This document shows, piece after piece, positions 1 to 64,000 of a DNA stretch of 64,000 nt. The notes beneath the pieces are model-generated. The model saw nothing but the letters and a program-made list of their open reading frames with translations. It was not told the origin of the DNA and did no database searches. The stretch spans positions 1-64,000 of the forward strand of contig JAUSID010000251.1 of the NCBI GenBank assembly GCA_030648295.1, read 5' to 3'. Made by a program: the position numbers and the translations under genes. Source of the stretch: Opitutaceae bacterium. GTDB lineage: Bacteria; Verrucomicrobiota; Verrucomicrobiia; Opitutales; Opitutaceae. Each line of letters begins with the position of its first letter. The first letter of the stretch is position 1.

Positions 1-858
1 GACGGCCTCGAATACTATTCGCAAATCAACCTGATGAAGGGCGGCATTCTTTTTGCCGATCGCGTGACCACGGTGAGCCCGCGCTACGCCCAGGAAATCC
101 AGACGCCGGAATTCGGCTGCGGGCTCGACGGCGTGGCGCAGACCCGTGCCGATGATATCGTCGGGCTGTTGAACGGCGTCGACATCTCGATTTGGAATCC
201 CGCGGTCGATTCGTTGATCCCAGCGCGCTATTCGGCGGTGAACATGTCCGGGAAACAGGTGTGCCGGACCGAACTGCTGAAGAAAGCGGGGTTCGCCACC
301 GAGTTCAAGGGGCCGATATTCGGGATGGTGGCGCGACTGACCGAGCAGAAGGGCATCGATTTCGTGCTCGCGAACCGCGACTTCTTTCTCGCCCACGAGT
401 GCCGATTGATCGTGCTCGGCTCGGGCGACAAGCGGATGGAGGACGAGCTGCGCGAGCTCGCGACCGGCGCACCGCAAAAGGTGTACGTGTCGTACCGGCT
501 CGACGAAACGATGAGCCACCTGATCGAGGCCGGGATTGATTTTTTCCTGATGCCCTCGGTGTTCGAGCCGTGCGGGTTGAATCAGATGTATTCACAAACC
601 TATGGCACGGTGCCGGTGGTCAGCCGGGTGGGGGGGCTCGTCGACACCGTGATCGACGCGGACGATGATCCGGCGAATGGCACGGGCGTGATGTGCGAAC
701 CGGACGCCCTGAGTCTGCGTGAGGCGCTGCAGCGCGCGCTCGTGTTGTTTTCCGACAAAGCGCGCTACGGCGCCGTCCAGCAGCGGGCGATGGCGAAAAA
801 CTTCAGCTGGAAGGTCGCGGCCGCGGCGTACGAGAAACTGTATCAGGAGTCGCTGTGA
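1..858 (+). CDS. glgA: Glycogen synthase (GT5), C-terminal part, cut by window edge
   Basis: Transfers glucose from ADP-glucose to the non-reducing end of a growing alpha-1,4-glucan in the cytoplasm. The reading frame is open from base 1 (reads DGLEYYSQINLMKGGILFAD), so the N-terminal Rossmann domain lies outside the window; the first internal Met at 34 is not the start. Visible GT-B C-terminal signatures are VARLTEQKG, carrying the Arg/Lys pair that binds ADP-glucose phosphates, the loop VLGSGD, and FEPCGLNQMY with the catalytic E-x7-E type glutamate. It ends at a TGA that directly abuts a purine-rich repeat array. The family identity is clear; whether the donor is ADP- or UDP-glucose cannot be told from this part alone. 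Confidence 0.95.
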   Translation, partial: DGLEYYSQINLMKGGILFADRVTTVSPRYAQEIQTPEFGCGLDGVAQTRADDIVGLLNGVDISIWNPAVDSLIPARYSAVNMSGKQVCRTELLKKAGFATEFKGPIFGMVARLTEQKGIDFVLANRDFFLAHECRLIVLGSGDKRMEDELRELATGAPQKVYVSYRLDETMSHLIEAGIDFFLMPSVFEPCGLNQMYSQTYGTVPVVSRVGGLVDTVIDADDDPANGTGVMCEPDALSLREALQRALVLFSDKARYGAVQQRAMAKNFSWKVAAAAYEKLYQESL

Positions 859-1082
859 GGTGGGGAAGAACGCGAGACTTGGAAGAACGCGAGACCCGGA
901 AAACGGGGAAAGAAGAAACGGCAAAAAGAAGAAACCGCGGAAGACGGGGAAGAACGCGAGAACGCGAGACCCGGAATGAATGGGGAAAAGGAAACGGTTC
1001 GTTAGCCTTCAAACTCGAAACGCGAAACTCGAAACCCGACACTGACCACCGACGACCGACCACCGATTCACCGAATCCCCCC
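859..1082 (+). repeat. Mosaic repeat array 1 between glgA and phr
   Basis: About 225 bp without a gene. It contains several copies of GAAGAACGCGAGAC, then the block AAAGAAGAAACGGCAAAAAG, then a tract related to CGAAACGCGAAACTCGAAAC, and near the end reverse-oriented CCGATTCACC units. The + strand is strongly purine-rich. The block order recurs in the array at 2535-2897. A longer reading frame for the photolyase runs through here, but that stretch translates only to repeat-derived Arg/Glu/Thr peptide. Confidence 0.85.
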
Positions 1083-2534
1083 ATGTCCGCGACGCTCATC
1101 TGGTTCCGGCAGGATTTGCGGTTGCAGGACAATCCCGCCCTGCATGCGGCGCTGGTCCGCGGCGGACCGGTCGTGCCGATTTTCATTTGGGACCCGGACA
1201 ACGAGGAGCGCTGGCCGCCTGGAGCCGCATCGAAATGGTGGCTGCATCACTCGCTCAAAGCGCTCGACGCATCCTTGCGCGAACGCGGGTCGCGGTTGGT
1301 CATCGCCCGCGGCGATTCGCTGGAGGAACTGCGCGGTGTCATCAAGGTGACAGGGGCAAACGCCGTGTATTGGAATCGCCGATATGAGCCGCATGCCGTC
1401 GCACGGGAGTCATGGCTCGAGACCGCATTGCCGTCGCAGGGTGTGGAGGTGAAATCGTTCAACGCGGCGCTGCTCAATGAGCCGGCCGCACTCCTCAACC
1501 GCCAGGGTCGTCCATTCCAGGTGTTCAGTGCCTATTGGCGGCAGTCCGTCGCCCAACCAGTGCCGGCGCCGCTCAAACTCGCGCCGGGACCGTTCCCGGC
1601 TCCGGTTGCATGGCCGGGGTCGCTCGCGCTGGATGCGCTCGAGCTGCTGACGCGGATGCCCCTCGGTGCGACGTTGGCCAGGACGTGGGAACCGGGCGAA
1701 GCCGGCGCCACGCGGCGACTTCGCCGGTTCATTGCCGATGGACTTGCCGATTACGATGAGCGGCGCGATGAGCCGGGACGGGACGCCACCTCGATGCTTT
1801 CGCCCCACCTGCATTTCGGGGAGGTTGGGCCGCGGCAAATCTGGGCGGCGGTGAAGGCTTCGGCGCGCGGCAGCGGGGTCTTTCCGCCGAACAAGGGAGC
1901 CGGGGCGTGGTTGCGCGAACTCGGCTGGCGCGAGTTCGCCCACCATCTGGTTTTCCATTTTCCCCAGACACCCGTGTATCCGCTTCGCCAGGACTTCGGC
2001 CGGTTTCCGTGGGCCGATGATCCCGGCGGAAAGATGCTGGCCGGGTGGCAGCGCGGACTCACCGGTTACCCCATCGTGGATGCGGGCATCCGGCAGCTGG
2101 CGCAAATCGGATGGATGCACAACCGCGTGCGGATGATCGTGGCGTCGTTTCTCGTGAAGCACCTGCGGCTGCCGTGGACGCAGGGCGCAGCGTGGTTCTG
2201 GGATACGCTCGTCGATGCCGACCTCGCGAACAACACCCTCGGCTGGCAATGGACCGCCGGCTGCGGAGCCGACGCCGCGCCATTCTTCCGGATTTTTGCC
2301 CCCGTGCTTCAGGGCCAGAAATTCGATCCCAAGGGCGATTACGTCCGCCGCTGGATCCCCGAATTGACAAGATTGCCGGCGGAGCACGTCCACTCACCGT
2401 GGAAAGCGCCGAATCATGTGCTCGCCGCGGCCGGGGTCCGGCTGGACGGGAATTATCCGCGTCCCATCGTCGACCACGCCACTGCGCGTGACGCCGCGCT
2501 GGCGGCATTCCGGCAGATGCGGTTGAGTCGGTGA
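1083..2534 (+). CDS. phr: Class I deoxyribodipyrimidine photolyase
   Basis: Light-driven repair of cyclobutane pyrimidine dimers using reduced FAD and an antenna cofactor. The protein is 483 aa, normal for the family. The N-terminal photolyase domain begins MSATLIWFRQDLRLQDNPAL. The FAD domain shows SMLSPHLHFGEVGPRQIW, the ELGWREFAHH segment, and TGYPIVDAGIRQLAQIGWMH through NNTLGWQWTAG, typical of the active-site and FAD pocket. ATG 1083 is chosen because the 76 residues upstream in frame are repeat translation. The final codons (SR, TGA at 2532-2534) lie within a GGTGAAGC repeat unit, so the stop codon belongs to the downstream array. Confidence 0.95.
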   Translation: MSATLIWFRQDLRLQDNPALHAALVRGGPVVPIFIWDPDNEERWPPGAASKWWLHHSLKALDASLRERGSRLVIARGDSLEELRGVIKVTGANAVYWNRRYEPHAVARESWLETALPSQGVEVKSFNAALLNEPAALLNRQGRPFQVFSAYWRQSVAQPVPAPLKLAPGPFPAPVAWPGSLALDALELLTRMPLGATLARTWEPGEAGATRRLRRFIADGLADYDERRDEPGRDATSMLSPHLHFGEVGPRQIWAAVKASARGSGVFPPNKGAGAWLRELGWREFAHHLVFHFPQTPVYPLRQDFGRFPWADDPGGKMLAGWQRGLTGYPIVDAGIRQLAQIGWMHNRVRMIVASFLVKHLRLPWTQGAAWFWDTLVDADLANNTLGWQWTAGCGADAAPFFRIFAPVLQGQKFDPKGDYVRRWIPELTRLPAEHVHSPWKAPNHVLAAAGVRLDGNYPRPIVDHATARDAALAAFRQMRLSR

Positions 2535-2897
2535 AGCGGTGACGAAGAACGCGAGACTTGGAAGAACGCGAGACGACGGAAGACGGGGAGACGCGGAAGA
2601 ACGCGAGACGTGGCGAAGACGCAGAAGACTTCGGAAGAACGTGAGAACGCGAGACGGGGCAGACTCGGAAAAACTTGGAAAGAAGAAACGGCAAAAAGTA
2701 GAAACAGCGGAAGACGGGAAGACGGGGAAGAACGCGAGAAAGCGAGACCCGGAATAAATGGGAAAAGGGAAACGGTTCGTTAGCCTTCAAACGCGAAACC
2801 CGAAACCCGAAACGCGAAACGCGAAACCCAGAACCGGCGCCGAAGGCGCACCAATAACCAATAGCCAATAACCATTCCACCTTCACTTTCTCCTCAA
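2530..2897 (+). repeat. Mosaic repeat array 2 after phr
   Basis: Starts with GGTGAAGC-GGTGACG, which supplies the phr stop. It continues with at least six GAAGAACGCGAGAC-like units, the AAAGAAGAAACGGCAAAAAG block, and a block GGGAAACGGTTCGTTAGCC shared with array 1. Next come CGCGAAACCCGAAAC units and GGCGCCGAAGGCGC followed by ACCAATAACCAATAGCC. Spacing is irregular, so this is not a CRISPR. No gene is seen before the ATG at 2898. Confidence 0.85.
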
Positions 2898-3809
2898 ATG
2901 AAAACTCTCATCGCCGGCGCCTCGGGGCTCGTTGGCAGCGCGCTTGTGGCGGCATTGCGCGGTTCGGGTCATGAGGTGCACCGGCTCGTCCGGCGCGCGG
3001 CGGCGGCACCGGATGAAATCCCGTGGCACCCGGAGCGGCGCGAACTGGAACCGCCACATATCCATGGGATGGATGCGGTGATTAACCTTTCGGGCGAGAA
3101 CGTCGGCGCGGGTCGCTGGACCGCAGCGCGGCGCGAACGGATTCTGCGCAGCCGGATCGATGCGACGGCCACGTTGGTGAAGGCGATGGCAGCCGCCGCG
3201 AGAAAACCGTCGGTGTTTCTAAGTGCGTCCGCGGTGGGTTTCTACGGCGACCGCGGCGACGAGGTCCTCACGGAAGCGGCTGGAGTGGGGCAGGGGTTCC
3301 TGCCCGAAGTTTGCCTGGCGTGGGAAACGCATGCCGAGGGTGCCTCGCGCTCCGGCGTGCGCACCGTGCTCACACGCTTCGGTGTGGTGCTGGCTCCGAA
3401 TGGCGGTGCACTCGCGAAGATGTTGCCCTTGTTCCGCGCCGGTTTCGGCGGCCGGCTTGGCCATGGACGGCAATGGATGAGTTGGATTGCGATCGAGGAT
3501 GTCGTCGGCGCGCTGATGCACTGCCTCACAAACCCCGTGTGCCGCGGTCCCATCAACGTCGTCGCGCCGGATCCGGTGACGAATGCAGACTTCACGGCCG
3601 CACTTGCACGGGTGCTGCAGCGCCCTGCCGTCCTGCCCGCGCCCGCCTGGGCCTTGCGTGCCGTGCTCGGTCGGATGGCCGATGAAGCGCTGCTCGCAAG
3701 CACCCGACCCGTGCCGGAAAAGTTGCTGAAGAGCGGCTATCTGTTTCGGCAGCCAGACCTCGATGAGGCGCTGGGATCGGTCCTTCGCTTGGCTGCGGTT
3801 ATTGGATGA
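2898..3809 (+). CDS. TIGR01777 family NAD(P)-binding epimerase-like protein
   Basis: 303 aa member of the extended short-chain dehydrogenase superfamily (YfcH/SulA-like group, often annotated as a cell-division inhibitor homologue). The N-terminal nucleotide-binding motif is GASGLVGSAL at residues 7-16. The family landmarks DAVINLSGENVGAGRWT, FLSASAVGFYGDRGDE and the conserved WMSWIAIEDVVGAL are all present, as is the C-terminal DUF1731-like segment. The physiological substrate is unknown for the family. It is convergent with ndk across a long repeat array and probably monocistronic. Confidence 0.9.
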   Translation: MKTLIAGASGLVGSALVAALRGSGHEVHRLVRRAAAAPDEIPWHPERRELEPPHIHGMDAVINLSGENVGAGRWTAARRERILRSRIDATATLVKAMAAAARKPSVFLSASAVGFYGDRGDEVLTEAAGVGQGFLPEVCLAWETHAEGASRSGVRTVLTRFGVVLAPNGGALAKMLPLFRAGFGGRLGHGRQWMSWIAIEDVVGALMHCLTNPVCRGPINVVAPDPVTNADFTAALARVLQRPAVLPAPAWALRAVLGRMADEALLASTRPVPEKLLKSGYLFRQPDLDEALGSVLRLAAVIG

Positions 3810-4298
3810 GAGTTATTAGTTATTGGTGTCTTGCCGAAGCCCCGCGGAGCCGTGCGCAAAGGGCAGAACAAAACGGGGTGCCGTCCCTGGGAGCGCGGGC
3901 GTCTCGCCCGCATGGATTGAAGGGGAGAGGAGCGGCGGTCGGTGAAGCGGGAGTCGGTCGTCGGTGGGACGGTGGACGGCGGAAAACGAAGCAAAGAAGA
4001 AACGGCAAAAAGAAGAAACGGCGGAAGACGGGAGACGCGGAAGAACGTGAGACCCTGAAAACGAGGCCAGTCGTAGCGGAACGCGTGGGCGTCTCGCCTT
4101 TTCACTCATTGGCGGCCTCCGTTTATCATCTCCCCACTGTTTCACCGACACACTGGTTCACCGACTCACCGCCATTGCCCATTACCCATTTGCCAGCGAC
4201 CCGCGCCGAAGGCGCACCAATAACCAATAACCAATAACCCGCCCTCACTCTCACTCCGAAGGCGAACCAACGCCTCACCGCTTTACCGCCTCACCGAT
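3810..4298. repeat. Mosaic repeat array 3 in the convergent gap
   Basis: About 490 bp without a gene. It includes a GGGAGCGCGGGCGTCTCGCC palindromic unit near 3890, purine-rich GAAGAACG(C/T)GAGAC units, ACCAATAACCAATAACC near 4220, and reverse-oriented 8-bp units (GCTTCACC, GATTCACC, GCCTCACC) at 4272-4311 that overlap the ndk stop. The segment 4048-4238 is nearly the same as 5769-5950 in array 5. Confidence 0.85.
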
Positions 4299-4730
4299 TC
4301 ACCGCTTCACCGATGCCACGAACAACTCGTCCGGCGTGAAAAACCGTGCCAGCTCGGCCTGGGCGTTTTCGTCGCTGTCGGAGGCGTGGACGACGTTCGT
4401 CATCATGTCGGCGCCGAAGTCTCCGCGAATCGTTCCTTTTGCGGCTTTCCGCGAGTCCGTCGGCCCGAGCAGATCACGCACGCGTTGCACCACGTCCTGG
4501 CCCTGGAGCGCCATCATGATGACGGGACGCGAGGCCATGAACTTCTCGATCTCCGGATAAAACGGTTTGCTCGCCACGTGCGCATAATGCTCGCGCAACA
4601 CCTGTGGCGTGAGCCGCCCCATTTTGCAGCCGATGACTTCGAAGCCCGCCGCTTCGAACCGGCTGAGCACCGTGCCGACAAGCCGCTTGTCCATGCAATC
4701 GGGCTTAAAGATGATGAACGTTTTCTGCAT
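4299..4730 (-). CDS. ndk: Nucleoside diphosphate kinase
   Basis: Equilibrates the gamma-phosphate between NTPs and NDPs through a phosphohistidine intermediate. The protein is 143 aa, the usual length. It starts MQKTFIIFKPDCMDKRLVGT, carries the NVVHASDS active-site motif with the catalytic His at about residue 115, and the nucleotide-binding lysine in FKPD. The start at 4730 is set by the family N-terminus; a longer frame upstream only translates repeats. The last residues (SVKR-stop) are written by the 8-bp repeat GGTGAAGC-GGTGAATC, so the TGA belongs to the repeat. Confidence 0.97.
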   Translation of the reverse strand: MQKTFIIFKPDCMDKRLVGTVLSRFEAAGFEVIGCKMGRLTPQVLREHYAHVASKPFYPEIEKFMASRPVIMMALQGQDVVQRVRDLLGPTDSRKAAKGTIRGDFGADMMTNVVHASDSDENAQAELARFFTPDELFVASVKR

Positions 4731-5165
4731 AGTGAACCGGCGAACGTAGTTCCCCGCACGCGTTTGGAAAGCTTGAATTCGTGCGAAGACGGGAAGACGC
4801 GGAAGAACGCGAGAACGCGAGACGCCAAGCGGTGAATCGGTAGTCGGTGAAGCGGTGAGACGGTGAAACGGTGAGGCGGTGAGACGGACAGACCAGAGGT
4901 GCGGAGGAGCGGAGGAGCGGAGGAGCGGAGGAGCGGTGAGCGGTGAGCGGTGGATGGTCAGATGTTCAGATGCCCGGAAGTTCAGATGGTCGGATGATCG
5001 GAAGACGAGGAGACGCGGAAGAACGCGAGAATGCGAGACATCGATCGGTGAAGCAGTGAAGCAGTGATCGGAAGTGGAACGCGAAACCCGAAACGCGAAA
5101 CCCAAAACTCAGAACGGACGCCGAAGGCGAACCCAAAACCCGAAACTGGCGCCGAAGGCGCCCGA
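4731..5165. repeat. Mosaic repeat array 4 with clean 8-bp GGTGARRC tandem
   Basis: 435 bp without a gene. The cleanest 8-bp tandem in the window lies at about 4831-4886 (GGTGAATC, GGTGAAGC, GGTGAGAC, GGTGAAAC, GGTGAGGC, GGTGAGAC), giving TGA in all three frames. A GGAGGAGC tandem follows near 4910-4935, then GAAGAACGCGAGA, CGCGAAACCCGAAAC units and GCGCCGAAGGCGCC directly against the response-regulator stop. It also carries the ndk promoter region by position; no promoter motif was identified with confidence. Confidence 0.85.
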
Positions 5166-5612
5166 TTAGACCTTCGGCTCGTTCGGCGGTACGTTCAGTC
5201 GCAGCCAATAGCCGCGCAGGCCTGACGCCAGCTCGGTCAGGGTCGTAAGGCTGGTAGGCTTCACCAGATAGGAATTCGCGCCGGCACGATACGCCTCCGC
5301 GATGTCGGAAGGCTCGGTCGACGACGTGAAGATAATCACGATCATCGAGTGCAGGACCGGATGCGCCCGAATCCATCTGAGCAACTCGATGCCCGACACG
5401 AGCGGCAGTTTGAGGTCGAGAAGTATCAACGCCGGCAGCGGGACGGCGCGTTTCTTGGGCGAGATCGCGTTGGTGAGATACTCCATCGCCAGCGCACCGT
5501 GCGACACGCGATGGACGGGATTAGTGAACTGGGCCTTTCGAAATGCCGACTCGAGGAGCAGAACGGAATCGTCCTCGTCCTCCACCACCAGGATCGTCGG
5601 GGCATTCGTCAC
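5166..5612 (-). CDS. Single-domain response regulator (Rcp1/CheY-like)
   Basis: 148 aa receiver domain with no output domain. The acidic pocket is VVEDEDD at residues 9-15, the phospho-acceptor Asp is in LILLDLKLP (about residue 66), the switch Ser/Thr in FTSSTEP, and the conserved Lys in YLVKPTS. The insertion between beta-2 and beta-3 (TNAISPKKRAVPLP) matches the Rcp1 type that partners with phytochrome or hybrid kinases. No kinase gene is adjacent, so the cognate sensor is elsewhere. It ends in TAA directly beside a repeat array. Confidence 0.93.
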   Translation of the reverse strand: MTNAPTILVVEDEDDSVLLLESAFRKAQFTNPVHRVSHGALAMEYLTNAISPKKRAVPLPALILLDLKLPLVSGIELLRWIRAHPVLHSMIVIIFTSSTEPSDIAEAYRAGANSYLVKPTSLTTLTELASGLRGYWLRLNVPPNEPKV

Positions 5613-6036
5613 GGCGGTATGAGAACAGCCAGCCGCCTGACGGCAAGAATTGACGGAGCGTCGCGGAGTCGGTGCGAGTTACAAAGCGGTGAATCGGTGA
5701 CGAAGAACGCGAGACTTGGAAGAACGCGAGACGACGGAAGACCGGGAGACGCGGAGGAACGCGAGAACGCGAGACCCTGAAAACGAGGTCAGCCGTAGCG
5801 GAACGCGTGAGCGTTTCGCCTTTTCGCTCATTGGCGGCGTCCGTTTATCATCTCCCCACTGTTTCACCGACACACCGCCATTGCCCATTACCCATTTGCC
5901 AGCGACTCGCGTCGAAGGCGCACCAATAACCGATAACCAATAACCAATAACGCCCTCGCCGGGGGCGCTGGCCGAAACCGCTTCACCGATCGTTGTCTCG
6001 CGTTCTTCCGCGTCTTCCAAGTCTTCCCGTCTTCCC
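5613..6036. repeat. Mosaic repeat array 5
   Basis: The first ~70 bp (5613-5683) are ordinary upstream sequence of the response regulator. From 5684 the array has GGTGAATC-GGTGACG, GAAGAACGCGAGAC units, a CGTAGCGGAACGCGTGAGCG block whose reverse complement recurs near 8856, the conserved segment shared with 4048-4238, and ACCAATAACCGATAACC. It ends in reverse-oriented GTCTCGCGTTCTTCC that runs into the stop codon of the next gene. Confidence 0.85.
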
Positions 6037-6396
6037 TCACACCCTTCGAAACCTCGGCCGCAATTTCTGCCGTAGTTGCTGAATGGTTACCGCGCGTTCG
6101 TACACCTCCGCCAGTTCGTGGCGCGGGCGGAGCCGTCGCCCGAGCTTGACCGCCACGTGGGTGATGAGCACGCGGTGTTTTTCCCACAGCTCCTCGATTT
6201 GGCGTTCACAGCCATCGAGGAAATGATCGAGGTAATGGACAAACAGGATGCTTTCGCGCGGTGCCTCCGGGTGGCCGCGGCGGCCGAGGAGGACGTAGAT
6301 GGCGCTCTGGTCCGGGTTGAAGATTTCTTCGAGCTGGCGCCTTGGAACCACTATGAAGCCTGGAAGCTTATCCGGCTGAACGGGGGTCGTGTTCAT
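6037..6396 (-). CDS. Conserved hypothetical protein, cytoplasmic
   Basis: 119 aa, soluble and rich in charged residues, with no signal peptide or membrane segment. The central part, FVHYLDHFLDGCERQIEELW, looks amphipathic and helical. The C-terminus is strongly basic (RQKLRPRFRRV), which suggests nucleic-acid or membrane-surface contact, but I recognise no domain. It lies in the same direction as the response regulator but is separated from it by a repeat array, so co-transcription is doubtful. The stop TGA lies inside the repeat that follows. Confidence 0.6.
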   Translation of the reverse strand: MNTTPVQPDKLPGFIVVPRRQLEEIFNPDQSAIYVLLGRRGHPEAPRESILFVHYLDHFLDGCERQIEELWEKHRVLITHVAVKLGRRLRPRHELAEVYERAVTIQQLRQKLRPRFRRV

Positions 6397-6541
6397 CGCG
6401 GGGCAGCCTAGCGGCGCGGCCGGTCATGGCCATCGGATCCGATCCCGCAAACAGACGAATCTCCCATCGGGGAAAATCCGCGGCCCGCGAGCCGCCAAGT
6501 CACACGCATGCAAACTCTTTCGCCTGAAATTTACCCACTTC

Positions 6542-6585
6542 TTATTCACAACTTGTGCACAAGGATTTCGCTGCTGCGAAATCCT
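6542..6585. promoter_or_regulatory. DnaA-box-like pair next to a perfect hairpin
   Basis: TTATTCACA at 6542-6550 matches the bacterial DnaA box consensus TTATNCACA. TGTGCACAA nearby differs at one base from the inverted box. Immediately after is a perfect 10-bp inverted repeat, AGGATTTCGC-TGCT-GCGAAATCCT (6562-6585), without a T tract. The surrounding genes are not origin genes, so function is unproven. Confidence 0.35.
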
Positions 6586-6647
6586 AGGGTGGCTGTCGAT
6601 GAAGCAAACCTTGGTTTTCGGTGAAGCGGCTTGCCGCGCTCACTTCG

Positions 6648-6719
6648 TCCCTGGGAGCGCGGGCGTCTCGCCCGCATCGGCCCATTCGTTGCGGGCCGGA
6701 GGCCCGCGCTCCCAAGGGA
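6648..6719. repeat. Long palindromic GGGAGCGCGGGC element
   Basis: Left arm TCCCTGGGAGCGCGGGCGTC and right arm are near-perfect reverse complements around a short spacer. Single arms recur near 3890, 8732 and 11137. Read as protein it gives GSAGVSPA, a peptide that often pollutes gene calls in Verrucomicrobiota. Probably a mobile palindromic repeat. Confidence 0.8.
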
Positions 6720-6962
6720 ACTCGGTTCCGGCCTTCGTCTATCCCTGGCTGTTCTATCGCCAGCCGTCCGCCGTCGCCGACTCTCGTCTTTGGTCCCTGG
6801 TCTCTTGTCCGTCATCGCCATTGCCCATTTGCCATTCGCAGCTTGCGACAGGCGACCCGGTTCAGGGATTCGCTGATAATTGCCTGCCCGAAAGCTCCAC
6901 CGAAAACCGAATCGCGCTTGACGGATTAAATGAATCCGAGACGCTGAGCCCTCCGAATTTTT

Positions 6963-7034
6963 GCCCTCATCGTCTATCGGTTAGGACAGGAGATTCTCAA
7001 TCTTCAAAGCGGGGTTCGATTCCCCGTGGGGGCG
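6963..7034 (+). tRNA. tRNA-Glu (anticodon CTC)
   Basis: 72 nt cloverleaf folded by hand. The acceptor stem GCCCTCA/TGGGGGC has one T-G wobble, the D stem is GTCT/GGAC, and the anticodon stem GGAGA/TCTTC holds loop TTCTCAA, so the anticodon is CTC. The T arm is CGGGG-TTCGATT-CCCCG and the discriminator base is G. CCA is not encoded. It is followed within 5 bp by GGTGARRC-type repeat units. Confidence 0.95.
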
Positions 7035-7038
7035 CTCT

Positions 7039-7071
7039 TTCGGTGAGGCAGTGGTTGGTGACGGTGAAACG
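7039..7071 (+). repeat. GGTGARRC repeat units after tRNA-Glu
   Basis: Units GGTGAGGC, AGTGGTT, GGTGAC and GGTGAAAC directly downstream of the tRNA. This shows the family is not restricted to protein-gene 3' ends. Confidence 0.7.
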
Positions 7072-7221
7072 GATTCGGGAAAGAAAGTCCCGCTGGCGGA
7101 CATCGAGCGCAGGCTGGCGGGTCGAGAGTGAGACGGGCTACCGTCCCGTTTTTGCAGCAGGAGCCGCTGATTTCCGTCTCCAGCTACCGAAGCGGATGCA
7201 AAAGAAACTGGTACCACTTTC

Positions 7222-8703
7222 ATGAATACCATCGCGCGAGTGCTTGCTCTATTACTGGTCGGATGGTTCGCGCCGACCGGCGCGGCCGCGGCGGCCGAGC
7301 GGACGAAACCGAACATCGTGTTCATCCTGTGCGATGATCTCGGGGTTAACGACCTGCACTGTTATGGGCGCGCCGATCACCGCACGCCGAACCTCGACCG
7401 GCTGGCCACCCAAGGCACGCGGTTCACGTCCGCTTACGTCGGGCAGCCAATTTGTTCGCCGTCGCGCGCCGCGATTCTGACCGGCAAAGCGCCCGCCCGG
7501 CTGCATCTCACCACGTATCTCCCGGGTCGGGCCGACGCCGTCTCGCAGATGGTCCTGCACCCGGAGATCCAGATGCAGGTGCCGCTCGAGGAAAAAATGC
7601 TGCCCGAGCACCTGAAAGCGTCCGGCTATGTCAGCGGCGCGATCGGCAAATGGCATGTGGGCGGAGCCGGATTTGGACCGCTGGAGCAGGGCTTCGACAT
7701 GTATCATCAGGGCAGCGCCAACACGAAGCCGTCGGCGACCGAGGGCGGGAAAGGCGAATACGATCTGACGGCGGCGGCGGAGGCGTTCATCGAGGCAAAC
7801 AAGGACCGGCCGTTCCTGGTTTATCTGGCGCACAATGCGCCGCACATTCCGTACACGGCGCAGCCGGAGCGGATCGCTCACAACGCGGGCGCCTTCGAAC
7901 CCGTATATGCCGGCGTGATTGAAACGATCGATGACAGCGTGGGCCGGCTGCTGCGCAAACTGGACGCGCTGCATCTGACCGAGAACACCATCGTGGTTTT
8001 CACGTCGGACAATGGCGGCCTGCATGTGCCGGAGGGAACGCATCAGCGGATCACCCACAATTCTCCCTATCGCGCAGGCAAGGGGTACGTATATCAGGGC
8101 GGGTTGCGGATTCCGCTGATTGTCCGCTGGCCGGGCCACGTCCCGGCCGGACGCGTGGTTGATGATCCCGTGATCAATACCGATTGGATTCCCACGCTGC
8201 TCGAACTGGTCGGGGCGCCAGCCGCAACAGGCCTGGATGGCGTCAGTTTCGCCGCGCTGCTGATGGGAGCGAGGCCGGCGCCGGTGCGGCAATTCTTCTG
8301 GCATTTTCCGCATTATAACAATCAGGGCGGCCGGCCCACGGGGGCGATGCGCGACGGCAACTGGATGCTGGTGGAGTACTATGACATGCCGCACGCCGAA
8401 CTTTTCGATCTGAGCCGCGATATTCGCGAAGAGCGCGACGTTGCGGCTCAACACATGGAGCGTGTGGCGCAAATGCGGGCGGCGCTCGATGCGTGGCGGA
8501 AGAAAGTCGGAGCCCAGACCAACCGACCGAATCCCCGTTACGATCCGGCGAAGTTTCGCGAGCTGTATCTCGACCTGGATCCCTCGCGGTTCGAGCCGGC
8601 GAAGGCCGATGACTCGAACTGGCAACGAATCTGGGAGTGGCGTCGCGGGATGAATTCGGTCCTGCCGTCCGGCGGAAAGAAGGGCAAAGCCAAGGCGAAG
8701 TAG
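7222..8703 (+). CDS. Secreted sulfatase (S1 family, CSPSR type)
   Basis: 493 aa exported hydrolase of sulfate esters, probably on polysaccharides. A signal peptide covers residues 1-25 (hydrophobic VLALLLVGW, then AAAAA before ERTKPN). Metal ligands DD are at 38-39. The formylglycine site is Cys78 in ICSPSRAAILTGK, which needs maturation by an FGE or anSME not encoded here. Later landmarks are AIGKWHVG, the FTSDNGG loop, and KGYVYQGGLRIPLIVRWPG, all standard for S1 sulfatases. It stands alone downstream of tRNA-Glu. Substrate class cannot be assigned by eye. Confidence 0.95.
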   Translation: MNTIARVLALLLVGWFAPTGAAAAAERTKPNIVFILCDDLGVNDLHCYGRADHRTPNLDRLATQGTRFTSAYVGQPICSPSRAAILTGKAPARLHLTTYLPGRADAVSQMVLHPEIQMQVPLEEKMLPEHLKASGYVSGAIGKWHVGGAGFGPLEQGFDMYHQGSANTKPSATEGGKGEYDLTAAAEAFIEANKDRPFLVYLAHNAPHIPYTAQPERIAHNAGAFEPVYAGVIETIDDSVGRLLRKLDALHLTENTIVVFTSDNGGLHVPEGTHQRITHNSPYRAGKGYVYQGGLRIPLIVRWPGHVPAGRVVDDPVINTDWIPTLLELVGAPAATGLDGVSFAALLMGARPAPVRQFFWHFPHYNNQGGRPTGAMRDGNWMLVEYYDMPHAELFDLSRDIREERDVAAQHMERVAQMRAALDAWRKKVGAQTNRPNPRYDPAKFRELYLDLDPSRFEPAKADDSNWQRIWEWRRGMNSVLPSGGKKGKAKAK

Positions 8704-9006
8704 CCCCCGGGCGGCGCGGGCGTGGAAAATAATGGAGGGCCCGCCTCCGCGCGGGCCGCGACGATCGTCGGACGCGATTCGACGTCATGACGAACTGACG
8801 GCACGGTTCGGACGGGGCAGAGCCCGTCCCTCCAGGGATGAGGATCGACACGGAAAGGCGCGAAACGCTCACGCGTTCCGCTACGAAGACCATCGGGAAT
8901 GGAGGGCCAGCCTCGGCGCGGGCCGTTCGCTTTCCGAAGGAAATTCCACGCGGGAAAGTCGAAATGCGTGTTGAAGCGAAACACGGCCGCTGCGCCGCGC
9001 GTGGGC
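8704..9006. repeat. Intergenic repeats after the sulfatase
   Basis: 303 bp without a gene. It carries GGAGGGCCCGCCTCCGCGCG and a related GGAGGGCCAGCCTCGGCGCG about 165 bp later, and the reverse complement (8856-8884) of the CGTAGCGGAACGCGTGAGCG block found in arrays 3 and 5. The gap is shared by the 3' ends of the convergent sulfatase and AraC genes. Confidence 0.7.
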
Positions 9007-9813
9007 TCACCGCCCGTTTCGCCACGAACTGGGTGTCTGGCCGGTTTGCCGCCGGAACCAGCGCGCGAAATAATTGGGGTCGTCGAAGCCGCTGCGTATC
9101 GCTGCATCGGCTACGTTCGGCGCGTTGCGCAACGCGGTTTGGGCGTCCTCCAGACGCAACCGATCGCGGAGCGCCCGAAGCCCGAGCCCGGACTCCCGCT
9201 TCAGTTTTCGGGTGAGGTGATCCGGATGGTAACCGGCGGTGCGGGCGAGTCGTGCCAGCGGGGCAGGGGTGCGGAGGAGTTCGCGCACTTTTTCGAAGGT
9301 GGTTTGAACCGGCGGTGCGGCCGCCGCAGAAGGCGATTGCTCGAGCAGCAGCGCCACCACGGCGAGGATGGCGGAATAATCCGCGAGCGTGAGCCGGCCC
9401 TTCGCCGGCACGCGGCTGACCAGGCCATGCAGTTCATTCAGCCGCGCCGACGGCAAACGTCGGTGACCGGCCCGAACGCGGCCCGTCGATTCGAGTTCAT
9501 AATCGAGTACGAGGCAAAGCGGCCGGCTCCGGCCTTGCAGCGCGAATCCGTGCGAAATGCCGGACGGAATCACGAACAGGTCGCCCGTTCGCGCCATTCG
9601 CCGGCGGCCGCCAACGGACTGCATGCCTTCACCCGAGAGATACAAGATCAGCTGCGCGTGGTCGTGAACGTGCGGCGACACCTCGGTCTCGCGATGCCGG
9701 TTCAGCTGCAGTTTTTGCAGCACAAAACCGAGCGCGTGGATTTCGATTTTCTGGATGAGGATTGGACTCCAGGCGAGCATCAGGGTCGGATTAGTGCTAG
9801 CAAAAGTCGGCAT
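9007..9813 (-). CDS. AraC-family transcriptional regulator with cupin sensor domain
   Basis: 268 aa. The N-terminal cupin-like domain (about 25-130) carries the His-rich strand EVSPHVHDHAQLILYLSGEG and GDLFVIPSGISHGFALQG, the usual sugar-sensing fold. The C-terminal double helix-turn-helix (about 165-265) includes LARTAGYHPDHLTRKLKRES and AAIRSGFDDPNYFARWFRRQ. It is transcribed divergently from a Gfo/Idh/MocA oxidoreductase with only 60 bp between the starts, so it most likely controls that gene and itself. Confidence 0.9.
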   Translation of the reverse strand: MPTFASTNPTLMLAWSPILIQKIEIHALGFVLQKLQLNRHRETEVSPHVHDHAQLILYLSGEGMQSVGGRRRMARTGDLFVIPSGISHGFALQGRSRPLCLVLDYELESTGRVRAGHRRLPSARLNELHGLVSRVPAKGRLTLADYSAILAVVALLLEQSPSAAAAPPVQTTFEKVRELLRTPAPLARLARTAGYHPDHLTRKLKRESGLGLRALRDRLRLEDAQTALRNAPNVADAAIRSGFDDPNYFARWFRRQTGQTPSSWRNGR

Positions 9814-9873
9814 TGTCCTAACGCAAGCCGTCGCTTCGGCCTACAATCGCGGTTCTCAAATACTCCCTGCACA
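9814..9873. promoter_or_regulatory. Shared divergent promoter region araC / oxidoreductase
   Basis: Only 60 bp separate the two start codons, so both promoters and any AraC operator must overlap here or extend into the coding sequences. No confident -35/-10 pair could be picked. Confidence 0.5.
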
Positions 9874-11022
9874 ATGACTACGCACAAAGTCGGCATCATC
9901 ATGAACGGCGTCACGGGACGCATGGGCACGAACCAGCACCTGTTGCGCTCGATCAAGGCGATCATCGATCAAGGTGGCGTCAAGCTCGGCGACTCCGAGG
10001 TGATCATGCCCGATCCGATTCTCGTTGGCCGCAGCGAGCCGAAGCTGGCGGCGCTGGCCGTGCGCGCCGGAGTGAAGCGCTTCACCACGAACCTCGACAG
10101 CGCGCTCGCCGATCCGGCGAACCAGATTTATTTCGACGCGACCCTGACGGGCCAACGGCCCGTTGGAGTCCGCAAGGCGATCGCGGCGAAGAAACACGTT
10201 TACTGCGAAAAACCGACCGCCACGACGTCAGCCGAGGCGCTCGCGCTCGCGAAGGAAGTGACCGCGGCGGGTCTGAAGAACGGAGTCGTGCAGGACAAGC
10301 TCTGGCTGCCGGGGCTGCTGAAATTGAAATACCTGATCGATACCGGGTTTTTCGGCCGGATCCTTTCCGTGCGCGGCGAGTTTGGTTACTGGGTCTTCAC
10401 CGGCGAACACGAGAAGCTGCAGCGGCCGTCCTGGAATTACCGCAAGGAGGACGATGGCGGCATCATCGTCGACATGCTCTGCCACTGGCAGTACGTCGTC
10501 CAAAACCTCTTCGGTGAAATCAAGGCGGTGTCGTGTCTCGGCGCGACGCACGTTCCGCAACGCTGGGACGAGGCGGGCAAGCCCTACAAGGTGACCGCGG
10601 ACGATTCGGCTTATGCGACTTTCGAACTGCGCAACGGCGTCATTTGCCACTTCAACTCGTCCTGGTGTGTGCGCGTTCGCCGGGATGATTTGCTGACGCT
10701 GCAGGTCGACGGGTCGCACGGCACCGCGGTCGCGGGGCTGCGGAACTGCGTGGCGCAGCATCTTGCCGCGACGCCACGCTGCGTGTGGAATCCAGACGTC
10801 GACAGCCCGATCAAATATTTCGATGGCTGGACGACGGTGCCGAACCAAGGAGACTACGACAACGCGTTCAAGGTCCAATGGGAACTCTTCCTGCGGCACG
10901 TGGTGAAGAACGAGCCCTTTCCCTGGTCGCTGCTCGAGGGCGCGAAGGGCGTGCAACTCGCTGAGCTCGGCCTGAAGTCATCGGCCGAGCGGCGCTGGCT
11001 CGATATTCCGAAGCTGGGGTGA
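9874..11022 (+). CDS. Gfo/Idh/MocA family oxidoreductase
   Basis: 382 aa NAD(P)-dependent sugar or polyol dehydrogenase-like enzyme. It starts MTTHKVGIIMNGVTGRMGTN, whose Gly-rich loop binds the dinucleotide; the longer upstream frame is antisense to the AraC gene and is discarded. VYCEKPTATTSAEAL is the diagnostic EKP motif of the family, and DDGGIIVDMLCHWQYV matches the catalytic region with a His. There is no Tat signal, so it is cytoplasmic. Divergent from the AraC gene, implying induction by its substrate. Confidence 0.9.
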   Translation: MTTHKVGIIMNGVTGRMGTNQHLLRSIKAIIDQGGVKLGDSEVIMPDPILVGRSEPKLAALAVRAGVKRFTTNLDSALADPANQIYFDATLTGQRPVGVRKAIAAKKHVYCEKPTATTSAEALALAKEVTAAGLKNGVVQDKLWLPGLLKLKYLIDTGFFGRILSVRGEFGYWVFTGEHEKLQRPSWNYRKEDDGGIIVDMLCHWQYVVQNLFGEIKAVSCLGATHVPQRWDEAGKPYKVTADDSAYATFELRNGVICHFNSSWCVRVRRDDLLTLQVDGSHGTAVAGLRNCVAQHLAATPRCVWNPDVDSPIKYFDGWTTVPNQGDYDNAFKVQWELFLRHVVKNEPFPWSLLEGAKGVQLAELGLKSSAERRWLDIPKLG

Positions 11023-11601
11023 GCCGCGGCAGGCGCCGCGGATCAGGCGGCAGGGGCGGCGCGGCTTAGCCGGAAGTAATCAGCCCCAACCGCAAAACGA
11101 GTTTTGCTCCGGACAGGAAGAAACAACGGATTCCTGGGAGCGCGGGCCTCTGGCCCGCAAAGATCGAGTGGCTGCGGCTTCCCCATTCGGCAGGCTCAGG
11201 GCCCTGAGCCCGTCGAACGGGCAGCGCGCTCCACCTTTCAGTGGATTCGAAATCCCAGCGAGGACGCACTTCGACTGCATCGTTACGGCTTAGTGGTTTT
11301 GGCGTGGGATAGTCCGACTCCAGAACTTCGGACGCACAGCCGCGGCAGGGGCGCCGCGGCTCTAATTCAACGGGTGGTGAACCGAGTATTCCAGCCCGCC
11401 AGAGGCGGACAAGCCTCGTGACCTCGGCTGCTACGATAACCGGGCGGGTGCGGCTGGAACGTGCAAAGTCTGGCGCAACCGCGGGGTTGAAAAATTCCGG
11501 CTCGTTTCCAAACGCGCGAATTACGCTGGCAAATGCGGCGTTTTCGCTAAGGTGTGCGCGTCGCCCACTCTTGGGCGGCGTCACTTTAACTCCTCTCAAT
11601 C
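11023..11601. repeat. Intergenic region with palindromic repeats
   Basis: 579 bp without a supported gene. A GGGAGCGCGGGCCTCTGGCC half-palindrome is at about 11137. A GGCTCAGGGCCCTGAGCC palindrome lies at about 11194, similar to widely dispersed repeats in other bacteria. TCCACCTTTCAGTGGATTCG near 11230 resembles a tract near 56541. The last ~100 bp presumably hold the promoter of the metallopeptidase gene. Confidence 0.65.
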
Positions 11602-12330
11602 ATGATTACTCCACTTATCCTCGGTGTTGGATCGCTCGGCGGTTCATTCCTGTCGCCGGGATTCTTCATCATCCTGATCGTTCTGGTGATGATCTTTTCG
11701 CTCTACGCGCAGTTTCGGGTGTCAAGCGTGTACGGACGGAACGCGAAGATTGCGTCGCGCGGCGGAATCACCGGCCGTGAGGCGGCCGAAGCGGTGATGA
11801 CGCGGGCGGGGATCAGCGACGTTGAAATCACGGAAACCAGCGGCCACCTGACGGACCACTACGATCCGATTCACAAGACGCTGGTGCTGTCGTCGGAGAA
11901 CTATCGCGGCACGAGCCTCGCGGCGCTCGGCGTGGCGGCTCACGAAGCCGGCCATGCCATCCAGCACAAGATTGGTTACTCGATGTTGCACCTCCGCATG
12001 GCACTGGTGCCGGCGACGAACTTCGTTTCCCGCGTGCTGCCGGTGGTGATGCTGGTCGGCTTCTTCTTCGCCCGTGGGCTCAGCGGCATGCTGCTCGACG
12101 TTGCCATCCTGTGTTACGCCGTCCTCACCGTGTTTCAGCTGGTGACGCTGCCGGTGGAGTACGATGCGAGCAACCGCGCCAAGGCGCAGCTTGTGGAACT
12201 CGGAATCGTCGGCTCGGACGAGATGGTCGGGGTGAAACAAACGCTCGATGCCGCCGCGCTCACGTACCTCGCCGCGTTCGTCAGCTCACTGTTGTACCTG
12301 CTCTATCTGCTGTCGGCGCGCCGCGACTGA
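11602..12330 (+). CDS. Zinc metallopeptidase, YugP type, membrane-bound
   Basis: 242 aa. A transmembrane helix at about 20-36 is followed by a soluble part, the zinc motif HEAGH at 114-118 (in VAAHEAGHAIQHKIGYS), then two to three further helices (about 135-185) and a C-terminal helix near 220-238. This is the layout of the YugP / Zn_peptidase_2 family, predicted membrane proteases of unknown substrate. YEYDAS-like acidic residues (VEYDASNRA) after the third helix probably complete the zinc site. It stands alone between repeat-bearing gaps. Confidence 0.9.
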   Translation: MITPLILGVGSLGGSFLSPGFFIILIVLVMIFSLYAQFRVSSVYGRNAKIASRGGITGREAAEAVMTRAGISDVEITETSGHLTDHYDPIHKTLVLSSENYRGTSLAALGVAAHEAGHAIQHKIGYSMLHLRMALVPATNFVSRVLPVVMLVGFFFARGLSGMLLDVAILCYAVLTVFQLVTLPVEYDASNRAKAQLVELGIVGSDEMVGVKQTLDAAALTYLAAFVSSLLYLLYLLSARRD

Positions 12331-12494
12331 GCGAGCGCCGCGCCCGGTGGGATCGTGCAGGCAGGATAGACAATTCGTCATGGGCGCCTCGCTTGGTGCC
12401 GCTACGCGGACACCCATCCTGCGGGATCGTCGCGCCCTCGTTCCTCGGGCTCGCGATGACAAACTGGGAACGTGAAATATCCGCCCTGGTCGCG
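12331..12494. repeat. TGTCATCGCGAG-type repeat in a convergent gap
   Basis: On the minus strand this reads TTGTCATCGCGAGCCCGAGG followed by GCGACGATCCCGCAGG. It resembles the dispersed family TGTCATTGCGAG...GCGACGCAATC known from many bacteria. No gene. Confidence 0.6.
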
Positions 12495-13892
12495 TTACGG
12501 GGTATTTTTCACCGCGTCGGCCACGGCCGGCGGAACGGCGACCGCGGCCGTCACGCGCCGGCCGAGGCCAAGGAAGAAAAGGATGCCCGCGGCGACGGAG
12601 ATGGAGACACAAAGGTAATAGATTCCCCCGACGAAGGAGCCCGTGATCGTCTCGACTTTCCCGAGCACGGCCGGACCGAAAAAGCCGCCGAGATTTCCCA
12701 GCGAGTTGATCAACCCGATGCTGCCGGCGGCGGCTGTATCCGTTAAGAACAGACTCGGCAGCGCCCAGAATGCGGGCAGGTAGCCCTTCAATCCGCCGAA
12801 TGCGACCATGAAGCACAGCAGCGTGAGCGGCAGGTTTCCGGCCGTGAGCGGCGCGAGCGCGAGCGCAACGCATGCGATCGAGAGGGGAATGACGGCGTGA
12901 AACCGGCGCTCCTGCGTGCGGTCGGAGTTCCAGCCGACGAACAACTGGGCGGCGAGCGCGACCAAGGGCGGAAGGATCACCAGCCACGTGATCGCGTTCA
13001 GTTTAAGCCCGTACCATTGCTGGAGGATGCTGGGCAGGAAGAATTCGATGCCGTAGCTGGCGGTGACGCCGCCGAAATATGCCAGCGCCAGCAGCAGGAC
13101 CTTCGGATGCCGCAGCGCCTGCATGAGCGTCATGCGGGTTCGCGACCGCGCCTTTTCGTCGGCCAGCTGTCGTTCCAGAGCCTCGCGCTCCTCGGTCGTG
13201 AGCCACGCCGCATCGCGCGGCCGATCCTTGAGCTGGAAGAAAACGACGAAGCCGAGCAGCACCGCAGGTATGCCCCAGAAAATGTACACCCACTGCCAGC
13301 CCTCGAGCCCGAACCACTCCGGATGGTGAACCGGCACGCCGTTGATCACCTCGTCGGTGCCGATGCGGAGAAGCGCATTGGATATTTTCGGGCTGATAAT
13401 CTGGGCCATCGGTGTGGCGACGAAGAAAATGGCGAGCGCGCGCGTGCGGTCGCGGGCCGGGAACCAGTGCGTCAGGTAAACGATGATGCCGGGGAAAAAG
13501 CCGGCTTCGGCCAGTCCGAGGCAAAACCGGACGACGTAGAACTGCATCGGCGTTTTCACCACCGCGGTGAGTGCCGCCATGATTCCCCAGGTGATCATGA
13601 TCCGGCAGATCCATTTTCGCGCGCTCCATTTCTCGACCAGGATTGTGCCCGGAATTTCGAGCAGGAAGTAACCCCAGAAGAATACGCCGGCGCCGAAACC
13701 GATCACGGCGTTGTCGAACCCCGGCAGATCGCGCGTCATCGTCAGCTTCGCGATGGCGACGTTCGCGCGGTCGACGTAGGCGATCACATAACAGACGAAC
13801 AGGATCGGCATCAGCCGCAGGTAGGCCTTCCGCCGTGCGCGATCGAGGGCCGAGGGTGCGGGTACGGGCCCTTGGGTTCCGGGAGAAGTCAT
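12495..13892 (-). CDS. MFS transporter, anion:cation symporter (ACS) type
   Basis: 465 aa with about 12 predicted transmembrane helices. YVDRANVAIAK in the first helix and the helix 4 region FCLGLAEAGFFPGIIVYLTH WF are ACS-family signatures (hexuronate, galactonate, tartrate or phthalate carriers). A hydrophilic loop with LKDRPRDAAWLTTEEREALE divides the two six-helix halves, as usual. It probably imports a sugar acid by proton symport. It is convergent with the metallopeptidase gene and separated from comEC by repeats. Confidence 0.9.
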   Translation of the reverse strand: MTSPGTQGPVPAPSALDRARRKAYLRLMPILFVCYVIAYVDRANVAIAKLTMTRDLPGFDNAVIGFGAGVFFWGYFLLEIPGTILVEKWSARKWICRIMITWGIMAALTAVVKTPMQFYVVRFCLGLAEAGFFPGIIVYLTHWFPARDRTRALAIFFVATPMAQIISPKISNALLRIGTDEVINGVPVHHPEWFGLEGWQWVYIFWGIPAVLLGFVVFFQLKDRPRDAAWLTTEEREALERQLADEKARSRTRMTLMQALRHPKVLLLALAYFGGVTASYGIEFFLPSILQQWYGLKLNAITWLVILPPLVALAAQLFVGWNSDRTQERRFHAVIPLSIACVALALAPLTAGNLPLTLLCFMVAFGGLKGYLPAFWALPSLFLTDTAAAGSIGLINSLGNLGGFFGPAVLGKVETITGSFVGGIYYLCVSISVAAGILFFLGLGRRVTAAVAVPPAVADAVKNTP

Positions 13893-14108
13893 CGGGGGGG
13901 GAAGGGGGGCGGCGCGACCGCGGCGCTGCGGGACAGTGCCAATCAGGATGATTCGTCGGCAAGCGCAAAGCGGCGCGGGGACCGATCGGATGGCAGACGG
14001 CAGACGGCAGAGGCCAGAAGCCAGAGGCCAGAAGCCAGAGTCAGACGTCAGACGTCAGATGTCAGACGTCAGACGTCAGACGTCAGTGTCAGACGTCAGA
14101 TTCCTGGC
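13893..14108. repeat. CAGACGT tandem and GGCCAGAAGCCAGA tract
   Basis: About 14000-14105 holds overlapping tandem words, first GGCAGAGGCCAGAAGCCAGA and then TCAGACG repeated seven to eight times up to the comEC stop region. This is another word-type low-complexity array directly at a gene 3' end (comEC is on the minus strand). Confidence 0.8.
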
Positions 14109-15764
14109 TCAGCCGAATTTCACGCCGAAGATCAAGGTGAGGGCCACGATGATGAACGGCGGCCACCAACTGCCGCGCTCGCGACGCCAGCCCCAGGCGT
14201 ATCCGCCAATGAGCGTGAACATCAATGCGGCGAGGGCGACGGTCCCGACCCACGGCCACAGATACCGCGCCGGGACGAATGCCCATGGCAGGTGAAGACT
14301 TGCGCCGACCAGCCATTCGATCACGAGCAGCACCATCGCCGCAGCATGGTTGCATAGCGCGGCTCCGGCGCCGAATCCGACGAGTCCACAAATGATGGAT
14401 ACGAACCCACCGAGCGTGACAATCATCGCCGCCGGAATGAGCACGAGGTTCGCGAGCAACGCGCCCGGGGTGAGCAGCCCGAAGAATTGCACTCCGGTCA
14501 GCAGGCTGACGAGCGTGGTCGCCACGCCAATCGCGACCGCAATGGCGGCGGCGCGCCACGCCGCCGCGACCGCCTGGTGCCACCAGCGCCACGCCGGCAC
14601 CGGCAGATCGCGCCAGGGCTTCCAGCGCTCCAGCCAGGCATCACCCAGGGGCAGCCCGAGCACGAGCAGCGCGGTGACGATGCCGTAACTCATCAGGAAA
14701 CTGGCGCTGAAAAGCTGGAGGGGGGCGACCAGCAGGACGACGAACGCAGATGCCACCAGCGCCGCGAACGGATTGCCCGGCTGCCGGAAAACAAATGCCG
14801 CCTGGAGAAATCCGGCCATGATGAACGCCCGCACGGCGGACGGGGCCGCGCCGGTGATGTCGACGAAGATCCAAAGGACGGATACGCCGATGCCGAAGCG
14901 CGCCCACCGCGGCAGCCGCAGGAGCAGCAGGGCCGCCTGGATGGCGCCGGCAATCACGGCAATGTTCAATCCGCTGATGGCAAAGAGGTGCATGGTGCCG
15001 CTCTGCATGAACAGCCGCCGCTGCTCGTCGCTGAGTTCGTGCGTTTCGCCGAGCATCATGGCCCGCAGCAGCCCGGCGAGGAGCGGTCGTTTTTCCGCGA
15101 TGCCGAGACCGAGGATGCCCTTGAACCGCTGTGAGGCGGTGGCACAAAACCGGTGATACGCGGAAGCGGGCTTCGCTTCCGCCACCATGCGGCCGCGGGT
15201 GAATCGGAAGTTCATGCCGGCGGCCGCGAGGTACCCGTCGAAGCTGTCGACCGGCGGATTTCGCGGCAGCGCGACGAGCACGCCGACGGCAGCGATCTCG
15301 GCTGATCGAATCGGGGCGCGTTCGTCCCGTCGGAGAGCCAGCGAAAAATAGAGTCGCTGGCCCGAGAGCTCCCGCAGGTGTTCGTCGGTGGCGACGATCC
15401 GTCCGAGCCCGGAGACCTGTCGTGGAATCGAGCGGGAAAACACCCGCTCGATCCGCAGCGTGAGTCGGGCCTCTCGCGCCGGCAGCGTGTCCCACGGCGG
15501 CAGTCGTTTTCGTTGCAGCGTGTAAGCGGCGGAGCCGGCGGCGGCCATGGCGACGACAATGGCCATCGGCCACATCCGGGGCGCTCGCGCGTAAGCCACC
15601 ATGGCCGTGACCACGGATGCGAGCGCAACCGCGAGCGGCAGCGCCGGGGCGAGCAGTTCAGCGGGCCCAGCCGCCATGAGCCCCGCCATGAAGGGGGCGA
15701 TCAGCCAGAGCAGCGGCGCGCGGTGACCGATGCTGCGAGAGGGAGGCGGAGTCGTGTTGCCCAT
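14109..15764 (-). CDS. comEC: ComEC/Rec2-type DNA uptake channel, short form
   Basis: 551 aa polytopic membrane protein, expected to carry single-stranded DNA across the inner membrane during transformation. N-terminal hydrophobic helices and a DUF4131-like segment (ALRRDERAPIRSAEIAAVG) are followed by the Competence domain with HLFAISGLNIAVIAGAIQA and AVRAFIMAGFLQAAFVF. Full-length ComEC proteins are about 750 aa and end in a metallo-beta-lactamase-like nuclease domain; that domain is absent and the protein stops after the last helices. No other competence genes are nearby. Confidence 0.88.
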   Translation of the reverse strand: MGNTTPPPSRSIGHRAPLLWLIAPFMAGLMAAGPAELLAPALPLAVALASVVTAMVAYARAPRMWPMAIVVAMAAAGSAAYTLQRKRLPPWDTLPAREARLTLRIERVFSRSIPRQVSGLGRIVATDEHLRELSGQRLYFSLALRRDERAPIRSAEIAAVGVLVALPRNPPVDSFDGYLAAAGMNFRFTRGRMVAEAKPASAYHRFCATASQRFKGILGLGIAEKRPLLAGLLRAMMLGETHELSDEQRRLFMQSGTMHLFAISGLNIAVIAGAIQAALLLLRLPRWARFGIGVSVLWIFVDITGAAPSAVRAFIMAGFLQAAFVFRQPGNPFAALVASAFVVLLVAPLQLFSASFLMSYGIVTALLVLGLPLGDAWLERWKPWRDLPVPAWRWWHQAVAAAWRAAAIAVAIGVATTLVSLLTGVQFFGLLTPGALLANLVLIPAAMIVTLGGFVSIICGLVGFGAGAALCNHAAAMVLLVIEWLVGASLHLPWAFVPARYLWPWVGTVALAALMFTLIGGYAWGWRRERGSWWPPFIIVALTLIFGVKFG

Positions 15765-15842
15765 GGCCGGGATACCGCGGGCGTCGCCGCGCCGGGAGCA
15801 TGGCGCATCCGGCGGCGCGATCGAAACAAAACGAACGGCCGG

Positions 15843-16658
15843 CTACTTGACGATGATCGGCCCCGTTTTGACCGCGCTCCGCTCGCGCTCCTGGAGCGCC
15901 TTGGGCATTGCGTCCATCAACTGGATGATTCGCTCCGGGTGCGTCGGATGGGTGGAAAGCAGCGCGGGCGGCACGGGTTGGTTGGCTGATTCCATTTCCA
16001 AAGCTTCGATGACCTTGACCGCCTCCTCCGGATCATAGCCGGCGCGGGCCATGTACATGAGTCCAATATAGTCCGCCTCCTTTTCCTTCTTCCGATCGAA
16101 GGCAAGTTCGCCCAGCCCCGTGCTTAGGCCATACGCCGCACCCAATGCCTGGGTCGTGATCAGTGGCGCGCCGCTCAATCCGGCGCCCACCATCCCGACG
16201 GTGCCAACTGTGTTCACCGCCAGTTCCTGCGAAAGCTTTTCATGGATGTGCTTCGCCGTGACGTGGGCAATCTCATGGGCGATGACCGAGGCCAGCTGGT
16301 CGTCGTTTTTCACGATTTTGAAAAGTCCGGCAAACACGCCCACCTTGCCGCCGGCCATGGCGAAGGCGTTGATCTGGTTCACGTCGAACACGATGAACTC
16401 CCAGTCCGCATCCGGCATGTCCCAGAACACCACCTTGGAGATGCGGTTGCCGACCCGCTGGAGTTGTTCGTTCTTCTGGCGGTCCCGCGAGACGCGATAC
16501 TGCCCCTTCATCCCATCGAACATCGCGATGCTCATTTTCGTAACTTCTTTTTCATCGACGAGGTTCACGGCCTTGCGGCCGGTGACCGGCACTTGATAAC
16601 AGGAGCCGAAGAGTAGCGCAGCGAGGGCGGCGAGCAGAAGACGCGTGGGCGAGTTCAT
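15843..16658 (-). CDS. M48 family metalloprotease, lipoprotein
   Basis: 271 aa. A lipoprotein-type signal (LLLAALAALLFGSC, lipidated Cys20) is followed by the zinc motif HEIAH at 128-132 and the third ligand in KKEKEADYIGLMYMARAGYD. This is the periplasmic M48C/BepA-LoiP-like layout, usually degrading misfolded outer-membrane or periplasmic proteins. The Met at 16658 is chosen because a lipobox follows; the longer frame has no signal. It is divergent from the TPR gene, with 244 bp between starts. Confidence 0.92.
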   Translation of the reverse strand: MNSPTRLLLAALAALLFGSCYQVPVTGRKAVNLVDEKEVTKMSIAMFDGMKGQYRVSRDRQKNEQLQRVGNRISKVVFWDMPDADWEFIVFDVNQINAFAMAGGKVGVFAGLFKIVKNDDQLASVIAHEIAHVTAKHIHEKLSQELAVNTVGTVGMVGAGLSGAPLITTQALGAAYGLSTGLGELAFDRKKEKEADYIGLMYMARAGYDPEEAVKVIEALEMESANQPVPPALLSTHPTHPERIIQLMDAMPKALQERERSAVKTGPIIVK

Positions 16659-16902
16659 GGGGAATCCGGCAGTGTGACGCCGACGGAACGAATATGTTCG
16701 AGGATTCGATTCGCAAGCACCGGGGTGGCCGCCAGCCGCCGTTCCGGAGGGAGAATGGCTGCTTATTTTGCGGGAAGACCTTTGCAATTTGGCCTGACTC
16801 CCGCATGATTCCGCCACCCAGCAGCGGCGAAGCGGACTGAACGATAGAGCGAGTTTTACGTCTAACCGCTTCGAGTTCCCAAAAGTCCCCTGTTCCCCCG
16901 CC

Positions 16903-18606
16903 ATGTCCGAGCCAATCGAGTCTCCTGCCAACAAGAAGCACCGCATCATCCACTGGAATCCCGACGCGGGTCGGGAGCAGGCGTCACGTCGCTGGACGTG
17001 GAAACGCATCCTGGCATGGACCGTGGGCGGCTTCTTCGGATTGTTGTTTGCCGCGGGAGTCGTGATCCGCGTCGCGAAGCATTTCCTTGGTCCCGATATT
17101 TTCCAGCCGCGGGCCGCGGCGGTGGCCACCACCAACGAGGAGGCGAGTTCGTCGTTCATCAGCCAGGCGAAAGCGGAGCAGTCGCACGAGATTGCCTCCA
17201 AGGCGCTGGCGGGGATGCGCAAGTTGCCGCAGGATCATCCTGTTCAGTTGCAGCAGTTGATCGGAATCGAGAAGCAATTCCTCGACGGCGAATCGCTGCT
17301 GTCGGGGCGCGAGTTCGCGAAGGCATTTCGGACCTTTGAGGGCGTTAACCACGAAATCGACGCGTTCAGCCGCAACGTCAAAATCAAGGGCGAGGTCAAG
17401 CAGGCCTATAACTCGATTCTGGTGCGGATTAACGAGCTGGAGCTCGCGCGCACGCTCGCGCCCGGGGCGCTCGAAGCGGCCTACGAGGCGGCGGGCGCGG
17501 GCAAGATGCTTCTGGATGACGGCAATTTCACCGGCGCGAAACGGGTGTTCGACCGTGGATATGCCGAGTTGAAGAAGGCGGAGCAGACGCTGGCCGAGCA
17601 TGTGCGAAAGAACCTCGTCGCCGGCCAGCAGGCGCTGGCCCGCGGGGCCAAGGAAGCCGCGAAGCAGGCATTTCAGGCGGCGCTCGAAAAGTCGCCGGGC
17701 AACGAGAATGCCCTCCAAGGGCTAAAGCGCGCGGACAACATCGATCGCGTTTACGCGTTGATCCAACAGGGCGAGAGCCTGGAAAAGCAGGGCCAGTATG
17801 CGCAGGCGGCGGAATCGTACCAGAAGGCGTTTGCGCTCGATGCCTTCTCCGCCGTGGCGCAGGAAGGCCACGCCCGGGCGGCGCGGCTCGAAAAGGAAAC
17901 GAAGTTCGCCGCGGCGCAATCGGCCGCCGACGCGGCCATGAAAGCGAAGGACTGGACGAAGGCGATCGCGGAATTCCAGAACGCGCTGAAAGTGTATCCG
18001 AAAAAGACGGAGGTGCAGGCGAAGTTGAAGTCGGCGAAGGAGAGCGCGCACAAGGAGGCCGTGCAGAAGGCGCTCGCGAAGGCGTATGCCTACGAAAACA
18101 AGTACGAGTGGAAGGACGCGCGCGACGCGTATTACCAGACGCTACAACTCGCGCCCGATCACCTCGAGGCGAAGGAGGGTTATACCCGCGCCGGCACGGT
18201 CATCCGCGCGTTGCTGCAGTTCAGGAGCCTGGTTGAACAGGCGGAGCAGCTCGCGAACAAGGCGGAATTCCAGACCGCCATCCGAATCTTCAACAAGGCG
18301 ATGGAGGTGAAGCCCTCGTATTTGGTAAACGATGACCGCGTGCAGCAGCTGCACAACCAGCTGATGTCGCAGAACCAGCCGGTCGATGTGACCTTCAGGT
18401 CCGACGGCGACACCTGGGTGATGATTACCAACTTCCGCACGCCCTCAAAGTTCAAGGTGGCGACAATGAAGATCCTGCCCGGGGATTACGAGGTGATCGG
18501 GCGCCGCAAGGGATATCGCGACGTCCAGATGCTCCTGCAAGTACGGAACGGAACGCCGCCGCCCATGGTCACCGTCGTATGTGAAGTTTCCTCGAATCGC
18601 ATTTAA
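16903..18606 (+). CDS. TPR-repeat inner-membrane protein with C-terminal PEGA-like domain
   Basis: 567 aa. A short cytoplasmic N-terminus is followed by one transmembrane helix (about 36-56, ILAWTVGGFFGLLFAAGVVI). A long helical region then carries several TPR-like 34-residue units, clearest at RKNLVAGQQALARGAKEAAK, SYQKAFALDAFSAVAQEGHA, KAIAEFQNALKVYPKK and AIRIFNKAMEVKPSYLVN. The last ~75 residues are beta-rich with the PEGA-like core MKILPGDYEVIGRRKGY. It is first in a tight same-strand block (24, 30 and about 43 bp gaps, or overlap). It is probably a periplasm-facing scaffold; the partner is unknown. Confidence 0.75.
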   Translation: MSEPIESPANKKHRIIHWNPDAGREQASRRWTWKRILAWTVGGFFGLLFAAGVVIRVAKHFLGPDIFQPRAAAVATTNEEASSSFISQAKAEQSHEIASKALAGMRKLPQDHPVQLQQLIGIEKQFLDGESLLSGREFAKAFRTFEGVNHEIDAFSRNVKIKGEVKQAYNSILVRINELELARTLAPGALEAAYEAAGAGKMLLDDGNFTGAKRVFDRGYAELKKAEQTLAEHVRKNLVAGQQALARGAKEAAKQAFQAALEKSPGNENALQGLKRADNIDRVYALIQQGESLEKQGQYAQAAESYQKAFALDAFSAVAQEGHARAARLEKETKFAAAQSAADAAMKAKDWTKAIAEFQNALKVYPKKTEVQAKLKSAKESAHKEAVQKALAKAYAYENKYEWKDARDAYYQTLQLAPDHLEAKEGYTRAGTVIRALLQFRSLVEQAEQLANKAEFQTAIRIFNKAMEVKPSYLVNDDRVQQLHNQLMSQNQPVDVTFRSDGDTWVMITNFRTPSKFKVATMKILPGDYEVIGRRKGYRDVQMLLQVRNGTPPPMVTVVCEVSSNRI

Positions 18607-18630
18607 TTACGCATCCATAACCCACCTACA

Positions 18631-19359
18631 ATGTCATCGCGCCTGGTCCGGAGCGGTTCAGTTGCCGTCTTAAGTTGCACGTTCGCGCTCGCCGTCGTGA
18701 TGGCGGCGGATTCGCGCAACGCGACCATTCGTCCCGCGGGTTCGGCGAGCAAGGCGGACCCGAAACGGACGGCGAAGGGCACGCTGCCCGATCCCGTGTT
18801 GCTGGACGGGTCACCGCATCCCGCCGAGAAGCGTTCCGAGACCGGCATGATTGGCGACTTCGAACTTCCGGGGGACGAAAACGCGCCGCGCAACGGCAAG
18901 GTGGGACAGCAGGGGGGCGGAGGTCAGCAGCAGGACCAGCAGGAACAACAGCAGCAAGGCGGTGGCGGTGGTCCGCAGACCGCGCAGGCGCAGGAACAGG
19001 GAGGCGGCGGTAGTCAGCAGGCGCAGCAACAGCAGGGCGGGCCGCAAGGCACCGGCAAGCAGGGTGCCGGCCAAGGTGACCCGAATGCGAAGGCCGAAGG
19101 AATTCAGGTGGCTGAACTCCAGGGCGAAGGCGGCGGTCCCGGTAACGCGAACACGCAGAAACCGGGGCAGGTCTCGATTGGCGATTCCGCGATGCAAATC
19201 AAGACGGTGGCGAACGCTCCGAGTGTGGTGGGCGCGCAACAGCCCTCTGGACAAACTCAGCAGCATGAAAAAGCGACCGGTACCGGTGGCAGGCCGCCGA
19301 CTGGCAACAATGCGAATCGCGGGTCGGAAAAAGGCCGCGCCATGCCGGCGGGCCTTTGA
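18631..19359 (+). CDS. Secreted Gln/Gly-rich low-complexity protein
   Basis: 242 aa. The signal peptide (about 1-26, VAVLSCTFALAVVMA-ADS) is followed by a Pro/Lys region, then about 90 residues dominated by Q and G with runs such as QQQDQQEQQQQGGGGG, and a more ordinary tail. No domain is recognised. The composition predicts a disordered, possibly adhesive or matrix-forming protein. It lies 24 bp after the TPR gene and 30 bp before the calcium-repeat gene, so it is almost certainly co-transcribed. The start at 18631 leaves a plausible spacing to upstream sequence. Confidence 0.65.
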   Translation: MSSRLVRSGSVAVLSCTFALAVVMAADSRNATIRPAGSASKADPKRTAKGTLPDPVLLDGSPHPAEKRSETGMIGDFELPGDENAPRNGKVGQQGGGGQQQDQQEQQQQGGGGGPQTAQAQEQGGGGSQQAQQQQGGPQGTGKQGAGQGDPNAKAEGIQVAELQGEGGGPGNANTQKPGQVSIGDSAMQIKTVANAPSVVGAQQPSGQTQQHEKATGTGGRPPTGNNANRGSEKGRAMPAGL

Positions 19360-19389
19360 GCGGTTGATCGACCTCTATTCGATTTCATC

Positions 19390-20727
19390 GTGAAAATTCT
19401 GCGGCCTTCTTTGTTCATCCTCGCGCTGCTGGCACTCGCGCCACTGATGCGAGCGGTGACGATGATTTACCCGATCGAAGCGATCGAGGACCTGTGGGCC
19501 CTCGGCGCGGAGGAATTCCGGCAAAAGTATTCCGGCATCAATATCACCGGGCTCGGGCCCAGCGATGAAGGCTGGTATGTTCGTTACCGGCATGAGAACC
19601 TGACGTATCTTTTCGGTCCGGTCGCCGATCGCGAGGAGGCCCGGAAACGAAAGTGGGAGATGGAAGCGGTGCGTGATGCGGCGATCCGCAACCGCGCCTC
19701 GCTCACGTCGAGCCAGGTCGATTTTGTCCGCTTCACGTTTTCCGGCGTATATGGCCGGGGAGGTGGCGGTGGTGGGGGAGCAGGCGAGCTGGCGCGGATT
19801 TCCGGTGACGGTCGCAGCGGGCCCGATGGTGATATGGACGGCGACGGCATCCCGAATTCGAAGGACGATGACATGGATGGGGACGGGATTCCGAATGCGC
19901 AGGACGGCGACGTCGACGGCGATGGAGTCCCGAACGGTGGTGACGATTACATGTACGGAACGAATCCGGGCGGCGGCGGCGAGGAGAGCGATGCCAGGAA
20001 CGGACCGGGGGGAGACCTCGACGGCGATGGCGTCGCGAACGCGAAGGACGACGACATGGATGGCGACGGAATTCCAAACAGCCAGGATTCCGATGCGGAT
20101 GGCGACGGAGTGGGGAATTCCGAGGACCAATACGCGTACGGCTCCGGCCCTGGCGAGCGGGACGGCCGCAACGGACCGCTCGGCGATCTCGACGGCGACG
20201 GGGTTGCGAACGCCAAGGACGACGACATGGATGGCGACGGGGTTCCGAACAGCCAGGACAACGACACCGATGGCGATGGCGTCGCGAATTCGCAGGACAA
20301 ATACGCGTTTGGCAAGACCGCCGCGGAACGCGGCGAAGGTGACGGGTCGCAGATGGCCAAGGGCGGTCGCGAGGGCGGCGGCGGCCAGAGCGGCGAGGAA
20401 AGCAGCCAGGGTGGCGAGCAGGGCCAGAGCGGCCAATCGGGCTCGGATCAGCAGGCCGGCTCGGAGAAGAGCGGACAACGGCAGGTGGCATCGAACCAGC
20501 GGTCCGGGGGCAAGCAGAGCCAGCAAGGCAAGCAGCAAGGCCAGCAAGGGCAGCCGGGCCAGCAGGGGCAGCAGAGCCAATCCGGACAGCAGAGCAGTTC
20601 TTCGAGCAGTCAGTCCTCATCTTCCGGACAGCCAGGAATGCCTGCGCCTCCGGGCGGCGGCAGTCCGAGCAGCGCCAACCCGCTTGATCTTATTGTCGGA
20701 CTCTTCCGCAAAATCCTCGGGATTTGA
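19390..20727 (+). CDS. Secreted thrombospondin-type-3 calcium-repeat protein
   Basis: 445 aa. A signal peptide (LFILALLALAPLMRA) and an N-terminal folded segment of about 120 residues lead to a Gly tract. Three blocks of DxDGDGxxN-type calcium loops follow (about residues 146-190, 207-252 and 262-308; each has three DGDG units, for example GDMDGDGIPNSKDDD). A 110-residue Q/S/G-rich tail ends in a short hydrophobic helix (LIVGLFRKILGI). The DGDG loops bind Ca2+ in known TSP3 proteins. The terminal helix could anchor or export the protein. Third gene of the block. Confidence 0.8.
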   Translation: MKILRPSLFILALLALAPLMRAVTMIYPIEAIEDLWALGAEEFRQKYSGINITGLGPSDEGWYVRYRHENLTYLFGPVADREEARKRKWEMEAVRDAAIRNRASLTSSQVDFVRFTFSGVYGRGGGGGGGAGELARISGDGRSGPDGDMDGDGIPNSKDDDMDGDGIPNAQDGDVDGDGVPNGGDDYMYGTNPGGGGEESDARNGPGGDLDGDGVANAKDDDMDGDGIPNSQDSDADGDGVGNSEDQYAYGSGPGERDGRNGPLGDLDGDGVANAKDDDMDGDGVPNSQDNDTDGDGVANSQDKYAFGKTAAERGEGDGSQMAKGGREGGGGQSGEESSQGGEQGQSGQSGSDQQAGSEKSGQRQVASNQRSGGKQSQQGKQQGQQGQPGQQGQQSQSGQQSSSSSSQSSSSGQPGMPAPPGGGSPSSANPLDLIVGLFRKILGI

Positions 20728-20770
20728 TCGCCGCGCGGGTGGAGCGCGGGATTGCGGCCGGGCTCTCGGG

Positions 20771-22081
20771 CTGAAGCGCGCGCTGGTAGCGTTCCTGGTT
20801 TTCGCGCCGCTGGGTTTCGCGGCCGAGTTGGACGACGCGACGAAGGCGATGGCGCTGGCGGCTGAGGCCGCGACGGCGGCCGAGGCAAAGGATTTTCCTG
20901 TTTACCTCGAGAAGATCGAAGCAGCGGTGGCGCTGCGGCCCGACTTCCCGCAGTTGCTGACGAATCTGGCGGCGGCACAGGTGGCGAACGAGCGGTTGGA
21001 CGATGCCCTGGCCACGCTCGAGCGTCTCGCGGCGCTCGGCATGACCGCCTCGTTCGACAAGGCGGAAGAGTTCGCGGCCTTGCGCGGGCGGAAGGAATTC
21101 GACGCGGTGGTGCGGAAGTTCGCGAACAACGCGCATCCGATCGGCCGCGGCGAAATGGCGTTCAGCCTGCGCGACGTCACCGGTTTGATCGAAGGCATGG
21201 CCTGGCGGCAAAAAACGGGTGAGTTTTTCTTCAGCGACGTGCATGAGCGGGCGGTCTGGCGGCGGAACAAGGACAACACGCTGCGGCGGTTTACGCCGGA
21301 GGGCGACGAACTGCTGGGCGTGTTCGGGTTGGCGGTGGACGAAGGCAATGGCGTGTTGTGGGCGGCGACGGCGGCCGTGCCCGTGATGCGCGGGCACACG
21401 GCGGAACAGGCCGGAACAGCGGCGCTCGCTGAAATCGATCTCGAGACGGGCGCAGTTCGCCGGACGATAGCCGTGGCCGCCGGATCGGGTGATCAGCAGC
21501 CGCACTTGTTCGGCGATGTCGCCGTTGGAACGGATGGCTCCGTCTTTGTTTCCGATAGCGTAGGTGGCGCCATTTGGCGGCTCGCGGCCGGTGCGGACAA
21601 GCTCGACGTCTTTGCTCAGGGCAGTGGTTTTATTTCGCCTCAAGGGGTCGTCACTCTCCCCGATGGCGGCGGGCTCATCGTGGCCGATCGGGTGAATGGA
21701 TTTTTGCGCGTCGAGGTGCCGGGCGGAAATGTCGCCCGGCTCGAGTCTCCCGCGGGCACGACATTGATCGGCATCGACGGTCTGGCGCTGGCCGCTGGCG
21801 GCGATTTGATTGCGATTCAAAATTCCACGTCACCGAAGCGGGTCGTCCGCATCACGCTGGAATCCGGTGGTGCCGGGGTGACTTCGGTGACGGTCCTCGA
21901 ATCGGGTCACCTGACCATGTCGGCGCCGTCGTTGGGCTGCATCGCGCAGGATGGCGATTTTTATTTTGTCGGGAATGCCGGCTGGTCGCGCTTCGACGAG
22001 AGCGATGCGAAACCGACGGCGCCGCGACCGGTGCCGATTTTCAAAACGAAGATTGCGCTGCCCGCGGCGGTGAAACGGTGA
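20771..22081 (+). CDS. Secreted NHL/SMP-30-like beta-propeller protein
   Basis: About 436 aa if it starts at CTG 20771, which opens a clear signal peptide (KRALVAFLVFAPLGFAA). No ATG or GTG precedes it in frame near the signal; TTG 20693, inside the upstream gene, is an alternative. An N-terminal helical TPR-like region (about 20-110) leads to a propeller with strands such as GLIEGMAWRQKTGEFFFSDV, GLAVDEGNGVLWAATA, GDVAVGTDGSVFVSDSVGG and GLALAAGGDLIAIQN, as in SMP-30/gluconolactonase-like proteins. Its stop TGA (22079-22081) falls in the GGTGAAAC repeat. Fourth gene of the block; function inferred only from fold. Confidence 0.75.
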   Translation: MKRALVAFLVFAPLGFAAELDDATKAMALAAEAATAAEAKDFPVYLEKIEAAVALRPDFPQLLTNLAAAQVANERLDDALATLERLAALGMTASFDKAEEFAALRGRKEFDAVVRKFANNAHPIGRGEMAFSLRDVTGLIEGMAWRQKTGEFFFSDVHERAVWRRNKDNTLRRFTPEGDELLGVFGLAVDEGNGVLWAATAAVPVMRGHTAEQAGTAALAEIDLETGAVRRTIAVAAGSGDQQPHLFGDVAVGTDGSVFVSDSVGGAIWRLAAGADKLDVFAQGSGFISPQGVVTLPDGGGLIVADRVNGFLRVEVPGGNVARLESPAGTTLIGIDGLALAAGGDLIAIQNSTSPKRVVRITLESGGAGVTSVTVLESGHLTMSAPSLGCIAQDGDFYFVGNAGWSRFDESDAKPTAPRPVPIFKTKIALPAAVKR

Positions 22082-22493
22082 AACGATGAAACGGTGAGGC
22101 GGTGAGCAGAAGCGAGGAGGCGAGGGGCGGGAGGCGCAGTGGTCGGATGGTCGGTGGAGCTCGAACCGGAGCGGGCGCAGCTTGGCGACCAGGAATGGCA
22201 AGCTGATGACTTTGCGTCTCCGCGGCTTCCCATTCCCTGTAATTCGCGTCCATTCGCGGTTGAACCGAATGGCCGGGATCTTGACCGCGGATAACGCTGA
22301 TCTCGCGGATTAGACGCGGAGCCGCGAGGACCATCAGCGCCATCTGCGAACTCCGCGGTGAAATGTCATTCCTTCGCGCCCTTCGCGGCTTCGCGTGAGC
22401 CCCTCAACTCTACCCGCCGACAGCCCGCGATCGTGTGATCAACATCGACTCGGCGACGTGTTCCCGCCGGAATTGTCCGCCTCCTCGCGACCG
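22069..22493. repeat. GGTGARRC array and word repeats after the propeller gene
   Basis: 22069-22108 is a strict 8-bp array (GGTGAAAC twice, GATGAAAC, GGTGAGGC, GGTGAGC) that contains the upstream stop codon. Beyond it, about 22272-22370 carries a degenerate ACCGCGGATAACGCTGATC/CATCAGCGCCATCTGCG element related to those at 29771, 32990 and 33737, and CCCTTCGCGGCTTCGCGTGA. The last part holds the sulfatase promoter by position. Confidence 0.75.
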
Positions 22494-23972
22494 ATGAAGA
22501 CGCTGCTGATCTGGATGAGCCTCGCCGCTGCGGCGGTGACGTTTGCGGCGGCTCCGACGCCGCAGCCGAACATGGTGCTGATTATCGCCGACGATCTCGC
22601 CTGGGACGATGTCGGGGCGTTCGGTCATCCGACCATCAAGACGCCTCACATAGACCGGTTGGCGCGCGAAGGCATGCTGTTCGAGCGGGCCTTCGTGACC
22701 GCGAGTTCCTGTAGTCCGAGCCGTTCGAGCCTGATCACGGGCCGGTATCCACATGGCACAGACGCGGAGCAGCTCCACTGGCCGTTGCCGGCGGAGCAGG
22801 TGACGTTCGTTGAACACCTGCGCGCAGCCGGATATTGGACCGCTGTCGCGGGCAAGTGGCACCTCGGGCCGGCGGTGCGCGACCGCTTCGACGAGATCCG
22901 CGAGGCGGATCCCGCCGGGTACATGCTGGCCGCGGGAGCGAAGGCCGGAGCGACGAAAATGTCGATGGCGCAGTCGGGCGACATCCAGAGCGGCTGCGCC
23001 GACTGGGTCCCGCTGTTGCGCGCCCGTCCGCGCGAGCGGCCGTTTTTCGTGTGGCTCGCCGCGCTCGACCCGCACCGCGATTACGAGGAGAACATCGCTC
23101 CGCAGCCGACCAAGCCGGCGGAGGTGGTCGTTCCCCGCCATCTCCCCGACACGCCGGGTGTGCGACGCGAGCTGGCGCTGTATCACGACGAAGTTGAGCG
23201 GCTCGATCGCTTTGTCGGCGCGGTGCTGGCGGAACTGGCGGCGCAAGGTGTGGCCGACAACACGCTCGTGGTGTTTCTCAGCGACAACGGCCGGCCGTTT
23301 CCGCGCGACAAGACCACCGTGTTCGAGGGCGGCATCCGCACGCCGCTGATCGTTCGCTGGCCCGGTCACGCCAGGGCCGGCACGCGCTGCGCGCAGTTGG
23401 TCAGCACGGTCGATTTTGCCCCGGGATTTCTCGCCGCCGCCGGGTTGAAGCCGCCGGCATCGATCCAGGGCGTGAGTTTTCTGCCGCTGCTGGCCGAACC
23501 GGGCCGGCCGGTGCGGTCGGAAATATTTGCCGAGCAGAACTGGCATGATTACGAGCAGCGGACGCGGGCGGTGCGCACGGTCGATTTCAAGCTGGTGGTG
23601 CACGACTATCCTGACCTGCCCCTGACGCCCGGTGCCGACGTGGTCCGGGGAATCGAGTATCGTGAAATGCAACGGCTGCGCGAACTGGGCCAGCTGACGC
23701 CCGAACAGCAGCAATGTTTTCTCGCGCCGAGGGCGTCCCGGGAACTGTACGATTTGCGGAGCGACCCCGTGGAGTTTCACAACGTGGCGGGCGATCCGGC
23801 GTACGCGGGCGTGCTCGCGGACCTGGCTGCACGATTGGAGGCATGGAAAAAGGCGACGAATGACGTCGCTCCCACTCGTCGCACCGCGGACGAATTCGAT
23901 CGCACGACCGGAAATCCGCTACCGAACCGCAAGCGGCCGCGGGCGAGCAAGGCGGAGATGCTGGGACGCTGA
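22494..23972 (+). CDS. Secreted sulfatase (S1 family, CSPSR type)
   Basis: 492 aa. ATG 22494 is preferred over an upstream GTG because it opens a signal peptide (LLIWMSLAAAAVTFAAA). Metal-binding IIADD lies at 30-34, the formylglycine Cys73 in SSCSPSRSSLITGR, then AGKWHLG and FLSDNGRPFPRDKTTVFEGG. The spacing resembles heparan N-sulfatase-like S1_8 members (short, with LDPHRDYE near the middle), but this is only an impression. It is followed by greA-like on the same strand after 99 bp. Confidence 0.94.
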   Translation: MKTLLIWMSLAAAAVTFAAAPTPQPNMVLIIADDLAWDDVGAFGHPTIKTPHIDRLAREGMLFERAFVTASSCSPSRSSLITGRYPHGTDAEQLHWPLPAEQVTFVEHLRAAGYWTAVAGKWHLGPAVRDRFDEIREADPAGYMLAAGAKAGATKMSMAQSGDIQSGCADWVPLLRARPRERPFFVWLAALDPHRDYEENIAPQPTKPAEVVVPRHLPDTPGVRRELALYHDEVERLDRFVGAVLAELAAQGVADNTLVVFLSDNGRPFPRDKTTVFEGGIRTPLIVRWPGHARAGTRCAQLVSTVDFAPGFLAAAGLKPPASIQGVSFLPLLAEPGRPVRSEIFAEQNWHDYEQRTRAVRTVDFKLVVHDYPDLPLTPGADVVRGIEYREMQRLRELGQLTPEQQQCFLAPRASRELYDLRSDPVEFHNVAGDPAYAGVLADLAARLEAWKKATNDVAPTRRTADEFDRTTGNPLPNRKRPRASKAEMLGR

Positions 23973-24071
23973 CGATGCGCGCGGAAGTCGCGGCACGCCG
24001 TCCCTCGCGCCGAGCCCCGACACCGCAGGATTGCCTTTCACTTTCTTCGAAGTGTGCTGACTCACCGTTGC

Positions 24072-24689
24072 ATGCCCATCTCCCGAAAACGGATCTTCCG
24101 CCCGGCGGCTCCGCCCCCGACGACAATCTACGTGCGGCCGGGCTACAACCGCGTCCTGGCCGAGGAATTCGAGGCGCTCAAGGTCAAGCGCGTCGGCCTG
24201 GTGAAGGACAAAATCGAGGCGCATAGCCAGGGCGATCTGCGCGAGAACTTCGGCTTCAAGGCGGCGAAGGATGCGATCCGCGCCGTGGACCGCAAGATGA
24301 CCGCGCTCGATCGCTTCGTCGCGCGCAACACGTTCACCGAAGTCGATCCCGCCACCTGGCTCACGAAACCGACCGCCACGCTGCAACTCGGGCACGTGAC
24401 CACGATCGAAAAGCGGGATGTGGCGATGAATCGAAGCCATCGCTTCACGTTTCTCGTGACCACGCACGGTGAGACGGCGAGCGATCCCGATTCGGGGCTT
24501 GAATGCCTGCCGCACAATTCTCCCCTGGCCACGGCCGTGCTGGGCCTGGCGTCCGGCGCCCAGACCAAGGTCATGCTGCCCGCGGGTGAAGCCAACCTGA
24601 CCGTGCTCTCCATCCGCAATCCGACCCAGGCGGAACTCGATCGCCTGCTCACACCCATCAAGCCACCGGAAATCGAGGAGGAGGATTAG
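24072..24689 (+). CDS. GreA/GreB-like transcription factor
   Basis: 205 aa from ATG 24072. The N-terminal coiled coil includes the family motif in the form GDLRENFGFKAAKD (compare GDLSENAEYxAAK), whose acidic tip would enter the RNA polymerase secondary channel and stimulate transcript cleavage. The C-terminal FKBP-like domain reads SPLATAVLGLASGAQTKVML. Divergence in the tip (RENF for SENA) suggests a paralogue of GreA. A ~45-bp piece of its 3' coding sequence is duplicated near 40899-40943. Confidence 0.8.
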   Translation: MPISRKRIFRPAAPPPTTIYVRPGYNRVLAEEFEALKVKRVGLVKDKIEAHSQGDLRENFGFKAAKDAIRAVDRKMTALDRFVARNTFTEVDPATWLTKPTATLQLGHVTTIEKRDVAMNRSHRFTFLVTTHGETASDPDSGLECLPHNSPLATAVLGLASGAQTKVMLPAGEANLTVLSIRNPTQAELDRLLTPIKPPEIEEED

Positions 24690-24846
24690 CCCGCCTTTGT
24701 CACACTTAAAATGGTCTTCACCCCTAGTCGGCGAATTTCTTTTCCGCCAGGCGCACGCCAACTTTTGCGCGAGGCGCGCACGCAAAAATTCGCGTTCGGG
24801 TGAATTGCCGCTTTTCGGACGCGCGGCGGTGGTGTGTGCTGTTGGC
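24690..24846. other. Short gap with a repeated 26-bp element and nested inverted repeats
   Basis: CACACTTAAAATGGTCTTCA (24702 onward) recurs as CACACTTGAAATGGTCTTCA near 59391. Downstream, CGAATTT...AAATTCG encloses TTTTGCG...CGCAAAA (about 24733-24792), a nested cruciform. It could be a promoter or operator region or a mobile repeat. Confidence 0.5.
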
Positions 24847-25813
24847 ATGAATGTCACGAGAGGAACGAGGTGGTTGGCGGCCGTGGTGGGGTTGCGGGCG
24901 ATCGCGATGGCGGCCGAACCGGCGACGCTGCGCGTGCAGTTGGAGGCGCCGGAGTCGGTGCCGTGTTTCGACCCGGCGGAGTTCGTGCACGATCGAGAAG
25001 CAGACGTTGCAGGCGGAATACGGCTGGCTGACGGAAAACGAGTATCGGCTTTATCGCTACGCAGTGGCGCGGCTGGCGGCATTCGACAACGTGTGGTGGG
25101 ACCTCGGCAACGAGATCAACGAGGTGCGCGATCCGGCGTGGGGCGAGACGATGGGGGCGTTCGTGCGGGCGCAGGATCCTTACGACCGGCTGCTGTCGGC
25201 CCACGGCCACGCGGAGTTTCCGTATGCGCGGTCGCCGTGGGCGGACTTCGTGATTTCGCAGCACTACGGGAAACTGGACGAACTTTACTGGTGGGCGCAG
25301 CGGTTCCACGAAGTGGCGAAGCCATTCGTCAACGAGGAATACGGCTATGAAGGCGAAGCGGACCGGCCGGGGCACGGGCTCAACGTGGATTGGCTGCGCC
25401 GCAGCCATTGGACGCTCGCGATGGCGGGCGGCTACGGGACGTATGGCGACCACAGCGGCGGCGTGGCGTGGTTCTACATGGGGGAGCCGGGCAACGGGAA
25501 GGCGCCGGCCCAACTGAAGCACCTGCGGACGTTCTTCGAGGCGCTGCCGTTTCAGGAGCTCGAGCCGAAACAACAACTCGTGTTGCGCGGCTACTGTCTC
25601 GCGAAGCCGGGCGCGGTTTACGTGATTTACCTGCCGGAAGGCGGTGCGACGGACGTGAACCTGCAAGGGCTGCCGCCGGGGACGCTGCAGGTCACGTGGT
25701 TCGATCCGCGCACGGGCGCGACGGTGGACGGAGGAAAGCTGGAGACGCGGGGTCGGCGGAAAGTGGGGCCGGCGCCGAGTGAAGGCGATGTGGTTGCAGT
25801 GCTGCGTCGCTGA
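24847..25813 (+). pseudogene. Secreted glycoside hydrolase (DUF4038/DUF5060-like), internally deleted
   Basis: The first ~50 codons (MNVTRGTRWLAAVV..., signal peptide, then a short beta segment) are in one frame. From about 25000 the sequence continues in another frame with a normal C-terminal half: IEKQTLQAEYGWLTENEYRL, FDNVWWDLGNEINEV with the acid/base-like Glu, and PFVNEEYGYEGEADRPG with a second Glu. Related enzymes need roughly 250 more residues between these parts. The middle is therefore lost and the frame broken at the junction near 24995-25005. What remains cannot make an active enzyme. Confidence 0.75.
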
Positions 25814-26006
25814 GGTTGCGCGGTGGTGCGGTCGGTGCCGAAAAGGTCCGGCAAGTGTCGACTTCCGCAATCCTGGTCACAGAGGGCACCGAGGCTGAGC
25901 CAGAGGTCGCTGAGGCAGAATCGACGGGCGAGTGTCTCGAGATTCCCCGTGTCCTCCGGCTCGATCTCTGTGTCCTCTGGGTCGAGGGATTGGGATCCTG
26001 GGCAAT
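25814..26006. repeat. Degenerate CACAGAGG word repeat
   Basis: CACAGAGGGCACCGAGGC and, inverted, CTCTGTGTCCTCTGGGTC about 95 bp later. A worn copy of the inverted element at 39161-39310. No gene. Confidence 0.55.
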
Positions 26007-27431
26007 TCAGTCCTTGCCGGAGTTTGCAGCGGCCGGCGGCTGCGGGGTCGGGCGGTTTATTTTGTGTTGGGCCAGGTACGTCTCCTGGGTGATCTCGGCT
26101 CGCCGGGCGAACTCATCATAGGGCATGCCCGAGAGTTCCTCGATGAGCTGGGTGAGCATAGCCCGGCCGTTGATCGGCCGGCGGATCTCTTTCTGGGCCA
26201 GGAGTCGGCTTCTGATTTTTTCAATGAATGGCTCACCCAAACGCTGATGAGCGTCGATCATCACATAGCGAAAACCGCCGGGACTCGTGGGGGAAATCCG
26301 TGCTTCCGCTTCCGGCTTATCGATCGCCTCACGCTTTTCCCCCTTGTTCCAATTGAGGAGATCCAGGCCCACGCCGAGGGCCCGGGGGCATTCGCTCAAT
26401 CGTTTGCTCAACATGTGGAGCGAATAGATTTCTTCGGCGCCCTGGAGCTTGATGGTGATGACATCCGAAAGGAATCGCGAGAGCACCACGTCGAACCAAT
26501 CGCGGTCGTCGACGTAGATTCGTTGGGCCTGGACATGCTCGAGGCAGTCCGGGCTGAACCCTCCGCGGAAGCGGGTGTCGCGGCGCGCCATCCAGCTGAA
26601 CGGATCGTAGATGAAATACAGATTCGCGATGAACGTCTCCTGCAAATACCTGAGTTCCTTTTCCCCGGCCTGGTTGTCGGAATAGAAGATGGGGTAGGTG
26701 AGCTTGACCTCCTGGAAGGCGGTTGACGGAACGTCAACGGGCAATCCTCGCTCGATATAGTGAAAACCTTTGTGGGTATCGAGATTGAGCCCCTGCGTCT
26801 TGTCGGTCGCGAAGGCATTGCCCCACTTTCCCCGCCGGTTCCGGTTGTTGAAGAAATTGACATCCCAGCGAGTGGTGACGCGCCGTTCCCATCGGCCGGT
26901 TTCGGGATTAAAGCGAATGTCGCTGGCGTATTTGGAATCGGGTTTCTTGGGCGCCATTTTATTCAGACGATCCAGGTCCCAGGCGACCAGCGATTTGATT
27001 TTGAAAAACGGCTCCCGGATGAGACGCGTAATGATGGCGCGCTCGCGCCTCAACCATTTGGAATTATCCAGGGTGAATTCGCCAAATCCGAACGCGGCGG
27101 TGAGTTTCCCCATTTCCCGCTCAAACTCCTTCCCGAGTTTGATCCGGAATTGCAGGTGTTTGATTTCATCGAGGACCAGCTTCTTGTGATAACCGAGCAG
27201 CAGTTTGTTGAAGGATTGGGCGAAATTGAAGACGACATCGTTGTCTCCCGTATAATCTTTGCCGGTAAAGCCATCAATAATGGGAATCTTTCCGTGGTAG
27301 GCCGTGACATTAAACGGCTCCATCTTGACCACCTCGTCACCACCCGCCGGCTCTTCCGCCGCGACGACCAAGGCCGTCGTCAAGGTCAGCCCCAGCAGAA
27401 GGATGGCGTGTTTCTTGATCGGAGCGGGCAT
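26007..27431 (-). CDS. Secreted protein of unknown function
   Basis: 474 aa from ATG 27431, with a signal peptide (AILLLGLTLTTALVVAAEE). The mature part is rich in charged and aromatic residues, with no repeats or membrane segments. Runs such as WLRRERAIITRLIREPFFKI and MLTQLIEELSGMPYDEFARR look helical. The segment EPFNVTAYHGKIPIIDGFTG resembles the short strand after the signal in TonB-receptor neighbours, but no plug or barrel follows. It is divergent from a sulfatase (142 bp between starts), so a role in the same glycan process is possible. I do not recognise the family. Confidence 0.7.
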   Translation of the reverse strand: MPAPIKKHAILLLGLTLTTALVVAAEEPAGGDEVVKMEPFNVTAYHGKIPIIDGFTGKDYTGDNDVVFNFAQSFNKLLLGYHKKLVLDEIKHLQFRIKLGKEFEREMGKLTAAFGFGEFTLDNSKWLRRERAIITRLIREPFFKIKSLVAWDLDRLNKMAPKKPDSKYASDIRFNPETGRWERRVTTRWDVNFFNNRNRRGKWGNAFATDKTQGLNLDTHKGFHYIERGLPVDVPSTAFQEVKLTYPIFYSDNQAGEKELRYLQETFIANLYFIYDPFSWMARRDTRFRGGFSPDCLEHVQAQRIYVDDRDWFDVVLSRFLSDVITIKLQGAEEIYSLHMLSKRLSECPRALGVGLDLLNWNKGEKREAIDKPEAEARISPTSPGGFRYVMIDAHQRLGEPFIEKIRSRLLAQKEIRRPINGRAMLTQLIEELSGMPYDEFARRAEITQETYLAQHKINRPTPQPPAAANSGKD

Positions 27432-27572
27432 TTGGGGCGGGAGTTCGCGGGCGGCGGGAAACTCAAGCGTGGATTCGGCTTTCTGCGAGTAGAAACCCGC
27501 TCCGCGCCCTCGAACACGTCGTTGCACCGCGTTCGTGACAACCGGCCACGGTATGCCCCATACCTGTTTACA

Positions 27573-29333
27573 ATGAAACGCATTCTGACGGCCCTGTCCT
27601 GCCTCGCGTGCGTAGTCGTGGCGTCGCGCATGCCGGCTGCGGCCACCGGCGTCCGCCCGAACATCCTGATCGTGCTCACCGACGATCAGGGTTCCGGCGA
27701 CTTCTCCTCGGCGGGCAATCCGATCCTCAAGACCCCGAATCTCGATCGGCTCCGTGCCGAGGCGGTGCGGCTCACGGATTTCCACGTGGCCCCCATGTGC
27801 ACGCCGACCCGCGGCCAATTGATGACGGGCCAGGATGCGGTGCGGAACGGCGCCACGTCGGTGACCGGCGGTCGCTCGTTCATCCGGCAGGGCGTGCCGA
27901 CGATGGCGGAAATACTGCGCGACGCGGGATATCGCACGGGCATCTTCGGCAAGTGGCACCTGGGCGACAGCTACCCGCATCGACCGGTTGACCGTGGATT
28001 CCAGGAGGCGGTCCACATCAAGGGGTGGGGAGTCACCTCGGCGCCCGAGTTCGCCAACACGCTGTTCGACGGCCGCTATTTTCACAACGGCGTGGAGAAA
28101 CGATTCACCGGCTATTGCACGGATTTCTGGTTCGAGCGCGCGATGGCCTGGATGCAGGAGAAGACCCGCGCGCGCGAGCCGTTCTTCTGCTACCTGCCGC
28201 TCAACGCACCGCATGCCCCGCACGACGCACCGCGCGAGTTCCTGGCCCCGTACGAATCGCTTCCGCTTGGCCCGGCCAAGGGCAAGGCGATGGGCGGTGG
28301 CGCCAATGTGGCGAAGTTCTTCGGGATGATCGCGAACATCGATGCGAACATGGCGCGGCTGGAGTCGTTCCTGCGACAATCCGGGCTGCGCGAGAACACG
28401 ATCGTGATCTTCATGACGGACAACGGCGGCACGGCCGGGGTGCGCATCTGGAACGCAGGGCTGCGCGAGGGGAAGACGACGTTCTATGACGGCGGGCACC
28501 GCGTGCCCTGCTGGATCCGCTGGCCGGCCGGCAACCTCGGCGACGCGCGCGACATCGCCACGCCGACCCAAATCCAGGATCTGTTGCCCACGCTGCTCGA
28601 CCTGACTCGCGTGCGACCCTCCGCCGCCGCGCGGTTCGATGGCGTGAGCCTGGCGGGACTGTTGCGGGGACAAGGGCAGATCCCCGAGCGCAAGTTTGTC
28701 GTCCAATACAGCCGGGCGAAACTCGAGAAATGGGAATCCGCCGTCGTCTGGAACCAGTGGCGGCTGGTGCACGGCAAGGAACTCTACGATGTAGTGGCGG
28801 ATCGTGCGCAGAAGAATGACCTGGCGGCGGGTCACCCGGAGATCGTCGCCGCGCTGCGGGCGCATTATGAACGTTGGTGGTCCCAACTGGAGCCGGTGCG
28901 GGAGGAATTCGTGCCGCTGAGCCTTGGCTCCGACGCGCAGCCGGTCGTCACGCTGACGAGCGCCGACTGGCAGGACGTCTACGCGGACAATGCCGGGCAC
29001 GTGCGCCGGGCGGTCGGCGGTCCGCGGGGCGGCCACTGGAACGTGAACATCGAGCGGGCGGGCGAGTACGAGATCCGGCTGCTGCGCTGGCCGCCCGAAT
29101 TGAACGCGCCGCTGGCGTCTGCCTTCGACGCGGCCGGCAAGGCGCTGCCGATCGCCGGCGCGCGTCTGAGCGTCGCGGGCCGGCAATTGACGGGCCAGGC
29201 CGGGCCTGGTGCATCCGCGATCACGATACGCGCAGACCTTCCCGCCGGCCGCACCCGGCTGCACGGCTGGTTCGTGGGCGAGGACGGCACCGAGCTGTGC
29301 GGCGTGTACTATGCCGTCGTGAACAGGCTGTAG
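27573..29333 (+). CDS. Secreted sulfatase (CTPTR type) with C-terminal beta domain
   Basis: 586 aa from ATG 27573 (signal peptide LSCLACVVVASRMPAAA). VLTDDQGSGDF holds the metal ligands, Cys76 in MCTPTRGQLMTGQ is the formylglycine site, then FGKWHLGDSYPHRP and FMTDNGGTAG. After the catalytic region (about residue 440) comes a ~140-residue beta-rich domain (VTLTSADWQDVYADNAGHVR, YEIRLLRWPPELNAPL) that may bind the substrate. This two-part layout is usual for arylsulfatases of the S1_16-like kind. Two smaller features follow on the same strand. Confidence 0.93.
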   Translation: MKRILTALSCLACVVVASRMPAAATGVRPNILIVLTDDQGSGDFSSAGNPILKTPNLDRLRAEAVRLTDFHVAPMCTPTRGQLMTGQDAVRNGATSVTGGRSFIRQGVPTMAEILRDAGYRTGIFGKWHLGDSYPHRPVDRGFQEAVHIKGWGVTSAPEFANTLFDGRYFHNGVEKRFTGYCTDFWFERAMAWMQEKTRAREPFFCYLPLNAPHAPHDAPREFLAPYESLPLGPAKGKAMGGGANVAKFFGMIANIDANMARLESFLRQSGLRENTIVIFMTDNGGTAGVRIWNAGLREGKTTFYDGGHRVPCWIRWPAGNLGDARDIATPTQIQDLLPTLLDLTRVRPSAAARFDGVSLAGLLRGQGQIPERKFVVQYSRAKLEKWESAVVWNQWRLVHGKELYDVVADRAQKNDLAAGHPEIVAALRAHYERWWSQLEPVREEFVPLSLGSDAQPVVTLTSADWQDVYADNAGHVRRAVGGPRGGHWNVNIERAGEYEIRLLRWPPELNAPLASAFDAAGKALPIAGARLSVAGRQLTGQAGPGASAITIRADLPAGRTRLHGWFVGEDGTELCGVYYAVVNRL

Positions 29334-29359
29334 CCGGCTGCAACTGGGGCGTGCATGAC

Positions 29360-29740
29360 ATGAACCTCTCCGCTCGATCCCTCGCGTTCATCGGGCTGGC
29401 GCTGGCCGTTTTGACGTCCGGTACCCGCGCCGGGGACGCCAGCCCTTCGAAGCTGGCCCAAGACGGTCTGGTCGACGTCACCGCCGCATTGGTCCATCTC
29501 GCGCTTGGCCCCGGGGAAGGCATGCATGCGCCGCTTCTGCACTGGCGGACCGGCCGCAACTCCTGCGTTCGCTCGATCCACCTCCAATATGGCCGGGGAT
29601 ACGCCGAAGACCGGCCGGTTCGCGTAACCGATTCTGGGGGCGGCCGCTGGTATAGTCTCTTCAAGGCCGCCCGGATGTCGATCATCGGGACCACCGAACC
29701 GCTCGACCGACTCGTTCTCTACAAGCGCGGATTCCGCTGA
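29360..29740 (+). CDS. Small secreted protein, possibly a remnant
   Basis: 126 aa starting 26 bp after the sulfatase, with a good signal peptide (SLAFIGLALAVLTSGTRAGD). The rest (APLLHWRTGRNSCVRSIHLQ, GGGRWYSLFKAARMS) matches nothing I know. The proximity suggests co-transcription with the sulfatase. It may be a signal peptide joined to the tail of a deleted gene, the pattern seen at 24847, 34069 and 49688, so its status is uncertain. Confidence 0.45.
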   Translation: MNLSARSLAFIGLALAVLTSGTRAGDASPSKLAQDGLVDVTAALVHLALGPGEGMHAPLLHWRTGRNSCVRSIHLQYGRGYAEDRPVRVTDSGGGRWYSLFKAARMSIIGTTEPLDRLVLYKRGFR

Positions 29741-29770
29741 ACGTCTGGTCGGGCCGAAAGAAGACCTCGA

Positions 29771-29850
29771 TTTGCGCGCAGGCCGCGACGATCTTTTTCA
29801 ATCCATGGAACCGCGGATTACGCAGATATCGCGGATGTCTGACCGCGCAG
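29771..29850. repeat. CCGCGGATTACGCAGATATC word repeat, copy 1
   Basis: TTTGCGCGCAGGCCGCGACG...CAATCCATGGAACCGCGGAT...ATCGCGGATG. Longer copies lie at 32990-33075 and 33737-33850. Sits at the 3' end of the TonB receptor. Confidence 0.8.
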
Positions 29851-29862
29851 CCGCCGCGCCGC

Positions 29863-32800
29863 TCAGAACCGCGTTGTCATTCCCAGCTTGAAGCTCGTGC
29901 CGGGGCCGGCGGCATACGACGGAATTTCCCGGCCGAAGGCGTGGAGGTAGTCGTTGTTGTTCCAGTCGTTCGTCAGGTTGTACACGTCGAAGTAGACCGT
30001 GCTGGTCCGGCTCAGCGTGTACTGCACTTTGAAATCCCACAGCGTCCGCGAGTGCTGGTAGACGTCATAGAACATCGTCCCCGGCAGCACACCGGCACCG
30101 GTGCCGAAGGTGCCGGAAGTCGAACTGCGGTAGAACTCGCCGCGGTAGTTCATCATCAGCCGGACATCGAATCCATAACCGCGATACGTCAGGCCGGCGT
30201 TGACCGTGTGCGGCGTGAGATTCGGCAGCCGTTTCAACGTGCCCGTCGCGGCGCCGAAATCACCCTGCGTCTCCAGGTACGTGTAGTTGGCGAACGAGCC
30301 GAAACCCCGCCAAAACCCCGGCAGGAACGTGTACTGCTGCTGGTGACTGAGCTCGATGCCCCGGATCCGCGCCGAACCGATGTTCCGGTTCTGCGTCAGC
30401 GTCCAGCCCGCATACTCGCCGCCAAATCCGTTGTCCGGCCCTTCCGGCACCGTCGTCCGGAACGAGCGAAAGTAGTTCGTGATCTCCTTGAGGAACGCGC
30501 CCGCGGAGACCTGGCCGACGCCCGAGAGGTACCGGGCAATGGACACATCGAAGTTGTCCGACGTGTACGGCTGCAGCCCCGGATTCCCGGCGGAGAGTGT
30601 CTGGCTGAGCTCGTTCGGAACCAGCGTGGGCAGCAGGCTCACCGGGCTCGGACGGGTGATCGAGGTCGAGTAGCTCGCCCGCGCCTGCGTGTTTGCGCCG
30701 AGCAGGTAGACGAGATGCAGGCCGGGAAACGTATTGCGATACTTGGTACCCTGCGTGACCCAGCCGCGAAAGTTGGCGCGGGCGCGCGCGGCGTTCTCCT
30801 CCGGCGTCGCCGTCGCGAGATTGTTGTTGGTGGCATTGGAGACGCGCAGGTTATTGCTGCCCCGCGTCCTCGTTTGCTCGAGCCGCACGCCCGCGAGGAC
30901 CCGCAGGCGCTTGACGCGGATGCTGCCCTGCCCGTAAGCGGCGTTGATCGTCTCCTTGAATCCGGCGTCGTTCAGCCGCGACTGGTATTCCGTGTTCCAC
31001 ACATCGCTGGTCGTCTGGCGCCAGTTGCGGCGATCGGCCCAGACATCGCCGCCCATCCCGGTCTCCGGCAGTTGGAGGAACGGGAATGGCCCATAGGTGC
31101 CGCCCGACATCTTCATTGGGTACGCAACCCATGGCATCGTGCCGCCGGTCTGCGGCGTGGTCGGCGGCCCCGCGTAGGTGTAGTAGTTGAGGTCCCGGTT
31201 GGCCGTCTGCTCGTAATGCGCTTGCTTCAACCCGACCTTCAGCGTCAGCGGAAACCGGGTGGCAAAGTCCTGCTGCAGGTCCGCCCTTCCGCCCCAGCGC
31301 CGCGCTGGCGCGGAATAGGAGATCAACTGTGAGTCGGGCCGCACGGTGTAATTCACCGGATCCGTCCAGTCCGGCCCGCCGGTCTGCGTGACGAGCGGCT
31401 CGAAGGGATCGCGGCCGCGGCGGTCGAGCTGCCAGCTCACGCCAGTGAGCCGCGCGAAGAGCTGGTTGAGCTGGGGGTACAAGGTCCGGTTCTTCGAGTA
31501 ATTGAAATCGACATTCAACCGGCCCGTGCCCGCGAAGAGCTTCTGTTCCACGCCGGTCGACAGGGTCGTGCTCTCGCTCTCGCGGATGTAGAGCACCGAC
31601 TCGAGATCGACCGTGCCGTTGCGCGCGTTGACGACTTCGTAGGTGCTGCCGGGGAGAAAATTCGCGGCGGCCGCCGTCGTGACGAGTTTCCAGCGGAAAT
31701 ACGAGGACGAGGAGCCGCTTCGCCGCTTGTTGCGGTTGTAGGTGGACTTGACGAACAGCGTCGTGTTCTCGCTGAGCCTGTAGTCCGCGTTGAGCCCGAG
31801 GTTGAGCACGGGCGACTGGTGGCCGAGCGCGCCCCACTGGCCGGCGCCATAGGCCCGCAGCAGCGGCTCGAGCCGGGCGTCGCCGGCCGGAGCGGCGGTG
31901 AAGTACGCGTTCTGCGCGGCGGCCGCCTGCCGCGGGCCCACCTCCGTGATGAGCCCGTTGCCGATGTTCCGCATGAACGTGCCGACGATGCCCAGGTTGT
32001 TCCGCCCGCCAAACACGCTGAACACGTCGGAGTAGCTCAGGTTGACGAGGTCGACCTCGGGGTGATCCTTGTACGGCACGCTGCCGTCGTTGTAGCTTTT
32101 CGCCCACGCCGTGCCGGTCGTGAGCGAGATCAGCCGGCCGGGGGTGCGGTCGTAGGCGCGTTTCGTCCGGAGATTCATGTACCCCGCGATCGCGTTGCCA
32201 TCCATGTCGGGGGTCGGCGACTTGATCACCTCGACCGACGCGAGCGTGCCCGTGCTCACCTGGCCAAAGTAAACGTTGCCGTTGCTGATCGTCGTGCCGC
32301 CCGAGACGGCGATCTGCGCGCCATCGATGAGCAGCGACGAAAAATCCTGCGTCATGCCGCGGATGTAGATCGCGCCGACCTCGCCGCCGGCGCCGTCGAT
32401 GGCCACGCCGGCCAACCGCTGCATGATCTCGCCGACCGCGGCGCCCGGATTGCCGAACGCATCGAGCGCCGCGACCGTCCGGACGTTCGGCGCCTCGCGC
32501 TCTTCCTGGATCGCTGCCGCCTGGCCTTCGCGGAGCCCCTTCACGACGTATTTGTCCATCACATACAGCGACGAGTTCAGCGCGATGTCGCGGGTCAGCC
32601 GCGCACCGGGCGCGACCTCGACGGCGATGCGCTGGGCATCCAGCCCGGGGTAGGACACCACGAGGGTGCGCGGGCCCGCTGGCGTCCCGAGCTGGTATCG
32701 GCCGTCGAGATCGGCCAGCGCCCGCAACTCGGTGCCCTCGACGCTGACGACCGCGTTGGGCAGCACGTCGCCCGTGGCCTGGTTCGTAATCCGGCCGGTA

Positions 32801-32904
32801 ATCACACCGGAGGCCGTGTCCGCCGCAAAGGCCGGACCGCCGAAGGCGAGTAGCACGAGGGCCAGGACGCCAACTCCGTGGGGGAGGGAACGGGTCGCTT
32901 TCAC
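29863..32904 (-). CDS. TonB-dependent receptor
   Basis: 1013 aa outer-membrane importer. A signal peptide (GVLALVLLAFGGPAFAA) precedes a carboxypeptidase-regulatory-like domain (about 32-110, GRITNQATGDVLPNAVVSVE). A plug follows (NPGAAVGEIMQRLAGVAID, GAIYIRGMTQDFSSLLIDGA, SVEVIKSPTPDMDGNAIAG), then a ~750-residue barrel ending in GTSFKLGMTTRF with the terminal Phe needed for Bam assembly. It is probably an oligosaccharide transporter serving the neighbouring sulfatases. No SusD partner is present, as is usual for Verrucomicrobiota of this kind. Confidence 0.95.
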   Translation of the reverse strand: MKATRSLPHGVGVLALVLLAFGGPAFAADTASGVITGRITNQATGDVLPNAVVSVEGTELRALADLDGRYQLGTPAGPRTLVVSYPGLDAQRIAVEVAPGARLTRDIALNSSLYVMDKYVVKGLREGQAAAIQEEREAPNVRTVAALDAFGNPGAAVGEIMQRLAGVAIDGAGGEVGAIYIRGMTQDFSSLLIDGAQIAVSGGTTISNGNVYFGQVSTGTLASVEVIKSPTPDMDGNAIAGYMNLRTKRAYDRTPGRLISLTTGTAWAKSYNDGSVPYKDHPEVDLVNLSYSDVFSVFGGRNNLGIVGTFMRNIGNGLITEVGPRQAAAAQNAYFTAAPAGDARLEPLLRAYGAGQWGALGHQSPVLNLGLNADYRLSENTTLFVKSTYNRNKRRSGSSSSYFRWKLVTTAAAANFLPGSTYEVVNARNGTVDLESVLYIRESESTTLSTGVEQKLFAGTGRLNVDFNYSKNRTLYPQLNQLFARLTGVSWQLDRRGRDPFEPLVTQTGGPDWTDPVNYTVRPDSQLISYSAPARRWGGRADLQQDFATRFPLTLKVGLKQAHYEQTANRDLNYYTYAGPPTTPQTGGTMPWVAYPMKMSGGTYGPFPFLQLPETGMGGDVWADRRNWRQTTSDVWNTEYQSRLNDAGFKETINAAYGQGSIRVKRLRVLAGVRLEQTRTRGSNNLRVSNATNNNLATATPEENAARARANFRGWVTQGTKYRNTFPGLHLVYLLGANTQARASYSTSITRPSPVSLLPTLVPNELSQTLSAGNPGLQPYTSDNFDVSIARYLSGVGQVSAGAFLKEITNYFRSFRTTVPEGPDNGFGGEYAGWTLTQNRNIGSARIRGIELSHQQQYTFLPGFWRGFGSFANYTYLETQGDFGAATGTLKRLPNLTPHTVNAGLTYRGYGFDVRLMMNYRGEFYRSSTSGTFGTGAGVLPGTMFYDVYQHSRTLWDFKVQYTLSRTSTVYFDVYNLTNDWNNNDYLHAFGREIPSYAAGPGTSFKLGMTTRF

Positions 32905-32989
32905 AGCCTGCGGAATAAGAGCCCGGCGGGAGAAGGTAAAGGGCGGAGGCGATCCGACGCGGAGATCCGCCGGGGTCAGGCGGAAACCT

Positions 32990-33075
32990 GCAATCCATGG
33001 AACCGCGGATTACGCGGATATCGCGGATGGTTTTATCTGCGCCATCAGCGTCATCCGCGGTGGGTTGAGGTCCCT
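32990..33075. repeat. CCGCGGATTACGCGGATATC word repeat, copy 2
   Basis: ATGGAACCGCGGATTACGCG followed by ATCGCGGATGG, then CGCCATCAGCGTCATCCGCG. It lies between the TonB receptor start and the toxin stop, preceded by GGGGTCAGGCGG. Confidence 0.8.
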
Positions 33076-33132
33076 GGTCGCGTGGCGCCGCAATGACGCG
33101 CTAACAGGCGCCGGCAAGGCAACCGATCCGCT

Positions 33133-33423
33133 TCACCTCAGTCCTCGTGGATGATCCTGCTTGGCGTGCAGCACGCGAAAGATGACGACGCGTGGAGCGA
33201 TCAGTTGGTAGAAAAGTTTGTAGGGGAAACGTCGGAGGATCACTCGGCGGAAGTTGCGGTAATAGAGGCGCGCTCGTTCGGGGTTGCGTTCGAGCTCGCG
33301 CAACGCCGCCGCGACCGAGTCGAGAAATTCGTCGCCGAGTCCCGCACCTTTCTGCTCATACCAGTCGCGCGCCGAGGCAAGGTCCTCTTCCGCCTCTGCC
33401 CGGACGAGCAACTGCCATTTCAT
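33133..33423 (-). CDS. ParE/RelE-type toxin
   Basis: 96 aa from ATG 33423. The fold signature is typical of the RelE/ParE superfamily: LLVRAEAEEDLASARDWYEQ, FLDSVAAALRELERNPERAR and a C-terminal beta hairpin RRFPYKLFYQLIAPRVVIFR VLH. The start codon overlaps the antitoxin stop (ATGA), so the two are translationally coupled. The longer frame upstream runs through the antitoxin gene and is not used. Target is either gyrase (ParE) or ribosomal mRNA (RelE); the sequence does not decide. Confidence 0.85.
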   Translation of the reverse strand: MKWQLLVRAEAEEDLASARDWYEQKGAGLGDEFLDSVAAALRELERNPERARLYYRNFRRVILRRFPYKLFYQLIAPRVVIFRVLHAKQDHPRGLR

Positions 33424-33632
33424 GAACGCTTGCGCAGTCGGGCTTCGACTTCGGACCACGGGGCGCCCGCGTTGGGATTGGCCTCGTACGCCGTCTGCGC
33501 TTCGTTGAGGAGAGCCTTTTCGTTCTCCGTTGGCCCGGCGGCTTCTTCCAAACGCCAAAGCTGTTCCAGAATTTCGCCGCGATCCTGCGCGGACAATTTC
33601 GGCAGTTGCGCGAGGATTTCCGCTTTGCTCAT
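33420..33632 (-). CDS. Antitoxin (addiction-module component type)
   Basis: 70 aa, MSKAEILAQLPKLSAQDRGE through WSEVEARLRKRS. The short N-terminal helix pair and acidic body match the 'addiction module component' antitoxins that precede ParE-like toxins. The TGA stop overlaps the toxin ATG by 4 bp. Start at 33632 is chosen over upstream alternatives because the family begins with MS-x-x-EI. Confidence 0.8.
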   Translation of the reverse strand: MSKAEILAQLPKLSAQDRGEILEQLWRLEEAAGPTENEKALLNEAQTAYEANPNAGAPWSEVEARLRKRS

Positions 33633-33736
33633 AGGTCGGACGGTATCGGCATCGCGGCGCGATTCAAGCTGACGTCCTCGTATTCCAGACACGACCGTGC
33701 GTCGAGCGCGCACACCCGTTGGGTCTCACCCGCCCC

Positions 33737-33850
33737 TCAATTTGCGCGCAGGCCGCTACGATCGTTTTCAATCCATGGCACCGCGGATTACGCGGATATC
33801 GCAGATGGCTTTATCCGCGCCATCAGCGCCATCCGCGGTGGATTGGAGTC
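33737..33850. repeat. CCGCGGATTACGCGGATATC word repeat, copy 3
   Basis: The most complete copy: TTTGCGCGCAGGCCGCTACG, CAATCCATGGCACCGCGGAT, then ATCCGCGCCATCAGCGCC and CGCGGTGGATTGGAGTCC. Directly followed by a REP element. Confidence 0.8.
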
Positions 33851-33861
33851 CCGATCGGAAC

Positions 33862-33945
33862 GGGTCAGGTTTTAAGGATTTCAGTTGGTTCGTTCGAGTG
33901 ACAGCGATCACCAGGCACCATCTGAAAAACTTTAAACCCGACCCC
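33862..33945. repeat. Inverted REP-like element (GGGTCAGG ends, TTTAAG type)
   Basis: Left arm GGGTCAGGTTTTAAGGATTT and right arm, read inverted, GGGTCGGGTTTAAAGTTTTT match at 19 of 23 positions around a ~38-bp core. Same family as 42389-42502. Abuts a truncated antitoxin start. Confidence 0.8.
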
Positions 33946-33950
33946 TTTTG

Positions 33951-33983
33951 ACCGATCTCAGCTTTGATTTCGGCAACGGACAC
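33951..33983 (-). pseudogene. Antitoxin start remnant
   Basis: Minus-strand GTG TCC GTT GCC GAA ATC AAA GCT GAG ATC reads VSVAEIKAEI, matching the first ten residues of the antitoxin at 35191-35403 (MSVAEIKAEM). After about 11 codons the match ends at the REP element. The rest of that toxin-antitoxin module is gone. Confidence 0.6.
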
Positions 33984-34068
33984 GCCACGGGACGCACCAA
34001 CAATGCGCAATACTCTCTGCGTCGGCGAATGTGCTCGCCGCTGGCGTCCGGTGGTTTTTCCGTGCGCC

Positions 34069-34847
34069 ATGCGCCTGCTGCTTCCCCTCCTGCTTCTCGT
34101 CGTCGGAGCTCGCGCTGCATCGCCTGACGTCGCCCTGGTCGGCGCGAGCGTTTTCCCGACACCGGAGGCCGCGCCGCTCCGCGACGCCGTGATCGTGGTC
34201 CGCGACGGCAGGATAGCCGCAGTCGGCCCGCGCCGCAGCGTCGGTGTGCCGGCCGGTGTCCGGGTGATTGACTGCGCCGGCAAGTTCATCACCGCGGGCT
34301 TCTGGAACTGTCACGTCCACATCTTCACGCCCGATCTGCTCCACGCGCGCGAGAAGCCCGCCGCCCAGCTCGAGGCCTCGCTCGAAGCCATGTTCGGCCG
34401 CTGGGGATTCACGACGGTCTTCGACATTGCCTCCGTGCTGGAAAACACGCTCGCCCTCCGCGACCGGATCGAGCGGGGCGAAATCCGCGGCCCACGCCTG
34501 CTGACCACGGGGGAGCCGATCTGGACCGAAACGCCCAGGTGCGGGTGTTCCGCGCCGCGGGCGGCGAGATCCTCTTTGGCACCGATGCCGGCTATATCGA
34601 ACATTTCGATACGGCCGAGGAATACCGGCTGCTCGCCCGCGCCGGCCTGGATTTTCCGGCCATCCTCGCCGCGCTGACCACGGCGCCCGCGGCCCGCTTC
34701 GGCGCTGCCGGGCGGAGCGGGCGGGCCGCGGAGGGTTTCGAGGCGGACCTGGTTGTACTCGACGCGGATCCGTCCCAAGACGTCGCCGCGCTCGCTCGCG
34801 TGCACGCGACGCTGCGGCAAGGCAGGTTTCTCTACCGGTCGAAATGA
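34069..34847 (+). pseudogene. Secreted amidohydrolase, internally deleted and frameshifted
   Basis: The first frame (34069 to about 34540) encodes a signal peptide (LLLPLLLLVVGARA), the N-terminal composite beta domain (DAVIVVRDGRIAAVGPRR) and GKFITAGFWNCHVHIFTPDL with the H-x-H metal motif. It continues to GEPIWTETP, then the frame is lost. A second frame (34539-34847) resumes with GGEILFGTDAGYIEHFDTAE (the GTD metal Asp) to the normal C-terminus EADLVVLDADPSQDVAAL. About 150-200 residues of the TIM barrel, including the middle metal ligands, are missing. It cannot be active. Confidence 0.8.
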
Positions 34848-34941
34848 GCCGCGACGGAAAGCGGTGAGCCCCGCACGGCTTACTGCGCCGGGCAAGACCG
34901 CGCCCTTTGACGTACGCAATGAGGCGGCGGGACGCGCGATG

Positions 34942-35148
34942 TCAGCAAATCTCCACCCGGATCACGCGGACTTCTTTCACCGCGTGATCCACCCAATAGG
35001 TGAGGACGATCCGCTCGCGCACGCGGATCGCATACTTCCGTCCCGATGCTCCCGTTTTCACCAAATCGGGCTCCGCGAAGGGCTCGCGGGCTAACGAGTC
35101 CAGCTCGGCAAGGATTGCCTGCCGCAGCTTTTTCGGACTTCCCAACAC
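34942..35148 (-). CDS. RelE-like toxin of second TA module, start uncertain
   Basis: 68 aa if started at GTG 35148; family members are usually about 85. In frame upstream the sequence reads TNYVLTAAAAHVVLGSPKKL directly after the antitoxin TGA, and this looks like the true N-terminus but has no ATG/GTG/TTG. The body is good: REPFAEPDLVKTGASGRKYA and RERIVLTYWVDHAVKEVRVI RVE. Either an unusual start codon or a damaged start is implied. A GTGA overlap with the antitoxin stop exists, but in another frame. Confidence 0.6.
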   Translation of the reverse strand: MLGSPKKLRQAILAELDSLAREPFAEPDLVKTGASGRKYAIRVRERIVLTYWVDHAVKEVRVIRVEIC

Positions 35149-35190
35149 GACGTGCGCCGCCGCAGCGGTCAGGACGTAGTTCGTAACCGC

Positions 35191-35403
35191 TCACAGCCCG
35201 GCGCGATCCAGTTCGCCGGCGAGACGGCGGAGTTCGGCGCCGGAAATGCGATCGCCTTTCTCCAACTGCTCGCGGTCGGCGTCGAGGCCGGCCGCGTAGC
35301 CGGATTCGTTCCGTCGCGCGAGGTGCCGGGCAAACGCGGCGAGATGGACGATCTCCGCGGGTGGCAGCTTGGCCATTTCAGCTTTGATCTCGGCGACGGA
35401 CAT
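35191..35403 (-). CDS. Antitoxin of second TA module
   Basis: 70 aa, MSVAEIKAEMAKLPPAEIVH through ELRRLAGELDRAGL. Small, acidic, helical; the C-terminal helix would wrap the toxin. Paired with the RelE-like gene immediately downstream. Its first codons are duplicated as a remnant at 33951-33983. Confidence 0.75.
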   Translation of the reverse strand: MSVAEIKAEMAKLPPAEIVHLAAFARHLARRNESGYAAGLDADREQLEKGDRISGAELRRLAGELDRAGL

Positions 35404-35726
35404 GCGCTCACGTTACGCGTCGACAGGCCGAAAATAAACGGATTTTCCGGGGTCAGGCAGGGGTCACGTCCGGAATCCGGAATTTCTCACATCAATCTGG
35501 CCCCCGGGTTGCGCGAGACTGCTGGCCGCGACGAACAGTTCGCGGCGAGAGTTGCCACGGTTGGTCACGTGGTAACACGTGCCGGCAAATGGCTGATGTC
35601 GCTCCGCTCGGTACCAGAGCGCCTCAAGAGTTGGTCAGGTTTTACCTTTTAACTTCTTGGGCGCGTACGCCACCGCGTGCCCTATCGAGGCTAAAAGGTA
35701 ATACCTGGCCCTTCAGGCCATGCGCG
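35404..35726. other. Intergenic region with repeats
   Basis: 323 bp without a gene. Contents: CCGGGGTCAGGCAGGGGTCA near 35448, CCGGAATCCGGAATTTC (also near 56108 as CCGGAATCCGGTATTTC), the 40-bp motif GTTGCCACGGTTGGTCACGT at 35551-35590 (second copy 55216-55256), and the REP element 35633-35711. Confidence 0.7.
35633..35711. repeat. Inverted REP-like element (GGTCAGG ends, TTTTACC type)
   Basis: Left GGTCAGGTTTTACCTTTTAA; right, inverted, GGCCAGGTATTACCTTTTAG, around a ~35-bp core. Same family as 45106-45185. Confidence 0.8.
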
Positions 35727-37235
35727 TCACTTGCTCGCCGGCACCGGACCGCCGTCGAAACGGCCGACGGGCCGGGCACGGCTCGGCGGCACGCGGGTCA
35801 GCGTGTCGCCGAGATCGGCGCGCGCGGCAGCCACAACTTTCTGCAGCGCGGCGACGACCTCGGGATGGAGTCCGGCCACGTCGCGCGTCTCGCCCGGATC
35901 CGCCTGCAGATCATATAGCGCGAGGCCAATTTTCTCGAACCGGTAACCGTGGCGGCTGGCAATGCCGCTGAGCCCGGAGTTGGTGATCGCGCCGCTGGCT
36001 CCGGGTTTGAACTTGCCGAAGTTCGCTGGCTTCCCGTCGCGGCCCGGCGGTCCGGCGAGTTCCAGGTATTCGTGCGGCAGGTGGAGTTTCCAGCGGCCCT
36101 GGCGGACCGCTTGCAGCTCACCGGTCGAGTAGTACCAGAATTCCCCGCGACCGCGCGCACCGGCCTCGCCGAAAAGCAGTGTCCGCAGATCCAAGCCGTC
36201 GTAGCCGGAGTCGGGCCGCTGCGTTCCAATGAGCGCTGCCAGCGTCGCGTGCAGGTCCATCGCCGTGAAGAGCTCGTCGCTCACGAGGCCGGCGGGAACA
36301 CGCTTTGGCCAGCGTGCGATGAACGGCGTCCGGTGGCCGCCTTCGAAGGTCGTCAGCTTGCCGCCGCGAAATGGTCCGGCGGATCCCGCGTGATCGCCGT
36401 AGGACGTCCACGGGCCGTTGTCCGACGTGAAAATGACGAGCGTGCGCTCGTCGAGCCCGAGCCGCCGCAGCGTGGCCATGATTTCTCCGACCGACCAGTC
36501 GAGTTCCTCGACGACGTCCCCGTAGAGGCCCGCGGTGCTGCGGCCGCGAAATCGTTCCGAGGCAATAATCGGCACGTGGGGCATCATGTGCGGGAGATAG
36601 AGGAAGAATGGACGGTCGCGGTTTCGCTCGATGAACGCCACGGCGCGCGCGGTGAATCGCCGCGTGAAGTCCGCCTGATCGGGATCGGTCTCGATCACCT
36701 GTTCCTGGTCGAACAGCGGGAGCGGCGGCAGACCGGGCGTCACCGGGTGCAGCGGGCCGAGATCGTTCGAGTAGGGCAGCCCGAGCCATTCGTCGAATCC
36801 ACGGCGCGTTGGCAGGAACGGTGGGTGATGCCCGAGATGCCATTTGCCGAAAATGGCGGTGGCGTATCCGCGCGCCTTGAACAGGTCGCTCAGGAGCGTT
36901 TCCCGCGGATGGATGCCTTCGCGACTGGTGTGATTGAGTGCGCCGCCGAGGCCGACGCGGTTTGGATAGGCGCCGGTCAGCAATGCCGCGCGCGACGCCG
37001 TGCAGACGGCCTGGGCCACGCAAAAGCTGGTGAAGCGAATCCCCTCGGCCGCGAGCCGGTCGAGGTGCGGTGTGCGAATTCCCTTGGCGCCGTAGCACCC
37101 CAGATCCGCGTAACCGAGATCGTCGGCGAGGATGACAACGACGTTCGGCGCCGGCGATGCGCTGCTCGCGACGACCTGCGTCGCACCGAGTGTCGCCAGG
37201 ATGGACAGAACCGGGAGAACGAATCGTCGAGCCAC
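35727..37235 (-). CDS. Secreted sulfatase (CTASR type)
   Basis: 502 aa. Signal peptide (FVLPVLSILATLGATQVVAS), metal ligands in VILADDLGYADLGCYG, formylglycine Cys78 in VCTASRAALLTGAYPNRVG, where Ala replaces the usual Pro. Then FGKWHLGHHPPFLPTRRGFD, FTSDNGPWTSYGDHAG and FRGGKLTTFEGGHRTPFIAR. Length and the HHPPFLPTRRGFDE segment resemble arylsulfatase-A-like enzymes. It is followed (upstream in coordinates) by no partner; the beta-helix gene lies 40 bp before its start on the same strand, so the two form an operon. Confidence 0.94.
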   Translation of the reverse strand: MARRFVLPVLSILATLGATQVVASSASPAPNVVVILADDLGYADLGCYGAKGIRTPHLDRLAAEGIRFTSFCVAQAVCTASRAALLTGAYPNRVGLGGALNHTSREGIHPRETLLSDLFKARGYATAIFGKWHLGHHPPFLPTRRGFDEWLGLPYSNDLGPLHPVTPGLPPLPLFDQEQVIETDPDQADFTRRFTARAVAFIERNRDRPFFLYLPHMMPHVPIIASERFRGRSTAGLYGDVVEELDWSVGEIMATLRRLGLDERTLVIFTSDNGPWTSYGDHAGSAGPFRGGKLTTFEGGHRTPFIARWPKRVPAGLVSDELFTAMDLHATLAALIGTQRPDSGYDGLDLRTLLFGEAGARGRGEFWYYSTGELQAVRQGRWKLHLPHEYLELAGPPGRDGKPANFGKFKPGASGAITNSGLSGIASRHGYRFEKIGLALYDLQADPGETRDVAGLHPEVVAALQKVVAAARADLGDTLTRVPPSRARPVGRFDGGPVPASK

Positions 37236-37275
37236 GCGGCGAAGAATCGTCGATTGCGACGAGGCCGAGAGCCTT

Positions 37276-38919
37276 TCAGTTCGCCTCGATCACCCGCACG
37301 CGCGCGGCGAACTCAGCGTCCGGCGAGATCCGGGACTTTCGTCCGCTGGCCGTGGTCAGGTTGCGGATCGTCACCTGCTCGGTCAGCCGGTAGGGGAACG
37401 GTCGCGCCGCCGCATCCGCCGTCCTGCCGTCCGGGTCCGTGAAGAGGTAGGGCCCCTGGTAGTCCTTGGGATGATGACTGTCGTCGATGACCAGCCCCTC
37501 GATGATGACCTTCGAAGGCATGAAGCAGGGATAACCGAAGTCGTGCTGCCCGTCGTTGCTCCCGGAGATGAGGTAGGGCTGGGTCGCCGCGCCGCAGCCG
37601 GGAATCCAGCGGCTGTTGCGGATCACAACCGTGCCCTCCCACGTGCTGCCGTAGTCGCCGCGAAGGCCGATCAAAGACCGGCCATTCAGGGTGGAGTCCT
37701 CGACCGTCAAGGTGCCCCGGCCGATGGCGTTCAGTCCCGCGTGGCCCAGGGTGCAGCCACGGATCGTATAGGTGCCGGAGACACCTTGGTGCGTGTCCAT
37801 GCGCGACAGTGTGCAGTTCTCCAGGAGGATGTTCTTGCAGAAGTTGGTGCCGATCACCCCCCAGCGCGTGGTGTCGCAGATGTTGTCCATGCGACAGCCG
37901 ATCATCGTGAAGTTGACCACCTCGTTCGCGCTCAAGTCGTAGGTGCCCATGCTCACGGGCTTCCCGGCGGCGCCGATGGTTGTGTAGGTCTTGTGCCCTG
38001 TGACGAAGCAGTCGCGCAGCGTGACGTTGGCGCAGCCGCTGACGTTGAGAAATCCGTTGTAGGGATGACCAACGTCCGTCTCGCCGACGACGTGATGGGT
38101 CAGCCCAACGACCGTGGTGTTCGAGCGGGTGATGGCGATATTCCGCGACCAGTAGTTGTAGCCCTTGTCCTGCTTCATCCGATTGGCGGTGGTGGTGAAG
38201 ACGCCGCCCTTGAGGACGAGCGGTCGCTCGTCGATCGGGCGGGCTTCCACCCGCGTGACGGTATCGTAGTCCCAGTCAATGGCCCCCTCGATGGTTCCGT
38301 CGCGGCGCAGGATGAAGCAATCGCGCTGGGGCGCGCCGTTGTTTTGGTTGAGGCCCCGTCGGATGTAGAGTCGCTTGCGGTTGTTCTCCACCCGCACCCA
38401 GCAGTCACGGGGCGGCTGGACGTCGAGGTGCCGCTGGTCCCGGGTCAGCCGCCGGATCGACAGCGCCACGGGTTCCAGCAGCGAGCGCACGGCGAAGAGC
38501 GATGCGCGGTGGTTCTCGACGTCCGTGTCCTCAATCACAAAGCGTGACGTGCTCCAGTCGGTGTCGGTGGCGATGATGGCGGTGAGCGCCCGGCGGCCGA
38601 GGTGATAGATGGCCCCGGGCTTGGTCTTGACGGGCAGGCCGTGGGCATTGGCGAAGGCGTGCGCCTCGACGATGGCCGCGAGGTCATCGGCCACGCCGTC
38701 GCCGAGCGCGCCGAACGCCTCGTAACTGACCGGACGATCGGTGGGAACATTGCGTTTGTTCTCGGTCGCAGCGAAGACCGGCGCGATGCCCGCCGCGGCC
38801 CCGAGCAGGATAATCAGCAGCACTCCACGGCCATAGCCTCGGGGCTTGCGCACCGGGCGGCCTCCGCGGGCTTGAAGGAGCAAGCAGCACCGATCGAGCG
38901 AACGTGAAGTGCAGGACAT
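37276..38919 (-). CDS. Secreted right-handed beta-helix protein (pectate-lyase-3-like)
   Basis: 547 aa from ATG 38919; GTG 38853 is an alternative that places the signal peptide (VLLIILLGAAAGIAPVFAA) nearer the start. The opening SYEAFGALGDGVADDLAAI is the Pectate_lyase_3 / glycan-depolymerase entry motif. Many strand-turn repeats follow: NIAITRSNTTVVGLTHHVVG, NVTLRDCFVTGHKTY, NILLENCTLSRMDTHQGVSG, TIRGCTLGHAGLNAIGRG. It is likely a polysaccharide lyase or epimerase-like enzyme or binding protein. It lies 40 bp upstream of the sulfatase on the same strand, consistent with joint action on a sulfated glycan. Confidence 0.85.
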   Translation of the reverse strand: MSCTSRSLDRCCLLLQARGGRPVRKPRGYGRGVLLIILLGAAAGIAPVFAATENKRNVPTDRPVSYEAFGALGDGVADDLAAIVEAHAFANAHGLPVKTKPGAIYHLGRRALTAIIATDTDWSTSRFVIEDTDVENHRASLFAVRSLLEPVALSIRRLTRDQRHLDVQPPRDCWVRVENNRKRLYIRRGLNQNNGAPQRDCFILRRDGTIEGAIDWDYDTVTRVEARPIDERPLVLKGGVFTTTANRMKQDKGYNYWSRNIAITRSNTTVVGLTHHVVGETDVGHPYNGFLNVSGCANVTLRDCFVTGHKTYTTIGAAGKPVSMGTYDLSANEVVNFTMIGCRMDNICDTTRWGVIGTNFCKNILLENCTLSRMDTHQGVSGTYTIRGCTLGHAGLNAIGRGTLTVEDSTLNGRSLIGLRGDYGSTWEGTVVIRNSRWIPGCGAATQPYLISGSNDGQHDFGYPCFMPSKVIIEGLVIDDSHHPKDYQGPYLFTDPDGRTADAAARPFPYRLTEQVTIRNLTTASGRKSRISPDAEFAARVRVIEAN

Positions 38920-39410
38920 GAGATGGGAGACGTGCGAGCTGATCGTGAGGTTCCGAGATCGTACCGAATATCAGCCGCTCGGTGTCGTGGGAAGAAGTGA
39001 AAGGGGCCACCGACGCGAAATACCGCAAGTCATGAGTCGTCCTATTGTGTTCCGGCTTGTCGCCCGGAACGAATTCGCTTGCCGAACCCGCCCGGAAGGT
39101 CGCGCTCCACGTCGTTCCGGCTAAGCCCGGTTATTTCATAGCCAGACGAACCAAGGCATGGGTCACAGAGGACACAGAGCTCGGACACAGAGGCAGCAGG
39201 AGGCCACAAGATGTTTGGACGCGCCTGATGCGAATGCGCAGGCATTCCAAATTGGATCGAAGGGTTTTCCTCTGTGAACTCTGTGTCGGAGCTCTGTGCG
39301 CTCTGTGACCAAAAGGGTTCTTTTCATTCAGCCTGTGAAATGTCCGGCATAGCGCCTGTCCGGTGCCCCCCTGATTCGTGGTCACCTCGACGAACTTCGC
39401 GGTGCGCCCG
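38920..39410. other. Intergenic region with an inverted ACACAGAG element
   Basis: 491 bp, divergent between the beta-helix gene and the FAD oxidase. The first ~200 bp (38920-39130) should hold the beta-helix promoter; no motif is convincing. 39161-39310 is the inverted repeat described separately. No gene is supported. Confidence 0.65.
39161..39310. repeat. Inverted ACACAGAG element
   Basis: Left arm GGTCACAGAGGACACAGAGC (39161 on) with TCGGACACAGAGG. The right arm inverted begins GGTCACAGAGCGCACAGAGC with TCCGACACAGAG (39268-39310). The arms enclose about 75 bp of unrelated sequence. Confidence 0.8.
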
Positions 39411-40706
39411 ATGTCGGCATTGACGCCGCGCTTGGACCTTCACACCGGTAAACCTCTCTGGCTCGAACACACGCCCGCCCCGTTGCGCCGCCGACGGCTG
39501 CGGCGCGATCTCACCTGCGACGTTGCGGTCGTCGGCGCTGGCATCACCGGCGCGCTCGTGGCGCACCAGCTTCTGGCCGCCGGGTTGCGCGTTGTCATGC
39601 TGGAAAAATCCGATGCAGGACACGGCAGCACCGCGGCCAGCACGGGTTTGCTGCTCTATCAGCCGGACTCGTCGATCGCCGAAATCACGCGGCGGCATGG
39701 ACGCCACGCCGCGCGTCGGGTTTACCAACTCGGGCGAAAAGCCATTCAGGAACTCGGCGCTCTCGCCCGTGAACTCGATCCCGCCTGCGGCTGGAATGCC
39801 AGGCGCACGCTTTATCTCGCCAGCGATCAGCACCACGCAGCGTTTCTACGCGCCGAGGAACAGCGCACGCGCGCCATCGGTTTCCCCGTGCAGCGACTCT
39901 CCGGCCGGACCTTGCGAAAACGCTATGCGCTCGAATTTCCCGCCGCGTTGTTCGCACCGGGTTCCGCCCAGGTCCACGCCTTCGCCTTCGCCCGCGCCGT
40001 GCTCCGGGATTGCCTGCGCGATCGCCGGTTCCAGCTCTTCCAGCAAACCCGGGTGCGCTCGATCCGCGAAAACCAGATTTCCGTCACGCTCACCACCGCG
40101 GAAGGCCGGCGCGTGCGTGCGCGGCAGGTCGTGATCGCCGCCGGTTACGAGTCGGGGCGGTTCGTCAAAAGCAAACTCGTGCAGCTTCACTCCACTTACG
40201 CGATCGCGAGCAAGCCGTTTCCGCCCGCCGCCCTCGAACCGCTGCGCTGCCTGATGTGGGAGACGGCGCGGCCTTACTTCTATCTGCGCACCACCGCTGA
40301 TCACCGCATCGTGTTCGGCGGCGAGGACGAGCCTTTCGCCAACGCGAGCCGCCGCGACCGGAAGCGGAAACAAAAGACGCGCCGGCTCGAGGCCCGTTTG
40401 GCCGCGCTGTTTCCGCAGCTGGCGTTTCGTGCCGAGTATGCCTGGGCGGGCACGTTTGCCGAAACGACCGACGGCCTGCCGTGCATCGGCGCCGCCACGC
40501 CGGGTTCACGCGTGCTCTTCGCCCTCGGCTATGGCGGAAACGGCATCACGTTCAGCCAGATCGCGGCCCGGCTGCTGCGCGACGCCTGCACCGGAAAAGA
40601 TAATCCCGACGCCGCCTTGTTCGCCTTCGATCGCCTGGCCAAAGACCCACGGAGCCCGGCGCGAAGCGAACACGCCGTGCGTTCGCAGCGGAGCAGAGGG
40701 TGCTGA
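39411..40706 (+). CDS. FAD-dependent oxidoreductase (DAO family)
   Basis: 431 aa from ATG 39411. The Rossmann FAD motif is DVAVVGAGITGALVAHQLLA, followed by MLEKSDAGHGSTAASTGLLL. The C-terminal FAD-contact segment is GLPCIGAATPGSRVLFALGY GGNGITFSQIAARLL. It is a D-amino-acid dehydrogenase / glycine-oxidase-like enzyme; the substrate is unknown. The final 14 or so residues (SEHAVRSQRSRGC) are encoded by a dispersed repeat also found at 59539-59577, so the original C-terminus was probably altered by repeat insertion. Confidence 0.88.
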   Translation: MSALTPRLDLHTGKPLWLEHTPAPLRRRRLRRDLTCDVAVVGAGITGALVAHQLLAAGLRVVMLEKSDAGHGSTAASTGLLLYQPDSSIAEITRRHGRHAARRVYQLGRKAIQELGALARELDPACGWNARRTLYLASDQHHAAFLRAEEQRTRAIGFPVQRLSGRTLRKRYALEFPAALFAPGSAQVHAFAFARAVLRDCLRDRRFQLFQQTRVRSIRENQISVTLTTAEGRRVRARQVVIAAGYESGRFVKSKLVQLHSTYAIASKPFPPAALEPLRCLMWETARPYFYLRTTADHRIVFGGEDEPFANASRRDRKRKQKTRRLEARLAALFPQLAFRAEYAWAGTFAETTDGLPCIGAATPGSRVLFALGYGGNGITFSQIAARLLRDACTGKDNPDAALFAFDRLAKDPRSPARSEHAVRSQRSRGC

Positions 40707-40757
40707 TATCGATCCGGTTCGTTCATCTTTGCGACGATTTCAAACCCCCTGAATTCT

Positions 40758-40833
40758 ACAGGAGCAAACGGAGGCAACAGAGAGGTGCGAGTTCATCTTT
40801 TCAACTTCTCCGTTCCCTCCGTTTCCTCCTGTA
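40758..40833. repeat. Inverted ACAGGAGSAAACGGAGG element
   Basis: Left arm ACAGGAGCAAACGGAGGCAA (40758 on); the right arm inverted reads ACAGGAGGAAACGGAGGGAA (up to 40833). 22 of 25 positions match; the spacer is about 22 bp. Confidence 0.75.
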
Positions 40834-40861
40834 AAAGAGTTTGGTTGCGGCCTTGAGCCGC

Positions 40862-40945
40862 GGTGCGAAATTTCCCGGCTAGCGGCTCCGGCGCAGAACC
40901 GTGCTCTCCATCCGCAATCCCATCCAGGCGGAAATCGATCGCCAG
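40862..40945 (+). repeat. Composite repeat: AAATTTCCCGGCTA half-element plus greA fragment
   Basis: 40867-40882 carries GAAATTTCCCGGCTAGCG, as at 59577-59594. 40899-40943 (ACCGTGCTCTCCATCCGCAA on) matches 24600-24644 in the GreA-like gene, apart from a few bases. A small block of coding DNA has been copied here next to a repeat arm. Confidence 0.65.
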
Positions 40946-40955
40946 CCCGTCGGCA

Positions 40956-41300
40956 TCATGGCGGCTTCACCGTGCCGGCCATTTGAAAGACGGCTGGGAT
41001 CAGGGCCTGCACATCCTTGGCCGAACCCTGATTGAAGAACATCCGATTCCCGGGTAGCACGACATCGTTCATCGTCAACTCTCGGGGAAGGTCAGGCGAA
41101 GCCTTAGCACGGGGGGCGACTGCGGGCGGCGACACCGCGGCTGTCACGGGCGCCGCACTTGGGCGCAGAATGGGTTTCGTCGTGGCGCGGTCTGCCGCGA
41201 CGACGAGTTTCGGAGCGGCCGGCGCCGAATACCGCAGCATCCACCACCCGGCAATGGCGCTCAACGCGAACAGGCCGACCAGCAGAGCGACCTTCTTCAT
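40956..41300 (-). CDS. Small membrane-anchored secreted protein
   Basis: 114 aa. The N-terminal helix MKKVALLVGLFALSAIAGWW acts as anchor or signal. A Pro/Ala/Lys linker (about 30-70) and a small C-terminal segment LTMNDVVLPGNRMFFNQGSA KDVQALIPAVFQM follow. No known domain. It lies between the repeat junction at 40945 and the GH10 remnant, and could itself be a surviving piece of a larger gene. Confidence 0.55.
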   Translation of the reverse strand: MKKVALLVGLFALSAIAGWWMLRYSAPAAPKLVVAADRATTKPILRPSAAPVTAAVSPPAVAPRAKASPDLPRELTMNDVVLPGNRMFFNQGSAKDVQALIPAVFQMAGTVKPP

Positions 41301-41335
41301 AGTAAGCGTAGAGTGACGATCAGGCGGCCTCGTGA

Positions 41336-42247
41336 CGAGCGCGGAGCGCCGTCTGGGGTATCCGCGTGCGCGGCCACTATCTGATGTGGGCCCCCTTGCA
41401 GCCCGGCCGCGCGCGTCGCGGCCAGCCGCCCGAGGCGTTCGCGCGCCCGGTGCCGGACATCGTGGCGCAACCCACCGCCGCCGACCGCGAAAAGATTCGC
41501 GCCGCCGCCTTCGAGCACCTCGAGCGGATGCTGCGCTTCGCGGGGCAACGCGTGGCCGAGTGGGACGCGATCAACCATCTCGCGAACGACGCGCACCCGC
41601 GCTTCAGCGATTTGTTCGGCCCGCAGATTTTTGCCGACGTGATCAAGCGCGGCCGCGAGCTCGCGCCGCACGCGCAGATGTGGGTCAACGAGGGCAACGT
41701 CCTCACCGCCGGCAACCGCTACGAGAAATACCACGCCGCCATCCAGGAGCTGATTGCGCTGGGTGCGAAGCCCGACGGCATCGGGTTCATGGCGCATTTC
41801 CGCGAAGGCGAAATCACGCCGCCGGAGGAGATTTACCGGCGGCTGGAGCGCTTCGCCGCGCTCGTGCCGAACCTGCAGCTCACCGAGCTCGACATCGACA
41901 CCAAGGACGAGCGGCTGCAGGCCGACACGATGCGCGACGTGCTGGAAATCGCCTTCAGCCATCCCGCCGTATCCGGAATCGTGATGTGGCAGGTCTGGGG
42001 CCAGGCCGCCGACGCGAAGACGCTCTGGCGTCCCGACTGGTCGATCAAGCCCGCCGGGCAGGTCTGGCTCGATCATGTCTGCAAGGACTGGTGGACCGAG
42101 ACGACCGGCGCCACCGGTCGCGACGGCCGCTTCGCCACGCGCGGCTTCCTGGGTGACTACGAAATCACCGTCCGCGCCGGCGCCCGCCGCGCCACCGTGA
42201 AGACCCAGCTCACTCGCGGCAGCACGCCCTCGCGCGTGGCGCTGTGA
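41336..42247 (+). pseudogene. GH10 xylanase-like gene, 5' end missing
   Basis: Open from 41336 after a stop, with no credible start; GTG 41366 is the first candidate. It begins in mid-domain at GIRVRGHYLMWAPLQPG, the equivalent of the RGHTLVWH strand of GH10. It continues with RVAEWDAINHLANDAHPRFS, NLQLTELDIDTKDERLQADT (nucleophile Glu) and SGIVMWQVWGQAADAKTLWR, plus a beta tail (DYEITVRAGARRATVK). The signal peptide and first barrel strands are absent. The acid/base Glu expected in WDxxNE is His here. The last 226 bp plus 74 bp of flank recur at 50045-50344. Confidence 0.8.
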
Positions 42248-42321
42248 GGGCGACTCGAACGCGGTCGAGCGTCTGCGGGGCGACTAGTCAACATTCAAGA
42301 CATGACCCCGTCCACTGGCTC
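42022..42321 (+). repeat. 300-bp duplicated block, copy A
   Basis: Covers the GH10 3' end and the following noncoding sequence through GACATGACCCCGTCCACTGG. Aligns without gaps to 50045-50344 (constant offset 8023); by hand about 18 mismatches, near 94% identity. Confidence 0.9.
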
Positions 42322-42627
42322 ACCGTGAATTCCGGATGAATTGCGACCGATGTGGAGACCCGACTCAGGACCGGGCGAACGCGCACGGCCACGGGGTCAG
42401 GCTTTAAGTTTTTCAATCCTCGGCGCCGCCACCTGGATCCCATTGAGTCGTTCGATTCTCCGACAGGCGACTGAAAAACTTAAAGCCTGAACCCCGTGGG
42501 GGCCTCGGAACGCTTCGCTCCTGGCGCCCGACAGCCGAAATCGCCACGAGGCTTTCTCGCGCCAGCCAATTCCATGGGGCGTATGGCGTATATGAAATCC
42601 TTGCCCACCATGTAGGATTCCAGAGCG
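42248..42627. other. Gap between GH10 remnant and small ORF
   Basis: 380 bp; holds the end of the duplicated block and the REP element 42389-42502. Nothing else recognised. Confidence 0.6.
42389..42502. repeat. Inverted REP-like element (GGGGTCAGGC ends, TTTAAG type)
   Basis: Left CACGGGGTCAGGCTTTAAGT and right, inverted, CACGGGGTTCAGGCTTTAAG are near identical over about 28 bp (one extra T), around a ~55-bp core. The most perfect member in the window. Confidence 0.85.
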
Positions 42628-42822
42628 ATGAAACAAACGAATCCCGGCACGCAATCCGAGCCGCACCAGGACGTGGTCCCAAATCAACCGGTGAGAGAAC
42701 CCGACCCCAAGTTGACGCCGAAAGCACAGGCGAAAGCGGCGAACAAGCTGCCCAAGGCTGAACAGTTGGATAAGTTCGAAGAGAGCCTGGAAGCGCACGA
42801 TCCCGGCAACCAGCCGGCTTGA
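42628..42822 (+). CDS. Small hydrophilic protein of unknown function
   Basis: 64 aa, Pro/Gln/Lys-rich, MKQTNPGTQSEPHQDVVPNQ to SLEAHDPGNQPA. The composition, with many Lys/Ala in the middle, gives a plausible natural short protein rather than a repeat translation, but no homologue comes to mind. It is isolated among remnants. Confidence 0.45.
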   Translation: MKQTNPGTQSEPHQDVVPNQPVREPDPKLTPKAQAKAANKLPKAEQLDKFEESLEAHDPGNQPA

Positions 42823-43480
42823 ACGCGTGGGAGCGGCGGTCCGAACGGGGTCTGCCTGGGGTCAGGCCGGGGTCAGGCCGTTAAACGTTAGCAAAAGTAT
42901 CGGGGCCATCTCGCTCGTGAATTTCCTGGAACTGTTCGGCTAACATGTAACGGCACGACCCCATCGGGCTTCGTGGAAAAATTGTCGGCGCCGTGGTGGT
43001 GATCCGCGATATTACCGCCCATCGCAAGAGCGACGAGGAGATCGAGCAACGGATTGTGCACTTGGTTTCGGGTGGCCTGACGCCGAGTGCGTCGCGCTGA
43101 TCGGTCGTTTGACCGGGCGATTAGGGAAGAAACCGCGAAAAGGAAATGCAGTTGCGCGCGAGTACACGCGAAATAACGCGATAAAAAACGGGCGCTCAGT
43201 TTTTGCTTATTGAACGGTGATGAATCTACGGGCTCAGCAGAATCCGTGTTTGCTCTGAGATTTGCGTCGATTCATGTAATGAGCGGGCGGTCTTCTGCAT
43301 GAAAATGGTTTTGCCTGGCGGCGCGGCATTGGGCAAGCGGTCTACCGAAATGGCGTCGGCGGAAGGCGAGTCGATCTTCCGCGCCATTCCCTTACGGCTG
43401 CGAGATTGATGAGGACAATTCCGGTCAACTCGAGAGCCCAGTTCATTCTGACGCCCATCACCTCGCGCCCGAGGAACTCA
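42823..43480. other. Degenerate region with gene fragments
   Basis: 658 bp with no intact gene. GGGGTCAGGCCGGGGTCAGG at about 42859 is a REP half-site. 42960-43100 is a PAS remnant. Near 43300 a 37-codon frame (MKMVLPGGAALGKRSTEMAS) is present but unsupported. Confidence 0.6.
42960..43100 (+). pseudogene. PAS-domain sensor fragment
   Basis: Reads GLRGKIVGAVVVIRDITAHR KSDEEIEQRIVHL then a stop. GAVVVIRDIT-x-H/R-K is the classic end of a PAS domain leading into the signalling helix of a histidine kinase or PAS-PAS protein. Only about 45 codons survive, without a start. Confidence 0.6.
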
Positions 43481-43771
43481 TCAACGTGGTGAAATCAAGC
43501 CTTGTTGGTTCGCGAGGGCCCGGCCGATGTCAGACAACAAGGACTGCAAATCAAGTTGTTTGTTGAGGCACAGGCACGTCATGACGACCGCAACCGTAAG
43601 CCAAAGCCTGCTCCTTCGGCGTGATTGCACTGGGTCCCGGCCACTCGCTTCGCTCTGACTGGCCAACACCGCCAATACGGCCCCGCAAGCGTAAGCGGCG
43701 ACGGTGAACCATCCCATAAACGAGGGATCGCCGATACCCGGCCGCCAGCGTAGGGCCGATATATAGTCCAT
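43481..43771 (-). CDS. Truncated inner-membrane protein
   Basis: 96 aa starting MDYISALRWRPGIGDPSFMG. Two hydrophobic helices (about 19-38 WFTVAAYACGAVLAVLA and 55-70 LWLTVAVVMTCLCLNKQLDL) follow. KQLDLQSLLSDIGRALANQQ is the kind of motif found in a ~210-residue membrane family whose remaining helices would follow. The frame stops right there (LISPR), so this is probably the N-terminal half of a broken gene. Confidence 0.55.
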   Translation of the reverse strand: MDYISALRWRPGIGDPSFMGWFTVAAYACGAVLAVLASQSEASGRDPVQSRRRSRLWLTVAVVMTCLCLNKQLDLQSLLSDIGRALANQQGLISPR

Positions 43772-43803
43772 TGTTTCGCGCAGTTCTTCGTTCCCCCTCG
43801 CGA

Positions 43804-45009
43804 TCAGCGCCTGCTCCCCTCCGTCGGCTTTACCCCGAGATGCTTCAGCAGAAAATCGATCTGCGACCGGTTGCCGTCACCGTCTGGCTGCATCCGATTT
43901 CCTACTTTCAGCACCGCGATGATCCCGACGTCGTCGCACCGCTTCTTCACCGCCTCGGAATGTTTGGGGCTGTGGTTGGTATCGCCCTTGTGGGCAAGCG
44001 CATCATGGTTGTCTCCCGCGCCAAGCCACACCGGCGGATCGTCTTTCGAGATGAGTCCGAGCATGTCCACATCGGCGCGGAGCTGCTTCCCTTTTTCCGA
44101 GTGCAATTCGTCGAGCGTCTTCAGTCCGTAAAACCCGGGCCAGGTGGACTGCGGGTAAAACCGCATTGCCTCATCGCTGCCCAGCACGTCGCGCCATTTG
44201 AGGATGTCGTAGGTCGCCTGACCGGCGCTCGACGCCGCGGCGGTAAGGCGTGTCGACTCGCGCAGCACCGGGTCGTCGCTGGTTGGATCGGCGAGGTCGT
44301 CGCGAAAGGCGAGCCAGAGCGACGTGCCCGCGCCCGCCGATCCGCCGTAGGTGGCAACACGGGTCTTGTCGAGGTTGTACGAACGTGCCTGATACCGCAG
44401 GAACTGCACGGCGCGCGCCGCATCGCGGAGCACGGCGTTGATGGAGGCTTCGGTGCGGAAACGATAATTGATGGAGGCGAACGACACACCGGCGGCGAGG
44501 CATTGCGAGAGGGCCGCGCCGCTCACGCTGCTCTTGTCGCCGCCTACGAAGCCTCCGCCGTGAATGAAAACCACCCATGGCGTGGGCCGGTCTGACTCGG
44601 CGAGCCAGAGATCGAGCGTGTTGTTCGGGTGTGAACCATAGCGCAAGTCGGCGAAATCCGGCTTCGGTACGTCACCGCCGCGACGGGCCTGTTTGGCTGC
44701 GCGAGCCTGGGCTTTGCCGTCCGGCCTGCTGGCCGGCGGTTGCGCGCCCGGAGTTACGCCTTCAATCGGCTTCGACGCTGCGTCCGCAACGACCGGCGAC
44801 TCCGCACTCTTTCCGGCCTTCGTCTTGCGCAGATAGGCCCGCGCCTCCTCGGCGGTGAGCTTCCCGTCCTTATCGGTGTCGGCTTCGGGGAAACGTTCGA
44901 GGATCCTCGCTAGCTGTTCCGGGCCGCGCGCGGCCTGGTCGGCGGCTACCAGCCCGGCGCAGCTAACCACCATGAACAGCCAGCAAATTAGCGCGCGGTG
45001 GTGTTTCAT
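43804..45009 (-). CDS. Secreted esterase/lipase-like alpha/beta hydrolase with EF-hand
   Basis: 401 aa. A signal peptide (ICWLFMVVSCAGLVAA) precedes an EF-hand-type calcium loop (DTDKDGKLTAEEA, about 44-56) and a Lys/Ala linker. The hydrolase domain starts near 115, with HGGGF for the oxyanion hole, the nucleophile elbow YGGSAGAGTS, and late His residues (THxS-like in GDTNHSPKHSEAVKK). The layout matches carbohydrate-acetyl-esterase-like or arylesterase-type enzymes common beside glycan loci, which would deacetylate polysaccharides. Catalytic Asp not assigned. Confidence 0.85.
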   Translation of the reverse strand: MKHHRALICWLFMVVSCAGLVAADQAARGPEQLARILERFPEADTDKDGKLTAEEARAYLRKTKAGKSAESPVVADAASKPIEGVTPGAQPPASRPDGKAQARAAKQARRGGDVPKPDFADLRYGSHPNNTLDLWLAESDRPTPWVVFIHGGGFVGGDKSSVSGAALSQCLAAGVSFASINYRFRTEASINAVLRDAARAVQFLRYQARSYNLDKTRVATYGGSAGAGTSLWLAFRDDLADPTSDDPVLRESTRLTAAASSAGQATYDILKWRDVLGSDEAMRFYPQSTWPGFYGLKTLDELHSEKGKQLRADVDMLGLISKDDPPVWLGAGDNHDALAHKGDTNHSPKHSEAVKKRCDDVGIIAVLKVGNRMQPDGDGNRSQIDFLLKHLGVKPTEGSRR

Positions 45010-45105
45010 CGGAGGCGAGTCAAACGCCAGGAATTCGTTTTGGCACGGACTTTTGATTTGGACTCGAAACCGGGGCCAGTCTGCTTGTGGAAGAGGGGAC
45101 GTAAA

Positions 45106-45185
45106 GGGTTAGGTTTTACCTTTTTACCTCTTGGACACTTAGCTCGTCGGGTGGCGTGTGGAGGCAAAAGGGTAAAACCTGACCC
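45106..45185. repeat. Inverted REP-like element (GGGTTAGG/GGGGTCAGG ends, TTTTACC type)
   Basis: Left GGGTTAGGTTTTACCTTTTT; right, inverted, GGGTCAGGTTTTACCCTTTT, followed by ACCTC/GCCTC. Core ~30 bp. GTAAAGGGT at its left edge recurs at the breakpoint of the IS1380 fragment (about 47484). Confidence 0.8.
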
Positions 45186-45266
45186 CAAGCCTGCCCCCTT
45201 TTTGCAATGCCATCACTTTGCCGGGAACGGCCTTCCCCTCTGCTGATTCGGCCGTAACGTTCCCGC

Positions 45267-47426
45267 ATGCGCCACCCCGTTTCCGCGCGCCGGATGGATT
45301 TCGTCACCGGCGCCATCCGAGCCGTCGTCCCCGTGATCGTCGTTGCTCTTGCCCTGACGTATCCGCTTCGCGCTGACACGCTGACCTCCGCTCGCGAGTC
45401 CAAGCCGAAAACCTTCGCCGACTTGGTGGCCAGCGTCGCGCAGCCGCCGGCGCCGGAAACACTCTCCTCGGCGGAAGCCGCGCGGTTGGACTATTGTGTG
45501 TCGGACGCTGCCGTCCGGATTCGCAAGGAGGAGGTGCTGGCGAAAGCCTCCCTGATCCGGCCGGACAACAAGCCCAGCGGGAAACAGTCGCTGCGGGTGG
45601 ATCTCGCCCGGCTCGCGCGCGATCCGCAGGACGAGCTGGCGTGGAAAAATATCGTCCTGGTCGCGCCCTTCGATGCGAAGTCGGCCCACTTCACGAAGAT
45701 CATGCTGGCGTATACCTGGGGCAAATATCACGCGGTCATGTCCCCCGAGGTCCACGCGGCGATGCGCCGGCAAATGGAAGCCTACGACGAGTTCCTGGGC
45801 ACGGGAACGGAGAACCACATCGCGATGCAGCGCGTCGCGGGAAACATTTTCGGCACGGCTTTTCCGGCCGCCACCACGGCCTACAATATCCCGGGGGAAA
45901 AACTCGCGCAGCTCACCGCGGAGTGGATGCCGCGCTACGCGCAGGCCGTTTACGCCGCCTCGATGAAGGAATACCTCTCGATGATCTACCTCGGCGTGCA
46001 CAACGAGATCTGGCTGACCGCCGCCGAATACGCGCCGACCGACGCCGGGCGGAAAATCGGCCAGGCGATGCTCGACTGGCTGTGGGCCGACCTCGCGGTC
46101 AACACTGCGCTCGGTCAGACCATGCCGCCCAACACGCGCGCGAAACTGATGCTCGACCGCACTTCGCCGATGATTCATCCCAGCACGCACGCGCAATGGC
46201 TGGCCTGGCTTTATTGGGGCGATTTGCGCTCCCGCCCTGGTCACGATCCGCTCGCGCCCGCCGCCGCGGCACTGGCACCCAACACCAGTTCGAGCCGGAT
46301 GAAGGAGGACAACGAGGGTTTCCAGACGGCGATCGTCCCGTCCGTTTCCCCGCTGGTGCCGCCCGAGGTGATTCGCAATCTCGGCGCGAAGAACGTCGCA
46401 CTGCCCTACATGCTGTTGCAAAGCCGGGCCCACGGCGCGTTCGTCGGCGCAGTGGCGCGCAATCCCTTCCTCGAGACGAAGGCCAGGCCCGAGGCCGAAG
46501 TCACGCGCAACCACCTGCGCAGCGTGTACGTGGCGCGCAACTACGCCATCGGCGCCGGGTATTTTCGCCAGGATGAGTCCGGCGACAACGAGCAGTATAT
46601 GCACCTGCTGCCGAACGCACTCACGTATCGCACGTCCGATCGACTCAACAGCATCTTCGTGTCGCACCCCTACTGGTATGCGGGCGAGCCCCACGGCAAC
46701 AGCGCGGAGGCCAACAAGGTCTTCGGCCTCGATTGCTGGCTCGGCAAGAGCCCGTTTGAGCAGTCGGTCCACTGGGAGAACAGCGTCCTGTATCTTTACG
46801 ACCTTCCCGCCACCGACCCCTACGTGGTGGCGGCGAAGAAGAAGGAGGCGGCGAAGTGGACCGACTCCCGGCGGCTCAACCCGCTCCCGAACGTGTGCGT
46901 CTACGTGCCCGAGAGCATCGACGAAACGCGCCGCACCGCCTGGGGATGGCTTTTGCGCGAGGGTGATGTCTACGTGGCGTTGCGGCCGGTCAACGCGTCC
47001 CAGGTCGAGTGGCAGACGTGCACCAACGAAGTGCAGCAGGGCTACAAGCGTCTCGTGCTGACGGGCTCCCGGTTCGGACTCATCGTCGAAGCGGGCGACG
47101 CCGCGGAGTATGGCGACGTGGATACGTTCATTGCTCGCATCGGCGCCGCCGCCGTGGACGCCTCCAAACTCGCCGCCAAGCGCATCGACTATGTTTCGTC
47201 GCGCGGAATTCCGCTGAGCCTGCGCTACAACGACGCGAGCTGGTTCCCGCACGCGTCGGTCAAGGGCGTGCCGCTTGATTTCGAACAGTGGCCGATCTGC
47301 GAAAGCCCCTACGTCAAGAGTCGAGCCGGCACATTGGATGTGAACGACGGGCAGGCGGGCTTCCGCGTCGCGTGGCGCGACCACGTGCCCGTCTACACCT
47401 CCTACAAAATCCAGGCGCGGCCCTAA
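45267..47426 (+). CDS. Large secreted protein of unknown function
   Basis: 719 aa from ATG 45267; ATG 45294 gives a tidier signal peptide (AIRAVVPVIVVALALTYPLR A). The mature protein is evenly rich in Ala, Trp, Tyr and Arg, with helical stretches in the first half (MRRQMEAYDEFLGTGTENHI, AEYAPTDAGRKIGQAMLDWL) and a beta-rich second half (VYVALRPVNASQVEWQT, FGLIVEAGDAAEYGDVDTF). This alpha-toroid-then-beta order and NxxTENH-type motifs recall heparinase/alginate-lyase-like proteins, but I cannot confirm it. An equally long antisense frame exists and is rejected. Confidence 0.7.
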   Translation: MRHPVSARRMDFVTGAIRAVVPVIVVALALTYPLRADTLTSARESKPKTFADLVASVAQPPAPETLSSAEAARLDYCVSDAAVRIRKEEVLAKASLIRPDNKPSGKQSLRVDLARLARDPQDELAWKNIVLVAPFDAKSAHFTKIMLAYTWGKYHAVMSPEVHAAMRRQMEAYDEFLGTGTENHIAMQRVAGNIFGTAFPAATTAYNIPGEKLAQLTAEWMPRYAQAVYAASMKEYLSMIYLGVHNEIWLTAAEYAPTDAGRKIGQAMLDWLWADLAVNTALGQTMPPNTRAKLMLDRTSPMIHPSTHAQWLAWLYWGDLRSRPGHDPLAPAAAALAPNTSSSRMKEDNEGFQTAIVPSVSPLVPPEVIRNLGAKNVALPYMLLQSRAHGAFVGAVARNPFLETKARPEAEVTRNHLRSVYVARNYAIGAGYFRQDESGDNEQYMHLLPNALTYRTSDRLNSIFVSHPYWYAGEPHGNSAEANKVFGLDCWLGKSPFEQSVHWENSVLYLYDLPATDPYVVAAKKKEAAKWTDSRRLNPLPNVCVYVPESIDETRRTAWGWLLREGDVYVALRPVNASQVEWQTCTNEVQQGYKRLVLTGSRFGLIVEAGDAAEYGDVDTFIARIGAAAVDASKLAAKRIDYVSSRGIPLSLRYNDASWFPHASVKGVPLDFEQWPICESPYVKSRAGTLDVNDGQAGFRVAWRDHVPVYTSYKIQARP

Positions 47427-47471
47427 CCAGATCGGAGCGATGCCATCTGCAGGGTTGGGCTTCAGACCGCC

Positions 47472-47711
47472 CTATCGGGGAGGACGTAAAGGGTGAGCCA
47501 ACAGCTGCGGCATCGAGTAATCGACGAAGCGCTGATCGCGCTGGTCGCAAGAGCAGCCGGCCAGGGTGCGGGTCAGGCCCAGACCCAGGCCGGCGTCGAT
47601 TTGGCGCAGCAGCAACAGTCCGCCGTCGGTGGAGAGCGTGCCGCCCGAAAAATTGGCCACCACTTTTCGCGAAAAGAGATCTGGAAACAGGACGCGGACT
47701 TGAATTCCTAA
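47472..47711 (-). mobile_element. IS1380-family transposase, N-terminal fragment
   Basis: Minus strand reads VVANFSGGTLSTDGGLLLLR, then RQIDAGLGLGLTRTLAGCSC and DQRDQRFVDYSMPQLLAH, the well-known start of IS1380 transposases. After about 70 residues it switches to unrelated sequence (PLRPPR-stop), so more than 350 residues are lost. The break lies at GTAAAGGGT, shared with the REP element at 45106. No terminal repeats were found. Confidence 0.8.
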
Positions 47712-48307
47712 GGCAGATCGCGGAGCAAGTCCTGCAGCTGCTCCTTGCGCGGTGCCAGATAGCGCCGGTGGTGGCGCCAGACAGCGCCGATCAGCGGCAA
47801 CAGGATCGCCGCGACGATGACCGTTTGCGTGGCGAAGGCCTCCGCCGTGTAGCCGGCAGGATGACGCGCGTAGCCCGACAACCACGCCAGGCCAAACACG
47901 AGCGGCGTGAGCGCGAGGGCCAGGCGGTTCTCGCGCATCTCCGCCGCGGTGGCCTCGAGCGACACGGTGGCGAAGGAGCGCACCGACCCCGCGCTCTCGC
48001 GGAGCAAGGCGCGGTGCCGACGCAGGCGACGAAGCGTATAGCCGAGCACAGCGATCCACCCCGCCACATGCACGGCCACGTTGCCCCAGAAGAGCAGCGC
48101 GTTCGCCGGGCGGTGATAGAGATAATTCGCCACCGAGAGAAGCGGGTAAGCGATCAGCACAAAGACGGCACCGCCCAGTTCGTAGCGGAGAAAGCGCGTC
48201 CGCCGGCGCATTTCCGGCCAGGTCGCGCGCTGCAGCGCGGCGAAGTCCACGGCGGGGAGCGGCGTGGGCTGGGAGGACCAGGCGTTTTCGAGATCTTCAA
48301 ATTTCAT
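47708..48307 (-). CDS. Membrane protein, probable partner (anti-sigma-like) of the ECF factor
   Basis: 199 aa. The cytoplasmic N-terminus (MKFEDLENAWSSQPTPLPAV) is of the kind found in proteins encoded right after ECF sigma factors. Four hydrophobic helices follow (about 44-64, 70-92, 128-146, 154-174) and a basic tail. Its start overlaps the sigma-factor 3' end by 11 bp, implying translational coupling. No zinc-binding anti-sigma motif is present, so the anti-sigma role is inferred from position. Confidence 0.75.
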   Translation of the reverse strand: MKFEDLENAWSSQPTPLPAVDFAALQRATWPEMRRRTRFLRYELGGAVFVLIAYPLLSVANYLYHRPANALLFWGNVAVHVAGWIAVLGYTLRRLRRHRALLRESAGSVRSFATVSLEATAAEMRENRLALALTPLVFGLAWLSGYARHPAGYTAEAFATQTVIVAAILLPLIGAVWRHHRRYLAPRKEQLQDLLRDLP

Positions 48308-48806
48308 GGGTAATTTCCGCCGCGGCGGCCGCGAGGCGTTGTTTGATGCGGTGCAGGCGAACGCCGACGTTACTGGCGGACATGCCGGTGATTTCCGCGA
48401 TGGCCTCGTAGTCGAGCCGATCGAGCGAGAGGAGGATCAGCGAGCGGTCGACCGGCGGCAGTTCGTGGATTCGGGCGTAGAGCCACTGGAGGCGTGCGCG
48501 CACCTGCGGGGGCAAATCCGGGTCGCTCTCGGCGGGCATCCGGGCGAAATTTTGCAGCTTGTCGCGATAACGCCGCTGCGAGCGTTGCCAGTTGAGGGCA
48601 CAGTTCAGCGCGACGCGATAGACGTAGGTGGAAAGCTTGGACCGGTCGCCGAACTGCGGGATTGCCTGCCAGAGCGCGAGCAGGATTTCCTGGTAAAGGT
48701 CGTCGCGCTCGCCCGGCGCCGGCGCGAACGCCTGCACGATGCGCATGATGAGGCCGGGGTGCTCGCGCTGGATCGCGGCAAAGAGGGCTTCGGGTGTATC
48801 CGGCAC
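48297..48806 (-). CDS. ECF-type RNA polymerase sigma factor
   Basis: 169 aa from GTG 48806 (VPDTPEALFAAIQREHPGL). Region 2 is ERDDLYQEILLALWQAIPQF GDRSKLSTYVYRVALNCAL (core binding and -10 recognition). Region 4 is LPPVDRSLILLSLDRLDYEA IAEITGMSASNVGVRLHRIK (-35 helix-turn-helix). No region 3, as usual for ECF factors. It starts 10 bp after the CPBP protease stop and overlaps the membrane partner gene, so the three form an operon read on the minus strand. Confidence 0.9.
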   Translation of the reverse strand: MPDTPEALFAAIQREHPGLIMRIVQAFAPAPGERDDLYQEILLALWQAIPQFGDRSKLSTYVYRVALNCALNWQRSQRRYRDKLQNFARMPAESDPDLPPQVRARLQWLYARIHELPPVDRSLILLSLDRLDYEAIAEITGMSASNVGVRLHRIKQRLAAAAAEITHEI

Positions 48807-48816
48807 GGGGTGACAT

Positions 48817-49482
48817 TCAAGCTGGCGGCACCGGCAGCGCGGGGGCAACGACAACGTGCGTTTCGTGCCGCGCGTTTTCTTCCGAGAGCGCGCGGAGGCC
48901 GGCCACCAGCAGCGCCAGCGAGCTCGCGAGCATGAGCAGCGGGAGCGGCTCGTGCCAGGCGCCGGCGTGCTTAAGGCCGGCGGCTTCGAAGATCGGACGC
49001 AGGATGAACAGCGCCGCAAGGTTTACCCCGGCGTGACACAGGATGGCCGGATACAACGAGCGGCTGCGGAGCGCGAGCCCGCTGAAACAGAGGCCGACCA
49101 TCGCGGCGAGAACGGCGTTGTGGTAACTGAACGTGAAATGCGTTCCCGCGAAAATAAACGTCGGGATCGCGACCGCGACCCACGTGGGCAGGTAGCGGCG
49201 CAACAGCTGCAGCATCAGCCAAACGCCCTCCTCCCACAAAGGCCCGATCACGAGCGCATGCAGGGCAATCCACCACGGCTGGACGTAGAGTGGCGCCATC
49301 CGCGTGGCGTTGACGCGGACCATGTCGGCGTCCGGGCCCGGCAGCGGCAGCAGCGTGATTAGGGCGGAGACCGGCATCGCCAGCGCCACACCGGTCAGCA
49401 CCGACCAGGCGGCGGCGCGAAGCGAAATCGGTGCGTGGGGCAGATAGGAGTAGGATTCGGGAGCAGCAGCATTTGTTTTCAC
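48817..49482 (-). CDS. CPBP-family intramembrane metalloprotease
   Basis: 221 aa with about six helices. The motifs in order are GPLWEEGVW (EE pair), FIFAGTHFTFS (F-x3-H) and CHAGVNLAALF (H-x3-N), which form the glutamate/His site of the ABI/CAAX protease group. First gene of a three-gene operon with the ECF sigma factor and its membrane partner. An intramembrane protease beside a sigma/anti-sigma pair suggests regulated proteolysis of the anti-sigma protein, but this is inference. Confidence 0.88.
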   Translation of the reverse strand: MKTNAAAPESYSYLPHAPISLRAAAWSVLTGVALAMPVSALITLLPLPGPDADMVRVNATRMAPLYVQPWWIALHALVIGPLWEEGVWLMLQLLRRYLPTWVAVAIPTFIFAGTHFTFSYHNAVLAAMVGLCFSGLALRSRSLYPAILCHAGVNLAALFILRPIFEAAGLKHAGAWHEPLPLLMLASSLALLVAGLRALSEENARHETHVVVAPALPVPPA

Positions 49483-49687
49483 ACCTCATTAGGCACCGCG
49501 CCGGAAGAAAAATTACATGCCGCCCGCCGTTCTTCGCTCTCCGCCCAAGCCATCGACCAGATCGATCAAGTGTTCCCGCGGCAGCAACCCCCCGCCGGCA
49601 ACGGGAACATTCGTCGAGACGGTTTGGCCACCCGCCCCTGGCTCCTGCCCACAGAACGCGGGCCAACCTCGCGCCCGTGCAACGATC
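49483..49687. other. Upstream region of the CPBP operon
   Basis: Contains the promoter of the protease/sigma/partner operon by position; no convincing motif. Confidence 0.4.
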
Positions 49688-49955
49688 TCACCGCGGCGCG
49701 ACGCGCTCCGCCAGAAAGCTCTCGATCCGTGCCCACAGTTGCGCTTGCTCGCTTCCGGGCACCGAAATTCCCTCGGTCACCTCGAACAACGTGGGAGCAT
49801 TGCCTGCCGATCCCAGCCGGCGGCGGAACGTCCGGTGAGATCCTGGCGGGACCTCCGTCGAGCGGGGCAAACGCCGCGAGAAACTTGTCGCGCGACGGCT
49901 CAACCGCCGCGGATGCAGCGACGGAGAGGAGCAGAAAGATTAACCAGGGGCGCAC
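49688..49955 (-). pseudogene. Small secreted hydrolase remnant, internally deleted
   Basis: From GTG 49955 one frame gives a signal peptide (RPWLIFLLLSVAASAAVEPS) and RDKFLAAFAPLDG. After a frame change the other end reads APTLFEVTEGISVPGSEQAQ LWARIESFLAERV and stops at 49688. This is a signal-plus-C-terminus junction, like those at 24847 and 34069. Confidence 0.5.
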
Positions 49956-50044
49956 GGTTAGAGTCGTCAAGCCGCTGGGTGGGATGGCACGGCGGCGCCC
50001 GCGGTTCAAATCCTAAGCGCCCGATCAATCAGGTCGCGACTACT

Positions 50045-50344
50045 GCTCTGGCGTCCCGGCTGGTCGATCAAGCCCGCCGGGCAGGTCTGGCTCGATCACG
50101 TTTGCGAGGACTGGTGGACCGAGACGACCGGCGCCACCGGCCGCGACGGCCGCTTCGCCACGCGCGGTTTCCTGGGCGACTACGAAATCACCGTCCGCGC
50201 CGGCGCCCATCGCGCCACCGTGAAAACCCAGCTCGTCCGCGGCCGCCCGCCCTTGCGCGTGGCGCTGTGAGGGCGACTCGAATGCGGTCGAGCGTCTGCC
50301 GGGCGACTAGTCAACATTCAAGACATGACCCCGTCCACTGGCTC
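50045..50344 (+). pseudogene. 300-bp duplicated block, copy B (GH10 3' end)
   Basis: Encodes WSIKPAGQVWLDHVCEDWW TETTGATGRDGR... to the GH10 stop, with no upstream catalytic domain, then the same noncoding tail ending GACATGACCCCGTCCACTGG. Aligned without gaps to 42022-42321. The upstream border at 50045 falls inside unrelated sequence, so a fragment was moved, not a gene. Confidence 0.85.
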
Positions 50345-50454
50345 TATAGACATAGACCTGTCCTCATCTGGCCCCAATAAGCCTGACCCGTGAAATCCGG
50401 GTTGAAAAAACACTCGCCGCCCGGCCGCCGGGATGTGGATCCGGGCGGGCGGCG

Positions 50455-53439
50455 TCAGAAGCGGCCGCGGACGCCGACGGTCCAGGAGGCGCCGTAGTGA
50501 TTTATGACGCGCAGCAGGGCCGGACTGTTCGTGTAGGTGCGGATCGGTTCGTTCAGGATGTTGCGGCCGCTGACGGTGATTTCGTACGTGCTGTTGATTT
50601 TGTAGCCGCCGCTGAAGTCGAACATCAGCCGCTCATACTGCCAGATTTCCTCCCCCGCGGCGTTCGTCGAGTTAAAGCGGGGCGCCTGCCAGGTGCACCG
50701 GAGCTGGGCATTGAACTTGTGGTTGCCGTAGCGGATGCCGCCGTTGGCCGATTTCGGCACGTGGCTCTGGAGGCGCTCGCTGGCGGCGGTACGGGTGAGC
50801 GAGCCGAAGAGGCTGAAACCGCGCCACGCCCTGGGCAGAAACACCAGCTGCTGGCTGTATTCGACCTCGACGCCGTCGAGATCGATCGTGTTGGCGGCAT
50901 TCGACGTCCGGAGGAACGTGAAGGAGCTGTACTCGGGATCGTCAGCGTAACCGGCTTCCGCGGCGGTGACGGCCTGGGTGCCGACGCCCATGTTTTCGAC
51001 GGAGAGACGGAAGCCGGAAATGCTCAGGGTGCCGGCGGGTTCGAGGTAGTATTGCACGCTGGCGAAATACTTGTCCGAGGTCTCCGGCTTCAGGTCGGGG
51101 TTGGGCACGCGGATTTCCTGGTTGGTCTCGTTGATCGAAATCACGCCCGCGACGTTGCCGTAGCTGGGCCGGCTGATCGACTGGCTCGCGGCGAGCTGCA
51201 GATGGAGGTTGCGCGTGAAGGCGTATTTGGCGCCGCCGCTGAAGAAGGTGTTGCTATAACCGCCCTCCTTTTCGCTGCGCTCGCCGTTGCGGTATTGATA
51301 ATCGATGAAAGGGATCGTGTTGGGCGTGAAACCGGCGGCGCGCACCTGGGCGGGAGGGATCAGGTCGATGGTCTTGCCGATCGTGGTCGTCCGCTCGTGG
51401 CGGACGCCGAGGTTGAGCCGCACCGCGCGCCAGCGCGTGTTGCCCTCCAGATAGTAGGCGTCGATCTGTTCCTTCACCGAACGCGAGCTGTAGTTTTCGT
51501 TGATGTGGTTGTTGATGAGATTGGGGGTGAAGTGCGACGGGTTGGCCTTGAACAGATCGGCGGTCGCATACGGGTCCGTCAGCGGGATGCCGAGGGTCAC
51601 GATGTTGCCGCCGGTGCGGGCGTCGTAGGGGAGGAGCGTGGAAATGGGCAGCCGCGTGGTGGGATCGATCATCGAGCCGGCGGCGCCGACGTAGGTGTAC
51701 TGCAGCGCGCCGTTCTTCTCGAGGTCGTAGACGGCGAGCTTCGTCTTGGCGCCGGCGAGAAAATGGACCGGCAGGTTGGCGATAGTGAGGGTTTTCTTCG
51801 CGTCGAGGTAGCCGACCCAGACCTGGTGCCGGGCGGATTGTGGCGTGGCGTTGGCGTTGTTGGAAAATGCGTCGGTGCGGTTGTAGTTTGCGGGATCGTC
51901 CCACGCGGGGCCGGAGTTCTGGGTGAGCTGCCAGTCGGTGTCGGTGGGGCTGCTGCGCACGGCGCTGTAGCCGATGCGGGTGAGCCGGTGGGTGACGGCC
52001 TGGAAGTAGCCCTCGGTCAGCTGCTCATAGGCGGTGCGGCTGCGCGAGTAGCCGCCGCCCAGGGTCAGCGTCAGGTCTTCGCGCTTATACTCGAGCTTCG
52101 GCACGTAGGTGACCGTTGTATTCACCTTGTTGCGACGGCTGGTGGTGTACTGGACGCGGGTGTTGGCGTTGTTCGAGGGCAGGGCGGTGAAGGACGTCAC
52201 GGTGGAATCGGGTGTGACCTGGGCGGGATTCACGTTGAATCCGATCTGGCGCAGGTTGGTGCCGTCGTCGAAATTCGAGCCCGAGGTGCGCAGGGCGACC
52301 GAGAGGTTCGGCGATATCTTGTAGTCGGTGTTGAGCGTGAACGAGGCGCGGTTGGAGAGCTTGGGGGCATCGCGAAAATTCATCTGGGTGATGACCGGCC
52401 CGCGGGCGGCGTTCGTCAGGTTGTAGGCATGGGTGATGCCGGCCTGCTCGGTGCCGACGGTGTTGCCGGCGAGGCTGAGCTGGACACCGAAGCGGCCCTT
52501 GAAGGCGTCGGCGTAGGAGAACACGAAGCCGGGACGGATCTTGTAGTAATGGTCGTTGTAGGGCCCGGGGGTTTTCCTGATGGCCCACGAGTATTGGTTG
52601 CCGGTCATCGTGAGCTGGGCGGTGATTTCGCGCTTCTTGCGGTCGAAGGCGCTGCGGCTGCGGAGATTGATCCGGCCGGCGGGAGCGTCGGCGTCCATGC
52701 TCGCGGTGGTGGTCTTGCTGATCTCGATCGACTCGACGCCGTTAATCGAAGCCTGCTCGAACTCGAACTGGCGGGAGTTGCCGCCGAAGCTCGCCGAGGG
52801 GGCGCTCGCCATCGTCATGCCGTCGATGCTCACGCCGGCGTAGATGGGGCTGAGTCCGCCGATGCGCGCGGTGCGGGCATCGGAATCGACGTAGTCCATG
52901 ACGACGCCCGGCAGATACTTGATGAACTCGCCGATGTTGCCGCCGGTGACATCACCGAAATTGTCCGAAGCGACGACGCTTTTCATATTGAGCGCGGCGC
53001 GCTGTTCCATGATCGCCTTGGCGTTGCCCTCCCGTTCGCTGGAGACGACGAACTCGCCCAGCTGGACGACGCCCTGGCCCGGGGCGGCCTTGGCGCCGGG
53101 CTGGTAGACGGAACCCTTCAACTCGAAGTCACGGGTGGCCGTTCGTCCGGCCCCAATCGTCACGCGAGCGGTTTCGCGTTCGTAGCCCGTGTAGGTGACC
53201 GAGACCGAAACGTCGCCCGCTGGTATTTTCGTGAGATCGTACGAACCGTCGTCGCGTGAATAGGCCGTGAGACTCGTTCCCTCGATCTGAATTTCCGCGT
53301 TGCGGACGTATTCACCGGTGGCGGGATTGAAGACGCGGCCGCTCAGGGTGCCGGTATTGCCGGTTTGCGCATGCGAGAGAGAGCCCGCGAACAGGGCGAC
53401 GAGCAGGGCGAGCGATAAGAGAAGACTCTTGATTTTCAT
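50455..53439 (-). CDS. TonB-dependent receptor
   Basis: 994 aa. Signal peptide (LLLSLALLVALFAGSLSHA), carboxypeptidase-like regulatory domain (about 30-110, GRVFNPATGEYVRNAEIQIE), then a plug with GEFIKYLPGVVMDYVDSDAR, TARIGGLSPIYAGVSIDGMT and SIEISKTTTASMDADAPAGR. A long barrel closes with YGASWTVGVRGRF (terminal Phe). Together with the receptor at 29863 it gives the island two intact importers; a third survives only as a fragment. Substrate unknown; the neighbour is a Gfo/Idh/MocA oxidoreductase on the same strand. Confidence 0.95.
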   Translation of the reverse strand: MKIKSLLLSLALLVALFAGSLSHAQTGNTGTLSGRVFNPATGEYVRNAEIQIEGTSLTAYSRDDGSYDLTKIPAGDVSVSVTYTGYERETARVTIGAGRTATRDFELKGSVYQPGAKAAPGQGVVQLGEFVVSSEREGNAKAIMEQRAALNMKSVVASDNFGDVTGGNIGEFIKYLPGVVMDYVDSDARTARIGGLSPIYAGVSIDGMTMASAPSASFGGNSRQFEFEQASINGVESIEISKTTTASMDADAPAGRINLRSRSAFDRKKREITAQLTMTGNQYSWAIRKTPGPYNDHYYKIRPGFVFSYADAFKGRFGVQLSLAGNTVGTEQAGITHAYNLTNAARGPVITQMNFRDAPKLSNRASFTLNTDYKISPNLSVALRTSGSNFDDGTNLRQIGFNVNPAQVTPDSTVTSFTALPSNNANTRVQYTTSRRNKVNTTVTYVPKLEYKREDLTLTLGGGYSRSRTAYEQLTEGYFQAVTHRLTRIGYSAVRSSPTDTDWQLTQNSGPAWDDPANYNRTDAFSNNANATPQSARHQVWVGYLDAKKTLTIANLPVHFLAGAKTKLAVYDLEKNGALQYTYVGAAGSMIDPTTRLPISTLLPYDARTGGNIVTLGIPLTDPYATADLFKANPSHFTPNLINNHINENYSSRSVKEQIDAYYLEGNTRWRAVRLNLGVRHERTTTIGKTIDLIPPAQVRAAGFTPNTIPFIDYQYRNGERSEKEGGYSNTFFSGGAKYAFTRNLHLQLAASQSISRPSYGNVAGVISINETNQEIRVPNPDLKPETSDKYFASVQYYLEPAGTLSISGFRLSVENMGVGTQAVTAAEAGYADDPEYSSFTFLRTSNAANTIDLDGVEVEYSQQLVFLPRAWRGFSLFGSLTRTAASERLQSHVPKSANGGIRYGNHKFNAQLRCTWQAPRFNSTNAAGEEIWQYERLMFDFSGGYKINSTYEITVSGRNILNEPIRTYTNSPALLRVINHYGASWTVGVRGRF

Positions 53440-53907
53440 GGGGTTATTGGGGTGGGTAGGTCGCTTGGTACCTGTGGTTGGGCGGGTTCGCCCGCTGCAA
53501 GGAAGATAACCTGACGAATCTGTTGGAATCCGCGCGGCCAGAGATCACGGAGACTGCCCGCGATCAGAGGACGGCAGGTGCGCGGCACGCATGGGTGCCT
53601 TGGCCGGCCGCCGCGTTCACCCTCCCGGCTGGTCCCGCACCAGCGTCGTCGCGCCGCGGCGCGACGAAATTAGACACAGAGTTCCCGGGGCGGCGCAGCC
53701 GCAACCGAAGTGTTGGGCACACGTTGTGATGCGCCGCTCCTGGAGGGAGAAGGGAGCAGGGGAAATTTCGACCGACGGTTCTTCCACCAACGAATTTGCA
53801 CGCAAGAAAACAATGTTGCTGTGTTCGAGTTCGAGCCGCCGGGCATACTCGGCGATCCTCTCACTGATTGGTTGGACGATCACGTCCAGCCTCGCGCACC
53901 GAGCGTT
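53440..53907. other. Intergenic region upstream of the TonB receptor
   Basis: 468 bp. A 88-codon minus-strand frame (MIVQPISERIAEYARRLELE) is present, but its tail looks random. It might be the start of a lost gene. No repeat of the families above was seen. Confidence 0.5.
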
Positions 53908-55020
53908 TCACGCCCTCACCAACGTCCGCTTGCCGGTCTTCGCCGCCCCGTAGATCGCGTCGATGATCCGCATGTCGCGGCGGCCCATCGCGCCGCCGAC
54001 GATCGACTCGCGCTTCTCGCGCACGCAGAGTGCGAAGTCGTCCATCTGCAGCGCCTGCTGGCTCGCGATCGCCCGGACGTTCAGCGGGCCCTTGCTCGTG
54101 ACCGCCTTGATGCCCTGATATCCATGCGCCGGCTCGAGCGCGATCCAGCCCTGGTCGCCTTCGGCGCGGAACTTGCCGATGCGCTGCGCGTAGGTCGTCA
54201 CGAGCTCGGCTTTCGCGCCGTTGGAAAACTCCAGGGTGTAGTCGAGCCCTTCCTCGACGTCGGAGAAGATCTCGGGCCGGGTCTTCGGGTGCTCCTTCGC
54301 GGTGACGGCCACGCACGTCGCGTCGCCGGCCGCCATGCACGCCGCCTGGACCGAATAGATGCCCATGTCCATCAGCGGCCCGCCGCCCGACAGCTTGTGG
54401 TCGGCGCGCCAGACCTTGCGCTGCATCACGAAGCCGTTCCCGCCGGACATCTTCATGAACGCGCCGAAGTCCTTGTCCTTCGCCAATCGCTTCAGCTCCT
54501 GCGTATGGGGCTCGAAGTGGAGCCGGTAGCCGATCGACAGCCGCACGTTCGCGGTCTTGCACGCCGCGATCATCGTGTCGCACTCGGTCGCGTTCATCGC
54601 CATCGGCTTCTCGCAGATGACGTGCTTGCCGGCCCTGGCCGCGGCGATCGTGTGCGGGGCGTGCAGCGCGTTCGGCGTGACGACATAGACGATGGCGATG
54701 TCGGGATTGTCCGCCATCTGCGGCATCGTGTCGTAGTGGTAGATGTTCTTCTCCGGGAAGCCGTGGTCCTTCGCCCACTGGAGGCCTTTTTCCCGCGAGC
54801 CCGTGATCACGCCCGTGAGCTGGCAGTGCTGCGTGAGCTTCAGCGCCGGCCCGAGCTGGCCGCGCGCGTATTGGCCGAGGCCGCACAGTGCGATCCCGAG
54901 CTTCTTCGCTGGCGGCGTCTGGCCCCGGCTGCGGCCGGCTAGCGCGAGGGCGGTCGCGCCGACGGCGAGGCGGCCGACGAAATTGCGACGCGAGAGAGAG
55001 GAACGGGGATCGGGATTCAT
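53908..55020 (-). CDS. Tat-exported Gfo/Idh/MocA family oxidoreductase
   Basis: 370 aa. The twin-arginine signal SSLSRRNFVGRLAVGATALA places it in the periplasm, where the dinucleotide would be bound tightly. The Rossmann start is LGIALCGLGQYARGQLGPAL, followed by HVICEKPMAMNATECDTMI (EKP motif) and GGGPLMDMGIYSVQAACMA with the catalytic region. Resembles glucose-fructose-oxidoreductase-like proteins. It precedes the TonB receptor in transcription order with a 468-bp gap, so joint regulation is possible but an operon is not certain. Confidence 0.92.
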   Translation of the reverse strand: MNPDPRSSLSRRNFVGRLAVGATALALAGRSRGQTPPAKKLGIALCGLGQYARGQLGPALKLTQHCQLTGVITGSREKGLQWAKDHGFPEKNIYHYDTMPQMADNPDIAIVYVVTPNALHAPHTIAAARAGKHVICEKPMAMNATECDTMIAACKTANVRLSIGYRLHFEPHTQELKRLAKDKDFGAFMKMSGGNGFVMQRKVWRADHKLSGGGPLMDMGIYSVQAACMAAGDATCVAVTAKEHPKTRPEIFSDVEEGLDYTLEFSNGAKAELVTTYAQRIGKFRAEGDQGWIALEPAHGYQGIKAVTSKGPLNVRAIASQQALQMDDFALCVREKRESIVGGAMGRRDMRIIDAIYGAAKTGKRTLVRA

Positions 55021-55155
55021 GGGAAAGGTGGGAGGGGGTTCAAACGTCGCCGCTCATCCTTCCGCCCGCAAGCGGTCAAAATTTCGCCCAGATTCCTTGA
55101 AGGACTGAATCCGTTTTTATCAGGTCAAGTTTTTCAAGACGTGCTTGGGGGGGCT

Positions 55156-55256
55156 TGGGGTCTCAGGTCCTTGGTCTTTGGTCCCTGGTCTGAGCCGAAG
55201 GCTCGCCAGGGGATCGTTGCCGCGGTTGGTCACGTGGTAACACGCGCCGGCAAAGC
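55156..55256. repeat. TGGTCTCAGGTCC word repeat and 40-bp TA-adjacent motif
   Basis: GGTCTCAGGTCCTTGGTCTT near 55159 belongs to the GGTCTCTGG family (58030-58080 and 62041-62140). GTTGCCGCGGTTGGTCACGT at 55216-55256 repeats 35551-35590 with about three mismatches and ends 3 bp before the antitoxin stop. Confidence 0.7.
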
Positions 55257-55258
55257 AA

Positions 55259-55552
55259 CTACGCCGCGGCGAGCGTGCGCCGCACGATATCGGGGTGCTT
55301 GGCTGCGACCCGCAGCAACGCCTTCGCGGCGCCCGCCGGCTCGCGGATGCCTTGCTCCCAATTGCGCAACGTGCCGAGAGGAACGCCGAGCATGCCCGCG
55401 AATTCCTCCTGCGTCATGCCCAGGCGGGAGCGCACGGCGCGCGGGTGATCGGGCGTGAGCTTCGTGACGCGGGCTGGCTTCAGCTTGCCTTCGCGGATCG
55501 CCTTCATCTGGCGGCCGCTCTCGAGGAGCTGGGCAAAGAGTTTCTTTTTCAT
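55259..55552 (-). CDS. HigA/NadS-like antitoxin with helix-turn-helix
   Basis: 97 aa from ATG 55552. The XRE-type DNA-binding helix-turn-helix is RSRLGMTQEEFAGMLGVPLG TLRNWEQG, ending PAGAAKALLRVAAKHPDIV, as in antitoxins encoded downstream of RelE-like toxins (HigBA order). It likely represses its own operon. 52 bp follow the toxin stop. Confidence 0.88.
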   Translation of the reverse strand: MKKKLFAQLLESGRQMKAIREGKLKPARVTKLTPDHPRAVRSRLGMTQEEFAGMLGVPLGTLRNWEQGIREPAGAAKALLRVAAKHPDIVRRTLAAA

Positions 55553-55604
55553 TGTCGAAAGTTCGTGGTCGTTTCGTGAGTTCGTGAGCCCCTGCTGGCT
55601 GTCG

Positions 55605-55913
55605 CTACAACCCGGCGGCCTCGCGGAATTGTCGCGCTTCCCTGGCTGTGAGGTTAGCCCGTTCGTTCTTGGCGTAGACGAAGAGCAAGAAAATCTGCCC
55701 ATCGGCCTGCACCCAGTAGTAGATGACGCGTGCGCCGCCGCTCTTGCCTTTGCCTTTGGCTGGAACGCGCACCTTGCGCACGCCACCGCTGCCGGGAATG
55801 ACATCACCGGCGTCGGGCCTCAGCATCAGCATCGTCTGCAGCCCGCTGACATCATCTTCCGAGAGCAGCCTGGCCGCGCGGCTCTCGAACAACGGAGTTT
55901 CAACGAACACCAC
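55605..55913 (-). CDS. RelE-like toxin (HigB/DUF1044 type)
   Basis: 102 aa from GTG 55913 (VVFVETPLFESRAARLLSED). PDAGDVIPGSGGVRKVRVPA, KGKSGGARVIYYWVQADGQI and FLLFVYAKNERANLTAREAR form the beta core and the basic/aromatic mRNA-cleaving surface of this toxin type. First gene of the module, antitoxin second. Confidence 0.85.
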   Translation of the reverse strand: MVFVETPLFESRAARLLSEDDVSGLQTMLMLRPDAGDVIPGSGGVRKVRVPAKGKGKSGGARVIYYWVQADGQIFLLFVYAKNERANLTAREARQFREAAGL

Positions 55914-56626
55914 CGCAGCAAACTACACCAGTGACGTAGTAGTGCAAGGGCTTTCGCCGTGTATCGGAACCGGCCGGTTCGTTGCCTTCCGCCCAGCGAG
56001 CTGCGCGCGATGAACTTGCACGGTGCCGGGCAAGTGCGCGGCCGAGCGGCTCGAGCGGGAGTTGGCGGCGTTGGGAAAATGGCGCGTCAGGAAAAAGGGG
56101 TCCCATCCGGAATCCGGTATTTCCCGCGTGAAACCGGCCTCCGGTAGAAGACATAACAGGCATCGTGGCGCCGGGCTTGCTGATCACGTTTGTTTCGGGC
56201 GTGGTTGCAGTCGTCGCGGCTGTCTTTCAAAAGCGCGTGCAGCGAGCCATGGACACAACCGAAAATATCTAGCCCGGAAATTTCATGAACAGCAGCGAAA
56301 ACGACGAGGAAATTTCGGTCGGCATTTGGCGGGCGACCAAGTCGCGTTAGCCCCGACAGAGTCGGCGGGGAAGGCGAATATTCCGCGAACTTTCGCGAAC
56401 TATTCGGGCGAGTGGTCTGAACCGGATCTTCAATCGGCCGACTTTTTGCTCGCGGAAAGAAGCATGAGCGGTGGAGCGCGTTGACCCCCAACGCGCTTTG
56501 CTTCGACTGCCGTTACGTCAGCGGCTTGAGGTCAAGCCGCTCCACCTTCAATTGGATCGTTCCGACTGAGGTAAACGGCGAGTGGGGGAGGCAGGAAAAG
56601 GTCATGCAACCGCCACTCACGCGCCC
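55914..56626. other. Long intergenic region
   Basis: 713 bp with no supported gene. It includes GGGGTCCCATCCGGAATCCG near 56096 (also near 35466) and the hairpin cluster 56470-56547. A Lys/Arg-rich frame near 56023-56200 (AAERLERELAALGKWRVRKK) may be a gene fragment, but too little remains. Confidence 0.55.
56470..56547. repeat. Nested palindromes GGTGGAGCG...CGCTCCACC
   Basis: Outer arms GGTGGAGCG (56470) and CGCTCCACC (56539-56547). Inside lie AGCGCGTTG-N5-CAACGCGCT (56475-56497) and AGCGGCTTGA-GG-TCAAGCCGCT (56520-56541). The inner hairpins compete with the outer stem for the same bases. Confidence 0.8.
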
Positions 56627-58126
56627 TCACAACTGCGCCGGCATGAAGGGGGTCGACGGCACGCCGGCGTCGACTTTGCCGTTGAACAATTGCCGCAGTG
56701 CGCGGCGGGTGGCCGCGTGCGCGGGATCGGCCGCGAGGTTCGTGATCTCGCGCGGGTCGCGCGCGTGGTCGTATAATTCGGCACCGGCCTCGCCGCCGGC
56801 CCACTCGGTGTAGCGCCAGCGATCGGTGCGCACGCTGCGGCCCATCACCGGCCGGCCATCGCCCGGGCGCAGGATTTGGGTGAACGCCACCCCGTCCCAA
56901 CGCGTCGCGGGCGCGCGCAGCAGCGGCAGCAGGCTGCGGCCGGCGAGGTTGGCCGGGCCGCGCAGTCCGCACCACTCCGCGACGGTCGGATAAATGTCGA
57001 CGAACTCGACCACCGCCGGACACGGCCGGCCGTTGCCCGCCGCGCCCGGCGCACGGATGATCAGCGGCGCACCGGCCGACTCCTCGAACAGCGATCGCTT
57101 CTGCCACACGCCGCCGTGCTCGCCGAGATGATACCCGTGATCGCTCCACAGGACGACCAGTGTGCGTTCGGCCAGGCCCAACCGCTCCAAGGCGGCGAGC
57201 ACCCGACCCACCTGGGCGTCAACGAAGCTCACGCTGGCATAGTAGGCCTGCAGTGCGCGCTTCAGCGTGAGTTCGTCGAGCCCGTAGTTGGGCACCGGGT
57301 TGTTGTGGGCGAACGCGATGGCCGGGATGTCGTCGCGATCGCCGGCGGGCGTATCCGGCAGCCGGATGGGTTCGAGCGGATAGCGCTCGAAATAACGCTT
57401 CGGCGCCACATAGGGCGTGTGCGGCCGGAAGAACCCGACGCCGAGGAAGAACGCCCGGTCGCGATGTTTCTCGAGCAGCGCGATGGCTGCGGTGGCGATC
57501 ATGCCGTCGGTCTGTTCCTCGTCGGCGCCCTCGGCTGCGAGCCAGCTCAGCGCCGCGCTGATCGGCCGCTCGGGCGTCGGGTTCGTGATCAACTTCTGGT
57601 CGGCGACGTCGCGGCCCTTGGGGTTTACGACTTCATCCCACGACACCGGATCATCGAGCCCGTTGGTGCCGATGCCGCCGGGCACGCCGTAATGGAAAAT
57701 CTTCCCGACGCGGCCGGTCCACCAGCCGGCCTGCCGGAAAAGCTGCGGCAGCGTCACGGCGTCCGGCACCGCTTCCCGAAACCGCTGGGCGAGATCGTAC
57801 ACGCGTGTGACGTCCGGCCGGAGTCCGGTGAGCAGCGACGCCCGGCTCGGGTTGCACAAGGGAATCTGATTATACGCCCGCTCGAACCGCACGCCGCTCC
57901 GCGCCAGCCGATCGATGTGCGGCGATTGCACGACGGGATGACCGTAGCACCCGAGCGAGCGCGCGAGATCGTCGATCGCGATGAACAACACATTCGGCCG
58001 CGCGGATTCTGCGGCGCCGGAGAACGGGCCGAGCGCAATCGCCGCGAGACCAAAGACCAGAGACCAAGGACCAGAGACCCGGCGCGGAAAACCGCGCCGC
58101 GCGTGGGTACGAGGAACAGAAAGCAC
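56627..58126 (-). CDS. Secreted sulfatase (CNPSR type, iduronate-sulfatase-like)
   Basis: 499 aa from GTG 58126. [18 protein letters not shown] has the metal ligands, Cys91 in [20 protein letters not shown] is the formylglycine site, then [12 protein letters not shown] (KIxH in place of GKWH), [20 protein letters not shown] and [23 protein letters not shown]. These are hallmarks of the S1_7 iduronate-2-sulfatase-like branch. The signal peptide hydrophobic core ([18 protein letters not shown]) is partly encoded by a GGTCTCTGGTC word repeat, and no ATG start exists. Confidence 0.92.
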
Positions 58127-58372
58127 GACTCCGAGCAAATCCCGCGCCGCGTGATGGGCGAGATCGATCCGAAGAAAGGACAAAAGGGAGCGCTCGCGTG
58201 CTCGTGCTTGGATGAGCGGTTCAGCGCGCCGAAACGCGCAGCACCATCGGGACCTCCACCGTTCGGCCGCGCGCATAGACCTTCAGTGTCGGTTCAAACT
58301 ACGACAATCCCTTTTTCCAGTCCACCCGACGCGTTCGTGGCTGAGAACGGCTGCCGGCCGCGCCGGCACACG

Positions 58373-59134
58373 TTACAGAAAAGGCGACAGCAGCGCGCGG
58401 CCGATTCGGAGCCAGCCCTCGGATTCCATGAAGAAGATCCGGACAAAAGCGATCGCCATGGCGGCGATGCTGATCAGATAGGCCGGGTGCACCCGCCGGC
58501 GGGTCACCCAATCGAAGGCGACGCCGGCCACCATCGGCGCTATCCAGACCAGGAAAAACATCGGGGGCGCGAGGTTCATGCGCGCGACCGCCGCAAACAC
58601 CACGGCGACCGTCGCGGCAAGGATTAGCCGTTTGTGGATCTCTGGCTTTTTGCGATAGAGGACTGCTGCGCCAAAAAAACCCGCGAACAGGATCATGTCG
58701 ACCAGCGGCAGGATCATGAATCCCGCCCCGCGATCGACCGTCCATTCGCCCGCGCGAATGTGCATGACGGGCGCGGCGAAACTCACGATCAGACCAATTA
58801 CGAGCACGGCCGCGCCATACCCGATGCCCACCGTTCCAATCCGCCGGTGCGCCGCGACGCGACCGGTGGCGGCGAGGAACACTTGCAGCAGCAGCAGCAG
58901 CAGCCAGCCACTGTAGATCGCTCCGTGCAGATGCATGACCCACGCGCGCGACGTGCCGCCGCCGCCCAGCATGGGGCCATAATAACTCGGCCAGAAACCG
59001 ATCACGACCATTCCGATCAGAACAAAGGTCAGCAGGAGATAGAATCGCCGGCTCCACGGGCCGGGAAGTGTCCTCGTGGTCGCTGGTTTCGGGGCCGCTT
59101 CGAGGATGAGTGCCGTTGGGGATTGGGAGGGCAT
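58373..59134 (-). CDS. Seven-helix membrane protein (DUF2306-like)
   Basis: 253 aa with about seven hydrophobic helices (first RFYLLLTFVLIGMVVIGFW). Conserved His residues sit in helix starts, as in WVMHLHGAIYSGWLLLLLLQ and RVAAHRRIGTVG, and also PEIHKRLI. That His pattern recalls small cytochrome-b561-like or DUF2306 proteins. Substrate and role unknown. ATG 59134 is used; the upstream frame extension is noncoding. Confidence 0.65.
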   Translation of the reverse strand: MPSQSPTALILEAAPKPATTRTLPGPWSRRFYLLLTFVLIGMVVIGFWPSYYGPMLGGGGTSRAWVMHLHGAIYSGWLLLLLLQVFLAATGRVAAHRRIGTVGIGYGAAVLVIGLIVSFAAPVMHIRAGEWTVDRGAGFMILPLVDMILFAGFFGAAVLYRKKPEIHKRLILAATVAVVFAAVARMNLAPPMFFLVWIAPMVAGVAFDWVTRRRVHPAYLISIAAMAIAFVRIFFMESEGWLRIGRALLSPFL

Positions 59135-59588
59135 AATGATTTCGTGCGAAGACTGGTTTCGTGACACGTCGTCGCGCGGCCCGCGGCGCAGATGATACGC
59201 GGTGGAACGCGAGAAGGCGCGAAGGATGAAGCCGGGAGCAGGAGGGGTATTGCCGATTCTGGAGGTCCGCGGCGCTGGCGGGGAAGTTGCGCCGACGAAA
59301 GCAAAAGTAGCTTCTCGACGCGCCCGTCGGCGTCGAGCGTTTTGTGGCGTGGTGCGGGCCGATCCCGGAGCGGCTAGCCCGCATTTTTCCACACTTGAAA
59401 TGGTCTTCACCCGTATCTGACCGCCAACATCCCCATGTTCCGGCGAGCGCCCCGCGTTCATGCGGGCTAAATGCATTCGGCTGGCCAGCAGAATGCCATT
59501 AGCCGGGAAATCGTGGAGCGCGCGCCGTCGCACGGCCCAAGCGAACACACTGTGCGGTCGTAGCGGAGCAGAGTGTGAAATTTCCCGG
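59135..59588. other. Intergenic region with two dispersed repeats
   Basis: 454 bp without a gene. 59391-59416 is the CACACTTGAAATGGTCTTCA element. 59499-59592 is the TTAGCCGGGAAA inverted element. Confidence 0.65.
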
Positions 59589-59592
59589 CTAA
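59499..59592. repeat. TTAGCCGGGAAA inverted element overlapping a stop codon
   Basis: Perfect 12-bp arms TTAGCCGGGAAA (59499-59510) and TTTCCCGGCTAA (59581-59592) enclose GCGAACACACTGTGCGGTCG (59541 on), which is shared with 40664-40702. The right arm contains the TAG stop (59591-59589) of the gene at 59589-61175. Confidence 0.85.
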
Positions 59593-61175
59593 CGGGTCAG
59601 CGCCCGTTCGAGCAGGTTCCGCGCGATGCGCTGGACGCGCTCGTCGGGGCCGTGGGGGCGGTTCCAGTGCGACCAGGGCGGCATGTGGCCGGGTGGACGG
59701 CTCAGCCCCTGGGCCCAGAAGATCGTGGCGGCGTTGAACACGAAGTTCTTCCTGGGGCCGGGATGGACCGTCGCCGTCCAGTGCTGCGGCACGGTCCCGC
59801 TTTTCCACGCCGTGCCTTCCGCGACCACTTCGAGGCCGGGAATGTCGGCGGGGTTGCCGTGGTATTCCCAGCCCACGAGACCGGGGATGCGGTCGCCGCT
59901 TTTCATGCCCGTGCCCTCGAAGATCCAGTGGTTCGGCTTCGTGACGATCCAATCGCCTCCGCCGTTGACGGGCGAAACGTTCCGCGCGCCCATGAGGAGG
60001 CCCTCGTCGGGGCCGGGCTCGACCTGATTGTCCGCGGGCGCGGCGGGCGCGCCTGCCCTCGATCTGCCCCAGCCGCCATACGAGGCCACACGCGTGATGA
60101 TGCGGTTGGGCCGTCCGTCGCTGCTCGGGGTGAACGGGGTCACGCCGCTGACCGCGTTGCCCGTGAGGAAGAGGGCGTTCACGCCGGCGTCGATCATCGC
60201 CTTGACGCTGTGATACTGGCGCACGTCCCAATATTCATCATGGCCGATGCTCACGAAACACTTGCATTTCAGTCCGCGGTCGGGCGTGAGCATGTCGCTG
60301 TTGGAGCAGTAGGCGACATCGTAGCCGTGCTGTTCCAGCCAGTAGGAGAGCGGGAACTCCCAACACAGGAATTCGCCGGAGCCGGTCGACATTGGATTGT
60401 CGTAGATTTGTCGATACTTCCCGTAGGGCCGGTCGAAGCTTGCGGCGATATTGCGCTTGGTCGTCATGCCGGCGGAACCGTCATCGTAAAGCGAATAGGT
60501 GCCCGGCCAGCGGTTGTACGCCTGCCAAGTGTTGTCACTGCACTGAAAAAGGATGTCCACGGGCCGCTCGTCGCGGACAATGAACACGACATAACTCTGC
60601 CAATACGGCTCGCTACTCTTCTCCGGCTGGGTCGTCAGCCGCCCAAGGTAAACCCCGCTCGGCCAGTCCGCCGCGATCTTGAAGGACACGCTTGGCGCCC
60701 AACGACACTCCCGCACCCGTCCCTCGCCGACCGGAGGCTCGGGCTGCTTCGCCCCTTGAAACGGCCCCAGCGTCGTGATCAGCCGCGCGCCACGTCCGCC
60801 ATAATAGCCCGTGCGGAAGATTTCGACGCCGTAACGCGCCGGAGGGTTGGTGCTGATCATGAGTTCGATGGTTTCGCCCGCGGCGACGCTCTGGCGCGAG
60901 CAGTAGCCTTCAATTGCCACCGAGCGGTACGCCTCTTGCGGGGTGTTGCCTTCGCCCGGCACGACGCGCACCCGCGTGAGCTGCCAGTCAGTCGTGCCCG
61001 CCCTGGCGTTCTCGCTCCGGATGAGCGAAGGCTGCCGGGGTGACGCGCCGCTGCCGCCGGAACCGGAGCCCTCGGCGGCGAAGCCCGATCCGGCCAGTGT
61101 GGTGGTCGCCATCGCGGCTGCCGTGGCTTCCAGAAATTGACGCCGTGAAATCCCGTTTTTCACCAATGGGTTCAT
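59589..61175 (-). CDS. Tat-exported protein, N,N-dimethylformamidase beta-subunit-like
   Basis: 528 aa. The twin-arginine signal GISRRQFLEATAAAMATTTL is followed by a beta-sandwich N-domain. The large domain shows FQCSDNTWQAYNRWPGTYSL YDD, SGEFLCWEFPLSYWLEQHGY DVAYCSNSDM and KCFVSIGHDEYWDVRQYHSV. These are the class signatures of the DMFase large-subunit C-terminal domain family (DUF6605), in which the DMFase itself uses Tyr-Tyr-Glu-bound iron. Most relatives act on unknown substrates. The stop codon is provided by an inverted repeat arm. No small subunit is encoded nearby. Confidence 0.8.
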   Translation of the reverse strand: MNPLVKNGISRRQFLEATAAAMATTTLAGSGFAAEGSGSGGSGASPRQPSLIRSENARAGTTDWQLTRVRVVPGEGNTPQEAYRSVAIEGYCSRQSVAAGETIELMISTNPPARYGVEIFRTGYYGGRGARLITTLGPFQGAKQPEPPVGEGRVRECRWAPSVSFKIAADWPSGVYLGRLTTQPEKSSEPYWQSYVVFIVRDERPVDILFQCSDNTWQAYNRWPGTYSLYDDGSAGMTTKRNIAASFDRPYGKYRQIYDNPMSTGSGEFLCWEFPLSYWLEQHGYDVAYCSNSDMLTPDRGLKCKCFVSIGHDEYWDVRQYHSVKAMIDAGVNALFLTGNAVSGVTPFTPSSDGRPNRIITRVASYGGWGRSRAGAPAAPADNQVEPGPDEGLLMGARNVSPVNGGGDWIVTKPNHWIFEGTGMKSGDRIPGLVGWEYHGNPADIPGLEVVAEGTAWKSGTVPQHWTATVHPGPRKNFVFNAATIFWAQGLSRPPGHMPPWSHWNRPHGPDERVQRIARNLLERALTR

Positions 61176-61473
61176 GCTTCGCCGTTATCAGGGCAGCGAC
61201 ACCTTGGCGAGTCGCGAGGAAGACCAGCCCAAGAGTCCGGCTCTTCGAAATCGCCCGGGCCGATCGCGACGTGCAACTGAAAGGATCGCGACGGGAGGCA
61301 GAGGTCGCCCGGGGGTGCGCCCGAAGCTGGTGTTCGGTCATCACTTGCGCCACGCCGGGGCCCGTCGTGCACTGCGATGGAAAATTGCGGGTGCGCGCAA
61401 TACTTTGCCTATTGCCGCTATGATCGTCCAGCGAACGCACGTTCCACGAAGTCCGCCCCAACACCCCACTGCC
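61176..61473. other. Upstream region of the DMFase-like gene
   Basis: 298 bp; should carry its promoter on the minus strand. No convincing gene or repeat. Confidence 0.45.
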
Positions 61474-62051
61474 ATGACCCCCTCCATCCTCCGGCAAGAC
61501 GTTCCGTTCTTTCGTCTTTTCACCGTCCGGTTCCGGCCTCTTGTCGCGGCACCCAGTACAACCTGACCACGACGGTGCGGACGACGGGCGTGAATTTCGC
61601 CTACAAGCAGGCGCTCACGTTCCTGCCCCACTGGGCGCGGGGCATGCAGGTGTTCGCCAACGGCAGCGGCCAGCGGGCGACCGGAAGCGGGGCGGACAAC
61701 TTCCAGGGCTATGTGCCGCGCACCGGGAGCTGGGGGATCAGCCTTTCGCGGCCGAAGTACAACCTCCGGATGAACTGGAATTATCGCGGCCGCCAGCGGC
61801 GCACCCTAATCGCGTCGAGCACGAGCATCGGGCCGGGAACCTACAACTGGGGTTCCAAGCGGATGAACATCGACGTCATGGGCGAATACTATTTCTGGAA
61901 ACGTTTCGCCGTTTTTGCCAACCTGCGCAACCTGCACGATGCCACCGAGGACTTCGAGATTGCCGGCCCGAGCACGCCCGAACACGCGCAGTTCGATCGC
62001 CGGATCGAATACGGCTCGCTCTGGACATTTGGGGTGAAGGGAACGTTCTAG
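61474..62051 (+). pseudogene. TonB-dependent receptor, C-terminal fragment behind a start remnant
   Basis: 61551-62051 encodes only the last ~165 residues of a receptor barrel: NFAYKQALTFLPHWARGMQV, YVPRTGSWGISLSRPKYNLR, EYYFWKRFAVFANLRNLHDA and the terminal SLWTFGVKGTF. Upstream, ATG 61474 opens 30 codons (MTPSILRQDVPFFRLFTVRF) in another frame. These could be the old start, in which case about 800 residues were deleted between the two. Confidence 0.75.
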
Positions 62052-62140
62052 CTGAGACCTCGGACCAGAGACCAGAGACCAGAGACCAGAGACCAGAGAC
62101 CTCGGACCAGAGACCAGAGACCTCGGACCAGAGACCAGAG
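62041..62140. repeat. GGACCAGAGACC tandem
   Basis: About 12 overlapping units of GACCAGAGACC and CTCGGACCAGAGACC directly after the receptor stop. Same family as 55159, 58030-58080 and 6793 in either orientation. Confidence 0.85.
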
Positions 62141-62176
62141 ACCCCAAGCCGCCCATCCGTGTTATCCGTGGTTGAA

Positions 62177-62431
62177 ATGGCCAGAGCTCGCGCGCCGTCG
62201 AATTTCGATTTGGCGGATACTACCGCCATCGTTCTTTCGGCGGTGGCGGAAGCCGCCAGGGCTTTCGTCACGGTCCCGGTCAGACCGATTCTGCTGCTGG
62301 CGCTGGCTGTCGCCGGCACCGTTGGCCACGGTGCGGCGCGCGCCGCGCCGCCCGACCGGCTGAAGCTCGCCGTGGTGCAGATGGCGCTCGCCCCCACACT
62401 CGACGGCAATCGCGACCGCATCACGCCATGA
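62177..62431 (+). pseudogene. Nitrilase-family gene start, truncated
   Basis: 84 codons: a signal-like stretch (VRPILLLALAVAGTVGHGAA RAA), then DRLKLAVVQMALAPTLDGNR DRI, the first strand of a carbon-nitrogen hydrolase, and a stop. The TGA overlaps the ATG of the intact nitrilase (ATGA). The two openings are paralogous but not identical, so a first nitrilase gene lost everything after strand 1. Confidence 0.65.
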
Positions 62432-63339
62432 ACACTCGCCATTTCACGCGCGCCATCGCGGCCGCGGTGCTCCTTTTCGGCCGGGCGGCCGTCAGCACGG
62501 CCGCGGAACTGCGCGTCGGCACCTGCCAGTTCCCCGTGTCGTCGGATATCACGGCCAACGGTGGATGGATCCGGAAGCAAATGGCCGAGGCGCAGGCGCT
62601 CGGCGCCGACATCGTGCACTTTTCCGAGACCGCGCTTTCCGGGTACGCCGGGGTCGATCACCCGACCCTGGAGCAGTTTCCCTGGGAGCAGCAGCGGTCG
62701 GAGTTGGAGAAGATCCTGGCGCTGGCGCGGGAGTTGCGCGTGTGGGTCGTTCTCGGCGCCACGCACCGGCTCACCGGCAGCCACAAACCGCACAACTCGC
62801 TGTACGTGATCGATGCCGGCGGGCGCATCGTGGACCGCTACGACAAGCGGTTCTGCACGGGTGGCGATCTGAAGCACTATTCGCCGGGGGATCATTTCGT
62901 GAACTTCAACGTGAACGGCGTGCGGTGCGGATTGCTCATCTGCTTCGACGTCCGCTTCCCCGAGCTGTACCGGCAGTATTCCGCGCTCGGGGTCCAGCTG
63001 ATCTTTCACTCCTTTTACAATGCGCGGCAGAAGGAAGGTTCGATTCATCCGAAGATCATGCCGCCGACGGCGCAGGCCAACGCCGCGAGCAACGCGATGT
63101 ACATTTCGATGAACAACTGCAGCGCGGCGCGCAGCTGGGAAAGCCGTTTCATCACGCCGGACGGCTTGATTGAGCGGGCGCTGGTCCTCGACGAACCGGG
63201 GGTCATGGTCAACCTGGTTGACACCGCCAGGAAGTATTACGACGCCAGCGGCACGTTCCGTGCCGACGCCATCGCAGGCCGGCTCAACTCGGGCGAAGCC
63301 GTCTCCGATCCCCGTTCGCGCGACCGGACATCGTATTGA
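62428..63339 (+). CDS. Secreted carbon-nitrogen hydrolase (nitrilase superfamily)
   Basis: 303 aa with a signal peptide (AIAAAVLLFGRAAVSTAA). The catalytic triad is visible: Glu67 in HFSETALSGY, Lys140 in RYDKRFCTGG and Cys172 in GLLICFDVRFPELY. It hydrolyses an amide or nitrile-type C-N bond; export is unusual but occurs in this phylum. Start overlaps the stop of the truncated copy by 4 bp. A two-hairpin region with a terminator follows. Confidence 0.9.
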   Translation: MNTRHFTRAIAAAVLLFGRAAVSTAAELRVGTCQFPVSSDITANGGWIRKQMAEAQALGADIVHFSETALSGYAGVDHPTLEQFPWEQQRSELEKILALARELRVWVVLGATHRLTGSHKPHNSLYVIDAGGRIVDRYDKRFCTGGDLKHYSPGDHFVNFNVNGVRCGLLICFDVRFPELYRQYSALGVQLIFHSFYNARQKEGSIHPKIMPPTAQANAASNAMYISMNNCSAARSWESRFITPDGLIERALVLDEPGVMVNLVDTARKYYDASGTFRADAIAGRLNSGEAVSDPRSRDRTSY

Positions 63340-63577
63340 TGGACGATATAATCCGAAGTTGGCACTGAAGTCCGGCTGATGCCGCCGACGTGTTGCAGGA
63401 GACCGCTCTGGTCTTGGGTGAGAAGTTTCCCGACCTGACAGAAACGTCAGTCGCGATCATTTGAACCAAGCCACGGGGTTGGCACCTTCCCCCTCGTAGT
63501 TTCAAGCGCTGTTGTTGTGGCACTGAGGGCGCTTGATCCCCGCGCATCCCCCGTTGGATGCGCGGGGACTTTTTTTT
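63340..63577 (+). ncRNA. Candidate structured RNA or 3' leader region
   Basis: After the nitrilase stop: CTGAC-AGAAAC-GTCAG (63434-63449), GAACC-N8-GGGTT near 63462, TCAAGCGC (63502-63509) with GCGCTTGA (63529-63536), then after 1 nt the strong terminator. Four stems within 150 bp with little coding potential suggest a transcribed structured RNA or attenuator ahead of the HAD gene. I could not match it to a known RNA class. Confidence 0.35.
63538..63577 (+). terminator. Intrinsic terminator
   Basis: Perfect 12-bp stem CCCCGCGCATCC / GGATGCGCGGGG with loop CCCGTT, followed by AC and eight T. The only clear Rho-independent terminator in the window. Confidence 0.92.
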
Positions 63578-63740
63578 GGGCGCAGGAAATCCACCCCGGG
63601 ACGACGCGCAGCGTCGCCCCATCATGGACGAGACGACCATGCCATGGCGGAACGCGTTGCGGACCAACGCACGTGACGACGCGGTTGCAACGATGCAGCA
63701 CACGCGTCTTCGTGTGCGGCTGGCCGGTCAAACGCATCGC

Positions 63741-64000
63741 ATGTCCAACCCGAACTCCTCCGCCGCCATCCGGCTGTTTTGCACCGACCTTGACGGCACC
63801 GTCATCGGCAACCCCGAGGCGTCCCAGCGGCTGCGGCGGGCGTGGGACGCGTTGGACCGCGGCACGCGCCCGTGGTTGGTGTATGCCACCGGCCGCAGTT
63901 GCGCCGACACCAGGGCCGTGGCCGCGGCGCAGCGACTGCCCGAACCGGACTACATCATCGGCGGGGTCGGCACCGAGATGTGCGATCTCAGCGGCGAACA
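63741..64000 (+). CDS. HAD-IIB phosphatase (sucrose-phosphatase-like), 5' part
   Basis: 86 codons visible, running off the window end. HAD motif I is FCTDLDGTVIGNPEASQRLR, with the nucleophile Asp and second Asp. WLVYATGRSCADTRAV carries motif II, and DYIIGGVGTEMCD is typical of sucrose-6-phosphate phosphatase / HAD-IIB proteins, in which the cap domain follows. The start at 63741 gives a standard N-terminus. Located 163 bp after the terminator, so it is independently transcribed. Confidence 0.85.
   Translation, partial: MSNPNSSAAIRLFCTDLDGTVIGNPEASQRLRRAWDALDRGTRPWLVYATGRSCADTRAVAAAQRLPEPDYIIGGVGTEMCDLSGE

Follow-up and report, generated by a model that had tools for sequence, protein, structure and literature searches.

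The gap upstream of ndk in this genome contains an 8-bp unit, GGTGARRC (R is A or G), repeated head to tail, and copies of the unit also lie at the ends of other genes. The original prediction was that such arrays are stop cassettes, which were transposed or amplified and are tolerated or selected at the 3' ends of genes. Do the stop codons account for the placement of the repeats, or are they incidental? We address this question with the window (the whole 64-kb stretch of DNA that was analysed, on contig C155) and with the genome that it comes from (G000), a 9.12-Mb draft in 294 contigs that is 96.6% complete and has a G+C content of about 64%. We think it probable that the array is one of many kinds of 7- or 8-bp tandem repeats that are building up in the gaps of this Opitutaceae-like genome, that they grow at gene junctions, and that the supply of stop codons is a by-product.

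Tandem arrays around ndk

The arrays downstream and upstream of ndk are as follows (coordinates are those of the window):

4142-4171, - strand: array of AGTCGGTG (GGTGAGTC)
4216-4239, - strand: array of the heptamer ATTGGTT (ACCAATA on the + strand)
4271-4312, - strand: GGTGANNC array whose sequence provides the final residues (VKR) and the stop codon (4301-4299) of ndk (gene at 4299-4730, - strand)
4846-4885, + strand: GGTGARRC array of five exact units, head to tail, inside a repeat-rich stretch (4830-4887)
4896-4954, + strand: neighbouring period-8 array of GAGGAGCG, with a run of the heptamer GAGCGGT at 4931-4952; its G-strand is oriented as in the 4846-4885 array
5048-5067, + strand: short array of GTGAAGCA units
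5078-5108, - strand: array of the heptamer CGGGTTT (AAACCCG on the + strand) on the far side of the gap; its G-strand is oriented opposite to that of the 4846-4885 array

The GGTGARRC pattern had been described as covering 4831-4886. This is correct for the five exact units but not for 4831-4845, which reads GGTGAATC and then GGTAGTC, a 7-mer that shifts the phase before the exact units. The unit does put TGA in all three frames, as would any period-7 or period-8 unit that holds a stop codon. This array had also been expected to supply a gene with its stop, but it supplies none: it lies 100-115 bp upstream of the start of ndk and is antisense to ndk. Within the window, the two-unit pattern (at most 2 mismatches) matches 19 times, as compared to 0.71 matches expected, and none of 100 shuffles reached 19.

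A short hairpin-like motif (GCGCCGAAGGCGC or CGCCGAAGGCG) occurs at 2837-2849, 4203-4215, 5119-5129, and 5149-5161 of the window, beside ACCAATA and AAACCCG heptamer arrays, and also at 32838-32848, there without arrays. The recurring motif and the heptamer arrays look as if they were parts of a composite dispersed element. A search of phage records with positions 4820-5110 returned no match, and the sole match in an Rfam scan of the window was a tRNA. The window also contains coding tandem repeats of 39 and 171 bp (19830-20308), which are rich in Asp and Gly codons and, by eye, look calcium-binding-like.

GGTGARRC arrays are enriched near stop codons

Two adjacent GGTGARRC units match 160 times in the 9.1-Mb genome (counting overlapping matches), while a control with the reversed pattern matches 0 times. 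We grouped the arrays in a 721-kb sample, which is mostly array-centred by design, into 46 clusters; arrays of two exact units on contigs after C171 are in this set only if they fall inside a sampled stretch. The ndk array is outside the set because it does not have two adjacent exact units. Genes were called by a purpose-written codon-model script rather than by a standard annotator, so that start sides are less certain than stop sides.

The enrichment at 3' ends that the original prediction called for is present in this sample. In 15 of the 46 clusters, a sense array lies within 25 bp of a stop codon, while arrays placed at random in those gaps average 3.6 and reached 15 in 0 of 1,000 trials. 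Within 10 bp, there are 13 clusters (null mean 2.3; 0 of 1,000 trials). The other classes within 25 bp are rare: one antisense cluster at a 3' end, and one sense and two antisense clusters at 5' ends. The stop codon is inside the array as drawn for 8 of the 15 stop-proximal clusters, and the array begins 0-23 bp past the stop for the other 7.

The units themselves are variable. Positions 6-7 can be AG, GG, GA, AA, AT, or GT, the GGTGA core is mostly kept, and 7-mers are interleaved. In GGTGA arrays, adjacent units are identical in 111 of 305 cases, versus 88.8 ± 5.3 if units are shuffled within arrays, and this excess of identical neighbours is a sign of slippage. Core mismatches per unit average 1.32 and 1.26 at the two edges of these arrays versus 0.75 in the middle, although this partly reflects how the ends of arrays are drawn. 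Because both edges are degraded alike, while growth from one end predicts a gradient, internal slippage is favoured over one-ended growth. Two contigs of this genome have long perfect GGTGAGAC arrays right at an end (C66, 7-118, and C149, 53935-54022). Assembly breaks thus fall in repeats, and long arrays may be under-counted.

Repeats supply the ends of some genes

Besides ndk, four other sites in the window were considered:

2522-2545, + strand: one full and one degraded GGTGARRC unit (2 mismatches) at the 3' end of phr (stop codon at 2532-2534)
2535-2897, no strand: gap between phr and an epimerase gene, with 236 of 363 bases under a tandem-repeat row (periods up to 50)
7042-7049 and 7063-7070, + strand: two separated single units (GGTGAGGC and GGTGAAAC) after tRNA-Glu (6963-7035)
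22068-22105, + strand: GGTGARRC array that supplies the AVKR end and the stop codon (22079-22081) of a propeller-like gene (20693-22081)

The ndk protein has 143 residues and ends in ASVKR, with its stop inside the repeat, so the claim that the end of ndk is repeat-encoded was accurate. All 15 of the same-genus orthologues end at residue 138 or 139 instead (with ELFG, ELFA, ELFV, and similar). VKR is the end of 0 of these 15 orthologues and of 0 of 8 order-level orthologues, so it was not pre-existing. The propeller-like gene was likewise correctly described, as its stop is inside repeat units and the array provides its last residues. For phr, a full unit and a degraded one do form the 3' end, but they are not an array; phr encodes 483 residues, as compared to about 484-491 (in query coordinates) in same-genus relatives with a complete 3' end. 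Similarly, units do follow tRNA-Glu, but they are single and apart from each other.

Two genes outside the window illustrate different histories. The eda-like aldolase (L087) has 210 residues and ends in AAVNR, while 12 same-genus orthologues run to 211-215. Judging from these alignments, the tail of eda was replaced and ndk was extended; their last codons differ from those of all of the same-genus orthologues that we compared. For lpxA (L067), the stop position is shared by 7 of 12 orthologues, of which 3 also have the APGGR ending seen here. The position of the lpxA stop is thus ancestral. Since its CGG-TGA is also the repeat core CGGTGA, the array sits on the native stop. (Of 801 genes with 100 or more amino acids across all sampled loci of this genome, 27 end in CGG-TGA, as do 13 of the 49 genes with an array that overlaps the stop or is within 10 bp of it.) Given its identity to the repeat core, this codon pair could, as in lpxA, seed an array. 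In any case, some C-termini and stops are supplied by the repeats: the ends of ndk and eda differ from those of their orthologues where the repeat begins.

We also compared the junction between phr and the epimerase gene across relatives. In this genome, the scored arrays of period 7 or 8 in 2535-2897 are one that is G-rich on the + strand (at left) and two that are G-rich on the - strand (at right). We kept the best 80 relatives of the photolyase, which are mostly MAGs labelled Opitutaceae, Opitutae, or Verrucomicrobia, and 40 of these 80 named loci have the two genes in this order. Among the 40 junctions, 5 overlap by 4 bp, 9 have spacings of 1-72 bp, 25 are at least 213 bp (in several, with another gene in between), and 1 has a spurious negative spacing. 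In the close relative G122, the gap is about 480 bp and has no tandem-repeat row. Because the junction varies among relatives, a gap without arrays need not represent the ancestral condition. At the nucleotide level, we found no pair of matching sites with and without the array.

Many repeat units, with and without stop codons

A de novo search for arrays of period 7 or 8 in 1.2 Mb of the genome identified 347 arrays, of which 308 are not mainly inside genes. These intergenic arrays form 44 clusters of units; because we clustered at 1 mismatch or less, related units such as GGTGAAGC and GGTGAGTC are counted separately. There is no stop codon on either strand in 185 of the 308 arrays.

To describe the spectrum of periods, we used a sample that is not centred on arrays, namely the window, six stretches of contigs C92 and C265, and 32 contigs from outside the list of those with GGTGARRC arrays. 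Given how these contigs were chosen, the sample leans against that unit. Exact intergenic tandem duplications were counted against a first-order Markov expectation, and there are 96 at period 7 (6.3 expected) and 44 at period 8 (2.0 expected). Periods 4 and 5 are at 0.9 times the expectation and period 6 is at 1.7 times; there are 7, 5, 2, 0, and 1 events at periods 9-13 and 18 at period 14. Per 100 kb, intergenic DNA has 91 duplications of period 7 and 42 of period 8, versus 7.8 and 2.0 in coding DNA.

If the unit were kept or spread at 3' ends because it provides a stop in every frame, then arrays should be placed according to their stops. The 15 GGTGARRC clusters at stop codons are consistent with this, and the TGA of the repeat is used by ndk, eda, and other genes. 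Furthermore, stop-bearing arrays make up 18 of the 27 arrays that overlap the end of an ORF but just 12 of the 41 that lie just beyond it (Fisher p = 0.003), although this excess is partly true by definition, as an ORF cannot end inside a stop-less array. Against this, stop-less arrays share the placement. Arrays of units with no stop on the sense strand, if within 25 bp of a 3' end, are G-rich in the sense direction by 31 to 6 (at 5' ends, by 1 to 13), and stop-less arrays wholly past the stop codon are G-rich in the sense direction by 23 to 5. The same orientation rule also holds at 5' ends (see below), and the position of the lpxA stop is older than its repeat. The stop-less arrays largely rule out stops as the cause of placement, and we consider the selected stop cassette of the original prediction highly improbable. 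Stop content matters only as a filter. Since GGTGANNC at period 8 has TGA in every frame, an ORF whose native 3' end is replaced by a sense array is terminated immediately, which makes the supply of a stop a tolerated by-product.

A strand rule for arrays at both ends of genes

A single rule describes the arrays: whichever end of a gene they adjoin, their G-rich strand, read 5' to 3', leads away from that gene. Overall, 214 of 271 arrays are nearer to the gene on the 5' side of their G-strand, and within 25 bp, 74 arrays are on this favoured side versus 10 on the other. Within these counts, units other than GGTGA are on the favoured side by 52 to 9. All four contexts of gene orientation conform (53/60, 65/81, 64/91, and 32/39, the last being divergent gaps). 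If we consider array-gene pairs with a strand bias, the sense strand is the G-rich one in 59 of the 67 pairs at 3' ends (within 25 bp) and the C-rich one in 17 of the 20 pairs at 5' ends (within 25 bp). By unit, 20 of the 44 clusters are represented within 25 bp of a gene on the favoured side, and 7 of 44 on the other side. The rule is broken by 57 of the 271 arrays, and some units are mostly reversed (for CTCTGGT, just 1 of 5 is on the favoured side).

Arrays within a gap are not independent, which counting one array per gap allows for. By this count, the rule holds in 37 of 46 gaps of the non-centred sample and in 76 of 89 gaps of the array-centred sample. It also holds in 16 of 19 gaps in G003, in 9 of 10 gaps in other genomes that encode Ku, and in 7 of 8 gaps in same-genus loci from genomes without Ku, the last not being significant (p = 0.07). 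(Ku is discussed below.) In the close relative G122, the tendency is weak (10 of 15, p = 0.3).

Within gaps, neighbouring arrays switch from + to - 55 times and from - to + just 6 times, so that the G-strands point inward. Arrays that are more than 50 bp from both genes are still polar (117 of 161, made up of 34/44 and 83/117). The paired arms of a gap share a unit (at 1 mismatch or less) in 9 of 153 cases, as compared to 1,115 of 20,000 random pairs (5.6%). As the arms are no more alike than random pairs, each side of a gap behaves independently.

What might cause the strand rule?

We propose that arrays arise through the polar addition of new sequence at gene junctions. The 3' ends of the G-rich strand would be extended from both sides of a lesion and then joined. 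Extension might proceed by slippage, 7-8 nt at a time, or by the copying of arrays that are already present, with the help of short homology, and the G-strands from the two sides would end up facing the centre of the gap. Events that reach too deep into a gene, or that deprive it of a stop, would be lost by selection. This mechanism, the 3'-extension of G-rich strands at junction lesions, is the one we prefer, though it is unproven and may well be wrong.

The main rival is selection at the level of RNA, in which arrays arise both ways around and the G-rich 5' leaders and C-rich post-stop repeats are removed. The targets of selection in leaders would be sequences like GGTGA or GGAG that resemble Shine-Dalgarno sequences, as well as G-quadruplexes, so that G-rich 3' UTRs and C-rich leaders remain. 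This predicts the same orientation at gene edges. Indeed, two relatives with little excess of period 7 or 8 have C-rich 5' leaders (skew of -0.17 in the last decile of 15 tandem gaps), so part of the bias at 5' ends may be due to ordinary selection. However, RNA-level selection requires two separate rules, one for each end, and the polarity persists across the gap and far from both genes, as described above. In the same two relatives, the skew in the first decile after the stop is just -0.01 in tandem gaps, although this is from 15 gaps only. (In our genome, the mean GC skew just after stops is also small, at 0.03 in the first decile of tandem and convergent gaps of the non-centred sample.) Overall, we view RNA-level selection as possible but doubtful.

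Alternatively, paired arrays might form RNA hairpins that act as terminators or stabilise 3' ends, as REP or BIME elements can. Gaps are ordered with G-rich and then C-rich arrays, and there are 25 pairs from the same family at 2 mismatches or less, a count without a random control. The single gap that we folded, after the eda-like gene (L087:9540-9930), is predicted to form a very long hairpin with a G-rich arm followed by a C-rich arm (z = -8.6 versus shuffles). But arms match no more than random pairs do, so that pairing between the arrays is not expected in most gaps, and this also argues against local inverted copying as a general driver. Moreover, the strand rule holds in divergent gaps, where no terminator is needed. 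A role for hairpins as the general cause is quite unlikely.

It is very unlikely that the arrays expand with transcription, with R-loops stabilising G-rich RNA and driving growth in the sense orientation: this fits the G-rich sense strands at 3' ends, but it predicts a sense bias at 5' ends too, and there the bias has the opposite sign, including in divergent gaps. Finally, it is scarcely credible that a telomerase-like enzyme akin to DRT10 writes the repeats from an RNA template, for although DRT10 yields tandem-repeat DNA from a non-coding RNA template (PMC12632851) and the polarity of the G-strands resembles the growth of telomeres, dozens of unit types would need many templates, the product described in PMC12632851 is a protein-primed single-stranded cDNA, and the genome offers no candidate. 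Specifically, in this 96.6% complete genome we found no reverse transcriptase other than intron types: there are just two matches to RVT_1 (E ≤ 0.001) and both have a GIIM maturase domain. These are the group II intron-type reverse transcriptases L157 (on C37) and L158 (on C83). We did not identify a repeat-growing enzyme in the genome.

Relatives and the repair protein Ku

Among 150 genomes of the family, 19 have matches to two adjacent GGTGARRC units: 160 in G000, 26 in G122, 12 in G003, 2 in G103, and one each in 15 other genomes, no more than the reversed control gives in the family. The three genomes with at least 12 matches all encode Ku (PF02735), which is otherwise patchy, being found in 3 of 27 genomes of the genus (G000, G122, and G006; loci L210, L209, and L208) and in 18 of 150 genomes of the family. 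However, the excess of repeats does not track Ku. Of eight further genomes with Ku, G006, G041, and G052 have no excess at period 7 or 8; G004, G034, and G049, with 3-4 events at period 7, have a small one; and G065 and G089 provided too little sequence for the count. Conversely, same-genus loci from genomes without Ku have 14 duplications at period 7 versus 2.2 expected, and 2 at period 8 versus 1.4 expected (5 of 57 loci were dropped because they overlap, and loci from G122 were left out). This argues against a link to Ku and end joining: Ku is not needed for heptamers. As the relatives without Ku have no excess at period 8, it is the octamers that set G000 apart from them. Because Ku is not part of our proposal, these counts do not alter how we rate the mechanism.

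Comparison to known repeats

REP and BIME elements are dispersed intergenic repeats, often in inverted pairs near 3' ends. In contrast, GGTGANNC is a short, non-palindromic tandem unit, and most of the inverted arms differ. The STRR repeats of heterocystous cyanobacteria comprise several tandem heptamers that are dispersed in intergenic DNA; we know of no polarity rule for them, and they are from a different phylum than the arrays described here. A literature search for intergenic tandem repeats of Opitutaceae found nothing, and among the matches listed for Opitutus or Verrucomicrobia, none looked relevant from its title and the start of its abstract.

The closest architecture is that of the G-rich heptamers GGGAATC and GGGGA(C/T)T, which are dispersed in intergenic DNA of Xanthomonas and Nostoc (Rehm et al. 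2015, PMC4692102). In that study, these repeats are closer to the 5' neighbouring ORF irrespective of the direction of the gene; most downstream repeats are within 50 bp of the stop and on the coding strand, and some overlap stops; there are convergent pairs in Xanthomonas; and no function was found for the heptamers. Repeats of this type are further characterised by GGG runs (for a three-tetrad G-quadruplex) and a preference for four units, and the paper also mentions heptanucleotides from Calothrix. The arrays in our genome are similarly dispersed and mostly intergenic, are near ORFs on the 5' side of the G-strand, and form convergent pairs. Unlike the GGGNATC heptamers, the unit GGTGANNC is an octamer with GG only, and our genome has dozens of units, of 7 and 8 bp, many with GG only, in a verrucomicrobial lineage. 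In addition, we checked the rewriting of C-termini against orthologues and compared stop-less to stop-bearing units.

The TAACTGA heptamers of Beggiatoaceae are also dispersed in intergenic DNA and have stop codons in the unit (MacGregor 2015, PMC4679880). They are mostly just upstream of starts in the main genome, consist of one unit, and are not G-rich, unlike the arrays here. We read this as a known, Rehm-type architecture in a new form, which is rich in octamers, has many units, is from a different phylum, and for which the supply of stops is incidental.

Implications

The strand rule was left without an explanation when it was reported for two similar heptamers from two genera. Here it spans many unrelated units of one genome, with a sharp spectrum at periods 7 and 8, and it is independent of stop codons, of gene direction, and of whether the arms match. 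A broader possibility, which we think unlikely on present evidence, is that the intergenic DNA of this lineage grows directionally: a lesion at a junction would expose two 3' ends, each of which would be extended by G-rich repeats of 7-8 nt before they are joined. If so, there would be telomere-like polar growth inside a bacterial chromosome, by an enzyme that is not yet known. Unrelated arrays would carry the 5' end of the G-strand at the gene, gaps would read G-inward from both sides, and gene tails would be overwritten and given new stops as a side effect.

More generally, our results narrow the question to a polarity at the level of DNA, which can be tested in related strains. They also indicate that non-coding repeats can overwrite the C-termini of proteins, core enzymes among them, as seen for ndk and eda.
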